A stretch of 64,000 bases of DNA from Methanothrix soehngenii GP6 (GTDB lineage: Archaea; Halobacteriota; Methanosarcinia; Methanotrichales; Methanotrichaceae): assembly GCF_000204415.1 (NCBI RefSeq), contig NC_015416.1, positions 1,302,001-1,366,000 on the forward strand, in the 5' to 3' direction. Within the stretch, counting starts at the first letter, position 1; each line of letters opens with the position of its first letter. Under the pieces are notes generated by a model that worked only from the letters and a program-made list of their open reading frames with translations, was not told the DNA's origin and did not search any database. Shown here in pieces: positions 1 to 64,000 of the stretch. A program made the translations under genes and the position numbers.

Positions 1-289
1 GCTTGTGGCTCTCCTCGTCCAGCTCCAGCTGCACATTCTCACCCCTGTCAGCCATGCTCAAGACATCGCTTAAGCGAACCAGGTCCACGCCGATCTCTCC
101 TTGATCGGCCTTGAAGTACTCGAAGGCGTCGCTGCCTATCTTGAGAGACACCATGGCTACGTTCGCAGGATCTACTGCCTTCAGCTCCAGACCATTTTCG
201 GATATGGAGAACTTAACCTCATCCACGAGAGAAGAGACTGAGTCGATTGCATCGCGCAGAGTTTCTGCATTGATTACTGCCTTGAACAT
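1..289 (-). CDS. pcn: DNA polymerase sliding clamp PCNA, N-terminal part
   Basis: The first 96 codons of a PCNA sliding clamp run off the left edge of the window. The protein begins MFKAVINAETLRDAIDSV and continues with the PCNA-typical stretches LVDEVKF, GLELKAVDPANVAMV and GVDLVRLSDVLSMA. PCNA forms a ring around DNA and tethers the replicative polymerase, flap nuclease and ligase. The ATG at 287-289 is the first start that gives the conserved N-terminus. The upstream side is an AT-rich gap of about 50 bp facing the TFS gene. Family identity is clear; only the C-terminal half is missing because of the window edge. Confidence 0.93.
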   Translation of the reverse strand, partial: MFKAVINAETLRDAIDSVSSLVDEVKFSISENGLELKAVDPANVAMVSLKIGSDAFEYFKADQGEIGVDLVRLSDVLSMADRGENVQLELDEESHK

Positions 290-339
290 TCCTTGAGCCT
301 CCTGGGGAATGACAATTTAATATTTAATATAGTTGATGC

Positions 340-648
340 CTAGTCGTACTCTCGCCAGGTGTTGCTGCATTTAGTGCATCGGAAGAACCTAACCTCGCTC
401 TCATCTGCACTGCGCAACTGGCGCAGCCACCAGTATGCGACATTATTGCCGCATTCCGGGCAGCGGGCGGTGGTGGTGGGAAGGCCAGCAGATTCCTGTT
501 CCAGCACGGGAACTATGCGAGAGAGCTGCTCAGTCTTGCTGACCAGGGACTCGCTGTTGGCTTTGGGCAGCTTATGGCCGCACTTGCGACAGACCATCAT
601 TCCATCTTTGGGCATCATCATGCTCTTGCATTGGGGACAAAATTCCAT
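340..648 (-). CDS. tfs: Transcription elongation factor TFS (TFIIS-like)
   Basis: A 102-residue protein with two zinc ribbons. The N-terminal one has CPQC and CRKC pairs; the C-terminal one has CPECGNN and CTKCSNTW. A DE dipeptide sits in the acidic loop (RSADESEVRFF), the feature that lets TFIIS-type factors promote RNA cleavage by a backtracked RNA polymerase. The length matches archaeal TFS. A GTG at 664-666 would add six residues, but the ATG at 646-648 gives the usual start MEFCPQCKSMMMP and is preferred. It lies downstream of, and on the same strand as, nothing obvious; the next gene upstream is divergent. Confidence 0.93.
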   Translation of the reverse strand: MEFCPQCKSMMMPKDGMMVCRKCGHKLPKANSESLVSKTEQLSRIVPVLEQESAGLPTTTARCPECGNNVAYWWLRQLRSADESEVRFFRCTKCSNTWREYD

Positions 649-732
649 TGAGATTAGGGTGGACACTCGTCATATTAAAGTTTGCCAGGTGCGCTATTGG
701 CGTGAAGAGCAAAAAAAGCACAGAGGCGAGAA

Positions 733-1398
733 ATGAGCATAGCGATAAACGTGATCTGCCTGGACCGCCCGGGAATGCTGCGCGATATTGCCGGCGTGGT
801 GGCAAAGATGGGTGGCAATATAGTCTACACCCAGCAGTTTGTGGTGGAGAGAGGAATCAACAGCGACAAAGCATCGGTCTACATGGAGATCGATTGCTCC
901 ACCCAGGATGTCAATAGAATGATCGAGGAGCTGGATGGGTTTGACTCCATCACCGAGGTCTCAGTCCATGATCCATTCGAGAAGATCTACGGATCCAGGG
1001 TGATAATAATAGGGGGCGGGGCCCAGGTAGCCCAGGTGGCAGTAGGAGCGGTCAATGAGGCCGATCGGCACAATCTGCGGGGGGAGAGGATCAGCGTGGA
1101 TACCATCCCCCTGGTTGGTGAAGTGGCCATAGCCGATGCCGTAAGCGCAGTGAGCCGTCTGCCCAGGGCCAGCATTCTGGTCCTAGCAGGAGCTCTCATG
1201 GGAGGGCGCATCACTCAGGAGGTGGCCCGGCTTCAGGAGGAGGGAATACCGGTCATCGCCCTGAAGATGGCGGGCTCAGTTCCCGGTCAGGCGGATATGG
1301 TGGTCACAGACCCCATTCAGGCAGGCACATTTGCCGTTATGCATGTGGCCAGCACCGCCGTCTTCGATATCGCCCGGGTGAGAGGAAGGGAGTTCTAG
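733..1398 (+). CDS. ACT-domain protein of the DUF5612 type
   Basis: A 221-residue cytoplasmic protein. Residues 1-75 look like an ACT domain (INVICLDRPGMLRDIAGVVAKMGGNI), a fold that usually binds small ligands such as amino acids. The rest, from about residue 85 (RVIIIGGGAQVAQVAVGA), matches my recollection of the DUF5612 domain found in methanogens, whose function is unknown. A GAGG ribosome site lies upstream of the ATG. Its stop codon overlaps that of the convergent glutaredoxin-like gene: the palindrome CTAG at 1395-1398 supplies TAG on both strands. A regulatory or sensing role is only inference. Confidence 0.8.
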   Translation: MSIAINVICLDRPGMLRDIAGVVAKMGGNIVYTQQFVVERGINSDKASVYMEIDCSTQDVNRMIEELDGFDSITEVSVHDPFEKIYGSRVIIIGGGAQVAQVAVGAVNEADRHNLRGERISVDTIPLVGEVAIADAVSAVSRLPRASILVLAGALMGGRITQEVARLQEEGIPVIALKMAGSVPGQADMVVTDPIQAGTFAVMHVASTAVFDIARVRGREF

Positions 1399-1643
1399 CC
1401 CTTGAGGATGCCCGCCAGATCGCGAAGGTTATCGCCAGAGAAAAGGTCCTCTAAGGTATAGAAATTATCTTCCTCCTGGAGCACTGGAGCGGAGAGGGTG
1501 AAAACGCCATTTATGCGCAGCTCGGTGAGGGCCTCGGGAGTGCCCATATCGATGTTCTCAAAAGCGATGCCAGCCTTGACAAGAGCTGCTTTGAGCTGCT
1601 CGCATTTGGGGCAGGATTTGGTGGAATAGACTCTATAGACCAA
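1395..1643 (-). CDS. Glutaredoxin/thioredoxin-like small protein
   Basis: An 82-residue protein with a thioredoxin-fold start, YRVYSTKSCPKCEQLKAALVKAG, carrying a CPKC redox pair at about residues 10-13. It probably acts as a small cytoplasmic thiol-disulfide carrier. The start is taken as TTG at 1641-1643 because GAGGT lies six bases before it; an in-frame ATG at 1670 would add nine residues (MKNNGRGLQ) but lacks a good ribosome site. Open reading continues upstream to 1838, antisense to nothing conserved and overlapping the next gene, so that extension is not accepted. Confidence 0.82.
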   Translation of the reverse strand: MVYRVYSTKSCPKCEQLKAALVKAGIAFENIDMGTPEALTELRINGVFTLSAPVLQEEDNFYTLEDLFSGDNLRDLAGILKG

Positions 1644-1710
1644 TTGTAAACCTCGGCCATTGTTTTTCATGTTGTAAAATATTAGATTTGTGGTTTCAAA
1701 ACAAAAGGCT

Positions 1711-2046
1711 TCAGCGCAGTGCCATAGGATAGGATTTCTTGGACCAGACCGCATATCCCTGGGCCACAGCCTTCTCTGCGCACTCCCGGCAGCAGGAGAA
1801 GTTGGCCATGTACTCGACGCCTTCCATCTCATGCTCAAAGATATTGCTGCAGCTCATTCCCGAAATCCTGCGGTAATCCAGGCCCTTGCAGAAGTCATCG
1901 CATTCTGCTTGGTGGGGCCGTTCCAGCACCACCCAGTCCCGGGGAAGAAGGACTGGCAATGTGGCCAGGGTCATACCGCAGCCGCAGGGGCCATACACAT
2001 CCTCGAAATCCTCATAAATAATAGCTTTACATATGCACTGAATCAT
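1711..2046 (-). CDS. Cysteine-rich hypothetical protein
   Basis: A 111-residue protein of unknown function with nine or more cysteines arranged in pairs and clusters (CIC, CGC, ECDDFC, SCSN, SCCREC), suggesting metal binding or redox chemistry. No signal peptide or membrane segment is visible. The ATG at 2044-2046 is preceded by a GAGGAGAGGA ribosome site on the minus strand. It sits between the glutaredoxin-like gene and the histone gene, with which it is divergent. I do not recognise the family. Confidence 0.7.
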   Translation of the reverse strand: MIQCICKAIIYEDFEDVYGPCGCGMTLATLPVLLPRDWVVLERPHQAECDDFCKGLDYRRISGMSCSNIFEHEMEGVEYMANFSCCRECAEKAVAQGYAVWSKKSYPMALR

Positions 2047-2379
2047 CGTCCTCTCCTCTCAACCTTGTATCGCGGCAAGCTAAATAACATTTCCCGTCCA
2101 ATTTCAAAGGCAATTGCATTATTCTGGCGTTATATCCAAAACGGCTGTATGATATCCATAATATCCGCAAAGATGGGATCAAACGGGCCGTTCTTTAATA
2201 AAAAATTAAAAATCAAGCAAATGCAACTGGTCGTCCAAATAAATAGAAGCTATTGGCAAAACAAAAATTATATATGGAATTAAAGGCCACTAAAGACGGT
2301 ATTCTGGCTTTTAAGTCCAGAGGAGTTCAATTTAAGGCTCTTCTGGATTCATTATCCGGATTTATGGGGTGTTTGAGAT
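2047..2379. promoter_or_regulatory. AT-rich divergent promoter region upstream of the histone gene
   Basis: No convincing gene is present. A TATA-like box (TTATATATGG) lies near 2268-2277 on the plus strand, which would place the histone transcript start near 2300 and give a leader of about 80 bases. In that leader, TCTGG and CCAGA around 2300-2325 could form a weak hairpin. The left part serves as the upstream region of the cysteine-rich protein on the minus strand. Confidence 0.5.
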
Positions 2380-2610
2380 ATGCCAATACTTCCTGTTGCC
2401 CCGGTAAGCAGACTGATTCGCGAAGCAGGGGCTAAAAGAGTGAGCGAGGGCGCAAGAGATGCGCTGGCAGAGGTTCTGGAGAGCTATGGCCTGGAGGTGG
2501 CTCGAGAGGCCGCGGGCTGGGCGAACCACGCCAAGAGGAAGACTGTCAAAGCGGAGGACATAAGAGAAGCAGTCAAAAGAGTTAAACCTCCTGCGGTTTT
2601 AGAAAGGTGA
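2380..2610 (+). CDS. Archaeal histone
   Basis: A 76-residue histone-fold protein: LPVAPVSRLIREAGAKRVSEGARDALAEVLESYGLEVAREAAGWANHAKRKTVKAEDIREAVKR. The pattern of three helices, the RVSEGA turn and the KRKTVKAEDI segment are typical of the H3/H4-like archaeal histones that wrap DNA as dimers and multimers. Helix 2 carries an unusual WANHAKRK junction, but the fold pattern is intact. It ends three bases before gatE and may be co-transcribed with it. Confidence 0.92.
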   Translation: MPILPVAPVSRLIREAGAKRVSEGARDALAEVLESYGLEVAREAAGWANHAKRKTVKAEDIREAVKRVKPPAVLER

Positions 2611-2613
2611 TCG

Positions 2614-4518
2614 ATGGCAACTGATAACCCCCCCGGTTTGGACTACCGCCAATTGGGCCTCATATGTGGAATCGAGATTCATCAGCAGCTGGATACCGCC
2701 TGCAAGCTCTTTTGCGGCTGCCCCACCGCTCATCGAGAGGTAGAGGACTCCAATTTTGAGTTCTTCCGCTATCTCCGCCCATCGAGAAGCGAGCTTGGGG
2801 AGATCGATCGCGCTGCCTTGGAGGAAGTACTGGTCTCGCGCAAGTTCCATTACAAGTGCTATGACACCACCTGCCTGGTGGAAGCGGACGAGGAGCCGCC
2901 GTCCCAGATCAATCCCGAGGCCCTGGAGATATCATTAGTCATCGCCCGTCTATTGAGCATGCAGATCGTGGATGAGGTCTGCACCATGAGGAAGATGGTG
3001 ATAGACGGCTCCAACACCTCTGGATTCCAACGCACGGCCTACATCGGCTCTAAGGGGAGCATTCAGACCAACCAGGGACCGGTGGGCATAGACATACTCT
3101 GCCTGGAGGAGGAGGCTGCGAGGATCATCGAGGACCGGGGAGACAGCCTGGTCTACTCCCTCGATCGCTTGGGCATTCCTTTGGTGGAGATTGGGACGGC
3201 GCCTGATATCATCTCTCCTGCTCATGCCCGGGAGGTGGCCTCGTACCTGGGCATGATTCTGCGCTCCACTGGCCGGGTGAAAAGGGGATTGGGCACCATT
3301 CGCCAGGATGTGAATGTCTCCATAAAAGGCGGGGCCCGGGTGGAGATCAAAGGGGTACAGGCCCTGAACCTGGTGGACAAGATTGTGGAATTGGAGGCAC
3401 TCCGCCAGCATGGGCTGCTGCAGATCAAAGAGGAGCTTATAAGGCGGGGGGCAGCAGTCGATGATACCGTATTTGATGTCACATCGCTCTTCTCCCAGAC
3501 CGATTCCAAGGTTTTAGCCAGATCCATCAAGAAAGGCGGCGTGGTCTTGGCCTGCAGGCTGGCGGGATTTGCCGGATTGGTGGGAAGGGAGGTCCAGCCA
3601 GGCAGAAGGCTTGGCTCAGAGATGTCCGATCGGGCCAAGAGAGCGGGGGTGGGGGGGATCTTCCATAGCGATGAGCTGCCCGCTTATGGCGTGACCGCTG
3701 CAGAGGTCGAGTCGGTAAGAGTTCAACTCCAAGCAGGGAAGGAATACGCAGTGATCATGGTCACAGGACCCGAGGACCGGGCCAGAAAGGCCATGGATGC
3801 GGTCCTGGTCCGGGCGAGGGAAGCCATGGAATTGGTGCCTGAGGAGACGCGCCGCGCTCTTCCCGATGGCTGCTCGGAGTATATGCGGCCCCTGCCAGGC
3901 TCGGCCCGGATGTATCCGGAGACGGATGTGCCCTCCGTGGCGATCAACGAGCAGACGCTGGAAGGCCTTGAGCTTCCCGAGCTCTTCAGGGCCCGATCAG
4001 AGCGCTTTGGTCGCGATTATGGCTTGAACTCCGAGCTGGCCAGGGTGATGGCCGCCTCTCCCAACTATCAGCTCTTTGAGGAGATCGTATCCCATATCCA
4101 GCTCTCACCATCCATTGCAGTCCGGGCCCTGGAGACGATTCCAATCGAGCTGGCCAGAGATGGGGTGGACATATCAGCGCTCTCAGATAATCATTTCAAG
4201 GACGCCCTGGGGCTGGTGGCGGAGGGACGGATCGCCAAGGAAGGGCTGGCCGAACTATTTCGCGCCCTTGCCGAGCGTCCGGACAGATCGGCAGCTGATG
4301 CAGCCGCTGCTTCCGGGCTGGCAGGGGTGGACGAGGTGGAGGTGGCCAAGATCGTCCAGGCCATTGTAGCGGATAAAATGGATCTAGTGCGTTCAAAAGG
4401 GGAGAGGGCAGCCGCCCCGCTCATGGGCCTGGTGATGAAGGAGCTGAGAGGCAAGGCCGATGGCGCCCTGGTGAGCGCCATATTGAAGAAGGAAATAAAT
4501 AATATACTGAGCGAGTGA
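2614..4518 (+). CDS. gatE: Glutamyl-tRNA(Gln) amidotransferase subunit E
   Basis: A 634-residue protein, the usual length of GatE. With GatD it forms the archaeal enzyme that converts Glu-tRNA(Gln) to Gln-tRNA(Gln) in the cytoplasm. GatB/E kinase-core motifs are visible: GLICGIEIHQQLDT near the start, KMVIDGSNTSGFQRT near residue 130, and TIRQDVNVSIKGGARVEIKGVQ near residue 230. A C-terminal YqeY-like tail follows (VVADKMDLVRSKGERAAAPLMGLVMKELRGKADGALV). GGTGAT lies five bases before the ATG. The stop overlaps the GTG start of the orc1/cdc6 gene, so the two are translationally coupled. gatD is not in the window. Confidence 0.97.
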   Translation: MATDNPPGLDYRQLGLICGIEIHQQLDTACKLFCGCPTAHREVEDSNFEFFRYLRPSRSELGEIDRAALEEVLVSRKFHYKCYDTTCLVEADEEPPSQINPEALEISLVIARLLSMQIVDEVCTMRKMVIDGSNTSGFQRTAYIGSKGSIQTNQGPVGIDILCLEEEAARIIEDRGDSLVYSLDRLGIPLVEIGTAPDIISPAHAREVASYLGMILRSTGRVKRGLGTIRQDVNVSIKGGARVEIKGVQALNLVDKIVELEALRQHGLLQIKEELIRRGAAVDDTVFDVTSLFSQTDSKVLARSIKKGGVVLACRLAGFAGLVGREVQPGRRLGSEMSDRAKRAGVGGIFHSDELPAYGVTAAEVESVRVQLQAGKEYAVIMVTGPEDRARKAMDAVLVRAREAMELVPEETRRALPDGCSEYMRPLPGSARMYPETDVPSVAINEQTLEGLELPELFRARSERFGRDYGLNSELARVMAASPNYQLFEEIVSHIQLSPSIAVRALETIPIELARDGVDISALSDNHFKDALGLVAEGRIAKEGLAELFRALAERPDRSAADAAAASGLAGVDEVEVAKIVQAIVADKMDLVRSKGERAAAPLMGLVMKELRGKADGALVSAILKKEINNILSE

Positions 4519-5648
4519 ATCCAGAAAGACCTAAAAAACCGGATATGCTCCTCTGGGAGGAGACCCTCTTCAAGGACAGGGACATCTTCGAGCTAGATCA
4601 CCTGCCCGATCAGTTCCTCCATAGAGAAAGGCAGCTGGACAGCCTCAAGTTTTGCATCCGGCCAGCTCTGCAGGGGGGGCGGCCGGTAAATGCCCTCTGT
4701 CTCGGCCCGCCGGGAACGGGAAAGACAACGGCCATCTTCAAGCTCTTCGAGGAGATCGAGGCCCATTCCACTCGGATCGTCCCGGTGCATGTCAACTGTC
4801 AGATGGATTCCACCAGATATGCGGTCTTCTACCAGCTTTACAAGAAGATCTTCGAGCATGCCCCTCCATCCAGCGGCATCTCCTTCAAGCGGGTCTTCGA
4901 GAAGGTGGCCCAGCATTCGGCAGATGAGGATAAGGTGCTGATAGTGGCCCTGGACGACATCAACTACCTCTTCCCAGAAAAGGAGGTGGACCATGTCCTA
5001 TACTCCCTTCTCCGGGCGCACGAGACCTGTCCCGGGGCCAGGATGGGAGTGATAGGCATCATGAGCGAGCTGGCTTTGAACTATGTTCTCGATCCCAGGG
5101 TGGTCTCGGTATTTCAGGCGGAAGAGGTGATATTTCCTCTTTACAGCCGCAATGAGATCAAGGATATTCTCAGCCGCCGGTCGCAGATGGGCTTCTATCC
5201 GGGGGTGATTGCTGATGATATCCTGGAGACTGTTGTCGACCATACGGAGAAGTCCGGGGATCTGAGGGTGGGAATCGACCTTCTGAAGAGGGCTGGCCTG
5301 AATGCGGAAAAACGCGCTTCTAAGAGCATATCCCCTGAGGACGTGGCCAGCTCGCTGGAGCGCTCCCGTCTGGTCCACCTCACCTATGCCTTGAAATCTC
5401 TGAAGGCGGATGAGAAGGAGGTCTTGCGCATGGCGACCCTCCAGGAGAGCTGGCGCGCAGGGGAGCTATTCCGCCTCTTCCATGAGAAGACGGGTGCGGG
5501 ATACACCCGATTTCATGAGATCCTGAATAAGCTGGATGCGATCCGGCTAATCAATGCCGATTTTACCGGGCAGGGTGAACGAGGACGAAGCCGCATAATT
5601 AGGGTGCGCTATGAGGCTGAGGAGATCCTCAGCAGATTGAATCAATGA
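4515..5648 (+). CDS. Orc1/Cdc6-type replication initiator ATPase
   Basis: A 377-residue AAA+ protein of the archaeal Orc1/Cdc6 family, which marks origins and loads the MCM helicase. Walker A is GPPGTGKT at residues 64-71, and Walker B is VALDDIN near residue 147. The sensor-2 region reads GDLRVGIDLLKRAG near residue 250. The C-terminal 80 residues form the winged helix that binds DNA. The start is GTG in a GTGA overlap with gatE. Archaeal origins are often beside such genes, but this one is inside an operon and I see no origin-box repeats in the flanks. A second, origin-linked copy elsewhere is possible. Confidence 0.93.
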   Translation: MNPERPKKPDMLLWEETLFKDRDIFELDHLPDQFLHRERQLDSLKFCIRPALQGGRPVNALCLGPPGTGKTTAIFKLFEEIEAHSTRIVPVHVNCQMDSTRYAVFYQLYKKIFEHAPPSSGISFKRVFEKVAQHSADEDKVLIVALDDINYLFPEKEVDHVLYSLLRAHETCPGARMGVIGIMSELALNYVLDPRVVSVFQAEEVIFPLYSRNEIKDILSRRSQMGFYPGVIADDILETVVDHTEKSGDLRVGIDLLKRAGLNAEKRASKSISPEDVASSLERSRLVHLTYALKSLKADEKEVLRMATLQESWRAGELFRLFHEKTGAGYTRFHEILNKLDAIRLINADFTGQGERGRSRIIRVRYEAEEILSRLNQ

Positions 5649-5693
5649 ATTTTTGAAAAAAGTTGTGCCCATATGCTCCGTCCTGAGTAATGC

Positions 5694-5705
5694 ATCTATA
5701 TAGAT
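5694..5705 (+). promoter_or_regulatory. Palindromic TATA-like site upstream of pstC
   Basis: ATCTATATAGAT is a perfect 12-bp palindrome, and ATGCAT hexamers lie just outside it on both sides. It is 44 bases upstream of the pstC ATG. The core could be the TATA box of the phosphate permease operon, and its symmetry could also allow repressor binding. The regulatory reading is inference. Confidence 0.4.
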
Positions 5706-5748
5706 ACAATGCATAAGGACTTTAACCGGTGGATTCAATTGACCTTCA

Positions 5749-6657
5749 ATGAATCGGCCACGAATGATGATGCCCCGCAGGTATAGCGAGCTTTTCGTAG
5801 AGACGCTTTTATTTGTGTCCGCCATCACATCGATTCTGGTCATGCTTTTAATATTCTATTTTCTCATTCACGAGAGCATTCCCGCATTTTCGGAGCTTGG
5901 CATCATCTCTCTTTTAGCGGGTATGAAATGGCATCCTTCTGGTGATATCTACGGCTTTCTGCCCCTTATCACCGCATCCCTCACCATCACCATTCTGGCC
6001 CTTTTCATCAACATCGCCATCGGATTTCCTCTGGCCATCTACCTCGCCGAGCTGGCTGGCCCCAGGAGCAAGGCGATCCTCAAGCCGGCTATAGAGCTCC
6101 TGGCAGGGGTTCCATCCATTGTCTATGGTTTTTTAGGAGTGATCATCCTCGTATCCTACCTGCAGGATAGCTTTGATATGCTCACCGGAAGGTCAATTCT
6201 GGCCGGATCAATACTTTTGGGAGTGATGTTCATCCCTTACCTCACCACCATCTGCGAGGACGCTCTAAGGGCGGTGCCGGGGGAGTTCAAAGAGGGATCC
6301 CTCGCCCTGGGGGCGAACCGGTGGCAGACAATAAGAAATGTCACCATACCCGCGGCATCATCCGGAATCACCGCTGCCGTGCTCCTCAATATAGGAAGCA
6401 TAATAGGCGAGACCATGGCAGTGCTGCTGGTGGTGGGCAACGTGGCCAGGATAGCCTCTCCCTACTATGATATCTTCGACCAGGGGGCGACATTCACCTC
6501 CGTCATTGCCGGAGAGATGGGTGAAGTTGCCAGGGGATCGACCCACTATCACGCCCTCTTTGCCGTGGGTCTCATTCTATTGCTTGTGGTCTCCATACTG
6601 AGCTTGATTGCGGATTTTGCCAGGGCGCGGATCAGAAAGAAGTTCGGAGGATATTGA
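5749..6657 (+). CDS. pstC: Phosphate ABC transporter permease PstC
   Basis: A 302-residue membrane protein with about six hydrophobic helices and the inner-membrane permease (EAA) loop EDALRAVPGEFKEGSLALGANRWQ near residue 165. The segment GVPSIVYGFLG is typical of PstC/PstA. It would form, with PstA, the channel of the high-affinity phosphate importer. The next gene, pstA, begins one base after its stop. No pstS, pstB or phoU lies next to it, so the binding protein and ATPase must be encoded elsewhere. The exact start is uncertain because no good ribosome site precedes the ATG, and further ATGs follow at codons 6-8. Confidence 0.9.
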   Translation: MNRPRMMMPRRYSELFVETLLFVSAITSILVMLLIFYFLIHESIPAFSELGIISLLAGMKWHPSGDIYGFLPLITASLTITILALFINIAIGFPLAIYLAELAGPRSKAILKPAIELLAGVPSIVYGFLGVIILVSYLQDSFDMLTGRSILAGSILLGVMFIPYLTTICEDALRAVPGEFKEGSLALGANRWQTIRNVTIPAASSGITAAVLLNIGSIIGETMAVLLVVGNVARIASPYYDIFDQGATFTSVIAGEMGEVARGSTHYHALFAVGLILLLVVSILSLIADFARARIRKKFGGY

Positions 6658-6658
6658 G

Positions 6659-7906
6659 TTGAAGCTGAAGCCTGCACTAGCAGCCTCAGTGGTCATATCA
6701 GCATTCTTATTCGTCTCTTCCCTAATCTGCCTCATCCTCCAGCCGGAACTCGATCGGATAAAACCGATTTGGGAGGCCAGTCTCATCCTCTGTCCTCTCT
6801 TAATTCTGGGCTCATATCTGACAATGAAAGGCGCCAGCGTAAGAACAGCGCTTTTGTTCATACTGGATATTCTTTTTTGCGGGTCGGTTTTCTACCTGTC
6901 CTATTCAGGCGCTCTTAATCCGGATTTTATCATTAAAAGACCGCTTGGTGTCGGGGCATCCTTCGAGTATTCATTCCTGCTTCCTCTGCTGGTCCTGGTC
7001 GCCAGCCTGCTATGCATCAAGGATGCCCTCAATATAGTTTATGGCTATACCGCCAGGGGAAGAGAGGCGCTGGTGTTTCTGGGAATCAGGATGTCGGCGA
7101 TGCTCTCCATTATCCTGCTGGGCGGAATCCTGTTCATCATCATCTACAAAGGCATATGGGTCATAAACTGGGAGTTTCTGACTTCACCCCACAGGAGGTT
7201 GGGGCAGGCGGGGGGTATCAGCACTGCCATACTGGGATCCTTATGGATGGTTCTGGGGGCTATGCTCATCTCTTCTCCTCTTGGAATTGGAGCGGCCATC
7301 TACCTGCATGAGTACTCCAAGAGCGAGAGGCTCAACCGGCTGATCACCATTGCGGTGAGTTGCTTGAATGGAGTTCCCTCCGTGGTCTATGGCCTCTTCG
7401 GACTGGCATTTCTGGTGAGCCTGTTCGGAGTATCATTGATCTCCGGATCGATCATCCTGGGCCTTATAAACATCCCCACCATAATTCTGACCAGCCAGGA
7501 GGCATTAAAGAGCGTTCCCAACTCTCTGCGAGAGGGGAGTATGGCTTTAGGAGCTACGAAGTGGCAGACCATAAGAAAGGTGGTTTTGCCCTCTGCCATG
7601 CCCGGCATTCTCACCGGGGTGATCATGGGAGTGGCCAAGGCATCGGGCGAGACTGCGCCCATCATGTGGACGGCGGTTACCTTCACTGCCTCTCCAGTGC
7701 AGATGATCTATGGGGTGATCCCCGATCTATTTCAGCCGGTGAACAACTTGAACTACCATCTCCTGAACCTGATCTATTTCCTGGGGGCCTGGGATGTGGA
7801 GGCTCGGGCCTGGGGTACGGCTCTGGTGCTGATATCGCTGGTTTTAAGCACCAACCTTCTGGCCATTGTGGTGAGAAATTACTACCGCAAGAAGATCTCC
7901 TGGTAA
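6659..7906 (+). CDS. pstA: Phosphate ABC transporter permease PstA
   Basis: A roughly 415-residue permease, longer than typical PstA because of about 130 extra N-terminal residues holding several additional hydrophobic helices. The PstA core follows, with GVPSVVYGLFGLAFLVSLFG and the EAA loop QEALKSVPNSLREGSMALGATKWQ near residue 295. I chose TTG at 6659 because GGAGG is placed eight bases before it and the gene then begins one base after the pstC stop. An ATG at 6608 would overlap pstC by 50 bases. It pairs with PstC as the phosphate channel. Confidence 0.88.
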   Translation: MKLKPALAASVVISAFLFVSSLICLILQPELDRIKPIWEASLILCPLLILGSYLTMKGASVRTALLFILDILFCGSVFYLSYSGALNPDFIIKRPLGVGASFEYSFLLPLLVLVASLLCIKDALNIVYGYTARGREALVFLGIRMSAMLSIILLGGILFIIIYKGIWVINWEFLTSPHRRLGQAGGISTAILGSLWMVLGAMLISSPLGIGAAIYLHEYSKSERLNRLITIAVSCLNGVPSVVYGLFGLAFLVSLFGVSLISGSIILGLINIPTIILTSQEALKSVPNSLREGSMALGATKWQTIRKVVLPSAMPGILTGVIMGVAKASGETAPIMWTAVTFTASPVQMIYGVIPDLFQPVNNLNYHLLNLIYFLGAWDVEARAWGTALVLISLVLSTNLLAIVVRNYYRKKISW

Positions 7907-7967
7907 ATGGCTCATGAGACAAAAAACAAATTGATCTGCAAGATAATAGTTTATGGAAAAAGAGCGA

Positions 7968-8441
7968 TCATCCATCCATTTTTGCCTTAAGGCAGTTCAT
8001 TGTTCGACGAAGAAGGTCCTGGATCGTCCCCACCTCATCGCTTTTCAGGTCGGTTGGCATAAGAGGAAGGGCGACCAGCACTGCTGTATCCAGCCTCAGC
8101 CTGGCCTTGGGCCCCCACTGGCTCTTTGCTGCTGCCAGCTCATTCTGAAGGGCATTGATGCTGATCGAAATTGCCTGCAGCTCCTCTTCCACTTGCACGA
8201 TGCTCCTGTTCCTGCAGTTCATATCCCAGCCCCTCAGAACGGCAGAGATCAGGCCGGACTTGTGGCCCTCTGGAATTCCCACCGCCTTCAATAAATCCAG
8301 AATCAGGCCGAGCTTAAGAGATCTCACCTCACCAGCTCTTGCTACCAGACCACCCCGCTGCATTAGTGCTTCGTAATACTTGAGAAGGCCAGAGAGGCTA
8401 TCAACATAACGTATGTCACAATAACCAATTGCATTAATCAT
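7968..8441 (-). CDS. Hypothetical protein, unrecognised
   Basis: A 157-residue soluble protein starting MINAIGYCDIRYVDSLSGLLKYYEALMQRGG. The ATG at 8439-8441 has GGGAGG nine bases upstream on the minus strand, which supports translation. The sequence looks largely helical, with a possible coiled-coil section around residues 85-110 (VEEELQAISISINALQNELAAAK). No catalytic or metal motif is seen and I do not recognise the family. It converges with pstA, about 60 bases away. Confidence 0.6.
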   Translation of the reverse strand: MINAIGYCDIRYVDSLSGLLKYYEALMQRGGLVARAGEVRSLKLGLILDLLKAVGIPEGHKSGLISAVLRGWDMNCRNRSIVQVEEELQAISISINALQNELAAAKSQWGPKARLRLDTAVLVALPLMPTDLKSDEVGTIQDLLRRTMNCLKAKMDG

Positions 8442-8630
8442 TCATTAACCTCCCATAGAAGATGAAAATCGGATTAGATGAGAATCGATCGGAATTTATG
8501 CATAACAGCGATTCGGCAATCTTGCCTGCAAGAGAATTGGTGCAGACACTGCATCCTGAGTTATCTGTCAAATCCTTAGGCACCAATCAGCGATTGAATC
8601 CACCCAATATATTCCTTGTCCCATTATACT

Positions 8631-8668
8631 ATATAGGTCTATATCAGGTATATAGATCATATAGGTCT
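8631..8668 (+). repeat. Direct repeat doublet ATATAGGTCT
   Basis: ATATAGGTCT occurs at 8631-8640 and again at 8659-8668, 28 bases apart, separated by a third TATA-like run (GGTATATAG). The spacing of nearly three helical turns would fit tandem operator sites around a promoter. The function is inference. Confidence 0.4.
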
Positions 8669-8682
8669 GGTGTATAGCAAGA

Positions 8683-8844
8683 ATGAAACGTGGGTCCATC
8701 CCATTCAGCGGCTTGATCATCCTGGGAAGACCAGGGAAAACCATTCATGCCAGGATTACTGCTAGGATTTATCATAATGGAGCTGCGGATCCAATCATGG
8801 CTTGGATCTCAATTGTCTACGAATATACGTATTCGCGATTCTAA
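8683..8844 (+). CDS. Possible small protein (53 residues), low confidence
   Basis: An ATG-started frame of 53 residues (MKRGSIPFSGLIILGRPGKT and so on) begins about 30 bases after a TATA-like run at 8648-8655, so it could be read from a leaderless transcript. No ribosome site, family match or signal is visible. It may be chance. Confidence 0.2.
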   Translation: MKRGSIPFSGLIILGRPGKTIHARITARIYHNGAADPIMAWISIVYEYTYSRF

Positions 8845-9313
8845 TGGCAATTATGCTAATGAAATAGCAACCTTTTTTTGACTGCTTCCTCTTTTTATGT
8901 TTTTGCCACATTCTTTTTTTTTCTATGCAATCTCTCTAGGTATTTATGTCTTAAAGGATCAATATCTAATGATGATATTAATATTATATAAAAATTTTGG
9001 ATGTTGAAGGTCGAGCAGGTTAATAAAAACCATCACAATAATTATAATTCTGGTGGTCCAACCGGGCAAATTGGGCCCATTACTCAGATGTCTGGGCCTC
9101 ATTATAGCGGCAATCTTCCCTGCAATGCAGGTTAATCCAATGTTAATGGCTTCTTCCATCATAAAGATGAATTTGAGAAGCTAAACAGTTAAAAAATTAG
9201 ATTCAATCAATATTGAGCAATAAAGATTGATATACCAGAGCAGCTACATTCTGATATAGTAGTGATGTACTAAAGGTATGGAAGCCTTTTAAGAGCTGTG
9301 ATGGGGATACTTA

Positions 9314-9622
9314 ATGGTTGTTGCGAAATACAGGCCTGCAATCAAGATCGTCCTCAAGCTCCTTGAGTGCATTTCAAAGGGCCAGTCAAAAGGCCGGGCG
9401 CTGAAGACCCATATAATTCAGTGCGCCAATCTGAAGACGACTTCGGCTGAGAAGTATATCAATATGCTGAAAGATGCCGGGTATATTGAGGAAAAGAGGC
9501 TCGCATGGGGGGCAAGAGAGGTAATAGTATTTGAGCTCACTCCCCTGGGCAAATCGAGATATGAATGGTTCAAGACCATCAATGATGAGCTCTTTGTACT
9601 AAATGAATGGGCGAGCGAGTGA
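9314..9622 (+). CDS. Winged-helix transcriptional regulator
   Basis: A 102-residue protein that looks like a compact winged helix-turn-helix: KIVLKLLECISKGQSKGRALKTHIIQCANLKTTSAEKYINMLKDAGYIEEKRLAWGAREVIVFELTPLGKSRYEWFKTIN. The last part resembles the wing and dimer helix of small archaeal regulators in the PadR/DUF4364-like range. It probably controls its own region. Its stop is followed five bases later by a small membrane protein gene, forming a two-gene unit of regulator plus membrane partner. The exact family is not certain. Confidence 0.7.
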   Translation: MVVAKYRPAIKIVLKLLECISKGQSKGRALKTHIIQCANLKTTSAEKYINMLKDAGYIEEKRLAWGAREVIVFELTPLGKSRYEWFKTINDELFVLNEWASE

Positions 9623-9627
9623 GAATA

Positions 9628-9822
9628 ATGGAAGATAATACCTCGGCAGATGCGGTATATGATCTAATAGAGCGCGTAGAACAGCAGAGAAAGCGGCTCG
9701 TTCTCATTGTTATGGTGGTCTCTATATCATCTCTGCTTGGCGTTTCAGTTAATGCTCTGGCACTAATGGTCTTTTCGCATCAAAAAAGATGTAGAATCGA
9801 CCTGACCTTGCCCATTGACTGA
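9628..9822 (+). CDS. Small single-span membrane protein
   Basis: A 64-residue protein beginning MEDNTSADAVYDLIERVEQQRKR, followed by one strongly hydrophobic segment (LVLIVMVVSISSLLGVSVNALALMVF) and a basic tail. The N-terminal helix is acidic and amphipathic. The start at 9628 is preferred to an ATG at 9607 inside the upstream gene because GAGTGAGAA precedes it at suitable spacing. It follows the regulator at 9314 by five bases and is probably co-translated. Its function is unknown; signalling to the neighbouring regulator is a guess from position. Confidence 0.5.
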   Translation: MEDNTSADAVYDLIERVEQQRKRLVLIVMVVSISSLLGVSVNALALMVFSHQKRCRIDLTLPID

Positions 9823-10160
9823 CTATATAAAAAGAACCAGAGGAATGATCTAACCAGCTTAAGCGTCGCCTGGATGGAGATTTTGGGCATGGACTCAGAG
9901 CTCCGGACTTGTAGGAATGGGGGGTGCAGGCGCTGGGAGAACACCGGTCTTCAGGAAAAATTGGTTATTTCTATCTGTGATTTTCTTTGTACCACAGTCT
10001 CAGTAATTTAACGCTGGTATCAATTACCATGAATCCTCCTATAAATATAGGTACTGTATGTATGCCTACATTTGAAAACATGCCGCTTGGTTCTACCGCG
10101 CAAGCGCATGTACAAAGACAAGATGCACTAATGACTCCGTTTGATATTGAATACATTTTT
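9823..10160. other. Intergenic region with a strong TATA box
   Basis: A close match to an archaeal TATA box (CTATATAAAAAG) lies at 9823-9834. A 45-codon frame starts at 9874 and ends at 10011, but it has no ribosome site or recognisable content, so I do not call it. Short frames on both strands between 9970 and 10190 contradict each other and look like chance. The region may carry a non-coding RNA or remains of a lost gene. Confidence 0.3.
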
Positions 10161-11198
10161 TCACCATTCATTTTTTGCATTTGTTATTGATAACCAATAT
10201 GCCCATAGTTGTTGTGCTTGGTATAACATCATATATATACTAAAAGGTAATATGGCTAATCGTATAACAATTTCTATTGTTTTTACATTTTCTGCATAGC
10301 GTAATCTATATAATCCATCTAGTGTTACAATTGCCACTACTAGATAGAACAACGGATGGATACCTAGTTGGCCACCGGATATTAGTACAACTGAAAGATA
10401 GTATATTATTAGTACATTCAACACAGTCAATATAATAAATAATATATGTTGGAGATATTCAGTTATTGTTATTTTATTTATTCCGTGAGTCCTTAGTACA
10501 TCAATCCCACCCCTAAACCAGCGTACTCGTTGTTTCCATAATTCTTTTAATGTTACCGGCACTTCGGTCCATGCCCGCATATCCATGCATGCGGTTGTTT
10601 TCCACCCCAGCTCTTTTAGGCATATTGTTAGTTCATAGTCTTCAGTGATGTTATTCTCATCATATATTCTGCCCCACTTATTTTTTACTTGTTGTAATGC
10701 GGCTGTTCGATAAACCGCGGCCATTCCATGTACTACTTTTATCGATCCAGCGGTTTCGATTCTTGAACTATCAAATGTCGCATATTCTATTCGTTGCAGG
10801 TGCCACCAGAGCAATTCACTCCATTTAGATGACATGATATCTTTTATTCCTGCTTTTGAACAAACCGCACCCAATTTCTTATCTTTATTTATTTCTTTTA
10901 CGGCGTTTTCCAGCAATCTATGATCAATTATTGTGTCAGCGTCCTGTACTAAAATTAAATCATAATCCAGTAAGTATTTATCTAACGCTTGATTTAATGC
11001 ACCAGACTTTTTGTGTACATTGTTTATAGTTTTTAGCGTATTTACTTCTAGCGATTGTGCCAATTGTTCTGTTTTATCCGTACAATTATCGCACACTACT
11101 AGGATATCTGTCTCGATGGTTTGATTTCGTATTCCATTTATGCATGAATCTAATGTCGGTTCCTCATTATGTGCTGGTACAATCGTTAGGATCTTCAT
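10161..11198 (-). CDS. Family 2 glycosyltransferase, membrane-bound
   Basis: A 345-residue processive-type GT2 enzyme. The nucleotide-sugar site is visible as TIVPAHNEE at the N-terminus, QDADTIID near residue 88, NITEDYELT near residue 183 and KQRVRWFRGG near residue 220. About three C-terminal membrane helices follow. The Q-x-x-R-W motif is typical of cellulose/hyaluronan/N-acetylglucosamine polymer synthases. It probably builds or modifies a surface polysaccharide at the membrane. Base and codon use is far more AT-rich than in the surrounding genes, pointing to horizontal transfer. It lies eight bases after a small secreted protein gene on the same strand. Confidence 0.87.
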   Translation of the reverse strand: MKILTIVPAHNEEPTLDSCINGIRNQTIETDILVVCDNCTDKTEQLAQSLEVNTLKTINNVHKKSGALNQALDKYLLDYDLILVQDADTIIDHRLLENAVKEINKDKKLGAVCSKAGIKDIMSSKWSELLWWHLQRIEYATFDSSRIETAGSIKVVHGMAAVYRTAALQQVKNKWGRIYDENNITEDYELTICLKELGWKTTACMDMRAWTEVPVTLKELWKQRVRWFRGGIDVLRTHGINKITITEYLQHILFIILTVLNVLIIYYLSVVLISGGQLGIHPLFYLVVAIVTLDGLYRLRYAENVKTIEIVIRLAILPFSIYMMLYQAQQLWAYWLSITNAKNEW

Positions 11199-11206
11199 AT
11201 TCTTGC

Positions 11207-11461
11207 CTAATCACATACAAATCCGTTTTTTATCCACACTATGCAGCTTTTTTTAATTGTAATATTTCCTATCGATGGATCACACAACTCGTTAATTACT
11301 ATCGAGTCGTTCCACCATTCAGTCATGTTTCCTTGATATACTGTCATATTGCATACATTTACAGTTACATTTTTCCCTAAATGTTGAGTAAATTCATCTT
11401 CACCAAATGCTATTCCGGTCAATACTATTGCTAAGATCATTGCTACTGTTGTTATGTTCAT
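11207..11461 (-). CDS. Small secreted protein with many N-glycosylation sequons
   Basis: An 84-residue protein with a signal peptide (MNITTVAMILAIVLTGIAFGED). The mature part has about 60 residues, with sequons NVT, NMT, NMT, NDS and NIT and four cysteines that could form two disulfides. It would be exported and possibly glycosylated. It is eight bases upstream of the glycosyltransferase and shares its AT-rich composition, so the two probably arrived together. I do not recognise a family. Confidence 0.6.
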   Translation of the reverse strand: MNITTVAMILAIVLTGIAFGEDEFTQHLGKNVTVNVCNMTVYQGNMTEWWNDSIVINELCDPSIGNITIKKSCIVWIKNGFVCD

Positions 11462-11464
11462 ATT

Positions 11465-11635
11465 TCATTCCCTTTGCCTATCGATCCCGCCGCAACGCCC
11501 AGATTCTTTAACCTCATGGAAGATCCTCTGATTGGCTCTGTCTAGCAGAGATCTGATTGCGTGTTCAATGAGCTTTTTGGCGTATAAACGATGCAGAAGG
11601 CCAAGATCTGATGATATTGAATTATTTCCTATCAT
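11465..11635 (-). CDS. Small hypothetical protein (56 residues)
   Basis: A frame of 56 residues starts at the ATG at 11633-11635 and ends three bases before the secreted protein gene. It reads as a positively charged helical protein (LGLLHRLYAKKLIEHAIRSLLDRANQRIFHEVK). A TATA-like TTAAAAATCC lies about 45 bases upstream. The spacing suggests it is the first gene of the cassette with the secreted protein and glycosyltransferase. No ribosome site is obvious and no family is recognised. Confidence 0.4.
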   Translation of the reverse strand: MIGNNSISSDLGLLHRLYAKKLIEHAIRSLLDRANQRIFHEVKESGRCGGIDRQRE

Positions 11636-11744
11636 AATCTGAACTAAGGATGCATCCTGTCCTGGACAAAAGGATTTTTAACAGGAAGCAATCATACTCA
11701 GCAATCAACCGCACAAATGATACCTAGCGAAGGAAAGATGATCT

Positions 11745-12758
11745 ATGTCTGAGCTCAAACCGGCCGCCTGGGGTGGCATGAGAGCACCTGCAATAATGCT
11801 GTTGACAGTCGCATTATTCTGCTCATCAGCAAGCGCCGAGTGCTATGTATGCACTTTTTTAGATAGTCTGGCAAAAGAGACGATCACCAGCATCTTATCA
11901 AGTGATTCCATTTCAGAAGCCGGGAGAGCCAATTCCTCCGGCCAGCCAAATCAGGATGGAAATCCGGCTGTAACTGAGGATTCAGAGGATATGGTGGCCC
12001 CTTCAATCGACATGCTTGTAAAGCCTTCAAATATCGCTGGGAATGCTATAATACTGGATGGCAGTGATTATCCGGGTTCCTTCATACCGGGTGCAGTCCA
12101 CATCTCATATCGGGAATTCGTAGATATCAACAATACCGCCTGCCTTAAGAACATCTCGGATATCGCCAGGATTCTGGGTGATGCTGGCATCTCCCGAACC
12201 GATCCTCTGGTGGTGTATGGCGAGTGCCAGCCCTGCGGGGGAGGCCCCTCCACTGCCACCTACGTCTACTGGCTGCTTCGCTACATGGGCCATGAGGATA
12301 TCAGAGTGCTTAACGGTGGGATAGATGCCTGGATGGAGGCGGGATTGCCCGTGGAAAACTCATCTACAACCAGGCCTAAGAGCACCTATTCGCCCGCATT
12401 CAGAGAGGATTTGTATGCCAATTATGATTATGCAAAGAGCGGTAAGGCTCAAATAGTGGATGCTAGATCGGTGGAGGAATTCGAGCGCGGAACAATACCT
12501 GGGTCCATCAATATTCCCTATGATGAAGCCCTGGATGGAAAGATCATTCGGGCGGAGAGCGAGCTTGAGGGAATATTCAGCAACCTGACCAAGAATAAAC
12601 CGGTGGTTGTGTTTACCACTACAGGGACCAAAGCCTCTGTGATATGGTTTTCTCTGGATATGCTCGGCTATGATGCCAAGATGTACACCTACAGGGACTG
12701 GCAGAAGGCTGAAAGGGAGGAGAGAAGGCAATTAGAGGAGATGAATCGATCGAAATGA
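11745..12758 (+). CDS. Secreted double-rhodanese protein
   Basis: A 337-residue exported protein. A signal peptide (MLLTVALFCSSASAEC) precedes a linker and two rhodanese domains at about residues 85-205 and 225-330. Domain 1 carries GECQPCGGGPSTATYVYWLLRYMG, in which a cysteine of the active-site loop could accept sulfane sulfur. Domain 2 has the corresponding loop as FTTTGTKASVIW, with threonine where the catalytic cysteine is expected, so it is probably structural. In rhodanese pairs it is usually the C-terminal domain that is active, so this arrangement is reversed. It acts outside the membrane, possibly in sulfur or thiol handling. Confidence 0.82.
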   Translation: MSELKPAAWGGMRAPAIMLLTVALFCSSASAECYVCTFLDSLAKETITSILSSDSISEAGRANSSGQPNQDGNPAVTEDSEDMVAPSIDMLVKPSNIAGNAIILDGSDYPGSFIPGAVHISYREFVDINNTACLKNISDIARILGDAGISRTDPLVVYGECQPCGGGPSTATYVYWLLRYMGHEDIRVLNGGIDAWMEAGLPVENSSTTRPKSTYSPAFREDLYANYDYAKSGKAQIVDARSVEEFERGTIPGSINIPYDEALDGKIIRAESELEGIFSNLTKNKPVVVFTTTGTKASVIWFSLDMLGYDAKMYTYRDWQKAEREERRQLEEMNRSK

Positions 12759-12861
12759 TTCATACACCTCCCTCTGATCCTCTTTTTTAGTCCTCGATTT
12801 GATTTCTCTGCTCGTTTCTCTGCCAATACTTTTATGCTCTTAGCCCAACTAATTCTTATCT

Positions 12862-14259
12862 ATGAGAATTATATCCTGGGAAGAGATGCAGGCCCTGGAC
12901 GCCAACTGCCTGTATTTCGGTCTGCTTCCTCTCCAGCTGATGGAAAATGCGGGTGCTGCCATAGCCAGAGAGGTTGTCGCATCGTCTCCGGGAAAGAGAG
13001 TCGCAATTGTGGCCGGCCGGGGCAACAATGGCGGCGATGCCTTCGTCGCTGCCCGCCATTTATCAGGCTATAATGCTACCGTTTACCTTTTGGGTCGCTC
13101 CCGCGATATATCCACTGAGGAGGCAAGGAGGAACTGGGAGATCCTGGAGCGCTTGCACTTGGATTTGCGAGAGATAAAGGATGCAGAGGACCTTATGCTC
13201 GATGAGTGCGACCTGATAGTAGATGCCATCTTTGGAACTGGGGTGAGAGGAAGGGTGTCCGGGCTGGAGGCGGAAGCAATCGATGCTATAAACCGTTCGG
13301 GAAAGAAGGTGCTATCTGTGGACATTCCCAGCGGCCTTGGGACCAATAAGGCGGTGCGGGCTGATTATGTGGTCACATTTCACCGCCCAAAGCCGGATCT
13401 GGGGGAGAGGGTTATCGTGGCAGACATCGGCATCCCTCCAGGGGCCGAGCTTTTTGTAGGGCCGGGAGATCTGGGGCTGTTGAAGAAGAGGTCTTCAGAG
13501 AGCCATAAAGGGGATAGCGGCAGGATTCTGGTCATCGGCGGCGGCCCCTATACCGGCGCTCCTGCCCTCACCGCCCTCGCCGCTCTGCGAGCGGGCGCAG
13601 ATATAGTCACAGTGGCTGCGCCGGCAAGGGCGGCAAAGACCATCTCCTGCTTCTCTCCTAACCTCATAGTGAGAGAGCTTTCAGAGGATCACCTCTCCGC
13701 AAATGACCTGCAGCCTCTCCAGGATCTGATCGCCGCTCATGATGTGGTGGTCATGGGCATGGGATTGGGAAGGCATCCCGATACCCGAGATGCCATTGCC
13801 AGCATAATTCCTCTGGCTGAGAAGGTGGTCATCGATGCCGATGCCCTCCTGCCGGGCCTTCCCTTAAAGGGGCTCGTCACCCCTCATGCCGGGGAGTTTC
13901 AAAGGATCAGCGGCATATCTCTCATCGACCTGGACTATAAGGAGAGGACTGAGCTGGTGAGGGGCTATGCCTGGGAGAGGGGCGTGACCATTCTCCTCAA
14001 GGGAAAGGTCGATCTGATCACCGATGGAGAGATAGTTCGGGCCAATACCACCGGGAATCCGGGAATGACCGTTGGCGGGACAGGGGACGTGCTGGCGGGG
14101 ATTGCGGCCGCCTTTTATGCCCGCGCCTCTGCCCTGCGGGCAGCGAGCGCAGCAGCCTTCGTCAATGGCAGGGCGGGCGATCTGGTCTATCTGGAGAAGG
14201 GATTCGGCATGCTGGCCACCGATGTGGTGGAGATGATCCCTCAGGCCATGAGGTTTTAG
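12862..14259 (+). CDS. nnr: Bifunctional NAD(P)H-hydrate repair enzyme (epimerase/dehydratase)
   Basis: A 465-residue fusion. Residues 1-210 are the NnrE/YjeF epimerase (SWEEMQALDANC, LMENAGAAIAREV, GRGNNGGDAFVAARHL, DIPSGLGTN). The rest is the NnrD ADP/ATP-dependent dehydratase (GDSGRILVIGGG, DADALLPG, TPHAGEFQRI, NPGMTVGGTGDVLAGIAAAF). Together they repair hydrated NADH and NADPH formed by heat or side reactions. Length and domain order match bacterial and archaeal fusions. The start has almost no leader, with a TATA-like CTTTTATGC about 25 bases upstream, so the message may be leaderless. moaC follows. Confidence 0.95.
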   Translation: MRIISWEEMQALDANCLYFGLLPLQLMENAGAAIAREVVASSPGKRVAIVAGRGNNGGDAFVAARHLSGYNATVYLLGRSRDISTEEARRNWEILERLHLDLREIKDAEDLMLDECDLIVDAIFGTGVRGRVSGLEAEAIDAINRSGKKVLSVDIPSGLGTNKAVRADYVVTFHRPKPDLGERVIVADIGIPPGAELFVGPGDLGLLKKRSSESHKGDSGRILVIGGGPYTGAPALTALAALRAGADIVTVAAPARAAKTISCFSPNLIVRELSEDHLSANDLQPLQDLIAAHDVVVMGMGLGRHPDTRDAIASIIPLAEKVVIDADALLPGLPLKGLVTPHAGEFQRISGISLIDLDYKERTELVRGYAWERGVTILLKGKVDLITDGEIVRANTTGNPGMTVGGTGDVLAGIAAAFYARASALRAASAAAFVNGRAGDLVYLEKGFGMLATDVVEMIPQAMRF

Positions 14260-14350
14260 GATGGAGCTGAGATAGAAAGACGGGAAACGGTGGGCAGGGA
14301 TTGGGAAGAGAGCAGAATTGAGAATGGGCAGTAGAATTGAGGACGAGAGG

Positions 14351-14836
14351 ATGAAAGAAGAGGACGGCTGGTTTGGAGAGGTGGCCGGGGCAGAAAAACT
14401 GGAGGGCATGGTGGATATCACCTCTAAGTCTCTGGTCTATAGAAAGGCCACTGCTACTGGATCTATAAGGCTGAAGGAGTCCACTCTCCAGGCTATTAGA
14501 TGTGGAGAGATAAAGAAGGGCGATCCACTGGCTACCGCCAGGCTGGCGGCCATACTGGCAGTGAAGGAGACTCCTCGTTTGATTCCTCTCTGCCACCCCA
14601 TTCCCATAACCGGCCTGGTGGTTGGCCTTGAGCTGGAGGTGATGAGGATCAGAGCCACAGTCACAGTGACCTCTGTTGGAAGGACGGGGGTGGAGATGGA
14701 GGCCCTCACAGGTGTGAGCGTAGCTCTGCTCAACATCTGGGATATGGTCAAGTATCTGGAGAAGGACGAGACGGGCAACTATCCCGAGACGGAAATTGAG
14801 GAGATCCGGGTGCTGGAGAAGGTGAAAGGGGAATAG
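14351..14836 (+). CDS. moaC: Cyclic pyranopterin monophosphate synthase MoaC
   Basis: A 161-residue MoaC, which converts the MoaA product into cPMP in molybdenum/tungsten cofactor synthesis. The motifs GMVDIT, KGDPLATARLA, LIPLCHPIPI and GVEMEALTGVSVALLNIWDMVKYLEKDETGNYP are all present, covering the known active-site histidine, lysine and acidic residues. Methanogens need the cofactor for formylmethanofuran dehydrogenase. I prefer ATG at 14351, with GAGG eight bases upstream; in-frame ATG 14324 and TTG 14318 are alternatives. No other moa gene is adjacent. Confidence 0.95.
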   Translation: MKEEDGWFGEVAGAEKLEGMVDITSKSLVYRKATATGSIRLKESTLQAIRCGEIKKGDPLATARLAAILAVKETPRLIPLCHPIPITGLVVGLELEVMRIRATVTVTSVGRTGVEMEALTGVSVALLNIWDMVKYLEKDETGNYPETEIEEIRVLEKVKGE

Positions 14837-14933
14837 CTCTCGATGCGGAAAGTCGTACTGCTCTGGAATTATGTTGGTCGGCGTATAATATCCCTTCTCA
14901 GCTGTTGAGCCCTTTCCGATTCCTTTCTCCTTT

Positions 14934-15356
14934 CTATTTCTCCTCTACAGTATCATTGGCCACCAGCAATGCAATCTCATTTCTGCGGTAGAAGGGCGGC
15001 GTCCTGGGCTCGTTATACTGCATCAATAAAGGCTCTCCTTTGGTCAGGATCCCCCTTTCCTTCAGGGTCTTATTCAATCGCTCCAGATTATCTCTATAAC
15101 TGCCTTCATTCATGTAGCCTGAGAACCTGATGGTGGCAAGGGTTCGGGGCTCGACCACCCGGATTTCGACATTGCTTGATGTGGGCCGGGGGATGGTCTG
15201 AATATCGAAGCGCTCCGGCATAATAAAAGCCATGGACAGGCCTTTTTCGGTACTGGTTGTGACCACCGGTGCAGTCATCTCGATCTTCTCCCCTTTCTCG
15301 TTCTCTCCGGAGATGTATCTGAACAATGGGCTGAAGGCACCATTCTCATCCTCCAC
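14934..15356 (-). CDS. SOUL heme-binding family protein, N-terminally shortened
   Basis: About 140 residues matching the C-terminal three quarters of SOUL/HBP-type proteins: FRYISGENEKGEKIEMTAPVVT, the substituted middle, and the closing YNEPRTPPFYRRNEIALLV. Family members normally have about 45-60 further N-terminal residues, but here a TGA lies two codons before the GTG start and no continuation is seen in the other frames. It is either a shortened variant or the remnant of a broken gene. Heme binding has been shown for some members of the family, but nothing here proves it. Confidence 0.6.
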   Translation of the reverse strand: MEDENGAFSPLFRYISGENEKGEKIEMTAPVVTTSTEKGLSMAFIMPERFDIQTIPRPTSSNVEIRVVEPRTLATIRFSGYMNEGSYRDNLERLNKTLKERGILTKGEPLLMQYNEPRTPPFYRRNEIALLVANDTVEEK

Positions 15357-15612
15357 TCCTCAGCTACCGCCAGGTGATTGCGGAGCAATCCATTATCCAT
15401 GCAGTCAAGATGGGAGATGGCCAGACAAATGCGGGGATTTTTGACCAGAATACCACGATTATACAACTTTTGCCTCCGGTAATCGCCGCCCAAGGGGGTC
15501 CAGTTCATCCATAGGCGCGCTCATATTGGAGTACGAATTGCAGTTGGCACCCAGCCCGGATCGTCCACAAAAGAAGCTATTTAATCCAGGCGGATAAATA
15601 GAGACATTAGAT

Positions 15613-15747
15613 ATGTTAGAGCAGATGATTTCCCGCCCAAGGAAGGAAGATGATAAAGGCAGAGGTCTCACCGCTGAGCAGCGCAGGCATCTGGAGAAGA
15701 GCCTGAAAGAGAACGATGAGTTAATGAAATGCCTGGCCAGATTGTGA
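15613..15747 (+). CDS. Small charged hypothetical protein (44 residues)
   Basis: An ATG-started frame of 44 residues, rich in lysine, arginine and glutamate (MLEQMISRPRKEDDKGRGLT, then a helix EQRRHLEKSLKENDELMKCLARL). A TATA-like CTATTTAATCC lies about 30 bases upstream. It ends two bases before the convergent Doc-like gene. Its size and charge fit a small regulator or antitoxin-like peptide, but this is only suggestive. Confidence 0.4.
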   Translation: MLEQMISRPRKEDDKGRGLTAEQRRHLEKSLKENDELMKCLARL

Positions 15748-15749
15748 GG

Positions 15750-16109
15750 TCAGGTCTCCAGCGTGTTTTCTCGGAGCCGTCTCTCGATTTCATCGAGCAT
15801 GCAATTGTATTCAGCTATTTTGCAGAGAACCCCGCATATCTTTTCTTTGCTAGTAGACAAGCGAAGGCCGTTCATCCTTAGAATGTTGTCTGCAAGCTGA
15901 AATCCAGTCTTCTTCTGGCCATCGTTAAAGGGATGAAGGGCTATTAGATGAAGAGCAAGAGCGGCCTTCTTGAAGTGATCGGGCTCATCATTGATCATGG
16001 AGACGAGATAATCAATGGTGCCCTGGCAAAGGATGCCTGGCAAGCCTCCATAGCGCTGGATGATGGTGTCATGGATCTCGATGATCATCTTTGCAGTTAA
16101 TTCGACCAT
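15750..16109 (-). CDS. Doc/Fic-family toxin-like protein
   Basis: A 119-residue protein of the death-on-curing branch of the Fic fold. IHDTIIQRYGGLPGI near residue 12 and the helix HLIALHPFNDGQKKTGFQLADNILRMNGL near residue 65 match the Doc motif HxFxDGNKRTA. The asparagine of the consensus is glutamine here and the arginine is lysine, which may affect activity. Doc proteins phosphorylate elongation factor Tu in bacteria. The start is the ATG at 16107-16109, where family similarity begins; the frame is open further upstream, but that part is antisense to vapB and shows no similarity. No Phd antitoxin gene is adjacent. Confidence 0.72.
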   Translation of the reverse strand: MVELTAKMIIEIHDTIIQRYGGLPGILCQGTIDYLVSMINDEPDHFKKAALALHLIALHPFNDGQKKTGFQLADNILRMNGLRLSTSKEKICGVLCKIAEYNCMLDEIERRLRENTLET

Positions 16110-16485
16110 TGGACTGGACTTCCCTCGGGCAGGGAACAATTTCACTGACCGAGGAGATATTGGTTTCGATCCGCGTTCCGGATAAAGAAAAACTGTGGAC
16201 CGGAGCTTCAGGAGTACATAGCCTGGTGGCCCCGCCCACCCACAGGAGTGCGCGTGCGCATGATGGAGGGCGGGCGTGTGACTGGAGGATAGCGGCACTG
16301 TCTCGTGCATGAAGTAAATTTGGATTGAGAGGATGGCGGCGTGGTCGGGCCTAGCTAGAGGAGGAAAATTGCCTTCTGTCAGAGATGGCCGATGGCCTGC
16401 TGCTCGCGAGTGCCTGGGCTCTGGTCTTAGATCTAGGAAATCTATTTTAGAAGCCAAGCATATCAATAGGATCGTGGTGAGATCA
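16110..16485. other. Region between Doc-like gene and first vapB
   Basis: About 375 bases without a supported gene. It is GC-richer than the vapBC genes and includes long frames without recognisable content. It should contain the promoters of the divergent Doc-like and VapBC units. No clear Phd-type antitoxin frame is seen. Confidence 0.4.
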
Positions 16486-16704
16486 ATGGAGGTTCTTGTC
16501 AAGAAAGGCAGTATAATTGAGCTTCCTAACTCCTTTATGGTTGAGTTGGGTCTAAGCGAAGGCAAGAAAGTGTTTCTGAACGTAAAGGATGGAGAAATTC
16601 TCATCAAACCGGCCAAAGACATTGCAAAAAGGCTGGCAGGTTCAATCGCACTGGATGATGTTGATCTTATTGATGAGATTGTGGAATCCGAGGATTGGCT
16701 GTGA
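16486..16704 (+). CDS. VapB-type antitoxin, AbrB fold (copy 1)
   Basis: A 72-residue protein. Residues 1-45 form an AbrB/SpoVT swapped-hairpin DNA-binding domain (MEVLVKKGSIIELPNSFMVELGLSEGKKVFLNVKDGEILIKPA), and the acidic tail (DDVDLIDEIVESEDWL) would bind the toxin. GGTGA lies six bases before the ATG; open reading further upstream is not part of the gene. The stop overlaps the GTG start of the truncated vapC. It is closely related in sequence to the second copy at 17032. Confidence 0.85.
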   Translation: MEVLVKKGSIIELPNSFMVELGLSEGKKVFLNVKDGEILIKPAKDIAKRLAGSIALDDVDLIDEIVESEDWL

Positions 16705-17015
16705 TAAATTCTCTTGAAGCACTGCCTAGATCTTCCGATGTATTTATCGACGCCAATATATTTTTATATCATATAATGAGGCGCCCTAAATGGTTCCTGC
16801 CATGCCACGAATTTTTTATGGCAATTGAATCAGGTGCGTATAATGGATTCACTTCAACACTTGTGCTCAATGAAGTGCTCCATAAACTAATGCTTGCCGA
16901 AGCCACGCATACCTATGGTCTGCACTCAGAATATGATGCTGCGAATGCATTAAAGCGAGATCCTACCAATCCCTTATTTCCTGGAAATCTTTTTTTAGAG
17001 GCAGAGACATGTTAA
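16701..17015 (+). pseudogene. VapC-type PIN toxin, truncated (copy 1)
   Basis: The first 104 residues of a PIN-domain toxin, starting with GTG in the stop of vapB. It has the first catalytic aspartate (VFIDANIFLY) and the conserved glutamate region (TSTLVLNEVLHKLMLAEATHTYGL). Compared with copy 2 it then diverges (ALKRDPTNPLFPGNLFLEAETC) and lacks the last 65 residues, including the aspartates near SDASHLA and ATNDNDF that complete the metal site. It is therefore probably inactive as an RNase, though its antitoxin is intact. Confidence 0.78.
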
Positions 17016-17031
17016 TGCTTTGGTGAGATAG

Positions 17032-17244
17032 ATGGAGGTTCTTGTTAAGAAAGGCGGGATAATTGAGCTTCCGAGTTCAATATTATCTGAGATTAACCTT
17101 TGTGAAGGCAAACGAGTAGCTCTGAGCGTGAAAGGCGGAGAATTGCTCATCAAGCCGATCAAGAGTCTTACTGATCAACTTATTGGCTCAATCAAATTAG
17201 ATGACCAAAAACTTATAGAAGAGATAATCGAATCCGAGGATTAG
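17032..17244 (+). CDS. VapB-type antitoxin, AbrB fold (copy 2)
   Basis: A 70-residue paralogue of the antitoxin at 16486, with the same opening MEVLVKKG.IIELP and acidic tail (KLIEEIIESED). The DNA upstream of both copies is alike (TGGTGAGATnn before ATG), indicating a local duplication. It ends two bases before vapC copy 2, forming a normal antitoxin-toxin pair that would regulate itself by binding its promoter. Confidence 0.87.
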   Translation: MEVLVKKGGIIELPSSILSEINLCEGKRVALSVKGGELLIKPIKSLTDQLIGSIKLDDQKLIEEIIESED

Positions 17245-17246
17245 CT

Positions 17247-17753
17247 GTGATTAGCTCTCTGGATTCGCTTGCGCCCCAATCCAATATATTTATAGATACG
17301 AACATATTTTTGTATGGTGCACTGGACTATACAAAATACCGAGCTACATGTCGTGCGTTCCTGCAAAATATTGAATCCGGCACCTATTTTGCAGCCACTT
17401 CTGCCCTAGTCTTAAACGAGATCATCCACAAGCTAATTCTAGCCGAGACTACAAAGACATATCATCTGCGAAGTGAGAGCGAAGCCAGGAAACTAATAGA
17501 AGACAAGTCGGAAACGATCTCAAGCCTTGCGAGGGTCTGGAAGACCTACGCTGTAATTAGAGCATATCCTTTGGTCATCCACAGCATCGACAAGGCTACA
17601 ATGGATATGGCAACAGATCTTTCGAGCAGATATGGGCTCTTCATATCAGATGCATCTCACCTGGCTGTCATGAAGATGAACGGCATTTCCAATATAGCTA
17701 CTAATGACAACGATTTTCAGCTAGCAGAAGACATTAGCATATACAAACCATAA
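17247..17753 (+). CDS. VapC-type PIN-domain ribonuclease toxin (copy 2)
   Basis: A 168-residue PIN-domain protein with the full acidic set: NIFIDTNIFLY near residue 14, SALVLNEIIHKLILAE near residue 53, SRYGLFISDASHLAVM near residue 130 and NIATNDNDF near residue 150. VapC toxins cut tRNA or rRNA when released from VapB. The start is GTG at 17247 just after the antitoxin stop. It is complete, unlike the first copy. Confidence 0.88.
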   Translation: MISSLDSLAPQSNIFIDTNIFLYGALDYTKYRATCRAFLQNIESGTYFAATSALVLNEIIHKLILAETTKTYHLRSESEARKLIEDKSETISSLARVWKTYAVIRAYPLVIHSIDKATMDMATDLSSRYGLFISDASHLAVMKMNGISNIATNDNDFQLAEDISIYKP

Positions 17754-17920
17754 GTGAGCAGGACGGGAAATATCATAGCCCATTTCTCTTTCGATTCTTG
17801 TGCCATCCCTATCCAGCCGTTTCCCCAAATAATGGCATCTGCCCGTATCCTCCCTCGCTTGCGGGTGCGGACGCGTGGCTGGTGGATGATGGCAGCAGAG
17901 CTGGAAGGACCGCAAGTAGA

Positions 17921-18271
17921 TTATGTGTAGTCGGGCTCGCAGCTTTCTGCAATTTCTGAGATGAACTCCGGTCTCATGTAACGAATTCTGTTTCCGATCT
18001 GCTCGACTTCCTTCTTCAATTCCAGGTAAGGAATAAATCGGCAGATTTTCGGGAGGGGAGGCTTTAGCCTGGCAAATGCAGGCCTGTTAATCTCGTAGAA
18101 CACCTTTTCTCTCCGCTCATCAGGCGCGACAATGAACAGATCGAGTTTGAGATTGGGCTGCATGCTCACCAGGTCCGCCATCCTCAATAAGCCCGAATAA
18201 ATTGTTGTTGTGTGCTCCACCTCGAAAGCTGCGACTATTGCCTCGCCCTGAAGCCAGAGAACATCAATCAA
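17921..18271 (-). pseudogene. C-terminal fragment of a PD-(D/E)XK restriction-endonuclease-like protein
   Basis: About 116 residues matching the C-terminal catalytic part of a nuclease-like family: IDVLWLQGEAIVAAFEVEHTTTIYSGLLRMADL, then LDLFIVAPDERREKVFYEINRPAF. The D followed by EVE spacing fits a PD-(D/E)XK core. There is no ATG; a TTG at 18271 is the only nearby start. The frame stays open upstream through the 24-bp hairpin, but similarity stops at TIELIDV, so the N-terminal part of the gene appears to be lost. It probably is a remnant left by rearrangement beside pyrG. Confidence 0.65.
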
Positions 18272-18282
18272 TTCAATCGTCT

Positions 18283-18332
18283 TATTTTTAAAGAATACCC
18301 TGCAGCAAGCTGCGGGATATTCTTTAAAAATA
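18283..18332 (-). terminator. 24-bp-stem hairpin, likely terminator of pyrG
   Basis: The arms 18283-18306 and 18309-18332 pair over 24 bases with one mismatch and one wobble, around a two-base turn. The ends of the arms are A/T runs and the centre is GCAGC/GCTGC. It lies about 30 bases after the pyrG stop on the minus strand, after T-rich tracts, so it probably ends pyrG transcription. It also marks the point where the nuclease fragment loses similarity. Confidence 0.7.
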
Positions 18333-18359
18333 AAAATATAAAAATCTGGAAAAATATTC

Positions 18360-19964
18360 CTATTTAGCTTTTCGCTCCTTCATCGCTTCTACAAACGCCA
18401 GGAACGGCGGAGATGGCTTGCCCGGCCGGGACTTCATCTCCGGGTGGAACTGAGAGCCGAAGAAGAATGGATGCTCTGGAATCTCACAGATCTCCATCAG
18501 ATCACCGTTCCTGCCGGAGAAGATCATCCCTTTCTCCTCGATGGGTTTGATATAAGCGGGATTGACCTCATATCTGTGCCTGTGCCTCTCCACGATATTG
18601 GTTTTGCCGTAGATCTGGTGCGCCAGGCTGCCCTCCAACAGGTGAGCGGGATAATTTCCCAGCCGCATGGTTGCCCCCATCTGCCTGATCTTCTCCTGCT
18701 CGGGCAAAATAGCAATCACCGGATGGGGGGTCTCTCCAAACTCAGTGCTTCCCGCCTCTTCCAGGCCGCAGACGTTCCGGGCATATTCGATCACCGCCAG
18801 CTGCATTCCAAAGCAGATACCCAAATAGGGAACCTTCATCTCCCGGGCATACTGCACCGCCTTGATTTTGCCCTCCGTACCCCGGGAGCCAAAGCCACCC
18901 GGCACCAGAATGCCGTCCGCCTCCCGCAGGATGAGGTCAGATGATCCGTGCTCCAGATCCTCAGCATCGATCCAGACGATCTCCGGCCGGACGCCGGCTT
19001 CAATCCCCGCATGCTTCAGAGACTCCCGAATGGAGAGGTAGGCATCCTCCATGGGATCGGCGCACTGCTGACCCACGGTGTACTTGCCCACGATCGCCAC
19101 CTTCACCGATCCTGATACCTCTTCCATCTTCGCTACAAACTGGTCCCAGTCCTTCTTCTCCTCCAGAGGAAAGAGCCTCATCTCCTTCATTATGTACTTG
19201 GCAATGCCCTCGGCTTCCATCTGCAGGGGCACCTTGTAGATGTCATCAGAGTTGTGGGCGCTGATCACTGCCTCTGCAGGCACATCGCAGAACTGGGCGA
19301 TCTTGTGCTTGGTCTCTGGGAGCAGGGGATTCTCACATCGAACCACGATCATGTCCGGCTGCAGACCCAGCTCCCTCATCACCTTCACGCTATGCTGGGT
19401 GGGCTTGGTCTTCTGCTCTCCATCGGTGGTGGAGGGGGCCAGGGTTACGTGGACGAAGAATATGTTTCCCGACTCCTCGTACTTGAGCTGGCGCATAGCC
19501 TCCAGGAAGGGCATGGACTCGATGTCGCCCACTGTGCCCCCCACCTCGACCAGACATATCTCGCAGCCCCCGTCTCGGGAGACCTGACGGATGCGCTTCT
19601 TAATCTCCTCGGTGATGTGGGGGATGATCTGCACCGTCTTGCCCAGATACTCACCTCGCCGTTCCTTCTCAATCACTGTGCTGTAGACCTTGCCGGTGGT
19701 GATGTTGTGGTCTCGGGTCAGCTCGACATCAAGGAATCGCTCATAGTTCCCCAGGTCTAGGTCCACCTCTCCCCCATCCTTGAGAACATAGACCTCTCCA
19801 TGCTGAAAGGGGCTCATGAGGCCAGCATCGATATTGATGTAGGGATCGATCTTTATGGCCGTGACCTTATAGCCCCTGTTCATGAGCAGCCTGCCGATGG
19901 AAGCCGCGGTTATGCCTTTCCCAAGGCCGCTCATAACCCCGCCAGTGACCACGATATATCTCAT
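18360..19964 (-). CDS. pyrG: CTP synthase
   Basis: A 534-residue enzyme, the standard length. The N-terminal synthetase domain starts [24 protein letters not shown] and contains [35 protein letters not shown]. The C-terminal class I glutamine amidotransferase has the nucleophile in [18 protein letters not shown] and the His/Glu pair in [19 protein letters not shown]. It makes CTP from UTP with glutamine and ATP. It lies four bases after the membrane protein gene at 19968 on the same strand and ends before a strong hairpin. Confidence 0.98.
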
Positions 19965-19967
19965 TTT

Positions 19968-21251
19968 TTACGCCTTCAGGAGCGTAGCCGCTCCGTATAT
20001 GATAAGGGTGACGATCAGAATCGACGACACTAATGCTCCGGGAAACTCGGGAATGCTCTCGGTGATGAAGGTCAGAACCAATGCGCTAACCAGGCCCAAG
20101 AATATGACTGCGGGAATGACCTGCATCGCTCCGATCGCTCGCAAGCCGTCCTCATCCTCAACTGCTTCTCCCGCCTCCTCTTCAGAACGAATCTGATCGG
20201 ATTCGAACTGCTCTGTGGAATTCTCTTCCCTTTCGACCGATCCGAGTGGCTCCCTTACCCCTGGTCTGAAGCGGTTCTCAGGGTCCTGTGCTGCCTCGTC
20301 TCTCTGAAACCGCCGGTCCTCTCGGGGGGTCTTAAAAGGATCAAACTCTCCATTTGAGCCCTGCGTTTGGCTGGTCAGGGGATCGATGGGGCGGTCGATC
20401 CGATCGCGATCAGGATAATCATCCCCACCAAAATAATCATCGGCTTCTCTGGAGTATTCATTATCCCTCACCGGGCCATTGCGCTCTTTACTGTGATTAT
20501 CTCCGTCCGTCTCCGAGAGATCCTCAATCCTGCGAAAACGGCGGGCAGATCGATATCTCTCTAGATCCTGATCCTTTGAGAACGATATATTCCGGCTCTC
20601 CCTCTCATCCTCTTCATCGCGTCCATCCTTCGCCGGGACGAATTCCGTATCCAGATCCTCGGAGGACTCGTATGGACTGCGATCCTCATCCTCCCCGCCA
20701 TCATCCATGCCCTCGGGATCAATTATCTCTGGATCAATCCCATCGGCGCCGATCTCATCCTCGTCAGGATTCCTTTCCTCTTCCCGGTAATCCTCAGTCT
20801 GCGCCTCCTCTGCCGGGGCGATATCCCGGATCCAGGCTCGAGAGGGGACCCTGCCCAATCTATCTGATGGGCCCTGGCGGCCGAGACCTTCGGACTGGAT
20901 GCCGGGGAGCTGATCTGGCTTGGATACCAGGGAATCCCGCAGGATGGTTATGGGAACCCGGCTATCGCCAATGCTGCTCTTCAGGATGATCTCTCCATCC
21001 AGCCGGTCTGTATCGTCGGGCATTCGGGCGAAGATCGGTATGATCTGCTTTCCATCCACATAGTCATCCGATCTCCTGAAGCGAACCGCCTTGAAGACGG
21101 GATCGCTGGCCTGAAGCGAGACATCTAAAGGCTCTCCATCGTTGATGACCACGAGGTTGAAGAGGGTCTCCTCGCCAGGAAGAAGATGGAGGACGATGGG
21201 TGTCTTGGTATCGCTTCCCTCGTTGATGCGAACAATATGATCCAATCCCAA
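19968..21251 (-). CDS. Membrane-anchored protein with long acidic linker
   Basis: A 427-residue protein of unknown function. Residues 1-110 look like a beta-rich domain (LHLLPGEETLFNLVVINDGEPLDVSLQASD). A central stretch of some 230 residues is highly charged and of low complexity, full of aspartate, glutamate and arginine. The last 65 residues hold two hydrophobic helices (AVIFLGLVSALVLTFI and ALVSSILIVTLIIYGAATLL). The domain order suggests an extended linker tethered to the membrane by its C-terminus. A TATA-like ATTTATACAATAT lies about 30 bases upstream. The gene is just upstream of pyrG and possibly co-transcribed. Confidence 0.7.
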   Translation of the reverse strand: MGLDHIVRINEGSDTKTPIVLHLLPGEETLFNLVVINDGEPLDVSLQASDPVFKAVRFRRSDDYVDGKQIIPIFARMPDDTDRLDGEIILKSSIGDSRVPITILRDSLVSKPDQLPGIQSEGLGRQGPSDRLGRVPSRAWIRDIAPAEEAQTEDYREEERNPDEDEIGADGIDPEIIDPEGMDDGGEDEDRSPYESSEDLDTEFVPAKDGRDEEDERESRNISFSKDQDLERYRSARRFRRIEDLSETDGDNHSKERNGPVRDNEYSREADDYFGGDDYPDRDRIDRPIDPLTSQTQGSNGEFDPFKTPREDRRFQRDEAAQDPENRFRPGVREPLGSVEREENSTEQFESDQIRSEEEAGEAVEDEDGLRAIGAMQVIPAVIFLGLVSALVLTFITESIPEFPGALVSSILIVTLIIYGAATLLKA

Positions 21252-21393
21252 AACCCCTCACTCGCTATTGTTACATAATATTGTATAAATATTTCGCCTG
21301 TGAATCCCAAGCCCCTTCTCTGCCCCCATCCACCATTTTGGGGCTCTTAGCGCGGATTCGGCCAGGCGTCCATCTGGTCAATCTAGAATATGA

Positions 21394-21576
21394 TCATTCT
21401 CGAAGCTCTGGGGGCAGCATATTTGGAATCCCGTCCTCAATGGGATAGATCTCATTGCAAGCACGACAGCAGAGCTTGCCGGCTAATATCTCCGACTCGT
21501 TCTCTTCGAATACCTCCAGTATCAGGTCTCCTTTGCACATAGGGCAAGCCAGAATATCGAGAAGATCGCGTTTCAT
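21394..21576 (-). CDS. Trm112-family zinc protein
   Basis: A 60-residue protein: MKRDLLDILACPMCKGDLILEVFE, then CCRACNEIYPIEDGIPNMLP. The CPMC and CRAC pairs bind zinc, and the PIxDGIPxMLP tail is typical of the Trm112 family. These proteins activate several methyltransferases that modify tRNA, rRNA and release factor. An ATG four codons upstream (21588) is an alternative start. It stands alone between the membrane protein and the amidohydrolase. Confidence 0.88.
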   Translation of the reverse strand: MKRDLLDILACPMCKGDLILEVFEENESEILAGKLCCRACNEIYPIEDGIPNMLPPELRE

Positions 21577-21682
21577 CGCTGGCAACATCTGTTCTTATAA
21601 AGTATAAATCTTTGTCTCACATCCGAAGCATCCGGTCCTGGAGACCTGACATGATGGGAATGGACCTATTTTTCCCCTGCAG

Positions 21683-22474
21683 TCACTCCAATAAAATGGA
21701 GGCATTCTTCCAGAGTATGGCCTCCTTCTCTCCCTCTGATAGATCAAGCCTCTGGATTATCTCCACTGCTCTGCCCGGAATCTCCCAGGGATAGTCGCTG
21801 CCGAATATCACCCGATCCGCCCCAATATCCTGGATCAGATCCGCCATATTCTTTTCATCCAGATAAAAGGAGACATAAGCGGTATCAAAATAGGCATTTC
21901 CTCCAGCGGGGAGAAGATGCCTTCTCGACTCATCCCACATTCGCATCCCGCCCAGATGGGCCAGCAAGAGCTTGAGCTCTGGATAGCACTGGACGACTCT
22001 AGCAAAGCGCTCCGGCGTCCCGAAGACCTCCTCCCTCTCCAGAGGATCCCGGCCCGTGTGAGTGACTAGCATCATCTCTCTTTTGATCAATGCCTCGTAA
22101 AGCCTCTCGCAGCACTGATCATCGGGATAGAACTCCTGCAGCAGAGGCATTATCTTGACCCCCCGCACGCCGCAACCAGCCAGCCGGTCCAGCTCCGCCT
22201 CCAGGTTCTCCATAAACGGATGGATGGCTCCAAAGGGGATCAGGCCCTCATCTGATACTGACAGGATCCAGTCGTTGAGGCTGGAGACGTCCTCTCTGCC
22301 TTTGGCCAGGGGGAGGAGGACCGATCTCGCGATCCCGGAACGGCTCATGTGCCCCAAGAGGTCCTGGGGCGCTCCGCTTCCCGGCACCTCTACCTTCAGC
22401 TTTCTTCTGGCCGCGGGAAGGATCTTGGCTGCCACTGGCGGAGGATAGATGTGGGCATGAAAGTCGATGATCAT
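21683..22474 (-). CDS. Amidohydrolase-2 family metal-dependent hydrolase
   Basis: A 263-residue TIM-barrel hydrolase. DFHAHIYPP at the N-terminus supplies the HxH metal ligands. Other likely ligands are GVRGVKIMP (strand with lysine), LVTHTGRD near residue 138, LLLAHLGGMRMW near residue 170 and VIFGSDYPWEIPG near residue 225. Members hydrolyse or decarboxylate small cyclic substrates; the substrate here cannot be told. The ATG follows directly on the stop of top6A (TGAATG), so it is translated from the same message, although no functional link to topoisomerase is known. Confidence 0.85.
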   Translation of the reverse strand: MIIDFHAHIYPPPVAAKILPAARRKLKVEVPGSGAPQDLLGHMSRSGIARSVLLPLAKGREDVSSLNDWILSVSDEGLIPFGAIHPFMENLEAELDRLAGCGVRGVKIMPLLQEFYPDDQCCERLYEALIKREMMLVTHTGRDPLEREEVFGTPERFARVVQCYPELKLLLAHLGGMRMWDESRRHLLPAGGNAYFDTAYVSFYLDEKNMADLIQDIGADRVIFGSDYPWEIPGRAVEIIQRLDLSEGEKEAILWKNASILLE

Positions 22475-23602
22475 TCAGATGATCCCCATCTCCGTCAGCC
22501 TATCCGGCAGATAGGTCTTGGTTACAAAGTCCAGCCCCTTTCCGGCAAAAGCCTGCTGCTCGGCCTTCTTCTTGAGGTCTATTTGCAAGTGGATCTGCTT
22601 TTCCCAGTAGGGATTGGCAAACCTCGGATCAGAAAGCTCGCTCTTCAGGGCCTGAAGATCTCTGTCCGTAAGCTTGTCCGTGGATAGGTTATAATCCACG
22701 ATATCGCTGGGCTGCACTCCCAGGAAGCGGGCCTTGGGCGTTACCAGATGATCGGAGAGGTGGGCGCTCTTGATCGCTCCATAGGCTATGCTGGCGAAGA
22801 TGCGATAGGACCAGGGATCGCCATCGGTGAAGACTACAACCGGGAGGTTCAGCTCCGTGTTCAGCCTCTTTATGATCCGCCGGGTGGACCTGGCAGGCTG
22901 GCCTTTGATGTGCACCAGGATGGCATTATACTCCTCATCAAAGCCGTTTTCTATCAGCCGGGCGTACATTCCGCCGGTCTCAATGGCCATGACCATCCGG
23001 GCATCATGGTTGATGAACTCGATGTTATCCACGTTGAAGGGTATCTGGTAGCCGGCCTCGCCAACGTCCTCCTGGCAGTGCATCTCTTTCTCCCCCCGGC
23101 GGGTCTGCTCTTTCAGGCGAAGCGGCCCGAAGACAGCCGCTCCGTCCTCCTCCGGACGGACGTGAAAGTCCTCCCGGTGCAGATCGGTTACAATCTCCAG
23201 ATCCTCGATCAGCCGGTCGCTCTCTGCCTGCTCATGGAACTTGGCTATATCCCAGTTCTCGGAGATGTAATAGATCTCTCTTAATGTCGAGCCCCGATTG
23301 TTCTTGAGATGCTCATCTATCAGCAGCTCTGTCAGGTGGACGGTTTTAAGAATGGTCTTGGCTCCCCGAACCGTCTTGACGCTGCGCATCGTCTCCTGGT
23401 CTCCGTAGATCCAGACATCGTCTTTAGTGGAGAACTCGATATTTCCCTTGGTCCGGGAGGGCAGAGATATATGAGGTACAACTCCCCGCTGAAACTGGCC
23501 ATAGAGCGAATCGGCCAGACGGAGAAGGTTCTCTTCTGCCTTTTTCGACCGGGAATCCCTCAACGCTCTCTCCGAACTCTTCCTGTCATCTGATCCTGCC
23601 AT
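22475..23602 (-). CDS. top6A: DNA topoisomerase VI subunit A
   Basis: A 375-residue Spo11-like subunit that cuts both DNA strands. The catalytic tyrosine lies in [13 protein letters not shown] near residue 107. The TOPRIM metal site is in [26 protein letters not shown] near residue 210 and [23 protein letters not shown] near residue 260. It works with subunit B to relax and decatenate DNA, using ATP. The gene follows top6B by about 47 bases on the same strand. Confidence 0.97.
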
Positions 23603-23649
23603 GCCCTCACTCCAATCGCTGGGATCCTGTCATCTATCAGATCTCCCTA

Positions 23650-25485
23650 TCAGATCGCTCTGGCGCCGGTGACGATCTCCGGGTCCAGACCCTCTACCAC
23701 CGGCTTAGCTGGCCCGCTGCTATTCGCCCCGATCTGGTAGCTGATAATGGCCTTCTGGCCCGGGCCTACGGAGAGCTTCCAGTGGTGGTCGTATCCATCC
23801 CCCAGAGAAATTACCTTGGCAGGGGGACTGATCGCCTCCGCCTTCTCCCCCAAAAGCTCATGCAGCTTGAAGGATCTTACAAGGTCGCTGTGGTTCTCAA
23901 CCACCAGCCGGACCGAGATCCGGCCGTCCTGCTGTTCGCTCTCCCTGTAAACCAGAAGGTTGCCCATGATCTTGGCCACCACCGGTCCTATGTCCGGCTC
24001 GGGGCGGTCCAGGACATCGGAGAGCTTCTTTGCTATCCGGGGAAGGATCTTTCTGATGATCTCCTCCTTCTCCCGTCTCTCGGATAGCAGGCTCTGCCTG
24101 CTCAGGTAGCGGCGCAGCTTTCGAGCCACCTCCTTGAGCCCCAGGTCGATCTCAACGAGAATCTCCGGCATATCGGCCACCGCATCCTTACTCTCCGAGG
24201 TGAAGGGGATATTGGTGGAGGCGATGTGCACCAGCAGCACTGCCGGACCGACGGGAATGCCGCTTCCTGCGGACTGGCTCAGAGAATAGTTCTTCCAGGA
24301 GACCGACTCCACAGCATGAGTTATGGCGCAGGCTCCTTGCTGGTAGACCAGGGGGACTCGATTGGCGAATCGGAGTATCTCTATGCGGCCTTCTCGGGCC
24401 AGCTCACCGCCATAGCCCAGTCCCACCTCAACCAGGAAGGGATTGCCTGAGTAGACGGATACCGGCCTGGTGGTGGTGGCGATGAAGTCCAGCCGGAACT
24501 CCTTCTCCAGCCCCGCCCGGATCAGCTCCTCGCCGATGGGAGACAAGCAGTCCACTGGAGGCGACTTAACCCGGATCTGTTTGAAGGCCAAAAGCAAGCG
24601 CACCGCCTCATCGTGGTCCAGGCTTGCAGGAGGAGCTTCAGGGTCCAGATCCGCTTTTTTGCACAGCTCCTGGGCGGAGATCGTTCCGATGGAGGAGAAG
24701 GTCTCCTTAAGAAATACCCGGAGCTTCTTCTTGTCGGTATAGCGCAAGAGCTTGATCAGCTCCCCAAGCTCTATTCCCTCTGGATGGGGCTGGATGGCAT
24801 AGGCCTTCTTGGGAAGGCTCTCCGTCGCCCGCTCGAAGACCTCCACATTTCCCTCCGGCTCCACCAGGGTTAAGCGGGCATGGGGGTTGACGATAGCGGC
24901 GCTCTTCAATGAGCCATAGACAGACTGCCTGCGGCTGCGGACATAAGAGCCCTCCATTTCCATCTCCACCCGCGTTCCCCGAGGCCTCTCCCAGTCCACC
25001 TCCTCTGCTTTAATGATCTCAGGCTCGTTTTTGGAGGTGTTGATCATGAGCTCACAGTAATATGCAGGCCTGTCCGGAGCGATCTTGGATATAACTCGCG
25101 TAGGCCTGCCGCTGGTGAGCTGGGAGTAGAGCACCCCGGCGGAGATTCCTATGCCCTGCTGGCCTCTGCTCTGGCGCAGAGTATGAAATCGAGAACCATA
25201 GAGCAGTTTGGCAAAGACGCGCGGGATCTCCTCCGGCACAATCCCCGGGCCGTTGTCCTCCACTATGACCTGAAAGTATTCGCCGCTCTTCTTTATCTGC
25301 ACGAATATGTCCGGCAGAATGCCCGCATCCTCGCAGGCGTCCAAAGAGTTGTCCACCGCCTCTTTCACACAGGTGATTAAGGCGCGAGGCGCGGAGTCGA
25401 ATCCAAGGATCTGACGGTTCTTCTCAAAAAATTCAGCTACGGAGATGGCCTTCTGCTGTTTAGCCAGCTCCTCAGCGATCTCCAT
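23650..25485 (-). CDS. top6B: DNA topoisomerase VI subunit B
   Basis: A 611-residue GHKL ATPase subunit. The ATP site is formed by [26 protein letters not shown] and [17 protein letters not shown] in the first 125 residues. Transducer and C-terminal domains follow. ATP binding closes the dimer and drives strand passage with subunit A. I take the ATG at 25483-25485 ([23 protein letters not shown]), the conserved start; an upstream ATG at 25566 would run into the neighbouring gene. It lies about 20 bases after the Lrp-type gene. Confidence 0.96.
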
Positions 25486-25504
25486 AAGAGGGGGATGACG
25501 GGGC

Positions 25505-25735
25505 TTAAAGCTCGGCCCCGACCACCGTCTGGGTGGCATTGACGTTGTCGATCTCTCTGATAACATCGACCAGCTTGTTGAGCATGCTCAGGCCCTCGAC
25601 CTCAATGATCACCACGAAATCGAATTCGCCAAAGACATGATATACATCCTTGATGCCGTCGATCTCCTGCAGAGCATTGTAGACAGTCTTCTCCTGTCCT
25701 GGCACCACCTTGACCATCGTTACACCAATTACCAT
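25505..25735 (-). CDS. Lrp/AsnC ligand-binding domain protein
   Basis: A 76-residue stand-alone RAM/AsnC-type domain: [76 protein letters not shown]. The G.FDFVV core and the closing TQT match the amino-acid-binding half of Lrp regulators, with no DNA-binding half. Such proteins can form rings and act as effector-binding partners of full regulators. It sits between the RPA genes and top6B in one minus-strand run. Confidence 0.88.
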
Positions 25736-25783
25736 ATTGACTCACCTCTGCTCTATGAGCTCCTGTAGATTATATAAGACTTT

Positions 25784-26674
25784 TCAGCTCTTCTTTCCAA
25801 GGTTGAAGGTCTCCACTTCTTCGTCCCCCCCGGCCTCGGGCCAGGAGTCCAGCGATCCACCCTTCTTGGGCTTGATCTTTTTATTGGGCTGCTTTTCCTC
25901 TGGCATTTCCTTTTGCTTTGCTTCCGGCTTCGCCTCGAACCCCTCTTCAATGGGCTCGTGCAGCTCATCTCCATTCTCTTCCCCCATCCTTTCGGACTCG
26001 GCGGAAGAGGCAAGAGACCCGGAATCATCTCCTACAGTCTTGCCCAGGTCCGCCTTCAGAGAGGCAAGGGCCCGAGCGACCATTTTGCGGTAGCGCTCTA
26101 TATCGGTATGATAGTGCACCCGGGCCCGAGACGCATCCTGCTGATTGGTGGAGGGATAAGCGCTGTCTGCGGTGGTAAAGTCGCTTGACAATGGAGCTGG
26201 TTCAGCCTTCTCGAGGAGTGAGAGCCTCTCAAGAGTGCGCCTGGCGGTATCCATTATCCACTGGTTTCTGGTTGCCTCATCCACCCTCTGGATGGACTCA
26301 GCGCGCAGAGATATGATGACATTGCCGTCCTCCGTCTGGTAGAGGTTGGGCTTTCCCACGATGGAGACAAAAGCAGGTGCATCCATGCTGGCCAGTATCT
26401 GAGCGGCCTCTGGCTGGTACTGCCCGGCATAGATCAAGATGCTGCCCGTCGGGTCCACCACTCGCCCCCGCCAGTACTCCACATCTGTACCGATATCGTC
26501 CTTCTCGGTCAGCGTTCCCACGAAGAAGACCCGATTGCATTTGGCCCCGGTAGGGGTGAGAAGGTATTGAGGAGCATATTGATGCTGGTCCTCACCTTCC
26601 CGGAAGGAGTAGTTTGAACTCTTCAGCTCCTCGGCGAATATCCTGCGCGCCACCTCTCTGGAAAATCCCGCCAT
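25784..26674 (-). CDS. RPA-associated OB-fold protein (COG3390 type)
   Basis: A 296-residue protein starting MAGFSREVARRIFAEELKSSNYSFREGEDQ, followed by an OB-fold-like segment (RVFFVGTLTEKDDIGTDVEYWRGRVVDPTGSILIYAG). This is the arrangement of the archaeal protein regularly encoded next to RPA. The C-terminal third is acidic and lysine-rich and appears disordered. It starts just after the RPA stop and probably forms a single-stranded-DNA-binding complex with it. Confidence 0.86.
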   Translation of the reverse strand: MAGFSREVARRIFAEELKSSNYSFREGEDQHQYAPQYLLTPTGAKCNRVFFVGTLTEKDDIGTDVEYWRGRVVDPTGSILIYAGQYQPEAAQILASMDAPAFVSIVGKPNLYQTEDGNVIISLRAESIQRVDEATRNQWIMDTARRTLERLSLLEKAEPAPLSSDFTTADSAYPSTNQQDASRARVHYHTDIERYRKMVARALASLKADLGKTVGDDSGSLASSAESERMGEENGDELHEPIEEGFEAKPEAKQKEMPEEKQPNKKIKPKKGGSLDSWPEAGGDEEVETFNLGKKS

Positions 26675-26675
26675 C

Positions 26676-27905
26676 CTAGATCGCCTCCACCCGGCTCATG
26701 AGCTCGTCCACACTCGATTCTGTCACCGGCATGAGCTCATTTATGGTCTCCACCAATAGATAGCGATCGACCCTTGGCCCAGCGATGGCAAAGTATCTGC
26801 CCACCAGCTTGCTCTCGATGAGGGAGCGCACCACCTCGTGATCGAGCGCCTCCATGGCCATCATCCTGGCTTCATCCAGGGTAAGCCCAACCAGCCGCTC
26901 AGTGGTCTCCCGGTTGATGAGGACATCCTGCACCCGGCGGCCATCGTCCAGCACCGCTTTGATGCGCAGATCATATGTGCCATCCACCTTTCCGTGCTCG
27001 GTGCATACCCCCTTGGCTAAGGAGCGTTTGCATACCGGGCAGCGCTTTATCAATCCCGAGCCCTTCTGCACATCCACCAGAGCCCCGGAGAACTCTGCCG
27101 CCTGGGAGCCTATCTCTATGTCAACATCCAACGGCTCGATTTGGCTGGTGCGGTTCAGCTTTACGCTGAACCTCCCCTGGAACTCATCTGTAACCAGGTT
27201 TCGAAGAAGATAGCTCTTCCCCTCCTCCAGGTTGGCAAGATCAGCTTTCGTCCATTTCACAAACTTTATAGAGCCGGTCTCATCGCCGATAAGGCCCGAC
27301 TGGGAGATGGAATCGCTGTTCGGCTCCCAGAGCTGAGCCACCTTGACCTTCAGATCGACCCATAGTCCGGGCTCGCTGATCTCGATCACCTTCATCTCCT
27401 GCGCTGCCTTGCTGACCGATCTTGCCTCCACCTCATTTTCCAGGGGCTCTATCTGACTGGTGCGATTCAGCTTTATGCTGAACCGGCCCTGGAACTCATC
27501 CGTGATCACTTTCTTCAGAGAATAGCTCTGGCCTAAGACCAGATCGGGCAGATCGGACTTCTTCCATTTAACAAACTTCATTGCTCCCGAGCCATCGCCG
27601 ACCAGGCCGGTCTGAGAGATGGCTTCAGTCGCCGGCTCCCAGAGATCCAGAACCTTAACCTCCAAATCCACCCACCGGCCGGATTCCTTGATCTCGGAGA
27701 GCTTGACCTTCTCCGAGCTGGCCCTGGCTTGAGGCATAATTCCATGCTCCTTTTGGAAGTAGTTCAAGACCGATCTTCTTGCTTCTCCTTCCGGCACGCG
27801 AAAATCGTCGATTAGCTTCTTTAGGCGAACCTCAATCTCCTCATCAGGGACAAGGATGTTCTGCTCCCTGAGACGAGCCGATATCTGATCTATTATTTCT
27901 TTCAT
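26676..27905 (-). CDS. rpa: Replication protein A, two OB folds and zinc finger
   Basis: A 409-residue single-stranded DNA-binding protein. Two related OB folds lie at about residues 65-150 and 170-255; both contain a W-DLEV/DLKVKVLDLWEP repeat and end in GRFSIKLNRTSQIEPL. A zinc finger follows near residue 290 (CPVCKRSLAKGVCTEHG). It protects single-stranded DNA in replication and repair. The internal duplication of the OB fold is close enough to see directly. The downstream gene is its COG3390 partner, contiguous on the same strand. Confidence 0.94.
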   Translation of the reverse strand: MKEIIDQISARLREQNILVPDEEIEVRLKKLIDDFRVPEGEARRSVLNYFQKEHGIMPQARASSEKVKLSEIKESGRWVDLEVKVLDLWEPATEAISQTGLVGDGSGAMKFVKWKKSDLPDLVLGQSYSLKKVITDEFQGRFSIKLNRTSQIEPLENEVEARSVSKAAQEMKVIEISEPGLWVDLKVKVAQLWEPNSDSISQSGLIGDETGSIKFVKWTKADLANLEEGKSYLLRNLVTDEFQGRFSVKLNRTSQIEPLDVDIEIGSQAAEFSGALVDVQKGSGLIKRCPVCKRSLAKGVCTEHGKVDGTYDLRIKAVLDDGRRVQDVLINRETTERLVGLTLDEARMMAMEALDHEVVRSLIESKLVGRYFAIAGPRVDRYLLVETINELMPVTESSVDELMSRVEAI

Positions 27906-28128
27906 TACCCGTATGCCCCCTGTTTTTCATTGAGAGGTGATAGTAACTTGGCTCTTGAACTATTTAAGGAAGATCTGTGCAGAGAGAAAGTAATCTCCGG
28001 AGATTTCATAAACAAGCCTTGCAGATTTCAGAAAACGGGATGAAATGGAAGAGGATAATATAGATTAGAGAGAAGATAAAAGACGACCAAGAGAAAACAA
28101 ATGGCTTATTGCCGGGAGGTATGGTTGT

Positions 28129-29022
28129 ATGGAGATCGCGACCTGGTTTGGAAGGATTGATTCGGAGACTGGATCAGTATTCTTAGCTGAAGATGGGGAG
28201 AGGATGATAGACGCCCTTTTAAAGAAGCCTCTTCCTGCCGGCCCATCCGTTCAGCCCGACCTGCGCCGCCTGGCCCTAATGCATGGATATGCGGCAGATG
28301 ATATCGAATATAACGCCCGCCTCAGAGAGATCGCCCTGGGCCTCGTTCGCCGCCAGCTTGCCCAGTTGGCTACCACAGAACAGGACCTCCTCCAGGCGGT
28401 AGAGGCCATAGACGATATGACTGAGGCGATAAATCTACTGGATGAGAGGCTCTATGAGTGGCATCGCCTGCACCATCAGAGGATCGTTCATGGAAAGGAT
28501 CTGGCGGAGTTGCTATGCGAGGATCGGATTATGGGACCCTTTGCCAGGTCCATTCTCCGATTGATGGAATCGAGGAAGAGCATGGAGGAGGAGGTGAGCT
28601 TTCGAGCAGAGGAACTCGCCCCAAACCTTTCCGCTCTTGCCGGACCGATCCTGGCAGCGAGGCTCATATCCAGGGCAGGAGGCCTGAGCCGGCTGGCAAA
28701 GATGCCCTCCTCCCGGGTGCAGGTCATGGGGGCGGAGAAGTCCCTCTTCAAGCATCTTGACGGCCATGCCCCTTCCCCCAAGCACGGGATAATCTTCCGC
28801 CATCCAGCAGTCATGGGAGCCCCAAGAAGGCTGCGGGGAAAGGTGGCACGCGCTCTGGCTGGAAAGCTCGCCCTTGCCGCCCGGCTGGACTACTATGGAG
28901 CTAGCCCCTCACCTGACCTGGCAGCCTCCCTGGAGAGGCGGCTGAATGACATCAAACGCAGGGGAGGGAATAGAAAGGAGAGCATCAGATTGGCTGGAGA
29001 AAGGAATGAGCAGCAAGGATAG
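28129..29022 (+). CDS. nop5: Nop5/Nop56-type box C/D RNP core protein
   Basis: A 297-residue scaffold of the guide-RNP that methylates rRNA and tRNA. The Nop domain is clear: ELAPNLSALAGPILAARLISRAGGLSRLAKMPSSRVQVMGAEKSLFKHL near residue 165, then SPKHGIIFRHPAVMGAPRRLRGKVARALAGKLALAARLDYY. Its N-terminal domain binds fibrillarin. GGGAGG lies nine bases before the ATG at 28129. In most archaea the fibrillarin gene follows nop5; here the next gene encodes an unrelated secreted protein, so fibrillarin must lie elsewhere. Confidence 0.95.
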   Translation: MEIATWFGRIDSETGSVFLAEDGERMIDALLKKPLPAGPSVQPDLRRLALMHGYAADDIEYNARLREIALGLVRRQLAQLATTEQDLLQAVEAIDDMTEAINLLDERLYEWHRLHHQRIVHGKDLAELLCEDRIMGPFARSILRLMESRKSMEEEVSFRAEELAPNLSALAGPILAARLISRAGGLSRLAKMPSSRVQVMGAEKSLFKHLDGHAPSPKHGIIFRHPAVMGAPRRLRGKVARALAGKLALAARLDYYGASPSPDLAASLERRLNDIKRRGGNRKESIRLAGERNEQQG

Positions 29023-29065
29023 AATCAGGATCAAATTTATATTCGATTGAGATGAAGTTGCGCAT

Positions 29066-29701
29066 ATGAAATGGTGGCAATCCGGGTTTCTGATGATATC
29101 GGTATTTAGCATCATCGCCTGCTTGGGCCTTCTGGTTCCCCCAGCAGCGGGAGTTGCTCAGAATATGACTGAGCACTCCTGGATCTACAATCAGGGATAC
29201 TCGGATGATATGCGCATCTACCAGACAACCAGCGGCTTTCACGGCCAGAAGTTGGTCACTGGGACCAGAGGTACAGGCACAATATCCCGCTCCATTGACG
29301 CTCATGTCTATGGCGGATTTGAGGATGGATTCAATGAGATCTGGGCCAATGAATGGGGAGTCTACCAGAACAAGCCATCTTCATACAGCGAGCCCATCAC
29401 CAAGAGCGACCTGAGAAACGCCCTCTGCGCCAAGAACTACGAGGTGGGATCGATCTATTCCGAGAGCTACTCTGAGATACGGGACCTGGTCAAAGACACC
29501 TCCGTGAGCCAGACCAATGAGAACTCAGTGTACAGCATCCACACCGAAGCGGATGGAACGGCAAGGGTGGGAGCGCGGGTGCAGAGAAGCACCAGCTCAG
29601 CTCCTGCCTACATCATGACCGGAAGCTATCAGGGCTATACAAATATGAGGATGCAGCTGGAGAGCGGCAACGCCTCCATTATGACCCTTCCCTGCCCATG
29701 A
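29066..29701 (+). CDS. Secreted hypothetical protein
   Basis: A 211-residue exported protein with a signal peptide (MISVFSIIACLGLLVPPAAGVAQ). The mature part is rich in serine, tyrosine, glycine and asparagine. It repeats short patterns such as SYSE and IHTEADGTARVGARVQRSTSSAPAYIMTGSYQG, suggesting beta structure. No enzyme motif is visible. It probably belongs to the cell surface or the space under the sheath. I do not recognise the family. Confidence 0.7.
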   Translation: MKWWQSGFLMISVFSIIACLGLLVPPAAGVAQNMTEHSWIYNQGYSDDMRIYQTTSGFHGQKLVTGTRGTGTISRSIDAHVYGGFEDGFNEIWANEWGVYQNKPSSYSEPITKSDLRNALCAKNYEVGSIYSESYSEIRDLVKDTSVSQTNENSVYSIHTEADGTARVGARVQRSTSSAPAYIMTGSYQGYTNMRMQLESGNASIMTLPCP

Positions 29702-29752
29702 GGCAGCTATATTTTTCAGAGTCTCTTTGCTGAGGATTCCATTATCCAAGAT

Positions 29753-30598
29753 CTAGACCAGAGGCCTGGGCTGCTTTTTCTCCGGGAGGACGGGAAGGGG
29801 CATGGTGTTTATCAGCAGCGGCGAAGAGACATCCTTTGCCCTCTCCACCAGCAGCTCCTTTCCCCAGGGGGTCAGGCTGAAGAGAGGCACCGCGGTTCCT
29901 ACCTGCACCAGGGGTACTGCCTCTTCTCGGATATGCCTGGAAGCGCAGCTGGTGACGATATCCGCCGCCTTCAAGAGCCTTCTGGCATCATCCTTGCTGA
30001 TCCCTGTGAGATGGACCCCGATTATCATTATCCGCACTCCAGTTGATCTCTCCAGCTCCCTCAGCCTCTCTGCAGTCTGGGCATCTGCTACCGTCACCGC
30101 GAACCGGCAGTATCCAGCGCTTATGGCATAGGCCGCGCCCTCCAGCTGATCGATCCTGCCACTCTCGGGAGAGAGGACATGCCCATCCCTGGATTTTATG
30201 CCCTTTATCACCTCTGGGATGGGGTCCGTCTCCACCAGTCCGGAGATGTATCCGCCCATGCCCTGGACCAGTGATCCATTGGAGGTGATGACCGTTCCAG
30301 CGCCATCGCACACGGTAACGGCAGCATCGATAATACCCCTCATAAGCCCGGTCATCATCGATTCGGATGCCCCAAAGCCGACGAATGTGTCCATCTCCAG
30401 CTTCCGGCGGGCGGAGAACATTCCATGCTCCTTAATGCGAAACTCCATATTGGCAGCCGCGGACTCCTTTGTCACCTTTTTTATTCCCCGGACCTTATCG
30501 AAAAGAGGACACCATTCGATCACCGGCTCGGTGGCTTCCGTTACCTCTTCCTCGCTCACCTTTATGGCTGATCTTCCCAGTAGCTCCATTTTATGCAT
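29753..30598 (-). CDS. Methanogenesis marker protein 8 (DUF2099)
   Basis: A 281-residue protein that I recognise as the DUF2099 marker family, found in methanogens and of unknown biochemical role. It has MHKMELLGRSAIKVSEEEVTEATEPVIEWCPLFDKVRGI at the start and FVGFGASESMMTGLMRGIIDAAVTVCDGAGTVI near residue 80. Near residue 205, TGISKDDARRLLKAADIVTSCASRHIRE follows. I chose ATG at 30596-30598 because GAGGTGG precedes it at good spacing; an in-frame ATG at 30694 would add 32 residues that look unconserved. It is divergent from the regulator at 30798. Confidence 0.85.
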   Translation of the reverse strand: MHKMELLGRSAIKVSEEEVTEATEPVIEWCPLFDKVRGIKKVTKESAAANMEFRIKEHGMFSARRKLEMDTFVGFGASESMMTGLMRGIIDAAVTVCDGAGTVITSNGSLVQGMGGYISGLVETDPIPEVIKGIKSRDGHVLSPESGRIDQLEGAAYAISAGYCRFAVTVADAQTAERLRELERSTGVRIMIIGVHLTGISKDDARRLLKAADIVTSCASRHIREEAVPLVQVGTAVPLFSLTPWGKELLVERAKDVSSPLLINTMPLPVLPEKKQPRPLV

Positions 30599-30797
30599 AT
30601 CGTCCACCTCAAGAGGGCCTACAGCGGCTATATCCTTGTCTGCCTGTTCTTGTCTCTTTGCATTGCCTATCCATGGCCAATGCAATTTCTCCATGATTCT
30701 CTAATATTTGAGATTAAATATAATATTTATGTAAGGTAAATTTTCTATCTCAACCGAATTATTTTTGACGAAACTTATATATATGTTATCATTCATT

Positions 30798-31193
30798 ATG
30801 CGCCTGGTGAAAGCTTTGAATACATCAGCATCCGCTGATATCGCTGCCGAGCGCGACGAGTTTGCATCCATCTTAATGAAGATAGGCCTCAAGAGGAACG
30901 TGGCCAAGGTCCTGACCTATCTAGCGGGAGTGCCAGAGGCAACCAGCCGGGAGATTGAGATCGGATCCGATCTGCGCCAGCCTGAAGTTAGCATTGCCAT
31001 GAGAGAGATTAGAAGGCTGGAATGGGTTAGAGAGAGGGATGAGAGGAATCCTGGAAAAGGTCGACCTTATCGCATCTATAAGCTGAACCGCAGCCTTCCT
31101 GATATCGTCCAGTATCTGGAGTCGGAGAATGCAAAGGAAGCGGAGAGGGTGATGAAGCAGATTGAGAAGCTCAAGTCTTTGAAATCGAATTGA
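30798..31193 (+). CDS. Winged-helix transcriptional regulator
   Basis: A roughly 131-residue regulator with the helix-turn-helix GLKRNVAKVLTYLAGVPEATSREIEIGSDLRQPEVSIAMREIRRLEWVRERD and a C-terminal helical tail. It is a close paralogue of the protein at 51059. TATA-like CTTATATATATG at 30774-30785 lies close to the start, so ATG 30798 or GTG 30807 on a nearly leaderless message are the likely starts; an ATG at 30765 would precede the TATA box. It is divergent from methanogenesis marker 8, a possible target. Confidence 0.78.
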   Translation: MRLVKALNTSASADIAAERDEFASILMKIGLKRNVAKVLTYLAGVPEATSREIEIGSDLRQPEVSIAMREIRRLEWVRERDERNPGKGRPYRIYKLNRSLPDIVQYLESENAKEAERVMKQIEKLKSLKSN

Positions 31194-31430
31194 TTTTATA
31201 TATCAAAGGATAAGGCGCGCCCGAGTTGGCTCGAGGTGAAATCGGCATACGGAGCTATTACAAAAGTTTATTTTTAATATTTTGATATTAATTAAGTAAT
31301 GAAATTTTCTGATATGCATGCAGATGATTTTCACATACTTCAAGTTGATTATGCATAACCAAATTCAAATGCACTCACCTAAACATCTATATAATATTTC
31401 AAGATGCGCCAATTTACTCTATGCAAAAAT

Positions 31431-31438
31431 CTATATAC
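31431..31438 (+). promoter_or_regulatory. TATA box of ftsZ
   Basis: CTATATAC lies about 53 bases before the ftsZ ATG in an AT-rich gap. The expected transcript start is near 31460, leaving a short leader that contains GAGGGG at 31472-31477. Confidence 0.5.
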
Positions 31439-31483
31439 TAATAGATTACTAGAATATGGCAGAATAAAGAAGAGGGGATGGAT

Positions 31484-32596
31484 ATGAAGTACATCATCGA
31501 CGATGCCATGGGCAGGGCTGAGGCTGAGAGCAGGGTCAAGCCTTCCAGCATGATTAAGAGCGATGAGGAGCTAGTGTCAGTTCTCGAGGAACTGACCACG
31601 GTCATCAGGGTAATTGGTTGTGGTGGAGGAGGCTCGAACACCATCGACCGCCTGGCAGAATGCGGCATCCAGGGGGCAGAGCTCTTTGCGGTGAACACCG
31701 ATGCTCAGCACCTTTTGCATATCAATGCCGATCGCCGTTTCCTGATCGGCAGGCGTACAACTCGCGGCCTGGGCGCGGGCAGCCTGCCTGCCATCGGTGA
31801 AGAGGCTGCTCAAGAGGATATAGATGAGATCAGAGCGGCAGTGGATGGAGCGGACATGGTCTTCGTCACCTGCGGCCTTGGGGGCGGCACAGGCACTGGC
31901 GCCTCGCCGGTGGTGGCAGAGGCGGCCCGTGAGGCGGGCGCTCTTACCATCTCCATCGTTACCATTCCCTTCAGCGCAGAGGGGACGATAAGAATGCAGA
32001 ATGCAGAAGCGGGCTTAAATAGGCTGCGAGAGGTCTCAGACACCGTGATCGTGGTGCCAAACGATCGACTTTTGGATGTCGTTCCCAACCTTCCCCTGCA
32101 GGCGGCCTTCAAGGTGGCGGATGAGGTGCTGATGCGCTCGGTCAAGGGGATTACTGAGCTCATAACCCGTCCCGGTCTGATCAACCTGGATTTCGCCGAT
32201 GTTAGAACGGTGATGACAAACGGCGGAGTGGCTATGATCGGAATGGGTGAGGCACAGGGAGAGGAGAAGGCGCGGGACTCGGTATCGAAAGCCCTGCGAA
32301 GTCCCCTCCTGGATGTGGACGTATCCTGCGCGACATCCGCCCTGGTTAACGTGGTTGGAGGTTCTGACATGACCATCACCGATGCCGAGACCGTGGTGGA
32401 TGAGGTCTATCAGAAGATAAATCCTGAGGCTCGGATCATCTGGGGAGCACAAATAGACCAGAACCTCGACCATACCCTGAGGACCATGCTGGTGGTTACA
32501 GGAGTCTCGTCTCCCCAAATACTGGGAAAGGACATGAGCAAGAGGGTGACCTCAAGGCATGGCATAGACTTCCTATCCCGGCGGGCACGTTATTGA
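31484..32596 (+). CDS. ftsZ: Cell division protein FtsZ
   Basis: A 370-residue tubulin-like GTPase that forms the division ring. It has [14 protein letters not shown] near residue 46, the tubulin signature [14 protein letters not shown] near residue 132, and the T7-loop region [11 protein letters not shown] near residue 235. GAGGGG lies six bases before ATG 31484, which gives the usual archaeal start [10 protein letters not shown]; an ATG two codons earlier is possible. The C-terminus is short and lacks the bacterial FtsA/ZipA-binding peptide. Confidence 0.97.
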
Positions 32597-32814
32597 TGGA
32601 GCTCATATAGGAGGTGCCACTGCCTCCCTATAGCTCTGCCTTCCCCTTTTGCTCGCTCATATTAGCATCTCTTCTCGTTTTCCTTTCGATTACCCCCTCA
32701 ATGCCCGTTGCTGCACTTGATCATCTCTTTTAGCCGTGCTAGCATGCACCATGTCAATCGATGGAATTATAAGTGCGCTCCCCCTATCAGTATCTGTTTA
32801 TCTATTGAAGGGAT

Positions 32815-33123
32815 GTGATATCCATTCTGACTGAGAAGGTGAGCGGGGAGCTTGAGATGTTGCAGAGGCACCTGCTCATACTCAAGCATGTGGTAGAGAA
32901 CGAGCCCATTGGTATTCTCAAGCTGGCAGAGGAGACGAGCATACCCAGTCATAAGGTGCGTTATTCCTTAAGAATACTGGAACAAGAGGGTCTGATCAAG
33001 GCAACCGCTCCCGGCGCGACCACAACCCACGAGACCGGTCCATTCCTCAAGGAGCTGGACTCGATGATCGAAGAGCTTTCTAAGAGAGCAGATGAACTGA
33101 AAAAGATCAAGATCGCGAGGTAA
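32815..33123 (+). CDS. Predicted HTH transcriptional regulator
   Basis: A 102-residue protein with a winged helix (LLILKHVVENEPIGILKLAEETSIPSHKVRYSLRILEQEGLIKATAPGA) and a C-terminal helix that may form a coiled coil (LKELDSMIEELSKRADELKKIKIAR). The start is GTG at 32815 with AAGGGAT just upstream. It ends immediately before the ligase-like gene, so it heads a three-gene operon and may sense or control the DNA-repair-like functions that follow. Confidence 0.75.
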   Translation: MISILTEKVSGELEMLQRHLLILKHVVENEPIGILKLAEETSIPSHKVRYSLRILEQEGLIKATAPGATTTHETGPFLKELDSMIEELSKRADELKKIKIAR

Positions 33124-34764
33124 ATGCTCTATCGCCAAATAGCCCAGTCTATAGAGGAGCTATCCTCCGCCCCGCGCAGCTGCAAAGCGGAGTTGTGCTC
33201 CCGCCTGATTGTTGAGATGAAACCTGAATTGCTCTGCCCTACGATCCGTCTCCTGTTGGGCCAGCTCTGGCCGCCCTGGGAGGGCAGGGAGATGGGGGTG
33301 GGGCCAGAGGGAGTCGCTGCCGCTCTGGAGGAAATCTCGGAAGAGAATATATCCCTGCTCAGAGATCGAATGGGGGAGATGGGGCTGGTGGCGGAGGCTG
33401 CACTGGCGGAAAAAGGCCAGCATTCGCTCTCCAGTGAGCCTCTACAGTCCATGTCCGTATACGAACAGCTAAGGCGGATCTCTCTGATTCGGGGCAAGGA
33501 CTCCGAGCAGAGAAAGAACGCTCTTCTCCGGGGCCTCTTCCAGGATGCGAGTCCCCTTGAGGGAAAGTATATCGCTCGCACAGTTCTAGGAAATATGCTC
33601 GCCGGAATCGGCGATAAGACCATGCTTGCTGCTTTTGCTCTGGCCTTCTGCTGTGACCCGGATCAGATTCATAGGGCCTATAGCCTCCTGCCGGACCCGG
33701 GCAAGATCGCCATCATGGCTGCCGGAAACCATTTGGAAAGAGCGTCCATCCAGCCGGGCATTCCCATAAAGCCGATGACGCTATGCGCCCTGAAGGCAGA
33801 GGATCTAAAGACCGTCAGAGAAGCGGGAGAGGAATCAGTGGGATGGGCGGTTTTACCCAGGTATCATGCCCTGAGGGTGCAGGTTCATAATACAGGAGAT
33901 GGGGCTTATATCTTCAGCTCCCGGCAGAAGAACATCACCACCTCGTTAAACGGCCTGGCCCAAAGGCTGAGCGGCATGGATGATGAATTCATAATCGATG
34001 CCGATCTGATCGGCTTTCATGAGGGGAAGATGTGCTCTCAATCGGAGATGCTCAGATATATCAACCGCCGCCGCCTCTCCCGAAGAAGCAGCATATCGCC
34101 TGCCCTGCTAGCCTACGATCTTATCTACATTTCTGGCGAGAACACCATCTCCCTGCCCTTCCAGGAGAGGCGAAAGAGGATGCTGAAAGCTTTGGGCGAG
34201 CCCAGGTCCATGCCCTTTCAGGGAATATCTGCGACCCGTGAATGTATCGTCCTGGAGAAGGAGCTAAAGAAGGACTCTATTCAGAGCCATCTGGACCAGA
34301 TGGTGGAAGAGGGCGGAGTGGGCTTGATGGTGCGGAGCCTTCTGGGCCTCTACCGGCCTGGAGAATGCAGCAGATGCGATTTCTTTGTGGGAAGAGAGAT
34401 GTCCATATCAGCCGTTATCGTCCGGGCGGAGTGGGGCCGGAGGAGCAGTGATCAGATCTTCTCTCGATTTCTCGTCGCCCTGCGAGAAGGGGACGACCTC
34501 GTGCCAGTGGGCTGGATAGGGGGTCAATCGGGCCAGAAGGATATTCTGGAGCTGGATCGCCAGTTGAAAGCCCTAGCCAGAGAATGGGATGATACTGGTG
34601 CTTGTGTCAATCCCCAGGTTCTCCTCAAGCTGAAGATCCAGGGTGCTCGCAGGAACGATAAGGGCTATGCCATCGTCCGCCCTCAGGTTTTAGGGATCGA
34701 TCTTTTTGCCTCCTGGGAGGATGCGGATGAACTGACTAGGCTTTTTTCATCCTCTGGCCGATGA
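33124..34764 (+). CDS. ATP-dependent DNA ligase-like protein with degenerate active site
   Basis: A 546-residue protein with the full archaeal ligase layout: N-terminal DNA-binding domain (VLGNMLAGIGDKTMLAAFALAF), nucleotidyltransferase core and OB fold. Motif I, normally KYDGxRVQ, reads RYHALRVQVH near residue 246, so the lysine that carries AMP is arginine, and Asp and Gly are also changed. Motif IV (EGxMxK) reads VGLMVRS, and motif V (WLKxK) reads DFFVGR. Motif IIIa (LLAYDLIYISGE) is kept. It is therefore probably not an active ligase but may still bind DNA. The gene starts at the stop of the regulator and overlaps the radical SAM gene by four bases. Confidence 0.85.
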   Translation: MLYRQIAQSIEELSSAPRSCKAELCSRLIVEMKPELLCPTIRLLLGQLWPPWEGREMGVGPEGVAAALEEISEENISLLRDRMGEMGLVAEAALAEKGQHSLSSEPLQSMSVYEQLRRISLIRGKDSEQRKNALLRGLFQDASPLEGKYIARTVLGNMLAGIGDKTMLAAFALAFCCDPDQIHRAYSLLPDPGKIAIMAAGNHLERASIQPGIPIKPMTLCALKAEDLKTVREAGEESVGWAVLPRYHALRVQVHNTGDGAYIFSSRQKNITTSLNGLAQRLSGMDDEFIIDADLIGFHEGKMCSQSEMLRYINRRRLSRRSSISPALLAYDLIYISGENTISLPFQERRKRMLKALGEPRSMPFQGISATRECIVLEKELKKDSIQSHLDQMVEEGGVGLMVRSLLGLYRPGECSRCDFFVGREMSISAVIVRAEWGRRSSDQIFSRFLVALREGDDLVPVGWIGGQSGQKDILELDRQLKALAREWDDTGACVNPQVLLKLKIQGARRNDKGYAIVRPQVLGIDLFASWEDADELTRLFSSSGR

Positions 34765-35615
34765 TCCTCAGAGCATTTGACCCCTGGAAGAGCGAGCTGT
34801 GCACCTGCCCTGCCAAGCTCAGCCTCAATCCCTATACCGGTTGCCCGCACGGCTGCCTTTACTGCTATGCCTCATCTTATATCCCCCGGTTCCATTCCTG
34901 CCGGCCGAAGGTCGATCTATTGAGGAGGCTTGACCGAGAGGCGGCCAAGGTCGTCCCCGGACTCTTTATTGCTATCTCCAACAGCTCCGATCCTTATCCT
35001 CCCATAGAAAAGGAGCTGGGATTGACCAGGGGATGCCTGAGGATACTGAAAGAGAGGAACTTTCGGGTGCAGATCGTCACAAAGTCCGATCTTGTCACCA
35101 GGGATATCGATCTCCTCGCCGCAATGAAGGCGGCGGTGGCCGTCACAGTCACCACATTGGATGATTCCCTAAGCCTGAGGCTGGAGCCGGGGGCGCCATC
35201 GCCAAAAAGAAGGCTCTTTGCACTGAATGAGCTATCTCGAGCGGGAATTCCCCTGTCAGCCAGAATCGATCCCATCATCCCGGGAATCAATGACTGCGGG
35301 ATCGAGGACCTGGTCTATTCTCTTCATTCCGCTGGGGTCAGGCATATAACCTCCTCCACATATAAGGCACGGCCAGATAGCATAAAAAAAATCACTGCTG
35401 CCTTTCCGGAGGAGGGAGCGGCCCTAAAAGCGCTCTTCTCCCGGGGAGGGAGATATTCGGGCAGCAGCTATCTTCCGGCGGATTTGAGAAGGAGCATTCT
35501 GGAGGATGTAGCATCCCATGCCCATCAGACTGGCATCACCTTCTCCACCTGCAGGGAGGGATTCGCATTTGAGGAGGGCATAAGCTGCGATGGCTCTCAT
35601 CTCCTGCCTCTGTAA
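34761..35615 (+). CDS. Radical SAM protein, spore photoproduct lyase-like (SplB type)
   Basis: A 284-residue radical SAM enzyme. The iron-sulfur motif is CPHGCLYCYASS (Cys-x3-Cys-x2-Cys) near residue 28. It is preceded by CPAKLSLNPYTG, the pattern of the SplB/Rv2578c-like family, and ISNSSDPYPPIEKELGLTRGCL follows. Spore photoproduct lyase repairs a thymine dimer; the archaeal members have no assigned substrate. ATG at 34761 overlaps the ligase-like stop (ATGA), so the two are translationally coupled, which suggests a shared DNA-linked task. Confidence 0.88.
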   Translation: MILRAFDPWKSELCTCPAKLSLNPYTGCPHGCLYCYASSYIPRFHSCRPKVDLLRRLDREAAKVVPGLFIAISNSSDPYPPIEKELGLTRGCLRILKERNFRVQIVTKSDLVTRDIDLLAAMKAAVAVTVTTLDDSLSLRLEPGAPSPKRRLFALNELSRAGIPLSARIDPIIPGINDCGIEDLVYSLHSAGVRHITSSTYKARPDSIKKITAAFPEEGAALKALFSRGGRYSGSSYLPADLRRSILEDVASHAHQTGITFSTCREGFAFEEGISCDGSHLLPL

Positions 35616-35903
35616 TCAGCAGCTAAATTAACGAAGTGGATAAAAAATAAATTAAATAGTTTGTATAAGATATAGATATCGACAATCGGCTAATTCGAAT
35701 CGGTATTCTCCCTTCTACCGGATTCCTTTTGCTGGATATTAAAAAAAATCATAAATGCAATGCGTCAACCTTATGGTGCCCTTTGCCCACGAAAGTTTAT
35801 TTATATGAAGAATAACTAGAATCCACGACAATTCTTCTCAAAAGGGAGGATGTTCAAGCCATAGTCATAAATGTCATATGCAAGAGCAAAAGGAGGATTC
35901 GAT

Positions 35904-37223
35904 ATGAAAAACATTCTGGCCATCAGCATGGCCATCATGATAGCAGCCATTGTTATGATGCCTGCTCTAGGTTATTCTGAGGAGATGGCAGAAAATCCGT
36001 CTTATACAGTGGCCTCGGCAGGGAATCAGTCTTATTCTGCAGGCTCTGCAGGAAGTCAATCTTATACCGCCACATCAGCAGGAGTGCTGTCCAATACCGC
36101 AGCCAATGCTGGAAGAAAAGGCTTTAGCTTCTCAACCGGAGTTGCCGCTCATAACCTCACCTCGGATATGGTAACAGAAGTAAATTCTGTGAGCGCCTCT
36201 CCAGAACTGGGCATCAGGATTCCCTACTCCATCAAAGACGGATCCATGGTTCCTTACTCCATCCAGCAAGGATTCATTGTCCCATACTCGTCAAAGCTGG
36301 GATCCATCGTTCCCTACTCGATCCAGATGGGATCATATGCTTCGTACTCTATCAAGCTGATGGATGAGACCAACGCTACCCTACGAGGCACCTATCAGAC
36401 CGTGAAGCTCGAGCCAACGAAGCTGGGCAGCATTGCCCGCAAAGAGGCCGTAGCATTGGCAGGCGAAACCCCGTCTGTTGCCGCGGTCGAGACACCAGAG
36501 GTCCAGGAAGTAGCTCTGAATGAGACGGCAGCTCTGAATGAGACTGTAGCTTTGAATGAGACTGTAGCTTTGAATGAGACGGCAGCTCTGAATGAGACGG
36601 CAGCTCTGAATGAGACGGCAGCTCTGAATGAGACGGTAGCTCTGAATGAGACGGCAGCTCTGAATGAGACGGTAGCTCTGAATGAGACGGCAGCTCTGAA
36701 TGAGACGGTAGCTCTGAATGAGACGGTAGCTCTGAATGAGACGATAGCTCTGAATGAGACGGTAGCTCTGAATGAGACGGTAGCTCTGAATGAGACGGTA
36801 GCTCTGAATGAGACGGTAGCTCTGAATGAGACGGTAGCTCTGAATGAGACGGTAGCTCTGAATGAGACGGTAGCTCTGAATGAGACCGCCGCAACTGATG
36901 CCGTCGCTGAAGCGGTACGGGGATACACCATTGAGGGCGTTGTATTCGAGGATCTGGACGGAAATGGGGTAATGAATGTCAACGAATCTGGCCTTGCCAA
37001 TTGGACAGTCAACCTGGAGCAACCTGAGGGTGTGATTATCACGAGCGTCAACACCTCAGCAGACGGAAAGTTCATCTTCCTCAACCAGCTTCCTGGTGTA
37101 TATACAATCAAAGAGGTCCTTCAAGCAGGCTGGACGCTTATCTCACCCGCTGATGGCAAGTTCACCGCAGAGGTCATAAACGAGAGCGTGACCCACCTGG
37201 AGTTCGCCAATAACCAATCCTGA
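35904..37223 (+). CDS. Secreted repeat protein with SdrD_B-like C-terminal domain
   Basis: A 439-residue exported protein. A signal peptide (MKNILAISMAIMIAAIVMMPALGYS) is followed by three repeat zones: QSYTA.SAG repeats, then PYSIKxGSMV-like 12-residue repeats near residue 110, then 21 copies of (A/V)ALNET with a sequon in each. The last 100 residues (GYTIEGVVFEDLDGNGVMNVNESGLANWTVNLEQPEG, then TIKEVLQAGWTLISP) look like an SdrD B-type beta-sandwich. GGAGG lies eight bases before ATG 35904. It is probably a glycosylated surface or sheath protein. A terminator-like hairpin follows. Confidence 0.82.
   Translation: MKNILAISMAIMIAAIVMMPALGYSEEMAENPSYTVASAGNQSYSAGSAGSQSYTATSAGVLSNTAANAGRKGFSFSTGVAAHNLTSDMVTEVNSVSASPELGIRIPYSIKDGSMVPYSIQQGFIVPYSSKLGSIVPYSIQMGSYASYSIKLMDETNATLRGTYQTVKLEPTKLGSIARKEAVALAGETPSVAAVETPEVQEVALNETAALNETVALNETVALNETAALNETAALNETAALNETVALNETAALNETVALNETAALNETVALNETVALNETIALNETVALNETVALNETVALNETVALNETVALNETVALNETVALNETAATDAVAEAVRGYTIEGVVFEDLDGNGVMNVNESGLANWTVNLEQPEGVIITSVNTSADGKFIFLNQLPGVYTIKEVLQAGWTLISPADGKFTAEVINESVTHLEFANNQS
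36510..36887 (+). repeat. 21 tandem copies of an 18-bp coding repeat
   Basis: GTAGCTCTGAATGAGACG is repeated 21 times in perfect 18-bp register (378 bp). The only changes are at a few positions, mostly the second base of the first codon (GTA, GCA or ATA) and the leucine codon. The near identity of the copies points to recent expansion by slippage or recombination. It encodes (V/A/I)ALNET, so each unit adds one N-glycosylation sequon. Confidence 0.97.
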
Positions 37224-37266
37224 GCCGCCTTAGCCTATTCAAGGGCCGCATCACCCCAAGATCAGT

Positions 37267-37301
37267 GGTCTGGGCTGTCTGCCAGACCCTTTTCTTTTTT
37301 T
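37267..37301 (+). terminator. Hairpin plus T-run terminator
   Basis: GGTCTGG at 37267-37273 pairs with CCAGACC at 37282-37288 around an eight-base loop, and is followed by CTTTTCTTTTTTT. This is the classical form of an intrinsic terminator and lies about 45 bases after the repeat protein gene. Confidence 0.75.
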
Positions 37302-37412
37302 CAGTCCACTGGCAGGAATCCCTATGGTCAGGTTGAAGATTTCTCGGCGTTCAACCAAAAATCTTTCATAGATTGGGCAAAAGATATAATCACAGACTAG
37401 TGGGGGAAGATC

Positions 37413-37916
37413 ATGAGAATAAGAGTTGCACTTGCATTTATAGCGCTGCTCCTGATGATAATGGGTCCAGCGGCTGCCATAGGCATGAGCAGCGGTAGTG
37501 GCTGCGTTGCGAGAAACGCTCTGGAGGCCTATTGCGTTAACCATGGAGGATGTCCTAAAGACGGAAACTGCTATTTCCCGGACGGCGGTTATTGCGATCT
37601 GGAGTCCTTCTACCGGGGAACCTGTCCTGGCAAAGAGTATTATGAGGATGCCCTTTGGATGTTGGAGGCCTATGCTTTCCTTTATGGGGATTTCACACCA
37701 TATGGACAATACTATGTGCCGGGCACGGGATATTCCTATTATGCCAATCCTTATGCTAATCAGCTCTCCAATCCCTACTGGAATAGCGATCTGGGCAGCT
37801 CCTATTACTGGCCGGTTTATGCCCAAGGATACGGCACAGGTTATGGCACTGATTACGGCGCAGGTTATGGTACTGGATACGGCCCCGCCTATGGCAAAGG
37901 ATACAGCACATCCTAA
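37413..37916 (+). CDS. Secreted DUF333-like protein with Tyr/Gly-rich tail
   Basis: A 167-residue protein with a signal peptide (ALAFIALLLMIMGPAAAIG). A cysteine-rich domain follows (CVARNALEAYCVNHGGCPKDGNCYFPDGGYCDLESFYRGTC) that matches the DUF333 pattern of NPAxxYC, GG, C.FPDG and C...FYRG.C. The last 70 residues are rich in tyrosine, glycine, proline and asparagine and end in GYGTGYGTDYGAGYGTGYGPAYGKGYST, an adhesive-like or sheath-like repeat. GGGGGAAGATC lies before the ATG. It is likely on the cell surface. Confidence 0.75.
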   Translation: MRIRVALAFIALLLMIMGPAAAIGMSSGSGCVARNALEAYCVNHGGCPKDGNCYFPDGGYCDLESFYRGTCPGKEYYEDALWMLEAYAFLYGDFTPYGQYYVPGTGYSYYANPYANQLSNPYWNSDLGSSYYWPVYAQGYGTGYGTDYGAGYGTGYGPAYGKGYSTS

Positions 37917-37969
37917 GTCGATATCACTCCGTATTTAGAGGCATTCGCTTCAAAGGGAGACGATTACTT

Positions 37970-39094
37970 GTGTTTGACCTAGTTGTGGTGGGCGCTGGGC
38001 CGGCTGGCTCGACTGCTGCTCGGATAGCAGCCGGAATGGGCCTTAAGGTCTTAATCCTGGAAAAGGAAAAGTTTCCCCGCTACAAGCCCTGCGGGGGCGC
38101 TCTATCGGAGAGGGCGACCTCCTGGCTGGACCTTCGCCTTCCCGAGGCCGTATGCGAGAAGGCCATAACCGGAGCTCGGATCCACTACCACGAATGGGTT
38201 CAAGACAAGGTCAAGGCCTACAGACTCAGTACTCTGATCAACCGGAGCGCCTTTGACCAGTTCCTACTTCAGAAGGCAATCGAGACCGGAGCCAGTGTCT
38301 CATTCTCTCGTGTTCTGAACTACAGCAGCAAAGAGGATCATGTATCCGTTCAGACAGATGATCAGATCTATAGATCACGATTTTTGATCGTTGCCTCCGG
38401 CTGCCAGGATTCTTTAAGAAGCCGGATATCGGGAAAGGCCTCAAGAGATGATATCGGGGTCTGTCTGGTAACAGAGATCGAGGCGGATGATAGGGATATT
38501 GAGGCCAGACTGGGCAGCTTTCTTGATATTCATTTCGGGATAGCAGGCGGAGGCTATGGCTGGATCTTCCCTCACCGTGGATACTACTCCGTGGGCATAG
38601 GGGGCCTGGCATCCCAGCTTCGCCATCCCCGCATGATAATGAAAGGCTTCCTTGAGAACAACGGCTTTGACCGGGATCAGATAATTCATGGCCACACCAT
38701 ACCGCAAGGAGGAAAGAAGAAGAGGATCTCCCTGGGCAGGGTGCTCTTGACGGGGGACGCAGCCAGCCTGGTGGATTCCTTCTCTGGTGAGGGCATCTAT
38801 TATGCTTTGCGTTCGGGAGAGATGGCGGCAAGGGCGATAGGAGAGGAGAAAGAGAGAGATGTTGCCCGGCTCTATGAGAAGAGATGCAACAAGGAGCTTG
38901 GCGAGGAGCTCAGATATGCCTTGATCCTATCCCAGGCCATGCACCGCCATCCCAAAGCCTTCTCCTGGATGCTGGAACGGCATAATGAGGTATTAGACAG
39001 GTATATTGAGATTGCTGCTGCCAAAAGGTCTTATAAGGATTTTGTGCGCTGGCTGGTGCCCAGGCTGCCCATGGGGATCTTGTCCGCCCGTTGA
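37970..39094 (+). CDS. Geranylgeranyl reductase family FAD-dependent oxidoreductase
   Basis: A 374-residue flavoprotein. The N-terminal dinucleotide fold (FDLVVVGAGPAGSTAARIAAGMGLKVLILEKEKFPRYKPCGGALSERA) has the PxxPCGG pattern of the geranylgeranyl reductase family. FAD-binding VLLTGDAASLVDSFSGEGIYYALRSGEMAA lies near residue 260. Such enzymes saturate the isoprenoid chains of archaeal lipids or quinone-like carriers. The start is GTG at 37970; no ATG is close by. The substrate cannot be told from sequence, and methanogens usually carry several paralogues. Confidence 0.87.
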   Translation: MFDLVVVGAGPAGSTAARIAAGMGLKVLILEKEKFPRYKPCGGALSERATSWLDLRLPEAVCEKAITGARIHYHEWVQDKVKAYRLSTLINRSAFDQFLLQKAIETGASVSFSRVLNYSSKEDHVSVQTDDQIYRSRFLIVASGCQDSLRSRISGKASRDDIGVCLVTEIEADDRDIEARLGSFLDIHFGIAGGGYGWIFPHRGYYSVGIGGLASQLRHPRMIMKGFLENNGFDRDQIIHGHTIPQGGKKKRISLGRVLLTGDAASLVDSFSGEGIYYALRSGEMAARAIGEEKERDVARLYEKRCNKELGEELRYALILSQAMHRHPKAFSWMLERHNEVLDRYIEIAAAKRSYKDFVRWLVPRLPMGILSAR

Positions 39095-39109
39095 ACCTAT
39101 AAAAAAATG

Positions 39110-39445
<336 letters not shown>

Positions 39446-39454
39446 TCACCGCCT

Positions 39455-40663
39455 TCAGGCATAGGCCTTCTCCCCATGCTGGGATATATCCAGGCCCACA
39501 TACTCTTCGTCCTCAGTCACGCGCAAGCCCATGAACGAGTCCACCAGCTTGGCCAGGGCATATGTCACCACAAAGGCATAGACCACCGATATGCCAGCGG
39601 CCATGATCTGCACAGCGAACTGATTGAAGTTGCCCTGCAATAGGCCGGTGTAGCTGTTGACTGCGGAGGTGGCGAATATGCCCGTAGCTACCGCTCCCCA
39701 CAGGCCGCCCATGCCGTGGACCGCCCAGGCATCGCAGCTCTCGTCCAGCCCCCGGCTCACCCGGAAGAGGAGGGACATATAGCAGAGGACCCCGGCCACC
39801 GCTCCGATTACCAGGGCTCCAAGCACGTCCACAAAGCCAGCGGCAGGGGTTATGGCCACCAGGCCGGCTATGCCGCCGCTCACCATTCCCAGGGCGCTGG
39901 GCTTGCCCTTCAGCCAGCTGGAGAGGAGCCAGGTCAGAGCACCGGCAGCAGCGGAGGTATTGGTCACCACCAGGGCAGAGGCAGCAAGGCCGTTCGCTCC
40001 CAGAGCGGAGCCGGCATTGAAGCCAAACCAGCCAAACCACAGCAGTCCGGCGCCCAGCATGGCCATGGGGATATTATGGGGCTCCATGACATAGGAGCCG
40101 AAGCCCACCCTCTTTCCAATCACCATCGCTATGGCCAGGGCGGAGAAGCCGGAGCTTATATGGACCACCGTCCCACCGGCAAAGTCCAGGGCCCCCATCT
40201 GAGCCAGCCAGCCACCTGCCCAGACCCAGTGGGCCAGGGGATCATAGACCAGGGTGGTCCAGAGCAGAGCGAGCACGATGAAGGAGCCAAGGCGCACCCT
40301 CTCCGCCACCGCTGAGGTGAGGATGGCCAAGGTCACCGCAGCGAAGACCATCTGGAAGGCGACGTAGAGCAGATGGGGCAGATTTCCCGCCAGTGGCGCT
40401 TCGCCCAGGCCTATGCCATTCAAGGCAAGGTAATCCAGAGCACCTATTGCTCCGCCTATATCCTGGCCAAATGAGAGGCTGTAGCCCAGGAAAACCCACT
40501 GAAGGCTGGCCAGGGCAAAGGCCAGGAAGGAGAGGCCAATCATCGATACCACAGTCTTCTTGCGCACCAGGCCGCCATAGAATAGGCCTACCCCCGGGGT
40601 CATGAGCATGACCATGGCGGTTGAGACCAAGACCCAGGCTGTGTCTCCGCTGTCTATTGGCAT
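39455..40663 (-). CDS. amt: Ammonium transporter Amt
   Basis: A 402-residue channel protein with about eleven membrane helices. Typical Amt segments are [65 protein letters not shown] and [13 protein letters not shown], with the pore histidine region [18 protein letters not shown]. It moves ammonium into the cell and is gated by the downstream GlnK. ATG 40663 has GGTGAT seven bases upstream and is preferred over ATG 40699. The upstream 100 bases can fold into a strong hairpin. Confidence 0.95.
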
Positions 40664-40682
40664 ATTTGTATCACCTGCACCA

Positions 40683-40755
40683 TAGCTGGCAGACTGCACC
40701 GGCCTCTAGCCATGCAGCATTGTGAGGACAATGCTCAATTGCACTCTGCCAGTTA
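40683..40755 (-). promoter_or_regulatory. Structured leader upstream of amt
   Basis: Arms 40683-40698 and 40740-40755 pair over 16 bases with one mismatch and one wobble. Inside them, AGCATTGT and ACAATGCT (40716-40723 and 40728-40735) form a perfect 8-bp stem around GAGG. The element lies 20-92 bases before the amt ATG, and AT-rich TATA-like DNA lies just beyond it, so it probably forms the start of the amt mRNA. Regulation by folding is inference; no known riboswitch class is recognised. Confidence 0.55.
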
Positions 40756-40802
40756 GAGCTGTTTTTCAGGGGAATAAAAGGATATTTGATATTATTGCAT
40801 AA

Positions 40803-40820
40803 ATGATATGAAAATATCAT
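40803..40820. promoter_or_regulatory. Perfect 7-bp dyad in the amt upstream region
   Basis: ATGATAT and ATATCAT flank GAAA. The site is in the divergent gap between amt and the gene at 40936, close to where the promoters should be, and could be an operator. It does not match the NrpR consensus GGAA-n6-TTCC. Confidence 0.35.
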
Positions 40821-40935
40821 ACTGCAACTCATGGAGGCGATCTGCTATAAGGCTGCGGCAATCTATTTATCTGTGATACGCTTCTTTAATTAGGTTCACA
40901 TGTCCAGGTTTGGACCTGGAAGGTGTTGGCAGCCT

Positions 40936-41619
40936 ATGGACAACAAGTACGAGATACTCCAGGCAATCCGGGAGGCGAAGAAGCATCTCGGAGAAGGATC
41001 AGACTTTCGCATCGCTGATGTCATGGAGACAATGGAAGGCATCGCACCGTTTCTGGATAAAGAGGTCATAATTGGATTGAAATGCAAAAACTGCGATAGC
41101 TATGCACGAGGCTCATTTCCCCTGAGCAACGACTTTTGGGCGGTCGACGAAAATGAGCACTGCCATGAGAAGAAGACCTCTCTGAAGAACCTGAATGCCT
41201 TGAAGCTGGCCGGCTGCCATCAATACTCATGTCAGGAAAGGGAGGAGCTGATGAAGCTGGGCCAGGATATTCTGGATGAGGACCTCAGGCCTGGATTTAG
41301 CGATAGAAAGCTATATGATAGGAGCAAGTTCGCCAGCTACAGCGTAGACTTCCGCATGCTCTCCAATCCGGGAAATATCTGCATTGAGTTTGGGCATCTT
41401 ACGGATGGCGGGTTCACCTGCAGCGATATCAGGCTTTACATCATAAAGAGGCTCGATCCGGGATTTGGAGAGGATGCCTCTCGCAAGATATCCGAGGCTT
41501 TGAAGAAAGGTCCCGTCATGGCGCTTGAGGCCAACCTACAGATCAGAAGGCAGCTTGATATTGACTATGTCCTGGAGTGGATTGCCAAAAAGCGAAAGAT
41601 GGATATAGTATATCTCTAG
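40936..41619 (+). CDS. Hypothetical protein with cysteine/histidine-rich segment
   Basis: A 227-residue soluble protein starting MDNKYEILQAIREAKKHLGEGSDFRIADVMETMEG. A segment near residues 50-95 has LKCKNCDSYARG, NEHCHEKK and AGCHQYSC, a possible metal site. The rest is mixed helix and strand with no known motif. An ATG at 40900 would add 12 residues, but that stretch contains the perfect hairpin TCCAGGT-TTGG-ACCTGGA and looks like leader. I do not recognise the family. Confidence 0.65.
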   Translation: MDNKYEILQAIREAKKHLGEGSDFRIADVMETMEGIAPFLDKEVIIGLKCKNCDSYARGSFPLSNDFWAVDENEHCHEKKTSLKNLNALKLAGCHQYSCQEREELMKLGQDILDEDLRPGFSDRKLYDRSKFASYSVDFRMLSNPGNICIEFGHLTDGGFTCSDIRLYIIKRLDPGFGEDASRKISEALKKGPVMALEANLQIRRQLDIDYVLEWIAKKRKMDIVYL

Positions 41620-41657
41620 CTCTATTTTTGATTTAGACAATAATTGATAATTAAAGG

Positions 41658-43487
41658 ATGTTTTCGACAATGGCGCAACCGCTAGTGCCAGATACCAGCG
41701 TGGTAATAGATGGCAGAGTCTCTGCTAGGATCAAGTCTGGAGAGCTCCAGGGCAGGAGAATTGTAGTGCCCGAGGCTGTGGTGGCGGAGCTGGAAGCCCA
41801 GGCCAACCACGGCCGAGAGATCGGCCTGAAGGGATTGGAGGAGCTGAGAAAGCTCTCCGAGCTTGCCAAAGCCGGCAAGATCGAACTGGAGTATGTAGGA
41901 ATCAGGCCGAACCTGGATCAGATCAAGCTCGCCGGTGGTGGAGAGATCGATGCTATGATCAGGGATGTTGCCCTGGAGCTGGGCGCCTCCTTCCTCACCA
42001 GCGATCAGGTTCAATCCCGGGTGGCAGAGGCGATGGGCCTGGATGTGGAGTACGTCCGTCCCCAAAGGGAGGCGATCAAGCCTCTGTCCCTGGATAGATA
42101 CTTCACCGAGGATACCCTATCCATTCACCTCAAGGAGAGCGCAATACCCATGGCCAAGAGGGGCCATGTAGGGGACTTCTCCCTGGTCCGGCTGGGCGAA
42201 AGACCCTCATCGGAGAGGGAGCTGAGGGACCTATCCCGGGAGATATACGAACGGGCTAAAGCCGATCCAGATGGCTATGTGGAGATGGAAAAGATGGGGG
42301 CAGCGATAATCCAGATTGGGCCGATGAGGATCGCCATCGCCAAGCCGCCGTTCTCCGACGGCCTGGAGATCACCGCCGTTCGACCGGTGGCCAAGGTGAG
42401 CTTTGACTCCTACCGCCATAGCAGCATGCTCAAGACCCGCCTCAAGGAAGGTCAGAGGGGAATTCTCATCGCCGGTCCGCCAGGGTCGGGCAAGTCCACC
42501 TTCGCAGCAGGATTGGCCGAATACCTTTTGGACTGCAACTATGTGGTCAAGACTCTTGAGTCTCCTCGCGATCTGCAGGTTCCCCCGGAGATCACCCAGT
42601 ACGGCCCTCTGGAGGGGAGCATGGAGGCATCGGCAGATATACTGCTCCTGGTCAGGCCCGACTATACCATCTACGATGAGGTCAGGAAGACACGCGACTT
42701 CCAGGTCTTTGCCGATATGAGGCTTGCCGGGGTGGGCATGATCGGCGTGGTCCATGCCAACAAACCCATCGATTCCCTGCAGAGGCTCCTTGGCCGGGTG
42801 GAACTGGGCATGATACCTCAGGTGGTGGACACCGTGGTCTTCATCGAGAGAGGGGAGGTCACTAAGGTTTTGGATGTGGAGTTTGTGGTCAAGGTTCCCT
42901 CGGGAATGGTGGAGGCTGATTTAGCCCGGCCGGTGATCGTGGTCAAGGACTTCGAGAGCGGCCAGGCGGAGTACGAGATGTACTCTTACGGAGAGGAGAT
43001 CGTGGTGATGCCCGTCACCAGAGAGGAGAGAAAGCCCTCCTGGAATCTGGCCAGCAGGGAGATTGAGAAGGAGATCTCTCACCATGTACGTGGCCCCTTC
43101 AAGGTGGAGATGCTCACCGACTCCAGCGCAGTGATCCATGTACCTCAAGAGGATGCTGCGAGGGTGATCGGCAAGGCGGGAAAGAACATCGACCAGATCG
43201 AGAGGAGCCTGGGGATGCATATCGATGTCCGGGCAAGGGACGAGCCCTCTGTTCCTGAGCCGAGGATGGAGGAGACGGCAAAGCATATCATCCTCTGGCT
43301 GGACGGCATGGCCGGTGAGTCAGTCGATGTCTCTGTAGGGGATGAGCCCGCCTTCACCGCCACTGTGGGCCGAAGAGGAGATATCCGCATAGCCAAATCC
43401 TCGGAGATGGCCAAGAGGATCATAAAGAAGATGAAAAAGGGTGAGAGTATAGAGGTGCATAGGTCGGGATCGGAATGGAATGGATGA
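41658..43487 (+). CDS. PIN domain, PilT-like ATPase and KH domain protein
   Basis: A 609-residue archaeal protein. Residues 1-130 form a PIN domain (VPDTSVVIDGRVSARI, VVAELEAQANHGREIGLKG, GEIDAMIRDVALELGASFLTSD). A PilT/VirB11-type ATPase follows, with Walker A GPPGSGKSTFAAGLAEYL near residue 272. A KH domain near residue 500 (ARVIGKAGKNIDQIERSLGMHIDVR) ends the conserved core. The combination suggests an RNA-acting machine, but its role is not established. ATG 41670 is a possible alternative start. The gene overlaps the next one by 13 bases. Confidence 0.92.
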   Translation: MFSTMAQPLVPDTSVVIDGRVSARIKSGELQGRRIVVPEAVVAELEAQANHGREIGLKGLEELRKLSELAKAGKIELEYVGIRPNLDQIKLAGGGEIDAMIRDVALELGASFLTSDQVQSRVAEAMGLDVEYVRPQREAIKPLSLDRYFTEDTLSIHLKESAIPMAKRGHVGDFSLVRLGERPSSERELRDLSREIYERAKADPDGYVEMEKMGAAIIQIGPMRIAIAKPPFSDGLEITAVRPVAKVSFDSYRHSSMLKTRLKEGQRGILIAGPPGSGKSTFAAGLAEYLLDCNYVVKTLESPRDLQVPPEITQYGPLEGSMEASADILLLVRPDYTIYDEVRKTRDFQVFADMRLAGVGMIGVVHANKPIDSLQRLLGRVELGMIPQVVDTVVFIERGEVTKVLDVEFVVKVPSGMVEADLARPVIVVKDFESGQAEYEMYSYGEEIVVMPVTREERKPSWNLASREIEKEISHHVRGPFKVEMLTDSSAVIHVPQEDAARVIGKAGKNIDQIERSLGMHIDVRARDEPSVPEPRMEETAKHIILWLDGMAGESVDVSVGDEPAFTATVGRRGDIRIAKSSEMAKRIIKKMKKGESIEVHRSGSEWNG

Positions 43488-43975
43488 GATATCCAGTCAG
43501 CATCCTCATCCTCCTCTTCCTGGCAGCGGTGCTCACTCTTAACGCCAGCGCCCAGGATCCCGAACCCTGGCAGGACCAGAGAGGCAATGCCACCCCTGTT
43601 CTGATGGGAAAGAATGTAGAGGAAGCAGAAGTAGGCCAGGAGGCTACCGGGCTAAAATCCCGGCTCTTGAGCCCCATGGTCCGATGGGAGCTGGATCTGA
43701 AAGATAGCCTTGATAGGAGTGTGGAAATGGAGATGTACCAATCGAACGATGCCCTATTCGGCAAGGGCAGGATCATGGCGGACGGAATAGAGCAGAACGT
43801 CTCTGCCAGCGGTATAATCTCAGGAAACAAGCTGGATCTGGACATCCTCTCAGAAGACCTCTCGCTATTCCGCCTTTCCCTTACCATGAACGGGAAATCC
43901 ATTTATGGGGACTATCATGTCCATAGTGCCAGATTTATTACCGAGAAGGGCATAGCTATGGGAAAGATTGAATAG
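43475..43975 (+). CDS. Secreted protein, paralogue of the gene at 44146
   Basis: A 166-residue protein with a signal peptide (YPVSILILLFLAAVLTLNASAQ). Its last 95 residues form a small domain: VRWELDLKDSLDRSVEMEMYQSNDALFGKGRI, then LSLFRLSLTMNGKSIYGDYHV. The same pattern appears in the next gene. It looks like a compact extracytoplasmic beta barrel or sandwich. The start overlaps the PIN/KH ATPase gene, so the two are transcribed together despite different cell locations. The family is not recognised. Confidence 0.7.
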   Translation: MEWMRYPVSILILLFLAAVLTLNASAQDPEPWQDQRGNATPVLMGKNVEEAEVGQEATGLKSRLLSPMVRWELDLKDSLDRSVEMEMYQSNDALFGKGRIMADGIEQNVSASGIISGNKLDLDILSEDLSLFRLSLTMNGKSIYGDYHVHSARFITEKGIAMGKIE

Positions 43976-44145
43976 ATCGAAAAAATACGTTCTTTGTCGT
44001 ATAACCATTAAGCTTATCAACTATAAAGCTCATGCCGGATCTGAATGGAGTGCCCCGGATAGCACACAGCGGGCTTAGATCCGTCCGAGATTAAATACCC
44101 AGCATCCAGATCCATTCATGAAGATCAAATATAGGTCGAGATGCC

Positions 44146-44841
44146 ATGAGATTCAAATTGTCAATTGCATTATTCATGTTCTTCATTGCCTTTCTGGCAG
44201 TGACTGCTCTATCTGCCGATTGGACCAACCAGCAGTATCTGAGCGCTGATGAGCTGATAAGCGGCGAAGAAAAGACCTCTAAAGCTCCCACAACCCCGCA
44301 ACAATCCAGAGCGCTTCGAGAGAACGAGAGCTCAATGGACTGGAGCATGCCGAAGACTCTGAGCGATACCTCAAAGGACCCCAAGGCCTCCCGAGCTGAG
44401 GCCGAGGCGGCGAGTATAGGGGCGGAGAACGAGAGTGCATCCACCGTGGACAACGCCACCTCTGAGGAGAATGCCACCGCTATGGCAGAGACTACAGAGC
44501 TTCCTCCGGCCGAGGTCGCGCTGCCCTCTTTGGGAGGAAGCTGGTCATTTGCCCTGAACGACAGCCTCCAGAGGAGCATGGCTTTGACCCTATTCCAGAA
44601 GGATGATCAGCTCTTGGGCGCGGGGAAGATGAGGGTGGAAAACAGCACCATCGATGCAACAGTATCGGGACAGGTCTACGGAAATGGAACCGCGAGGCTG
44701 GATATCATCACCATAAACCCCATTGATCTTTATATGTTTTATCTCAATCTGAACGGTGAAATGGCCAGCGGAGACTACGACGCTCTCTCTGCCAGCGGAA
44801 AGTCCTGGACAGGAGACTTTGAGGGAGTGAAGACAGCATAA
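44146..44841 (+). CDS. Secreted protein with low-complexity linker, paralogue of 43475
   Basis: A 231-residue protein with a signal peptide (LSIALFMFFIAFLAVTALSAD). A 100-residue linker rich in Ala, Glu, Ser and Thr with NAT/NES sequons follows. The C-terminal domain (GGSWSFALNDSLQRSMALTLFQKDDQLLGAGKM, then IDLYMFYLNLNGEMASGDYDA) aligns with that of the gene at 43475. Shared features are W.l.LnDSLqRS, the q.dd.L.G.G.m turn and the nGe..GDYd ending. Both are probably surface proteins from a tandem duplication. Upstream lies a TATA-like ACTATAAAGC near 44020. Confidence 0.7.
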   Translation: MRFKLSIALFMFFIAFLAVTALSADWTNQQYLSADELISGEEKTSKAPTTPQQSRALRENESSMDWSMPKTLSDTSKDPKASRAEAEAASIGAENESASTVDNATSEENATAMAETTELPPAEVALPSLGGSWSFALNDSLQRSMALTLFQKDDQLLGAGKMRVENSTIDATVSGQVYGNGTARLDIITINPIDLYMFYLNLNGEMASGDYDALSASGKSWTGDFEGVKTA

Positions 44842-44974
44842 CTGAGGGGAGATAACGATGCCGAAAGTTCGGCATCCTCTCACTACTCTTCTTTCCCCAC
44901 CTTTCTGTCTTCCGTTCGCAATCTCTTTGCTCAACCAAAGCCTTTTTTGGCAGACAGAAGATCAATAGATCACA

Positions 44975-47608
44975 ATGCCCCCAGTTAAGCTCTCTCCCCT
45001 GATGGAGCAGTACTACCAGAATAAGAAGCTCTATCCAGATGCTCTGCTCTTATTTCGGGTGGGCGACTTTTACGAGACCTTTGCCGACGATGCAGTCATC
45101 GTTGCCCGCGATCTGAACATCACCCTCACCTCCCGGCAGAAAGACGACCAGGGAGAGAAGATCCCTCTGGCAGGGGTCCCTTATCATTCCCTCGATGCCT
45201 ACCTCGCCCGGCTCATCCGGGCGGGGCATAAGGTGGCCATCTGCGACCAGGTGGAGGACCCCAAACTTGCCCGGGGTCTGGTGAAAAGAGCCATCACCCG
45301 GGTGGTGACCCCGGGAACGATAATCGAGCCCTCCATGCTGGACGAGTCCAGCAACAACTTCCTGGCGGCGATAGTGAAGGGGGATGAGAATGTGGGCCTT
45401 GCCTTTGTGGACGTTTCCACTGGCGAGTTTCTGACCACGGAGGTTCCACATAACCGCCTCTACTCCGAGCTGGCCCGTTTCCGGCCGGCGGAGTGCTTGT
45501 CAGCCTTTTCCCTCCACTGGGAGGGCACAAGCCTGCAGATCCTGGAGGAGCCCTGCTTCTCCGCGGAGAGAGCAGAGGCCGCCCTGGCCGACCGCTACGG
45601 ACCGGACTGGAAGGAGAGGCTCCGGCTGGAGGGAAGGGGTTTATCCCAGAGAGCCTGCGGAGCAGTCCTCTCCTATCTGAACGCTTCTCGCTTCGACCTT
45701 CTGGGTCACTTGAAGGATGTTCAGATCTACTCGGGATCGGATTATATGGTTCTGGATGAGGTCACAGTGCGAAACCTGGAGATCACCAGAAACATCCGCG
45801 ACCGCTCTCGCAGGGGCACCTTGCTGGAGTTCCTGGACCAGACTAGAACGGCCATGGGGGCGAGAACCCTTGCCCGCTGGCTGCAAATGCCCCTGCAGAG
45901 CGAGCAGGCAATAGCCCGCAGGCTGGATGGAGTAGAGGAGCTTGCCAGCAAATCCCTGCTGCACCGCAGCCTGGCTGAGGAGCTCAAGGGCACCTCTGAC
46001 CTGGAGAGGCTTTTAAGCCGGATATCATGCAAATCCGCCAGCCCTAAAGAGCTGTCCGTCCTGAAGAGCACTCTGGAGATGCTGCCCCGTCTGCAGGAGA
46101 TCCTCATGGATGATCAGTCCTCGGCTCAAAGCTCATATCTGCAGGATCTTTCAAGCAGGCTCTCTCCCCTGGATGATATCGTCTCCCTGATAGAGAGATC
46201 GATAATGGAGGATCCGCCCGTCCATGTTCGGGATGGGGGGGTGATCAGGGAGGGCTACGATCCGGAGATAGACCAGCTCCGGGAGCTCTTGAGGGACGGC
46301 AGAGGCTGGATCAGCCGCCTGGAGGGTTCGGAGAAGGAGAGGACGGGCATCAAATCCCTCAAAATCGCCTTTAACAATGTCTTCGGCTACTATATCGAGG
46401 TCTCGCGGGCAAACCTGCACCTGGTTCCCCAGAATTATATTCGCAAGCAGACCCTGGCCAATGGGGAGAGATTTGTGACCCCAGAGCTCAAGGATATGGA
46501 GTCTCGAGTCCTCTCCGCCCAGGAGAGGTCGGTATCTTTAGAGCAGGAGCTGTTTTATAAGGTGCGGGATCTAGTCGCCTCAAAGGCGGGAGTCATCCAG
46601 GAGAGGGCCACGGCACTGGCAGAGCTCGATGTTCTGATCTCCCTGGCCACCTCCGCTAAGGAGAACAATATGATCCGGCCGGAGTTCAATCAAGAGGGAA
46701 GAATCTCGATTCGCAGCAGCCGCCACCCGGTGCTGGATAAGGCGATGCGAGGCGCCTTTGTGCCCAATGACGTCCTATTGGACACAGATCGCAACCGTCT
46801 GATAATCCTCACCGGCCCGAACATGGCGGGCAAATCCACCTTCATGCGCCAGATAGCCCTGACGGCGATCATGGCCCAGACCGGGTCCTTTGTGCCTGCT
46901 GCCTATGCCTCCCTCTCACTGGTGGACCAGGTTTTCACCCGGGTGGGGGCATATGACGACCTGTCCGCAGGACAGAGCACGTTCATGGTGGAGATGACTG
47001 AGATCGCCCACATCCTCACTTCTGCCACCAGAAAGAGCCTGGTTCTCCTGGATGAGGTGGGCCGGGGGACAAGCACCTTCGACGGCCTGTCCCTGGCCTG
47101 GGCCATATCCGAGTACCTGCATGAGAGCATCAAATGCAAGTCCGTCTTCGCCACCCACTACCATCAGCTCACTGATCTGGAGAGCATCCTCTCCGGAGTG
47201 AGAAACTACAGCATTGCCGTAAAGGAGGATAAGGGTACGATCACCTTCCTGCGAACGGTGGTCCCGGGGGCGACGGACAAGAGCTATGGAGTGCATGTCG
47301 CCCGCCTGGCCGGGGTTCCCAGGACGGTGACAAAGAGGGCAGACCAGATCTTGAGAGAGATAGAAAAGGAGGCCCTTATGCAGCCGGGATCGGGCGGGAG
47401 AAGTCAGAGGAGATCTTCTCGCTACACCCAGCTCATATTCTTCGATGGCAATGAGGACGGGAATACGGCCGGGGAAGTGGAGAGGGATAAGAAGGATCCC
47501 ATCTTAGAGGAGATCGAATCACTGGACCTGGACATGATGACCCCCAGGGAGGCTTTGGACCGCCTCGCCCAATATCAGCGGATGCAAAGGGAGAGAGAGG
47601 AAGGATAA
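44975..47608 (+). CDS. mutS: DNA mismatch repair protein MutS
   Basis: An 877-residue bacterial-type MutS1. The mismatch-reading Phe-x-Glu is in FRVGDFYETFADDA near residue 37. The ATPase has Walker A GPNMAGKSTFMRQIA near residue 614, LVLLDEVGRGTSTFDGLS as Walker B/signature, and SVFATHYHQL as the switch. It finds mismatches and recruits MutL. MutS1/MutL are absent from most archaea and are thought to have entered Methanosarcinales and halophiles from bacteria. mutL starts three bases after the stop. Confidence 0.97.
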   Translation: MPPVKLSPLMEQYYQNKKLYPDALLLFRVGDFYETFADDAVIVARDLNITLTSRQKDDQGEKIPLAGVPYHSLDAYLARLIRAGHKVAICDQVEDPKLARGLVKRAITRVVTPGTIIEPSMLDESSNNFLAAIVKGDENVGLAFVDVSTGEFLTTEVPHNRLYSELARFRPAECLSAFSLHWEGTSLQILEEPCFSAERAEAALADRYGPDWKERLRLEGRGLSQRACGAVLSYLNASRFDLLGHLKDVQIYSGSDYMVLDEVTVRNLEITRNIRDRSRRGTLLEFLDQTRTAMGARTLARWLQMPLQSEQAIARRLDGVEELASKSLLHRSLAEELKGTSDLERLLSRISCKSASPKELSVLKSTLEMLPRLQEILMDDQSSAQSSYLQDLSSRLSPLDDIVSLIERSIMEDPPVHVRDGGVIREGYDPEIDQLRELLRDGRGWISRLEGSEKERTGIKSLKIAFNNVFGYYIEVSRANLHLVPQNYIRKQTLANGERFVTPELKDMESRVLSAQERSVSLEQELFYKVRDLVASKAGVIQERATALAELDVLISLATSAKENNMIRPEFNQEGRISIRSSRHPVLDKAMRGAFVPNDVLLDTDRNRLIILTGPNMAGKSTFMRQIALTAIMAQTGSFVPAAYASLSLVDQVFTRVGAYDDLSAGQSTFMVEMTEIAHILTSATRKSLVLLDEVGRGTSTFDGLSLAWAISEYLHESIKCKSVFATHYHQLTDLESILSGVRNYSIAVKEDKGTITFLRTVVPGATDKSYGVHVARLAGVPRTVTKRADQILREIEKEALMQPGSGGRSQRRSSRYTQLIFFDGNEDGNTAGEVERDKKDPILEEIESLDLDMMTPREALDRLAQYQRMQREREEG

Positions 47609-47611
47609 GAG

Positions 47612-49327
47612 ATGAAGAGGATCAGGGCCCTGGATGAGGAGACGGTAAATAAGATCGCTGCCGGTGAGGTGATCGAGAGGCCTGCTTCGGTGGTAAAGGA
47701 GCTGGTGGAAAACTCCATTGATGCCGGTGCCCATAAGGTGTTGATCGAGGTCCGAGATGGCGGAAAGAGCTTCATCAAGGTGACAGATGATGGCAGCGGC
47801 ATAGATCCGGACGACCTCCCCCTAGCCTTCCAAAAGCATACCACCTCCAAGATCTCCGGGGCTCAGGACCTGGAAACGATCGGCACGTTGGGATTTCGGG
47901 GCGAGGCCCTGGCCAGCATCGCCAGCGTCTCGGAAGCGGTCGAGGTGCGGACCAAGACCAGGGATGCTCTATCTGGCAGCTATCTTCGCATAGAGAACGG
48001 AAAGGTGGCGGAGACAAAGGAGGTGGGCAGCCCTGTGGGTACATCGATCGTCGTCTGGAATCTCTTTTCTAATGTCCCGGCAAGGAGAAAACACCTCAAG
48101 GGAAGGGAGGCGAAGCTGGTCCATATCATCGATGTCATCACCGAGCTGGCCATCATCCACTACGATATCGCTTTTGAGCTATTTTCAGGCAGCCGCACTC
48201 ACTTCAAATCGGCAAGATCCAATTCCTGGGACGACATCCTCTCCCGCATCTTCGGATTGAAGGCGGTGGCAGGTATGGCCCCTCTGCAGGCATCCGGCCG
48301 GGGCTGGAGAATAGAGGGTATGATCGGCGATGCCTTCAACCTTAGGGCCAGCCCGGACAGGATATTCATCTTCGTCAATGGCAGGGCAGTCTCCTCCCGG
48401 CCCATGGCCGGGGCTTTGCGAGAGGCCTACAGAAACATCATCCCTCCGGGAAAGAGCCCCATCGCCGTCCTCTCCTTAGAGATAAGCCCGGATCTGGTGG
48501 ACGTGAACGTCCATCCGGCTAAAAGGGAGATCCGGTTGCTCCATGAGAATGAGATCTGCTCTGCGGTCACCCAGGAAGCTGCCCTTACCCTCTCTTCTTA
48601 TGCCAAGAGCGTAGCCTCCGAACGCTTGAAGCCCAGCGATCAGATCACCGCCTCGGAGGAGACCTTGGCCCAGAATGCTATGCAGAGTACTCTTCCCCTG
48701 GATGTAGAGGAGGATACCGCTTTGGACCAAGCCCTGCCGGAAAGGGAGAAAAGATCAAGCCTGAAGATCCTGGGCCAGATCAAGAGGCTCTACATTGTGG
48801 CGGAGAGCGATCAAGGGCTGGTTCTTATCGATCAGCATGCTGCTGCAGAGCGCATTCGTTTTGAGGGGCTGGAAGAGCGATATCGGGAAGGGTTGATCCG
48901 CCAGGAGCTGGCCTGTCCGGTGACGATCGAGCTTATGGCCAGCGAGGAGATCATGCTCTCCTCCTGGAAGGAGGTCTTGGATGATATCGGCTTTGAGATC
49001 TCATCCTTTGGAGGGAGGTCCTACAGCGTCCGGTCCGTTCCAGCACTCGGCCAGAGGACCGAGAGCGCAGAATCGGTACATGACGTCTTAAAGGAGCTGT
49101 TTTTGCGGGGAAAGCCGGGGCCGGACTCGAGCCGCCGGGATGAGGTCCTCAAGCTTTTGGCCTGCCGGGGCTCCATAAAATCGGGAAAGGAACTCACCCT
49201 AAAAGAGATGGAGCAGCTGCTGCATGATCTGCAGGAATGCAGCAACCCCACAACCTGTCCCCACGGCAGGCCGGTGATGGTCATCCTGGACCAGAGCCAG
49301 CTGGAGAGGCTATTTGGCAGAAGATAA
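47612..49327 (+). CDS. mutL: DNA mismatch repair protein MutL
   Basis: A 571-residue GHKL ATPase with NKIAAGEVIERPASVVKELVENSIDAGA, DDGSGIDPDDLP and GTLGFRGEALASIASV. The C-terminal domain keeps the endonuclease site: DQHAAAERIRFE fits DQHA-x2-E-x4-E, and ACRGSIKSG and CPHGRPVMV supply the zinc-site motifs. It should therefore nick DNA itself, like MutL of bacteria without MutH. A GGAAGGATAAG site precedes the ATG. It forms an operon with mutS. Confidence 0.97.
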   Translation: MKRIRALDEETVNKIAAGEVIERPASVVKELVENSIDAGAHKVLIEVRDGGKSFIKVTDDGSGIDPDDLPLAFQKHTTSKISGAQDLETIGTLGFRGEALASIASVSEAVEVRTKTRDALSGSYLRIENGKVAETKEVGSPVGTSIVVWNLFSNVPARRKHLKGREAKLVHIIDVITELAIIHYDIAFELFSGSRTHFKSARSNSWDDILSRIFGLKAVAGMAPLQASGRGWRIEGMIGDAFNLRASPDRIFIFVNGRAVSSRPMAGALREAYRNIIPPGKSPIAVLSLEISPDLVDVNVHPAKREIRLLHENEICSAVTQEAALTLSSYAKSVASERLKPSDQITASEETLAQNAMQSTLPLDVEEDTALDQALPEREKRSSLKILGQIKRLYIVAESDQGLVLIDQHAAAERIRFEGLEERYREGLIRQELACPVTIELMASEEIMLSSWKEVLDDIGFEISSFGGRSYSVRSVPALGQRTESAESVHDVLKELFLRGKPGPDSSRRDEVLKLLACRGSIKSGKELTLKEMEQLLHDLQECSNPTTCPHGRPVMVILDQSQLERLFGRR

Positions 49328-49369
49328 TCAGGAGATGATAATATCTATGGGGAGGTCAAATGACCTCTC

Positions 49370-50692
49370 ATGGATCTGGAAGGATTTGCCAAGCGAGGTT
49401 TGAGGAGACGGGACCGGTCGATAAAGTCCAAGCTCATCGATCTGATCAGAGAGGTAAAGGAGATCCCAAGCGATCGGGCTGCTACCCTGGCGGAAGCGGT
49501 CTTGACGGAGGCGGAAGCGACCCTTGATCCCCGGGGGGAGGTCTTCACTCTTGAGAGCGTGGGGGTCAGCATGGGCGACTTTGGGGTGGGCTCACGTGGC
49601 TCAGGCGACTTTTATACCCACACCAAGATCGCCGAGGTCATCGGCCGCACAGAAGCAGTTGTTGACTCCCGCCAGCTGGACGACTCGGGTGTGGTCCAGG
49701 CGGGGGGCAAATACATAACGGTGACCGTGGACGGCATGCACTCCCGACTGAGCGATTATCCGTTTTTGGCCGGATTTCATGTAACCCGAGCGGCCTTGCG
49801 CGATGTCTATGTCATGGGAGCCAAGCCGGTGGCCCTTCTCTCGGATGTTCATCTGGCCGATGATGGGGATGTCTCCAAGCTATTCGACCATATCGCAGGC
49901 ATTGCCACGGTCTCGGAATTGATCGGCGTTCCTCTCATCACCGGGAGCACCCTGCGCATCGGTGGGGACATGGTTATCGGGGACCGACTAACCGGGTGCG
50001 TGGGGGCGGTTGGCGTCTCGGATAATCTCACCGCCAGAAAGAGCGCCCGGCCTGGAGATGTGATCATGATGACCGAGGGAGCGGGAGGGGGAACGATCTG
50101 CTCTGCTGCTCTGTACTATAACCGGCATGAGGTGGTGGATGAAACCCTGAACATCAAGTTCCTGGAGGCAAGCGAGGCGCTGCTTAAAGTTAATGCTCGG
50201 ATCCATGCTATGACCGATGTGACCAACGGGGGCATCCGGGGCGACGCCAAGGAGATCTCCTATACTGCCGGGGTGAGGCTTGTCTTTGAGGAGGAGAGGA
50301 TGCGCAAGCTGGTCAACCCCCGGGTGCTGGAGATGCTCAATGAGCTGAAAATCGACTATCTCGGGGTGTCCATCGATGCCCTGCTCATCATCGCCCCACC
50401 GGAGGAGGCGGAGGCGATCGCAGCCGCCATCCGGGATGTGGGGGTGAAGGTGGACGAGATCGGCAGGGTTGAGGAAGGAGAGGGAGCGTATCTGGATATC
50501 GAAGGCAAGCGGTCCGACTTCTCCCCCCGCTTCCGAGAGGCGGCCTACACTCCCATAAAAAAGGCGATCGGCCAGGAGGCGGTGCGGGATGTGGCGGAGA
50601 TGACCAGGAAGGTGGATTTGGCAGCCCAAAATGCTGTGCAGAAGAAGAAGAGGTTTGTGGAGAGGATAAGGGGGGGCCAGAAAGGATTCTGA
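49370..50692 (+). CDS. AIR synthase-related protein (PurM/HypE/ThiL superfamily)
   Basis: A 440-residue protein with the PurM-like two-domain fold. The N-terminal half has SVGVSMGDFGVGSRGSGDFYTHTKIAEVIGR and DDSGVVQAGGKYITVTVDGMHSRLSDYPFLAGFHVTRAALRDVYVMGAKPVALLSDVHL. The C-terminal half has MTEGAGGGTICSAALYYNRH and AMTDVTNGGIRGDAKEISYTAGV. Members bind ATP and phosphorylate or amidate a substrate; HypE acts in hydrogenase maturation. The exact subfamily and substrate are uncertain. It follows mutL by about 40 bases. Confidence 0.82.
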   Translation: MDLEGFAKRGLRRRDRSIKSKLIDLIREVKEIPSDRAATLAEAVLTEAEATLDPRGEVFTLESVGVSMGDFGVGSRGSGDFYTHTKIAEVIGRTEAVVDSRQLDDSGVVQAGGKYITVTVDGMHSRLSDYPFLAGFHVTRAALRDVYVMGAKPVALLSDVHLADDGDVSKLFDHIAGIATVSELIGVPLITGSTLRIGGDMVIGDRLTGCVGAVGVSDNLTARKSARPGDVIMMTEGAGGGTICSAALYYNRHEVVDETLNIKFLEASEALLKVNARIHAMTDVTNGGIRGDAKEISYTAGVRLVFEEERMRKLVNPRVLEMLNELKIDYLGVSIDALLIIAPPEEAEAIAAAIRDVGVKVDEIGRVEEGEGAYLDIEGKRSDFSPRFREAAYTPIKKAIGQEAVRDVAEMTRKVDLAAQNAVQKKKRFVERIRGGQKGF

Positions 50693-51058
50693 ACAAATGG
50701 TAGGCTACCCGCGATTTGTTATGGGTGAATTTGAATCGGAAATTCTCCGTGTCTCTGTGACTCTGTGATAAACCGCTATGCTCTAACCCAACCACACAGT
50801 CACAGAGTAGCAGGGGCCATATTCTCTGCCTGAACTCACCCACATAATTCAACGAAGAGCCAAATAGTATTTCCAGCAGATGTGCTCAGGCGGAGCCGAC
50901 AGGGAGGTGAACTTAAGAAAATTTTTATAAAGCTATTTATCTGTATAGCCTTTGCCACATGTAATAATAATAGTAAAAATTTATTGACATTAATAAACTA
51001 TTTATATCATAAGCTCTCTCAATTATTACAAGGGAAAAAAATTAGGGAGGAGATAGCA
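50693..51058. promoter_or_regulatory. Intergenic region with dyad and TATA box
   Basis: Between the AIR-synthase-like gene and the regulator there is no supported gene. An inverted repeat lies at 50753-50807 (listed separately). An AT-rich half follows, with a TATA-like CTATTTATATCA at 50999-51010, about 50 bases before the regulator start. GGGAGGAG at 51045-51052 is its ribosome site. Confidence 0.5.
50753..50807. repeat. 15-bp inverted repeat with 25-base spacer
   Basis: CTCTGTGACTCTGTG at 50753-50767 and CACACAGTCACAGAG at 50793-50807 are inverted copies with one mismatch. It may act as a bidirectional terminator after the AIR-synthase-like gene, or be a small palindromic repeat element. 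No other copy is seen in this window. Confidence 0.6.
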
Positions 51059-51448
51059 ATGAAAGAATCATTTGTAATGAGATTTGACGAGAGAGATATC
51101 GAGGTCGTAGAGACTCTGAAAAGCCTGGGAGTGCCAAGGAAGGTATCCAATATGATCGCATTCCTGGCCAGCGGCACAGAGGCTACCTCACGCGAGATAG
51201 AGAGGGGCTCAGATCTGCGCCAGCCGGAGGTGAGCATCGCCCTTCGCACCTTGCGCAAGAATAACTGGATCGAAGAGAAGATGTGCAGGAGCGATGGGAC
51301 AGGAAGGCCGATGAAGGTCTATCGCCTCAAGACTCCCATCGAAGAGATCCTGCAGCATTACGAGCAACAAAAGATGAATGAGGCAAATCAGGCATTGCAG
51401 TCCATCCAGAGGCTGAAGTCCCTCTTCAGCGAAGCTGAATCGATATGA
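51059..51448 (+). CDS. Winged-helix transcriptional regulator, paralogue of 30798
   Basis: A 129-residue regulator: LKSLGVPRKVSNMIAFLASGTEATSREIERGSDLRQPEVSIALRTLRKNNWIEEKMCRSDGTGRPMKVYRLKTPIEEIL. The segment EATSREIE.GSDLRQPEVSIA is shared almost word for word with the protein at 30798, so both read similar DNA or derive from one ancestor. ATG at 51059-51061 has GGGAGGAG eight bases upstream. Its targets are unknown; AT-rich DNA lies on both sides. Confidence 0.82.
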   Translation: MKESFVMRFDERDIEVVETLKSLGVPRKVSNMIAFLASGTEATSREIERGSDLRQPEVSIALRTLRKNNWIEEKMCRSDGTGRPMKVYRLKTPIEEILQHYEQQKMNEANQALQSIQRLKSLFSEAESI

Positions 51449-51837
51449 GATGATATAAATTCTAATTTTTTTTAAAAATTTTTAATACACGATCTTCAAA
51501 TCTGTAACATCCAATCGTATATTATTAAATTAATATTCTTATTATTTCTCATTTTTAAAAAATAATAAATTGGATCATAATTATCTAAATGTTTCTGAGA
51601 GGAACGCATGTGAAAATACAATATTTATAAATACTTGATTTTATTTTATGGATGTCGGTTATCGTCATCACATATTCGCAGATGATCAACTGGAAGAGAT
51701 CTTCGTATATCCGACCGATTCATTAAAATCCCTGAAACTATGTATGATACATTTTCACGATGGGGATATATAGAAGGAGGTTCCTATATTAATCAAATGT
51801 ATCAGGGACCGATGCATTCCAATTTCCAGGGAGAAGT
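51449..51837. other. AT-rich gap before TFE
   Basis: About 390 very AT-rich bases. A run of T followed by A and T near 51465-51485 may terminate the regulator gene. A frame of 41 residues (51648-51773, MDVGYRHHIFADDQLEEIF) follows a TATA-like TATTTATAAATAC and could be a small protein, but it has no ribosome site. The right end holds the TFE promoter. Confidence 0.35.
51745..51804 (+). promoter_or_regulatory. TFE promoter flanked by inverted repeats
   Basis: TGATACATTT at 51745-51754 and its exact inverse AAATGTATCA at 51795-51804 flank a TATA box (GATATATAG, 51765-51773). The right copy falls where transcription should start. A protein bound to both could block the promoter. The TFE ATG is at 51838, preceded by GGGAGAAGT. 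Confidence 0.5.
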
Positions 51838-52461
51838 ATGCAGGAACATGAGAGGCAGCAATTGGATCAGCCGTATCCCGAAGGGCCAAGAGTCGGATCG
51901 GATGCGGCTTTAGGGGTCGGCAATAATCCTATATCACACAGCTCACACCATGGTAGTGATTCATTGGCGGTCATTGAGGAAGTTATCCACAGGGCTTATT
52001 TAAACAAGCTTGTTGGTGAAGAGGGTCTTAGAATTGTAGAATGCATTCCAGAAGAGGAGATAACCGATGAGCGACTGGCTGAGCTCACTGGAATCAGCCT
52101 GAACACAGTAAGGCGTACTCTCTATCTGCTTTATGAGCACAGGCTTGCCATATACAGGCGGAAGCGAGATCCCGATTCCGGTTGGCTCACATACCTTTGG
52201 CAGCTCTGTCCGGAGAACTTCGATAAAGCCCTGCAGTCGGAGGCCAAAAGGCTGTTGCGAAAGCTGGAAGAGAGGCTAGCCTATGAGAAGGAGAACATCT
52301 TTTATGCCTGCACGGAGGGCTGTGCCAGGTTCATATTCGACGAAGCAAGCGATGCCAACTTCGTCTGCCCCTTCTGTCAGGGTAGCCTGGAGTATATGGA
52401 GAACGCAAAAGTGGTAGAGGCCATAGAAAGGCAGATCACGGATTTAAAGGCCTGCGTATGA
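51838..52461 (+). CDS. tfe: Transcription initiation factor TFE (alpha type)
   Basis: A 207-residue basal factor that stabilises the open promoter complex with TBP, TFB and RNA polymerase. After a 45-residue Gln/His/Gly-rich extension comes the winged helix (YLNKLVGEEGLRIVECIPEEEITDERLAELTGISLNTVRRTLYLLYEHRLAIYRRKRDPDSGWLTYLW). A helical linker and a zinc ribbon (CTEGCARFIF, CPFCQGSLEY) follow. The N-terminal extension is unusual, but GGGAG just before ATG 51838 supports it. The next plausible start would be inside the conserved fold. Confidence 0.93.
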   Translation: MQEHERQQLDQPYPEGPRVGSDAALGVGNNPISHSSHHGSDSLAVIEEVIHRAYLNKLVGEEGLRIVECIPEEEITDERLAELTGISLNTVRRTLYLLYEHRLAIYRRKRDPDSGWLTYLWQLCPENFDKALQSEAKRLLRKLEERLAYEKENIFYACTEGCARFIFDEASDANFVCPFCQGSLEYMENAKVVEAIERQITDLKACV

Positions 52462-52525
52462 GCCTTTCCCATGAACCCGGGGCTTGGAATACCGGCTAAG
52501 GGCGGTTTCCATTGGAGTTTCAAAG

Positions 52526-52927
52526 CTACAGGTTCTCCAGATTATTGCCCAGAACCGCCGTCCACCACCACCGGGCCATATCCATCAGATCTCGGCTGAA
52601 TATGCCCGAGAGTCTGTACTCCCCGCCCTTATTGGTGATCATTCCCGCACCCAGCAGCTTGTTTCTCATGGCATAAAAGGCAGACCGGCTCACTTTTAGT
52701 TCGACCAAAAGCTCCCTCCATTCACTGGCCTTCAATGGATCTCCTCTCTTCTGCCTTTCCTCAACAATGACCAGGAATTTCTGCCCCCTCTCTGCGGTTG
52801 CCTCCTCCTGGAAAAGGCGCAGCATCAGCTCATGGTATGGATCTCGAGATCGGCTGATTGCATACTCCGATTTGGAGCGGACCTTTAATGTAGTGGCAGT
52901 CCTTGGGGCCTTGAGCACATTGGTCAT
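52526..52927 (-). CDS. Hypothetical winged-helix-like protein
   Basis: A 133-residue protein with a predicted helix-turn-helix (SEWRELLVELKVSRSAFYAMRNKLLGAGMITNKGGEYRLSGIFSRDLMDMARWWW). The N-terminal 45 residues are basic and probably extended. It overlaps the upstream DUF2551 gene by four bases (ATGA), so the two are translated together. DNA binding is likely; its target may be its own promoter. Confidence 0.68.
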   Translation of the reverse strand: MTNVLKAPRTATTLKVRSKSEYAISRSRDPYHELMLRLFQEEATAERGQKFLVIVEERQKRGDPLKASEWRELLVELKVSRSAFYAMRNKLLGAGMITNKGGEYRLSGIFSRDLMDMARWWWTAVLGNNLENL

Positions 52928-53229
52928 AAGCTAGCCAGTACTGCTCTGGCTATATCTGCATATTCATCTTTCAGGGCATAGGTTCTGGGCGTACGATACG
53001 ATTTCTTGTTCATGTGCAATATCCCCAAGCGGGAGCCTATGTAGCCGGTCATGGAGGCCACAACCTTCCTGGATACGTTGACCTCCTTGCTCACCTCTTC
53101 ATGAAGAGATAAAACGGTAAACTCCTGAGACTGGACCATGGACTCGAGAACTACCCTCCTCAGACCATCGCTATCCAGATCGAGGAAATTCATCATTCTG
53201 CCCTGTATCTCAGATCGCTGCGATTTCAT
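52924..53229 (-). CDS. DUF2551 family protein
   Basis: A 101-residue protein matching the archaeal DUF2551 pattern as I remember it: LDLDSDGLRRVVLESMVQSQEFTVLSLHEEVSKEVNVSRKVVASMTGYIGSRLGILHMNKKSYRTPRTYALKDEYADIARAVLASL. It looks like a winged helix followed by a helix, so DNA binding is likely. I prefer the ATG at 53229 (MKSQRSE) over the one five codons earlier. It heads a two-gene operon with the gene at 52526. Confidence 0.75.
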   Translation of the reverse strand: MKSQRSEIQGRMMNFLDLDSDGLRRVVLESMVQSQEFTVLSLHEEVSKEVNVSRKVVASMTGYIGSRLGILHMNKKSYRTPRTYALKDEYADIARAVLASL

Positions 53230-53269
53230 GGAACCTCCCTCCATACCACTCCCTTACATTGCTAATACT

Positions 53270-53302
53270 TTAGTAATATTTATTATATATATACCTTACT
53301 AA
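53270..53302 (-). promoter_or_regulatory. Dyad around the TATA box of the DUF2551 operon
   Basis: TTAGTAA at 53270-53276 and TTACTAA at 53296-53302 are inverted copies flanking a TATA-rich core (TATTATATATATA). It is 40-70 bases upstream of the DUF2551 start on the minus strand. As the operon encodes two DNA-binding-like proteins, self-control is a fair guess. Confidence 0.45.
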
Positions 53303-53426
53303 TATGAATCCAGAATATATGCTATCCTTATGCTTTTGGCAAAGGATTAGGCTATCAGGATGGGTGAGATCCATTCATAATCCTTGCATCCGACCAGACT
53401 CACCGCTATTTGTTTAACTTGTAGGA

Positions 53427-53879
53427 TTGCGAAGGATGAAAGCGGAGTCCCTTGCCATGATCAGTCTGAAAGAGAAAGGCCATAATATTGGTATGCATCG
53501 CAGCATCCATGATGCATCCTGGTCAAAGTTCATATTCATGCTTTTCTCCTGGACTTCGTACAGGGGAGCAGCTGACGGAGTCCGCTGCACGTACAAGGCT
53601 AAAAGTGCTGCTCGAAATTTGATAAAAGTAGATACCAGAGATACCACTCAAAGGTGTTCTGCTTGTGGAAGCATCGTAAAGAAAGATCTGTCGGTACGAG
53701 TGCATGAGTGCCCCTATTGCGGATTTTCATGTGATCGAGACTACAATGCTTCCAGGAACATACTCTTCGCAGAGATGGAACAGCCCCTAACGCCCATAGA
53801 ACCAAAACCGCAACATCACATATCAGTGATGCAAGTTTTGGCGATGGAGTGGGAAGCTGCGCCCTTCAGGACGCGGTAG
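53427..53879 (+). pseudogene. Decayed TnpB (IS200/IS605 family) C-terminal remnant
   Basis: About 150 residues with the C-terminal part of TnpB: NIGMHRSIHDASWSKFIFML, then IKVDTRDTTQRCSACGSIVKKDLSVRVHECPYCGFSCDRDYNASRNIL, which contains both zinc-finger pairs and the last RuvC aspartate. The stretch between (SYRGAADGVRCTYKAKSAARNLI) looks scrambled by small indels, and the first two thirds of the protein are gone. The end carries a hairpin at 53857-53876 like that of the intact element at 54512, so its right end survives. Confidence 0.8.
53857..53876 (+). repeat. Right-end hairpin of the decayed TnpB element
   Basis: CTGCGCCC and GGACGCGG pair around TTCA with one mismatch and one wobble. 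The 8-4-8 layout and the GTAGTT that follows match the right end of the intact element at 55662-55681. Confidence 0.55.
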
Positions 53880-53998
53880 TTCACTCAATACGAGATCGTC
53901 TATGTTCTGGATTCAGGCAAGCGGATGGTTTTTGGTCCCCCGTCTGGAAGGATGATGACTTAAACCATGAGGTGCAATAAGGCTACCAGGTGGATTGA

Positions 53999-54376
53999 AT
54001 GTCTGATTGCATAAGGTGCCAGAAGTGCGGCAAAGATGTGCCGGAGGATGAGGTCTTCGCGACAGAGGGCAAGACCTTCTGCGAGGACTGTTACATCGAT
54101 GTCAACAACAGGATCCGGGTCTGCGATCCCTGGGGCGAGAGGTCGAAGAAGATATACCGGGAGAGCCACGGCCTGGAAGGGACGGACGGGCTAACCGATC
54201 AGCAAAAGGAGATCTACGAGTACATCCAGTCTCAGGGCAAGGCCACCATGGCCGATATAGGAAAGAGGTTCAACCTATCGGAAGCCGAGCTCAACAATCA
54301 GTTCGCCATCCTCAGACACTGTCAGCTCCTCAAGGGGAAGAAAGAGGGAGATTCTGTCTATATCGTGCCCTGGTAG
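53999..54376 (+). CDS. Zinc-ribbon plus winged-helix protein
   Basis: A 125-residue protein. The first 35 residues contain two zinc pairs (CIRCQKCGKDVPEDEVF and TFCEDCYIDV) like a LIM-type half. Residues 60-125 form a winged helix (LTDQQKEIYEYIQSQGKATMADIGKRFNLSEAELNNQFAILRHCQLLKGKKEGDSVYIVPW). AGGTGG lies six bases before the ATG. It is probably a DNA-binding regulator. It sits between the two TnpB elements without being disrupted. Confidence 0.78.
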   Translation: MSDCIRCQKCGKDVPEDEVFATEGKTFCEDCYIDVNNRIRVCDPWGERSKKIYRESHGLEGTDGLTDQQKEIYEYIQSQGKATMADIGKRFNLSEAELNNQFAILRHCQLLKGKKEGDSVYIVPW

Positions 54377-54430
54377 AGCTGCCGATGCCAGCACTTCCTC
54401 TACCTCCATCACATAAACACAGGCTGGAAG

Positions 54431-55690
54431 CCCCGCTCTTCAGGGCGGGGAGGAAAGCCGTAAGTAGCCCACCAAAACCTTTATATCACTCAGTGACTAT
54501 ACTGCCTACTGATGACTGAGCAGGTGTTAACCGTCCGATGCAAGTTAAGTCCAACAGACTCCCAGGCCGAAGAGATGGAGGATACTCTGAAAGCCTTTGC
54601 GGATGCCTGCAATTGGATAAACCAGAATACGCCTGCTAAGCTCAGAAATAAGGTCCGTATTCAGGGCATTGTATACCAAGATGTTCGAGCTAAGTTTGGT
54701 CTTTCTGCCAATCTGGCAATCAGGGCTATCAATCGCGTTGCATCTAACCACAAGACTGCCATGAAGGATCATTCATCAGTTAAGAACTTTGAACCAACCA
54801 GTATAGATTATGATACTAGGATCTTTGCTTTCAGAGAGAAAGACGAAGAAATCAGCGTGACTCTTCTTAGATCGAGACAACGAATCAAGTTGGTTCTAGG
54901 CGACTATCAGCGAACCAGACTCAAGGATTCTAAACCGACAAGCGCAACGCTTTGTAAGAAAGGATCTGAATACTATATCAACATCCAGGTTAAAAGCGAA
55001 GCACCGGAGCAGATACATGTTGATACGGTCCTTGGTGTCGATCTTGGTATAACTGATATAGCTGTGACCTCCGAAGGCCAGAAGTTTGGCGGAAAGACTA
55101 TCAAGCTAATCAAGAATCATTATGCGTCTATGCGTGCTGTTCTTCAACAGAAAGCCGTGAAAGGTACAAGGAGTTCAAGGCGAAGATGCCGAGAGCTTCA
55201 GCAACGACTATCAGGCAAAGAAGCACGCTACCAACGGCAGATCAACCACGAAATCAGCAAAGCCATTGTGACCAGAGCCCAGGAGATTCCTGCAAAGATA
55301 GCTCTGGAAGATCTAACCGGAATTAGAGAAGGCGTCAACCAGAAAGCAGGAAAAAACCATAGACGAAGAGTCAATGGTTGGGCCTTCTACCAGCTTAAGG
55401 AGTTCCTTAGCTATAAGGCTCTCGCGGCTGGTGTTCCTCTGGTTCTGGTGGACCCCGCATACACCAGCCAGACGTGCCATCAGTGCGGTGAGCATGGAAT
55501 CAGGAACGGCAAGAGCTTCAAGTGTCCTGTGTGTGGCTGGTCGGGCGATGCTGATTTCAATGGTGCTAAGAATATAGCTTTCTTGGGCCGCTATGTAGAC
55601 CGGCCTGGAGGCTCGGAAGGACTTCCAAGCATCAAGGCAGTCCTTTCAGGGCTACTGAAAGCTCCGGTCTTTAGGCCGGAGTAGTTTACC
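54431..55690 (+). mobile_element. IS200/IS605-group element carrying tnpB only
   Basis: The left end has a hairpin at 54431-54450 (CCCCGCTC, TTCA, GGGCGGGG). The right end has a matching 8-4-8 hairpin at 55662-55681 (CTCCGGTC, TTTA, GGCCGGAG) that overlaps the tnpB stop. Such subterminal hairpins are how TnpA transposases recognise this group. There is no tnpA, so movement would need one supplied elsewhere. The exact outer borders are not determined. Confidence 0.75.
54512..55684 (+). CDS. tnpB: TnpB RNA-guided nuclease of an IS605-type element
   Basis: A 390-residue full-length TnpB. The RuvC site is complete: GVDLGITDIAV near residue 175, IALEDLTGIREG near residue 264 and GDADFNGAKNIA near residue 346. 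The zinc finger has CHQCGEHG and CPVCGWSG. TnpB proteins cut DNA guided by an RNA made from the 3' end of their own element and help keep it in place. Such a guide RNA would cover about the last 100 bases of the gene and the right end, including the hairpin at 55662-55681. A TATA-like CTTTATATCAC lies about 30 bases upstream. Confidence 0.93.
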   Translation: MTEQVLTVRCKLSPTDSQAEEMEDTLKAFADACNWINQNTPAKLRNKVRIQGIVYQDVRAKFGLSANLAIRAINRVASNHKTAMKDHSSVKNFEPTSIDYDTRIFAFREKDEEISVTLLRSRQRIKLVLGDYQRTRLKDSKPTSATLCKKGSEYYINIQVKSEAPEQIHVDTVLGVDLGITDIAVTSEGQKFGGKTIKLIKNHYASMRAVLQQKAVKGTRSSRRRCRELQQRLSGKEARYQRQINHEISKAIVTRAQEIPAKIALEDLTGIREGVNQKAGKNHRRRVNGWAFYQLKEFLSYKALAAGVPLVLVDPAYTSQTCHQCGEHGIRNGKSFKCPVCGWSGDADFNGAKNIAFLGRYVDRPGGSEGLPSIKAVLSGLLKAPVFRPE

Positions 55691-55781
55691 AAAACCATTT
55701 AATATGGAGAATGTATAACAAAGGCCTGATCTATGATATCGAAAATTGGGCTGAATTGGCCTGTAATGGAGATATGACGGC

Positions 55782-56099
55782 ATGCGAAGGATGTTTTCAA
55801 TTTGGGCCGAGGGCTCTTTTTTAAAGGGGACTTCTCTCAAAGCGTTGCTCACTGCAATCGTAGCTGTGCTAGGGCTCTTTGCATGGACCATTTCACCCGT
55901 ATTGGCATTCTTGGCACTATTTGGTGCAGTCGGACTCCTGCCCATTGAACGCAGGGTGCGCACAAGCTTAGCAATAATCGGATGCATTTCAATAGTTATA
56001 GGCGCAGCCCTGGCAACGATGGATTTTCCTCTCTCCCAGATAGCCGCGCTCAAGCTGATGGGCTCGCCAGTTCAAGCGGCCGTCTCCGGGGGTCTTTGA
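55782..56099 (+). CDS. Small membrane protein
   Basis: A 105-residue protein with three hydrophobic segments (SLKALLTAIVAVLGLFAWTI, VLAFLALFGAVGLLPI and SLAIIGCISIVIGAALATM). It ends with a soluble tail. No known motif is visible. It converges with the antiporter cluster and is not obviously part of the TnpB element. The ATG at 55782 lacks a strong ribosome site. Confidence 0.55.
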   Translation: MRRMFSIWAEGSFLKGTSLKALLTAIVAVLGLFAWTISPVLAFLALFGAVGLLPIERRVRTSLAIIGCISIVIGAALATMDFPLSQIAALKLMGSPVQAAVSGGL

Positions 56100-56163
56100 T
56101 CCGAATCTTATTTAATAGAATGGTCAACAGGTTCCCCTGAGTCTTCACCTGATTACGGTTGCT

Positions 56164-56274
56164 TCATCCTGCCCCCCCATTCCATAAAAGGATGATAATA
56201 AAAATAACCCAAACAATCAGCATGCTTAACCCAAGCGATGCTCCTGCAAACACTAATCCCTCATCAGCATCCAT
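56164..56274 (-). CDS. Tiny membrane protein (36 residues)
   Basis: A 36-residue frame starting MDADEGLVFAGAS and ending in a single hydrophobic helix (LGLSMLIVWVIFIIILLW). GAGAGG lies just before the ATG, good evidence for translation. It follows the 28-residue gene by 14 bases at the 3' end of the antiporter cluster. Small single-span subunits are common in respiratory and antiporter complexes, so it may be one, but no family is recognised. Confidence 0.5.
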   Translation of the reverse strand: MDADEGLVFAGASLGLSMLIVWVIFIIILLWNGGAG

Positions 56275-56288
56275 ATCCTCTCAGTCCC

Positions 56289-56375
56289 CTAAATAACAGC
56301 ATCTATTACCGTGGTTACATATATCCACAGGGTAATGAGTGCCATCAGGATATAACCAAGTGATTGAACTCGCAT
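56289..56375 (-). CDS. Tiny membrane protein (28 residues)
   Basis: A 28-residue frame, MRVQSLGYILMALITLWIYV and eight more residues, that is a single membrane helix. GGTGATAGT lies before the ATG. It follows the NuoL/MrpD-like gene by about 140 bases and precedes another tiny membrane frame. The existence of two such frames with ribosome sites in a row argues against chance. Confidence 0.45.
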   Translation of the reverse strand: MRVQSLGYILMALITLWIYVTTVIDAVI

Positions 56376-56512
56376 ACTATCACCATTGAAACTTATAGTT
56401 ACTTATATTAGATAGCTCTTCGGCTCAGCTCTCTTCTTTGCTCTGCCTTCATTTCATCGATCCTATAGTAGTATCTCCGCTATATCGCATACTCATTCCT
56501 CCTTCGCTGAGA

Positions 56513-58243
56513 CTAAGAGAAAATCCACTGGTATAGCAACTCCACGATCAAGTAGAACGCCAGGAATAAGAGCGCCAGCATCACAGATACTCCAATAAAC
56601 ACTCTCTCTTCCTTTTCTCCTCCTAATAGAGAGAAATCAGCCGCTATCCTCTTGACATTGCCGTCCATCCAGTTTGAGAAGCTCGTTAAAGGCCCCTTTA
56701 CGAACCATATGAACTTCCCCCCAGCAAGTCTCAAAGGCCAGTCTGTATCGAGACTAATCGTCCTCCCCTCTGGAGGATATATTCCTGAGGTTATGAGAAG
56801 GAAGAACGCAAATGAAGCGAATAACAGCAGTTGAAGTGATTCTATAACATGGGGCGCTGTGTACGCATCGAAATCAACAGGGTAGGGGAGAAGCTGGTAT
56901 AGTGGATACGGATACAGGCCTATGAAGATGCATAAGAATGCCATTATCCCCATGCCGAATAGCATATTGAGTGGTGGATCCTTTACCCGCAGGCCTGAGT
57001 CTTGGCCAAAGAAGGTGAAGAATGGAACCTTTATGCCTGCATGTTCGAAAACGCCTGCAGAGGCAAGCTGCAAGAGAACATAGACTATTGCCAGACCCCC
57101 AAATGCAGATGCTTGAACGACCATGGCTTTGGTCACAAAACCGGAAAAAAGAGGAAATGCCGAAATTGATGCCGCTCCCACTAAACAGAAAATGGTAGTT
57201 AACGGCATGGTCTTATATAATCCGCCAAGGTCGGTGATCTTTGCAGTTCCCGTCCTAAAAAGCACGCTTCCCACGCTCATAAAGAGCAGTGACTTATAGA
57301 TGATATGGGCAAAAGCGTGAGAAGTCGCGCCATTGAGGGAAAGAGCTGTGCCCATTCCTATGCCGCATAGCATGAAACCCACCTGGTTGATGAGGCTATA
57401 GGAGAGAACCCTCCTCAAGTTATTCTCCAGGACGGCATAAAATATAGGATATATAACCATAATTGCCCCCAGCCACATCAAAGGCCCAAAACCAGTGAAA
57501 CCCCTCGCTAAAACATACACGGCGGACTTGGTTGTAAAGATGCTCAAATATACAGATCCCGTAACAGTTGACTCGGGATAAGCATCAGGTAGCCAGGCAT
57601 GCAGCGGAGGAACGCCAGCATTTATAATAAACCCTAAGAAGATTAACATAGCAGCCAGATAAGTACTGCCCGAATTCCAGCCAATGGCATCAAAGGTTAT
57701 TGAGCCAGTGCTGGCTATATATATGACAATTCCTGCCAGAAGGATTATGCCTCCAGCAATGTGCCACATGATATATCTAAACCCGGCACTATGCGCGTTC
57801 TCCGTCGCACCATGCCAGATAACGAGCATGGACGCGACCGACATTATCTCCCAGAAGAAATATAAGGTTATTAAGTCACCGGCAAAGACTACTCCCAGCG
57901 CACTTCCCGCATATACTAGCTGGCACATATGTTCGCTGCTACTTTTTACATGAAGCGAATAGATCATGACCGGGACGGAGGCCAGGCTAAATGCCAATGC
58001 GAATAGAAAGCTCAGTTTATCCACTCTTCCGAAGACGAGATCGTATCCCAAGAATGGCAGATGCCATGAAGAGAAGGGAATTTCTCCAAACACTCCCGTA
58101 TACATGAGTATTACGTCTATTAGCGCTGCTAAGGGAGGAATAATTAAATATGCCTGCTTCCACTTACCTTTGAAGAGCGGTATGAGCAACGCTCCTATGA
58201 TCAGTATAAATCCAGGATGCAACCAGCCGATCATCAGCTTCAC
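56513..58243 (-). CDS. MrpD/NuoL-like proton-translocating antiporter subunit
   Basis: A 576-residue protein with about 14-16 membrane helices. The Proton_antipo_M core is visible: LITLYFFWEIMSVASMLVIWHG near residue 125 with its conserved glutamate, NAGVPPLHAWLPDAYPESTVTGSVYLSIFTTKSAVYVLARG near residue 205, and LRRVLSYSLINQVGFMLCGIG near residue 270. A long C-terminal tail carries an extra helix. It would move H+ or Na+ across the membrane. GTG at 58243 overlaps the stop of the upstream gene (GTGA), so the pair is coupled. Confidence 0.87.
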   Translation of the reverse strand: MKLMIGWLHPGFILIIGALLIPLFKGKWKQAYLIIPPLAALIDVILMYTGVFGEIPFSSWHLPFLGYDLVFGRVDKLSFLFALAFSLASVPVMIYSLHVKSSSEHMCQLVYAGSALGVVFAGDLITLYFFWEIMSVASMLVIWHGATENAHSAGFRYIMWHIAGGIILLAGIVIYIASTGSITFDAIGWNSGSTYLAAMLIFLGFIINAGVPPLHAWLPDAYPESTVTGSVYLSIFTTKSAVYVLARGFTGFGPLMWLGAIMVIYPIFYAVLENNLRRVLSYSLINQVGFMLCGIGMGTALSLNGATSHAFAHIIYKSLLFMSVGSVLFRTGTAKITDLGGLYKTMPLTTIFCLVGAASISAFPLFSGFVTKAMVVQASAFGGLAIVYVLLQLASAGVFEHAGIKVPFFTFFGQDSGLRVKDPPLNMLFGMGIMAFLCIFIGLYPYPLYQLLPYPVDFDAYTAPHVIESLQLLLFASFAFFLLITSGIYPPEGRTISLDTDWPLRLAGGKFIWFVKGPLTSFSNWMDGNVKRIAADFSLLGGEKEERVFIGVSVMLALLFLAFYLIVELLYQWIFS

Positions 58244-58551
58244 ACCCCCTTCTTCTTATAATAGTCCTCATCTTTCGAGAGCCAAAGACGCAATCCCTTG
58301 GCGGCATAGATGAGGAAGGTGAATGCAGAGAAACCGAATATAGCATAAAATGCCGTCACTTCTTGCCATGCGAACTCGACGGGCCACTGAACAAATAAGC
58401 CAGCTATTACCATTATTATGAGGGAGAACGCAACGATTGTGAGGAATAGGTTCCCGTGCCGGTGACGTGGCTCAGCGGTCCCGAGAAAGAGAAATACATA
58501 TCCAATAATGCCCAATATGGCGAGAACTGCGAGTAATAAATCCACTTTCAT
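58240..58551 (-). CDS. Small antiporter-cluster membrane protein
   Basis: A 103-residue protein with three hydrophobic helices (LLLAVLAILGIIGYVFLFLG, LFLTIVAFSLIIMVIAGLFVQW and VTAFYAIFGFSAFTFLIYAA) and a charged C-terminus (LSKDEDYYKKKGV). It is coupled to the MrpD/NuoL-like gene by a GTGA overlap, so it is probably a subunit of the same complex. It does not clearly match MrpE, F or G. GAGGAG precedes tandem ATGs; the second is preferred. Confidence 0.65.
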   Translation of the reverse strand: MKVDLLLAVLAILGIIGYVFLFLGTAEPRHRHGNLFLTIVAFSLIIMVIAGLFVQWPVEFAWQEVTAFYAIFGFSAFTFLIYAAKGLRLWLSKDEDYYKKKGV

Positions 58552-58597
58552 CATCTCCTCATCTTGGATATAATTGATCCCTCATTTCCAATAATTA

Positions 58598-58759
58598 TCA
58601 TAACATACCCATAGCTACTGATATCACGAATGCAGAGAATAACAGCGTCACAACTAGCAAGGCCCAACCGAGCATCTCCGAGGGAAAGCCGTAATAGGTA
58701 TGCCAAAAGTACTCGCTTCTCGCCCTCGTTTCCCTCTCTTCTTCTGCGGTATTTTCCAT
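58598..58759 (-). CDS. Small single-span membrane protein (53 residues)
   Basis: A 53-residue frame. MENTAEEERETRARSEYFWH is a charged N-terminus, followed by one hydrophobic helix (MLGWALLVVTLLFSAFVISVAMGML). GGAGAGAG lies before the ATG. It ends about 46 bases upstream of the next cluster gene. Position, coding-like composition and ribosome site suggest a real accessory subunit of the antiporter complex. Confidence 0.6.
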   Translation of the reverse strand: MENTAEEERETRARSEYFWHTYYGFPSEMLGWALLVVTLLFSAFVISVAMGML

Positions 58760-58793
58760 CGATCTCTCTCCTGACATCCCATCATCATCTCTC

Positions 58794-60056
58794 TTATCTT
58801 ACTTTTATCAGCCAGACATCTTCCTTTCCTGCGCCATAAGACTCGGTGACGCCGGTTATGATATAGCCACCATCCCGCGTCTCCTGCACGGAATTTCCCC
58901 AGTCATTGCGGGTGCCGCCAAACGTCTCATTCCACAGCTCAATCCCCTCTGAATCGGTTTTTATCAACCATACACGCCCAATATTGTCAGAGTTGAACAG
59001 CCGGGAATAGCTACCAACATTGTCGATAGTTGTGGTGTTATAACCGGTGACGATATACCCGCCATCTCTCGTCTGCTGCACAGAAGCACCGGAGTCAAAA
59101 TTGCTCCCCCCAAAGGTTCTATCCCATTCTCGGTCTCCCTTCGAGTCGGTCTTTATTAGCCAGACATCTCCTTTTCCCGCACCAAAGGACTCTGTTAAGC
59201 CAGCAATGATATACCCGCCATCTTCCGTTTCCTGCACTGACAAACCCAAATCCCGGTTAGGTCCACCGAAGGTTTTGAGCCAATCCCAATGCAGCTTCGA
59301 ATTGGTCTTTATCAGCCATACATCCTCTTTGCCGGATCCAGAAGACGGTGTGTAACCTGTAATGATATAGCCGCCGTCTTTGGTCAGCCCGATCGATGCA
59401 GCCTCTGAATCCGCTCTGCCCGTGGCCATATCCAGCTGCTTGTTTCCTTGCGAATCGATCTTGATGATCCAGGCCTTCTTGCCATTGGTAAATGACGTGT
59501 AACCTGCTATGATGTACCCATCATCATTGGTTTGTTGCACTGAGAACCCCAAATCCTCGCCGGATCCTCCAAAGGTTCGATCCCACAAGACATTCCCCTT
59601 TGCATCGGTCTTTAAAATCCATAAGTCATAACTGCCGATAATCCAAAAGGACTTCTTTCCTCCCACGATGATGTACCCCTCATCCTTAGTTTGCTGGACG
59701 AAAAAGCCCAGATCTTTTCCCAGGCCGCCGTATGTTCTATCCCATTCCTTTTGTCCCTCCGCATCCGTTTTTATCAGCCAGAGATCTCCCCTGTGCTGGA
59801 CTTTGATAAGCCAGGAAAATGGTGCATCGGCGCCATAAGAGGAGGTATAGCCGGTAATGATGTAGCCGCCATCCTTGGTTTGCTGGCCATAGGTGCCCAC
59901 ATCGTCACTGGAGCCGCCATAGGTTCTGTTCCATTCCTCTTGAGGAATTGGGCCGCTGAGGGATGTGTTAAGCTGGCCGGAAGTCATAGTATCGGGATTG
60001 GCTGATGCTAAGCATATCGCCATCCACAGCACAATCACAAATCTCCCTATAATCAT
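58794..60056 (-). CDS. Secreted beta-propeller-like repeat protein
   Basis: A 420-residue exported protein with a signal peptide (MIIGRFVIVLWMAICLASA). About seven repeats of some 50 residues follow, each reading DGGYIITGYT.S.G..D.WLIKTD..G...WDRTFGGS..D.G.SVQQT. These repeats usually form a beta-propeller-like fold. No catalytic site is visible. It lies inside the antiporter cluster, between two membrane-subunit genes, though with gaps of about 100 bases upstream and 34 bases downstream. It may be transcribed separately. It resembles secreted repeat proteins common in methanogens. Confidence 0.8.
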   Translation of the reverse strand: MIIGRFVIVLWMAICLASANPDTMTSGQLNTSLSGPIPQEEWNRTYGGSSDDVGTYGQQTKDGGYIITGYTSSYGADAPFSWLIKVQHRGDLWLIKTDAEGQKEWDRTYGGLGKDLGFFVQQTKDEGYIIVGGKKSFWIIGSYDLWILKTDAKGNVLWDRTFGGSGEDLGFSVQQTNDDGYIIAGYTSFTNGKKAWIIKIDSQGNKQLDMATGRADSEAASIGLTKDGGYIITGYTPSSGSGKEDVWLIKTNSKLHWDWLKTFGGPNRDLGLSVQETEDGGYIIAGLTESFGAGKGDVWLIKTDSKGDREWDRTFGGSNFDSGASVQQTRDGGYIVTGYNTTTIDNVGSYSRLFNSDNIGRVWLIKTDSEGIELWNETFGGTRNDWGNSVQETRDGGYIITGVTESYGAGKEDVWLIKVR

Positions 60057-60160
60057 GCATCCCCCTTATGTCCGAATCGATGCATTCTCCATATTTTCTA
60101 TCATCAATCCCAATATATCTGCCTATAATTATCATTCTGATGCTGTCTTGGATTATTCTT

Positions 60161-61663
60161 TCATACACCTCCGAACAGCTCTGATATAGCCATTTTTGCC
60201 AAATCATATATATAGAACATATTTGGATATATGAAAAATATTAGGGAAAAAATTGCAGTTATTGTCAAGGGGACGACCACCAACGGTGGTGCCTCCTTCA
60301 TCTTTTCTTCTCCAAATACGCTGATATCCTCAGCAGGTTTCTTGAAGAAAGCTGTCAGTATTATAGGAAAGAAATAAACTATATCCAGCAAAGAGCTTAT
60401 CAGGATGACTGCTAAGAATATCATCCCATATGGAGAGCCCACTGCCCATGCGCCCAGGCAGAGATACAATTTGCTGATAAATCCGCAAACGGGGGGAATT
60501 CCCGCCATGCCTATGGCAGCTATGCTGAATGCGAGCATGGTCAGGGGCATCCTCTTCCCTATTCCCGCCATCTCGCTTATTCTCGTCTTACCTGTAGCCA
60601 CCAATATGGCACCGGCACAAAGGAAGAGGGTTATCTTCATGTATCCGTGGAATGGGATATGTAACATCGCCCCTTGCATGCTGTCTCTGGTCAGCAATGC
60701 CGCACCCAAGATTATGTAGGATAACTGGCTTATGGTGGAGTAGGCTAGCCTCCTCTTGAGGTTGTCCTGGGTGATGGCGAAGAAGGAGGCAACGATCATG
60801 GTGAAGCCGGCAATGCCTGCCAGGATCAGCCAAAGCCCCAGCTCCTGCATCAGGTCCATACCTATGACGTAGCCTACTATGCGCACGATTCCAAAGACTC
60901 CCGCCTTGACCACAGCCACGGCGTGCAGTAGCGCGCTCACGGGCGAAGGTGCAATCATCGCCGAGGGCAGCCAGGAATGAAAGGGCATCCACGCCGCCTT
61001 CATAAATCCTAGAAGGAAGGCGAAGAATAGCACGGTTACTACCAGTGGTGAGGCATCAGCGAGTTGCCTTATCCCGCTGGGGGTAAAATCCTTAGTGCCT
61101 GCCAGGTAATAAGTGATCATGATGCCGAAAAGGAGGAAGGCGCCTGCTGGCATCAGATAGGCCAGGTACTTATGCCCTGCCCGCAGTGCCTCCGGCGTCT
61201 GCTCATGAATCACCAGTGGGTAGGTAGAGACTGTTATTATCTCAAAAAATATGAACAGAGTAACCAAATTTGCCGATAACGCAACACCCACCGCACCCAT
61301 TATGGCAAAGCAGAATGAGAAGTAGTATCTAGTTTGAGCATGCTCCTTGAGCGTTCGCATATATCCTATGGAGTAAATGGAGACCAGCACCCAGAGGGAG
61401 GATGCAGTTATGGCGAAGATTTCGCCAAAGGCATCAACCTTGAATCCAATATAGATATCCTTGAACATCGACTGGAATAAGATGAGTTTTATCGTCTCTC
61501 CTTTCACGATCAATGGTGCCATGGACAGAACGAGCAGGAACATCGCTAAGCTTGCGGCTATTGTCCAAGCCTCTCTTATGTTGGGATGATTCCGGGATGG
61601 CAGAATTAAAGCGGCCGCGATCGCTGGGCACAGGATGGCAAAAAGCGGCGTCATTAGCTCCAT
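60161..61663 (-). CDS. MrpD/NuoN-like proton-translocating antiporter subunit
   Basis: A 500-residue protein with about 14 membrane helices. The conserved core includes LVTLFIFFEIITVSTYPLVIHEQ near residue 130, KAAWMPFHSWLPSAMIAPSPVSALLHAVAVVKAGVFGIVRI near residue 222 and LKRRLAYSTISQLSYIILG near residue 300. The glutamate, two lysines and PxPVSALLHA are the usual ion-pathway residues. It starts in a TAATG overlap with the interrupted mrpD-like gene and is its intact paralogue. Confidence 0.9.
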   Translation of the reverse strand: MELMTPLFAILCPAIAAALILPSRNHPNIREAWTIAASLAMFLLVLSMAPLIVKGETIKLILFQSMFKDIYIGFKVDAFGEIFAITASSLWVLVSIYSIGYMRTLKEHAQTRYYFSFCFAIMGAVGVALSANLVTLFIFFEIITVSTYPLVIHEQTPEALRAGHKYLAYLMPAGAFLLFGIMITYYLAGTKDFTPSGIRQLADASPLVVTVLFFAFLLGFMKAAWMPFHSWLPSAMIAPSPVSALLHAVAVVKAGVFGIVRIVGYVIGMDLMQELGLWLILAGIAGFTMIVASFFAITQDNLKRRLAYSTISQLSYIILGAALLTRDSMQGAMLHIPFHGYMKITLFLCAGAILVATGKTRISEMAGIGKRMPLTMLAFSIAAIGMAGIPPVCGFISKLYLCLGAWAVGSPYGMIFLAVILISSLLDIVYFFPIILTAFFKKPAEDISVFGEEKMKEAPPLVVVPLTITAIFSLIFFIYPNMFYIYDLAKMAISELFGGV

Positions 61664-62934
61664 TAGAGCGTCACCCCCATTCTCAGATTCGATAATATGT
61701 GATTAATCAAAGGCATAGGAATATTTGTGAGCCAGATGATGCCCATTATGATACAAAGAGACGCCAGGATCAGTATCGGTGCAACCATAGAGAGCGGGAG
61801 AGATTTGCCCGTTTCTCTGACCTCTGCCGCATTCTCTGTCCCCTTGTGCTTCACAAAGTACATTTGATCAATCACCCTCCAAAAATATACCAGGTTGAGG
61901 AGGCCGCTTAGCAGCAATACGGCCACGAAGGGGTATTGTGCGGCATCCAGGGAGGCAACAATCAAGAAAAGCTTGGATGCGAACCCCGCAGTAAGCGGAA
62001 TTCCTATCATCGAGAGTGCGGCAATAGTAAAGGCTGCACAGACATGCGGCATCTTTTTCCCGAGGCCCTCAAAGTCCCTTATGTCCCTCAGTCCCTCTTG
62101 CTGACTGATAGCGCCGGCGCACATGAAGAGACAGCCTTTCCCGATGGCATGATTTAGTATGTGAGCCGCAACGCCAACCAGCCCCCAAGGAGATAAGGGA
62201 GACAGCCCCAACCCCAAGAGTATATACCCCATTTGTGATACCGAGGAGTAGGCGAGCATTCTCTTCAGATTTCTCTGCTTAATGGCCCAAATTGAACCGG
62301 CCAATATGGCTATCGCCGCAACCCAGCATATCAACAAATCTAGACCGATATAATGTCTAATGAAATCCAATGTAAAGACGGAGTAAAACATCCTAAGAAG
62401 CATGTAAAACATGACCTTCACATGCACTGAAGCCATCATTGAGCTTATAGTGGACGGCGCATAGGTATACACATCGGGCTGCCATAAATGAAGAGGGAAA
62501 ATATATGCCTTTATCATAACACCCACAACAATCATGGCAAAGCCCATTTGAACTGCTCTACTGTCATATACGAGTGGAAGCAAAAGCCTCATATCAGCGA
62601 AATTGAGGGTGCCCGTGACGGAATAAATCCAACCAACGCCAAAGATGTATAAGACTGCACCGATGGAACCCATTATCACATAATTATAAGCCGGCCGCAA
62701 TGCTCTTCCACCGGCCACAGCTATCAATGCATATGCGGTCAAGGACGCAATCTCCAACCATATGAACATGTTGAACAGGTCACCAGTAACGGTTATTCCG
62801 TACATCCCGGCAGCCATGAGCTGGACAAGGGTATAGAAGGTGACATGCTTCCTTTCCTCTATCTCATGCCTTACGTTACTGTAGTTTCCAAGTTTTTGAT
62901 TTTGCATACGCAATGCAGTCGAGAGGTAAAGCAA
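61663..62934 (-). pseudogene. mrpD-like antiporter subunit, C-terminal part (split by insertion)
   Basis: This is the larger part of a MrpD-like subunit: NVRHEIEERKHVTFYTLVQLMAAGMYGITVTGDLFNMFIWLEIASLTAYALIAV, then KAYIFPLHLWQPDVYTYAPSTISSMMASVHVKVMFYMLLRM and LKRMLAYSSVSQMGYILLG. Native sequence starts at 62877. The first 19 residues of the open frame (62878-62934) come from the inserted element. Together with 63053-63364 it encodes one 506-residue protein when the element is removed. It is listed as broken because element stops and a frameshift separate the two halves. Confidence 0.85.
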
Positions 62935-63058
62935 ATGTTATTAAATAACAAGATATTAGCACAAAAAAGATATCTATCACTGGTCAATTATGTGGGAATC
63001 GGATTCAGTTTATAAAGTTGGTGGTTGAAATGAAAAACTTGGAAAGTACAGTTACGTT
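62872..63058. repeat. 6-bp target-site duplication of the inserted element
   Basis: TACGTT at 62872-62877 and TACGTT at 63053-63058 directly border the inverted repeats of the 175-bp element. One copy is native coding sequence for Asn-Val in the mrpD-like gene. Confidence 0.85.
62878..63052. mobile_element. 175-bp MITE-like element inserted in mrpD-like gene
   Basis: The element has terminal inverted repeats of 25 bases (62878-62902 and 63028-63052) agreeing at 23 positions, with outer ends ACTGTA and TACAGT. It has no coding capacity and is AT-rich inside, with an internal palindrome TGTTATT-A-AATAACA. A 6-bp duplication flanks it. These are the marks of a miniature inverted-repeat element moved by a transposase encoded elsewhere. 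Deleting the element and one duplication restores the frame of the host gene exactly, which is strong evidence for insertion. Confidence 0.9.
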
Positions 63059-63364
63059 ACCACGAGAATATATTAATCCTAATATAACTATTGATATAAC
63101 TATGATCAGCAGGTAGGCATTCATCGCATCTACAACGTACTCAATGCCCCAGGGCGGCCTCCACCCCCCCAGCCAGTAGCGGATGGGTCCCACTGTAAGG
63201 ACATGATCCAATATGAATAGAGACATGATGAGGAAGACCGAGTTCATGGCCAAAGACATGAAGAAGGGCAGCCTCCTGCTCGTGTATCCAGCAAGCAGCA
63301 TAGTAAAGCCACAAAACAATGCCAGTCCGACTATGAGCACGGGGAAATGTTCAACTGGATACAT
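63005..63364 (-). pseudogene. mrpD-like antiporter subunit, N-terminal part (split by insertion)
   Basis: The first 104 native residues of the MrpD-like subunit (63053-63364): MYPVEHFPVLIVGLALFCGFTMLLAG, then GPIRYWLGGWRPPWGIEYVVDAMNAYLLIIVISIVILGLIYSRGNV. Y.LGGW.PPWGIE and the closing IYSR are typical of MrpD N-termini. The last 15 residues of the frame (TVLSKFFISTTNFIN) come from the inserted element. As a free peptide it would hold about three helices and probably not function alone. It follows the MrpC-like gene by eight bases. Confidence 0.85.
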
Positions 63365-63372
63365 TTCTCACA

Positions 63373-63801
63373 TCACCCCCCCACTCGCTCAAATTCCTTC
63401 TCTTTCTCTATTATCTCGTCCTCTTCTATGGTCCCATACTTTTGATATATTCTTATCACAATGGCTAGGGCGACTGCGGTTGTGGCTGCGCTCACCACAA
63501 TTCCCGTCAGCATCAGCACATTAGGCAGCGGATTAACGTATATGTAGCCTTTCTCTGCTGCTTGTTCCCATAAAATGGGCGGAGTTCCCGTTTTCAATCC
63601 CCAGGTGGTTAAAATATTCCGCCCCACATCTCCAAGGGATACAAACCAAAGGAACATAGCCGTCTGAAATATGCTTAAGCCGATGAGCTTTTTAAGCAAG
63701 TTCTCCTTTACTATCGTTGCAGTAAGGCCTATGATGATGATGAGCATGGCAATCCAGAAATTATATTTTTCGAGGACGTGTTGAATTAGCCATTCCATCA
63801 T
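63373..63801 (-). CDS. mrpC: MrpC/NuoK-like antiporter subunit
   Basis: A 142-residue protein with three membrane helices in the NuoK/MrpC pattern: NFWIAMLIIIIGLTATIVKENLLKKLIGLSIFQTAMFLWFVSLG, then PLPNVLMLTGIVVSAATTAVALAIVIRIYQKYG. The glutamate in helix 2 and the NPLPxVLxLTxIVVxxAxTAxAL segment are typical. It has a roughly 25-residue insert between helices 2 and 3. Tandem ATGs at 63801 and 63798 overlap the stop of the upstream MrpB-like gene. Confidence 0.9.
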   Translation of the reverse strand: MMEWLIQHVLEKYNFWIAMLIIIIGLTATIVKENLLKKLIGLSIFQTAMFLWFVSLGDVGRNILTTWGLKTGTPPILWEQAAEKGYIYVNPLPNVLMLTGIVVSAATTAVALAIVIRIYQKYGTIEEDEIIEKEKEFERVGG

Positions 63802-64000
63802 CCTTCATCACCGTCCATCTCATCATCCTCTTTCATAGACAGGTCGAAATATTGAGAGACGAATGACGCCATCACCGTCAATCCAATCCCCACAGAGATC
63901 ATGTATGCTATTAGAAACCCCCTAGCTCCTGCTATGCCTGTAAATTCCGTCACAGGCCAAAATGCGGGCATATTAAGCCACTGCGCAGTGGCGAGGCTGA
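63798..64000 (-). CDS. mrpB: MrpB-like antiporter subunit, C-terminal part
   Basis: The last 67 codons of a gene that runs off the right edge: NMPAFWPVTEFTGIAGARGFLIAYMISVGIGLTVMASFVSQYF, then an acidic tail (MKEDDEMDGDEG). One membrane helix is visible. The order before an MrpC-like gene and the TGA/ATG overlap with it fit the MrpB/MnhB position in multisubunit Na+/H+ antiporters. The assignment rests partly on context because the conserved N-terminal part is outside the window. Confidence 0.6.
   Translation of the reverse strand, partial: SLATAQWLNMPAFWPVTEFTGIAGARGFLIAYMISVGIGLTVMASFVSQYFDLSMKEDDEMDGDEG

Follow-up and report, generated by a model that had tools for sequence, protein, structure and literature searches.

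Genomic Context and Gene Features

The window analysed here is a 64,000-nucleotide stretch of Methanothrix soehngenii GP6, whose genome comprises two contigs (3,026,645 bases); the window lies on the contig of 3,008,626 bases. The family to which the organism belongs, the Methanotrichaceae, consists of acetate-consuming methane archaea that are abundant methane producers. At the centre of this study is a gene, referred to below as pLIG, that lies between a winged-helix gene and a radical-SAM gene; the features of the locus are summarized in Table 1.

Table 1. Genes, domains, and motifs at the pLIG locus (positions within the window)
Feature	Position	Strand	Remarks
FtsZ-family gene	31478..32596	+	first gene upstream of the HTH-pLIG pair in nearly all syntenic loci
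Winged-helix (HTH) gene, 102 aa	32815..33123	+	ends 0 nt before pLIG
pLIG, pseudo-ligase gene	33124..34764	+	546 aa, three-domain LigI architecture
DNA-binding domain of pLIG, about residues 1-206	33124..33741	+	limits approximate
Q99-H-S-L102, where archaeal LigI has its PCNA-binding motif	33418..33429	+	comparison of motif position
Degenerate nucleotidyltransferase domain of pLIG, about residues 207-424	33742..34395	+	
Motif I of pLIG, RYHALRVQ for KYDGARVQ	33859..33882	+	comparison with own-genome LigA
Motif IV of pLIG, GGVGLMVR for GHEGLILK	34312..34335	+	comparison with own-genome LigA
Motif V of pLIG, DFFVGR for WLKIKP	34378..34395	+	comparison with own-genome LigA
OB domain of pLIG, about residues 425-546	34396..34761	+	present here
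Radical-SAM gene, PA0069/Rv2578c-like	34761..35615	+	4-nt overlap with pLIG; adjoins it in most genera

A sequence-only reading of this DNA had described pLIG as a ligase-like gene with an intact frame and an architecture of normal length, and both descriptions hold. The reading frame runs from an ATG to a stop codon with no internal stop. Its product matches the Pfam domains DNA_ligase_A_N (8e-31) and DNA_ligase_A_M (3e-15), both of which were found in 34 of 34 members of the pLIG family, and among solved structures archaeal LigI proteins come closest, with alignments that span residues 2-540. Structure prediction with AlphaFold2 on 34 family members yielded a model of mean pLDDT 90 and pTM 0.83, and the PDB matches listed for it by Foldseek are all ATP-dependent DNA ligases. 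With a DNA-binding and a nucleotidyltransferase domain in LigI order and a LigI fold, pLIG belongs to the LigI fold family.

Loss of the Catalytic Residues

The changes in motifs I, IV, and V noted in the earlier reading were all borne out by comparison with the intact LigA of the same genome (contig C1, 705174-706781; KYDGARVQ, GHEGLILK, and WLKIKP). In motif I of pLIG, R246 takes the place of the AMP-accepting lysine, H248 that of the aspartate, and A249 that of the glycine; V399 and R404 stand at the glutamate and lysine positions of motif IV, and both lysines of motif V are gone. Motif VI is affected as well, its arginine, aspartate, and lysine being replaced by D526, F528, and A529. The protein thus lacks what an active ligase displays: KxDG in motif I, the glutamate of motif IV, the lysines of motif V, and RxDK in motif VI.

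These losses extend to the whole family. Residues were counted in 37 pLIG orthologues, with the numbering of the GP6 LigA. The motif I aspartate (D252), R270, the motif IV glutamate (E395), and K417 of motif V are retained in none of the 37, K419 of motif V in about one, and E299 in 12; the K400 column holds lysine in one orthologue and arginine in 34, and the motif VI lysine K531 is absent from every orthologue that bears an OB domain. The reference set of 35 true LigA sequences covers the Methanotrichaceae, six more families of their class, and one additional family from the phylum; in it the motifs are intact in at least 90% of sequences at each catalytic column. Recurrence of the same catalytic losses in 37 of 37 orthologues is beyond chance, and places the loss at the level of the family; the motif I lysine by itself is not diagnostic, with lysine in 18 of 37, arginine in 14, and other residues in five at the K250 column.

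That lysine, together with R349 and D332, which are retained in nearly all orthologues, is what might be cited for an enzyme that still transfers nucleotides, either through displaced residues or by new chemistry on, for example, RNA or another nucleotide. We regard such activity as highly improbable, given that the motif I aspartate, the motif IV glutamate, and the motif V lysines are missing throughout and that 24 of 37 orthologues lack the OB domain and with it motif VI. The OB domain carries motif VI, which is required for step 1 of ligation. A catalytic lysine relocated elsewhere in the protein, which would have overturned the earlier reading, was looked for and ruled out: none was found in pLIG, and no family-wide lysine substitutes for those that were lost.

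Distribution, Phylogeny, and Other Ligases

The pLIG family was assembled from whole-genome searches. A profile search found an orthologue in 49 of 50 Methanotrichaceae genomes, the one without a match (G004) being 56% complete. LigA was found in 48 of the 50; the two that lack it are metagenome assemblies, G007 (58% complete) and G021 (97% complete), and a few others have it as fragments. The pLIG sequences form a single clade (support 100/100) separate from LigA, with branches longer than those of LigA, and the gene is single-copy with open frames across 11 genera. The branches are too long for pLIG to be rooted among the ligases, and the tree itself warns of long-branch joining.

When the search was extended across the phylum (296 genomes, of which nearly all reach 90% completeness), no match outside the Methanotrichaceae was better than about 1e-86, most pLIG proteins scoring 1e-122 or better; the pLIG of genus g5 scores about 1e-75 to 1e-79, within the range of LigA, so that a highly divergent pLIG elsewhere could escape a criterion based on score. 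Descent of pLIG from LigA2, a second LigI-type ligase of the neighbouring family f3, was considered and rejected, since LigA2 keeps its motifs and forms a separate clade. The pLIG protein had no PADLOC match that would mark it as a member of a defence system.

The earlier reading had asked for a second, active ligase in the genome; the LigA described above, with all its motifs present, is such an enzyme, which excludes the case that pLIG is the only ligase of its genome. The GP6 genome also contains a Ku-like gene, named by inspection rather than by a family search, that shares a 4-nt overlap with an intact LigD-type ligase gene (L003, 599-2394; contig C1 of G000 near 2743300-2745100), and the two form an apparent two-gene archaeal end-joining set.

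A separate observation concerns two of the second LigI-type ligases (L041 and L042, minus strand, in genomes of the same class), whose motifs are intact. Near the start of each ORF, after the ATG, an in-frame TAG occurs at the same site (IANFF*ELEGKEVKDS, the asterisk marking the TAG), where the relative L043 has glutamine. This TAG is a candidate for a pyrrolysine residue in a DNA ligase.

Selection and the OB Domain

The ratio of nonsynonymous to synonymous substitution (dN/dS), which the earlier reading had proposed as a check, is well below 1 for pLIG in every pair, as expected of purifying selection. By the YN00 method the values are mostly 0.22-0.37, reaching 0.53 in the closest pairs, against 0.08-0.23 for LigA of the matching genome pairs; in summary, about 0.2-0.3 for pLIG versus 0.12-0.16 for LigA. 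For other genes, YN00 gave mostly less than 0.1 for HTH (from more diverged pairs), about 0.02 for FtsZ, and about 0.1-0.35 for radical SAM. The NG86 method gave 0.16-0.27 in nine pLIG pairs, with a bootstrap maximum of 0.43, and, when pLIG was divided, 0.10-0.22 for the DNA-binding domain versus 0.19-0.41 for the rest; purifying selection is thus strongest in the DNA-binding domain.

The OB domain has had a different fate. It is absent from 24 of 37 orthologues, the OB-bearing count including one sequence (L095) that is cut by a contig end and has its C-terminal part on another contig. Parsimony places 10 gains or losses of the domain on the tree, of which at least six are forced by well-supported branches, and the sequences thus show it to be dispensable and repeatedly lost. 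In the clade of L088, L092, and L094, deletion of the OB domain leaves the last codons of the gene. Two close orthologues lost the domain in different ways, one retaining an out-of-frame remnant downstream and the other showing an internal deletion with the C-terminal end kept (L083, 6699-8164, and L089, 6654-8006).

Repeated loss of this domain, a dN/dS above that of LigA, and the position of pLIG as the fastest-evolving gene of its operon block could be taken as signs of a gene in decay, deprived of its ligase function and held for now by operon structure. We consider this very unlikely: frames are open and the gene single-copy across the 11 genera, dN/dS does not approach 1 even at the bootstrap maximum, the fold is predicted with confidence, invariant pLIG residues differ from those of LigA, and genus g5 keeps the gene despite its exit from the operon. 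A recent pseudogene is likewise ruled out by family-wide conservation and dN/dS. Pseudoenzymes are well known among kinases and other enzyme classes, and pLIG bears their marks in an active paralogue in the same genome and an intact frame under purifying selection.

The DNA-Binding Domain and a PCNA-Type Peptide

The domains of pLIG have diverged from LigA unequally: the DNA-binding domain keeps a fraction of 0.62 of its LigA-conserved columns, the nucleotidyltransferase domain 0.37, and the OB domain 0.28. The family also has near-invariant residues of its own that are absent from LigA: Y3, L10 (isoleucine here), L43, W49, L116, R130, G137, P190, I313, N314, and Y346 (phenylalanine here), eight of these 11 being in the DNA-binding domain. 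Such residues, having no LigA counterpart, suggest new constraint rather than relaxation alone. In favour of DNA binding, near-fixed basic positions have been gained in the DNA-binding domain (R18, K21, R42, R130, and R136); against it, the LigA-invariant arginines of the "RxGxGEGxxRDA" segment (LigA R168 and R177) have been lost. The net charge of the domain, -4 versus -5 in LigA of the same genome, is nearly equal in the two proteins and so does not decide the question of DNA binding. On these comparisons it is plausible that pLIG is a DNA-nick binding factor, as the earlier reading had proposed; that it binds DNA through this domain we would put at an even chance.

The PCNA-binding motif of Pyrococcus furiosus LigI is QKSFF (PMC6212441). 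At the corresponding place in pLIG, Q99 is invariant in 37 of 37 orthologues and position 102 is leucine or isoleucine in all 37; the aromatic residue that follows is lost in the GP6 protein. The protein may contact PCNA.

The near-invariant QxxL peptide, at the place where LigI binds PCNA, also bears on the idea that pLIG regulates ligation or clamp traffic in its own cell, competing with or recruiting LigA (or Ku/LigD) at nicks or at PCNA. A live LigA coexists with pLIG in nearly all genomes, and there are parallels: joining by Lig3 is promoted by inactive Lig4 (PMC9638927), and a catalytically dead Dnl4 in yeast helps a different ligase to do the joining (PMC3694833). We nevertheless think this role unlikely: the aromatic part of the motif is kept in some orthologues only, pLIG is linked to the HTH gene rather than to replication genes, and Ku/LigD may not be universal in the family.

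The Winged-Helix Gene and the Neighbourhood

The gene order TrmB-like, FtsZ, HTH, pLIG, radical SAM recurs in the Methanotrichaceae. Within it the distance from HTH to pLIG stays within -1 to +6 nt at every one of 30 loci, and is exactly 0 at 23 (two loci were left out of this count: L078, where the HTH frame runs on with an apparent gap of 105 nt, and L104, where the start was not resolved), whereas the distance from FtsZ to HTH ranges from 8 to 1596 nt. A fixed gap beside a variable one argues for selected coupling of the HTH gene and pLIG, beyond inherited synteny.

The winged-helix protein is well conserved in the Methanotrichaceae, with a mean column identity of 80% and about 40 invariant residues, and its model (pLDDT 93.5) has long flanking helices and is nearest in fold to the DNA-binding domain of CggR. 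It is nearly universal in the class, occurring in 181 of 200 genomes. Across the class it is found in other contexts where pLIG is lacking, and genus g5 has its pLIG away from the HTH gene, beside a phosphatase-like gene; the pair is therefore not obligate.

The earlier reading had pLIG sandwiched between an HTH regulator and a spore-photoproduct-lyase-like radical-SAM gene. The spacing, 0 nt on one side and a 4-nt overlap on the other, is as it described, and the arrangement carries weight on the HTH side; on the radical-SAM side it does not, the gene not having been found in 11 pLIG-keeping genomes of genera g9 and g4. The likeness to the lyase is slight: the protein is closest to the PA0069 (1e-43) and Rv2578c (1e-26) families, both under their curated cut-offs, and its match to the spore photoproduct lyase model TIGR04070 is weak (6e-4, 18.9 bits versus a cut-off of 400). 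Partnership of the two proteins in the repair of an unusual DNA lesion, with pLIG as a scaffold or damage sensor, would fit the overlap seen here and the adjacency in most genera; in view of the weak family assignment to a DNA lesion enzyme, the missing gene in g9 and g4, and its separation from pLIG in g5, we think it quite improbable. As a constant partner of pLIG the radical-SAM protein is rejected.

Downstream of the radical-SAM gene, an ORF at 35871-37223 of the window encodes many tandem ALNETV/ALNETA hexapeptides before a C-terminal part, and homologues occur downstream of radical SAM in most Methanotrichaceae genomes. In G001 (L085, 3185-6727), about 3.5 kb that includes a repeat-protein-like ORF lies between a truncated pLIG and radical SAM.

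A Proposed Role for pLIG

Taken together, the family-wide losses, the purifying selection, and the coupling to the HTH gene identify pLIG as a family-specific pseudo-ligase, and annotation of the gene as "DNA ligase" by domain match would be wrong. The claim that it is kept without ligase activity is strongly supported by its conservation across the family, the catalytic losses, the purifying selection, and the intact LigA elsewhere in the genome; judged by these sequence comparisons, pLIG has almost certainly lost ligase activity and is maintained by selection. Retained despite dead catalysis and tied to the gene of a small DNA-binding regulator, it probably has a non-catalytic job on DNA.

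We propose that an ancestor of the Methanotrichaceae gained a further LigI-type ligase gene in a single event, by duplication or by acquisition, that all ligation chemistry disappeared before the family radiated, and that this extra gene persisted as a stand-alone pseudo-ligase which would no longer transfer AMP. Duplex DNA would be held by its DNA-binding domain, perhaps at nicks or PCNA-loaded sites, and the dead nucleotidyltransferase domain would act as a second arm. Translation of pLIG together with the winged-helix protein would reflect joint action or a fixed ratio, and the two would most likely form a DNA-bound regulatory or accessory complex. That pLIG is a functional partner of the winged-helix protein is suggested by the gene spacing, and we hold it tentatively, at somewhat short of even. 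For the explanation as a whole, an ancestral pseudo-ligase serving as a DNA-binding adaptor made with the winged-helix protein, we judge the chances to be balanced, an estimate weighted towards its sequence-based part.

A more specific form, in which pLIG would serve as the subunit that engages DNA or as the effector in a two-gene regulator of transcription or chromosome maintenance, together with the CggR-like winged-helix protein, is doubtful. Were it true, a ligase fold would have been turned into a gene regulator that is cellular, stand-alone, and universal in one archaeal family. What makes pLIG of interest is its age, its presence throughout the family, and its pairing with the gene of a regulator; as a natural experiment it bears on what in a ligase remains of use once catalysis is gone, with the DNA-binding domain kept and the OB domain dropped repeatedly.

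Comparison with Known Systems

In the open-access literature that was searched, we found no published inactive archaeal ligase, nor any cellular organism with a dead DNA ligase that is both free-standing and family-wide; the nearest natural case found there is a poxvirus protein domain.

The archaeal LigI proteins of Thermococcus (3rr5/9df9), Pyrococcus furiosus (2cfm), and Archaeoglobus (3gde) share with pLIG the three-domain fold, its order, and its length, at 26-28% identity over the full length. Unlike them, pLIG has all key catalytic motifs replaced, lacks the OB domain in two thirds of its orthologues, and is coupled to an HTH gene. Like pLIG, LigA2 of family f3 (L041-L046; we take this family to be the Methanosarcinaceae) is an additional LigI-type gene, and it occurs in the same class of archaea, but it differs in its intact motifs (KYDGERVQ) and separate clade.

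In two further cases a ligase is put to use without catalysis. The poxvirus processivity factor A20 has a middle domain that is an inactive DNA ligase, and like pLIG this domain is a natural ligase fold without activity and with a structural use (PMC11142717); it sits inside a viral polymerase cofactor and has catalytic and OB parts, whereas pLIG is a cellular protein that stands free and has retained the DNA-binding domain of LigI. Dead DNA ligase IV mutants (human K273A and yeast Dnl4) do structural work at DNA breaks without catalysis (PMC9638927, PMC3694833); these were made in the laboratory from an active enzyme and act within the ligase IV end-joining complex, and pLIG is a natural paralogue. 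For the usefulness of a dead ligase, the A20 domain and the dead ligase IV mutants serve as precedents.
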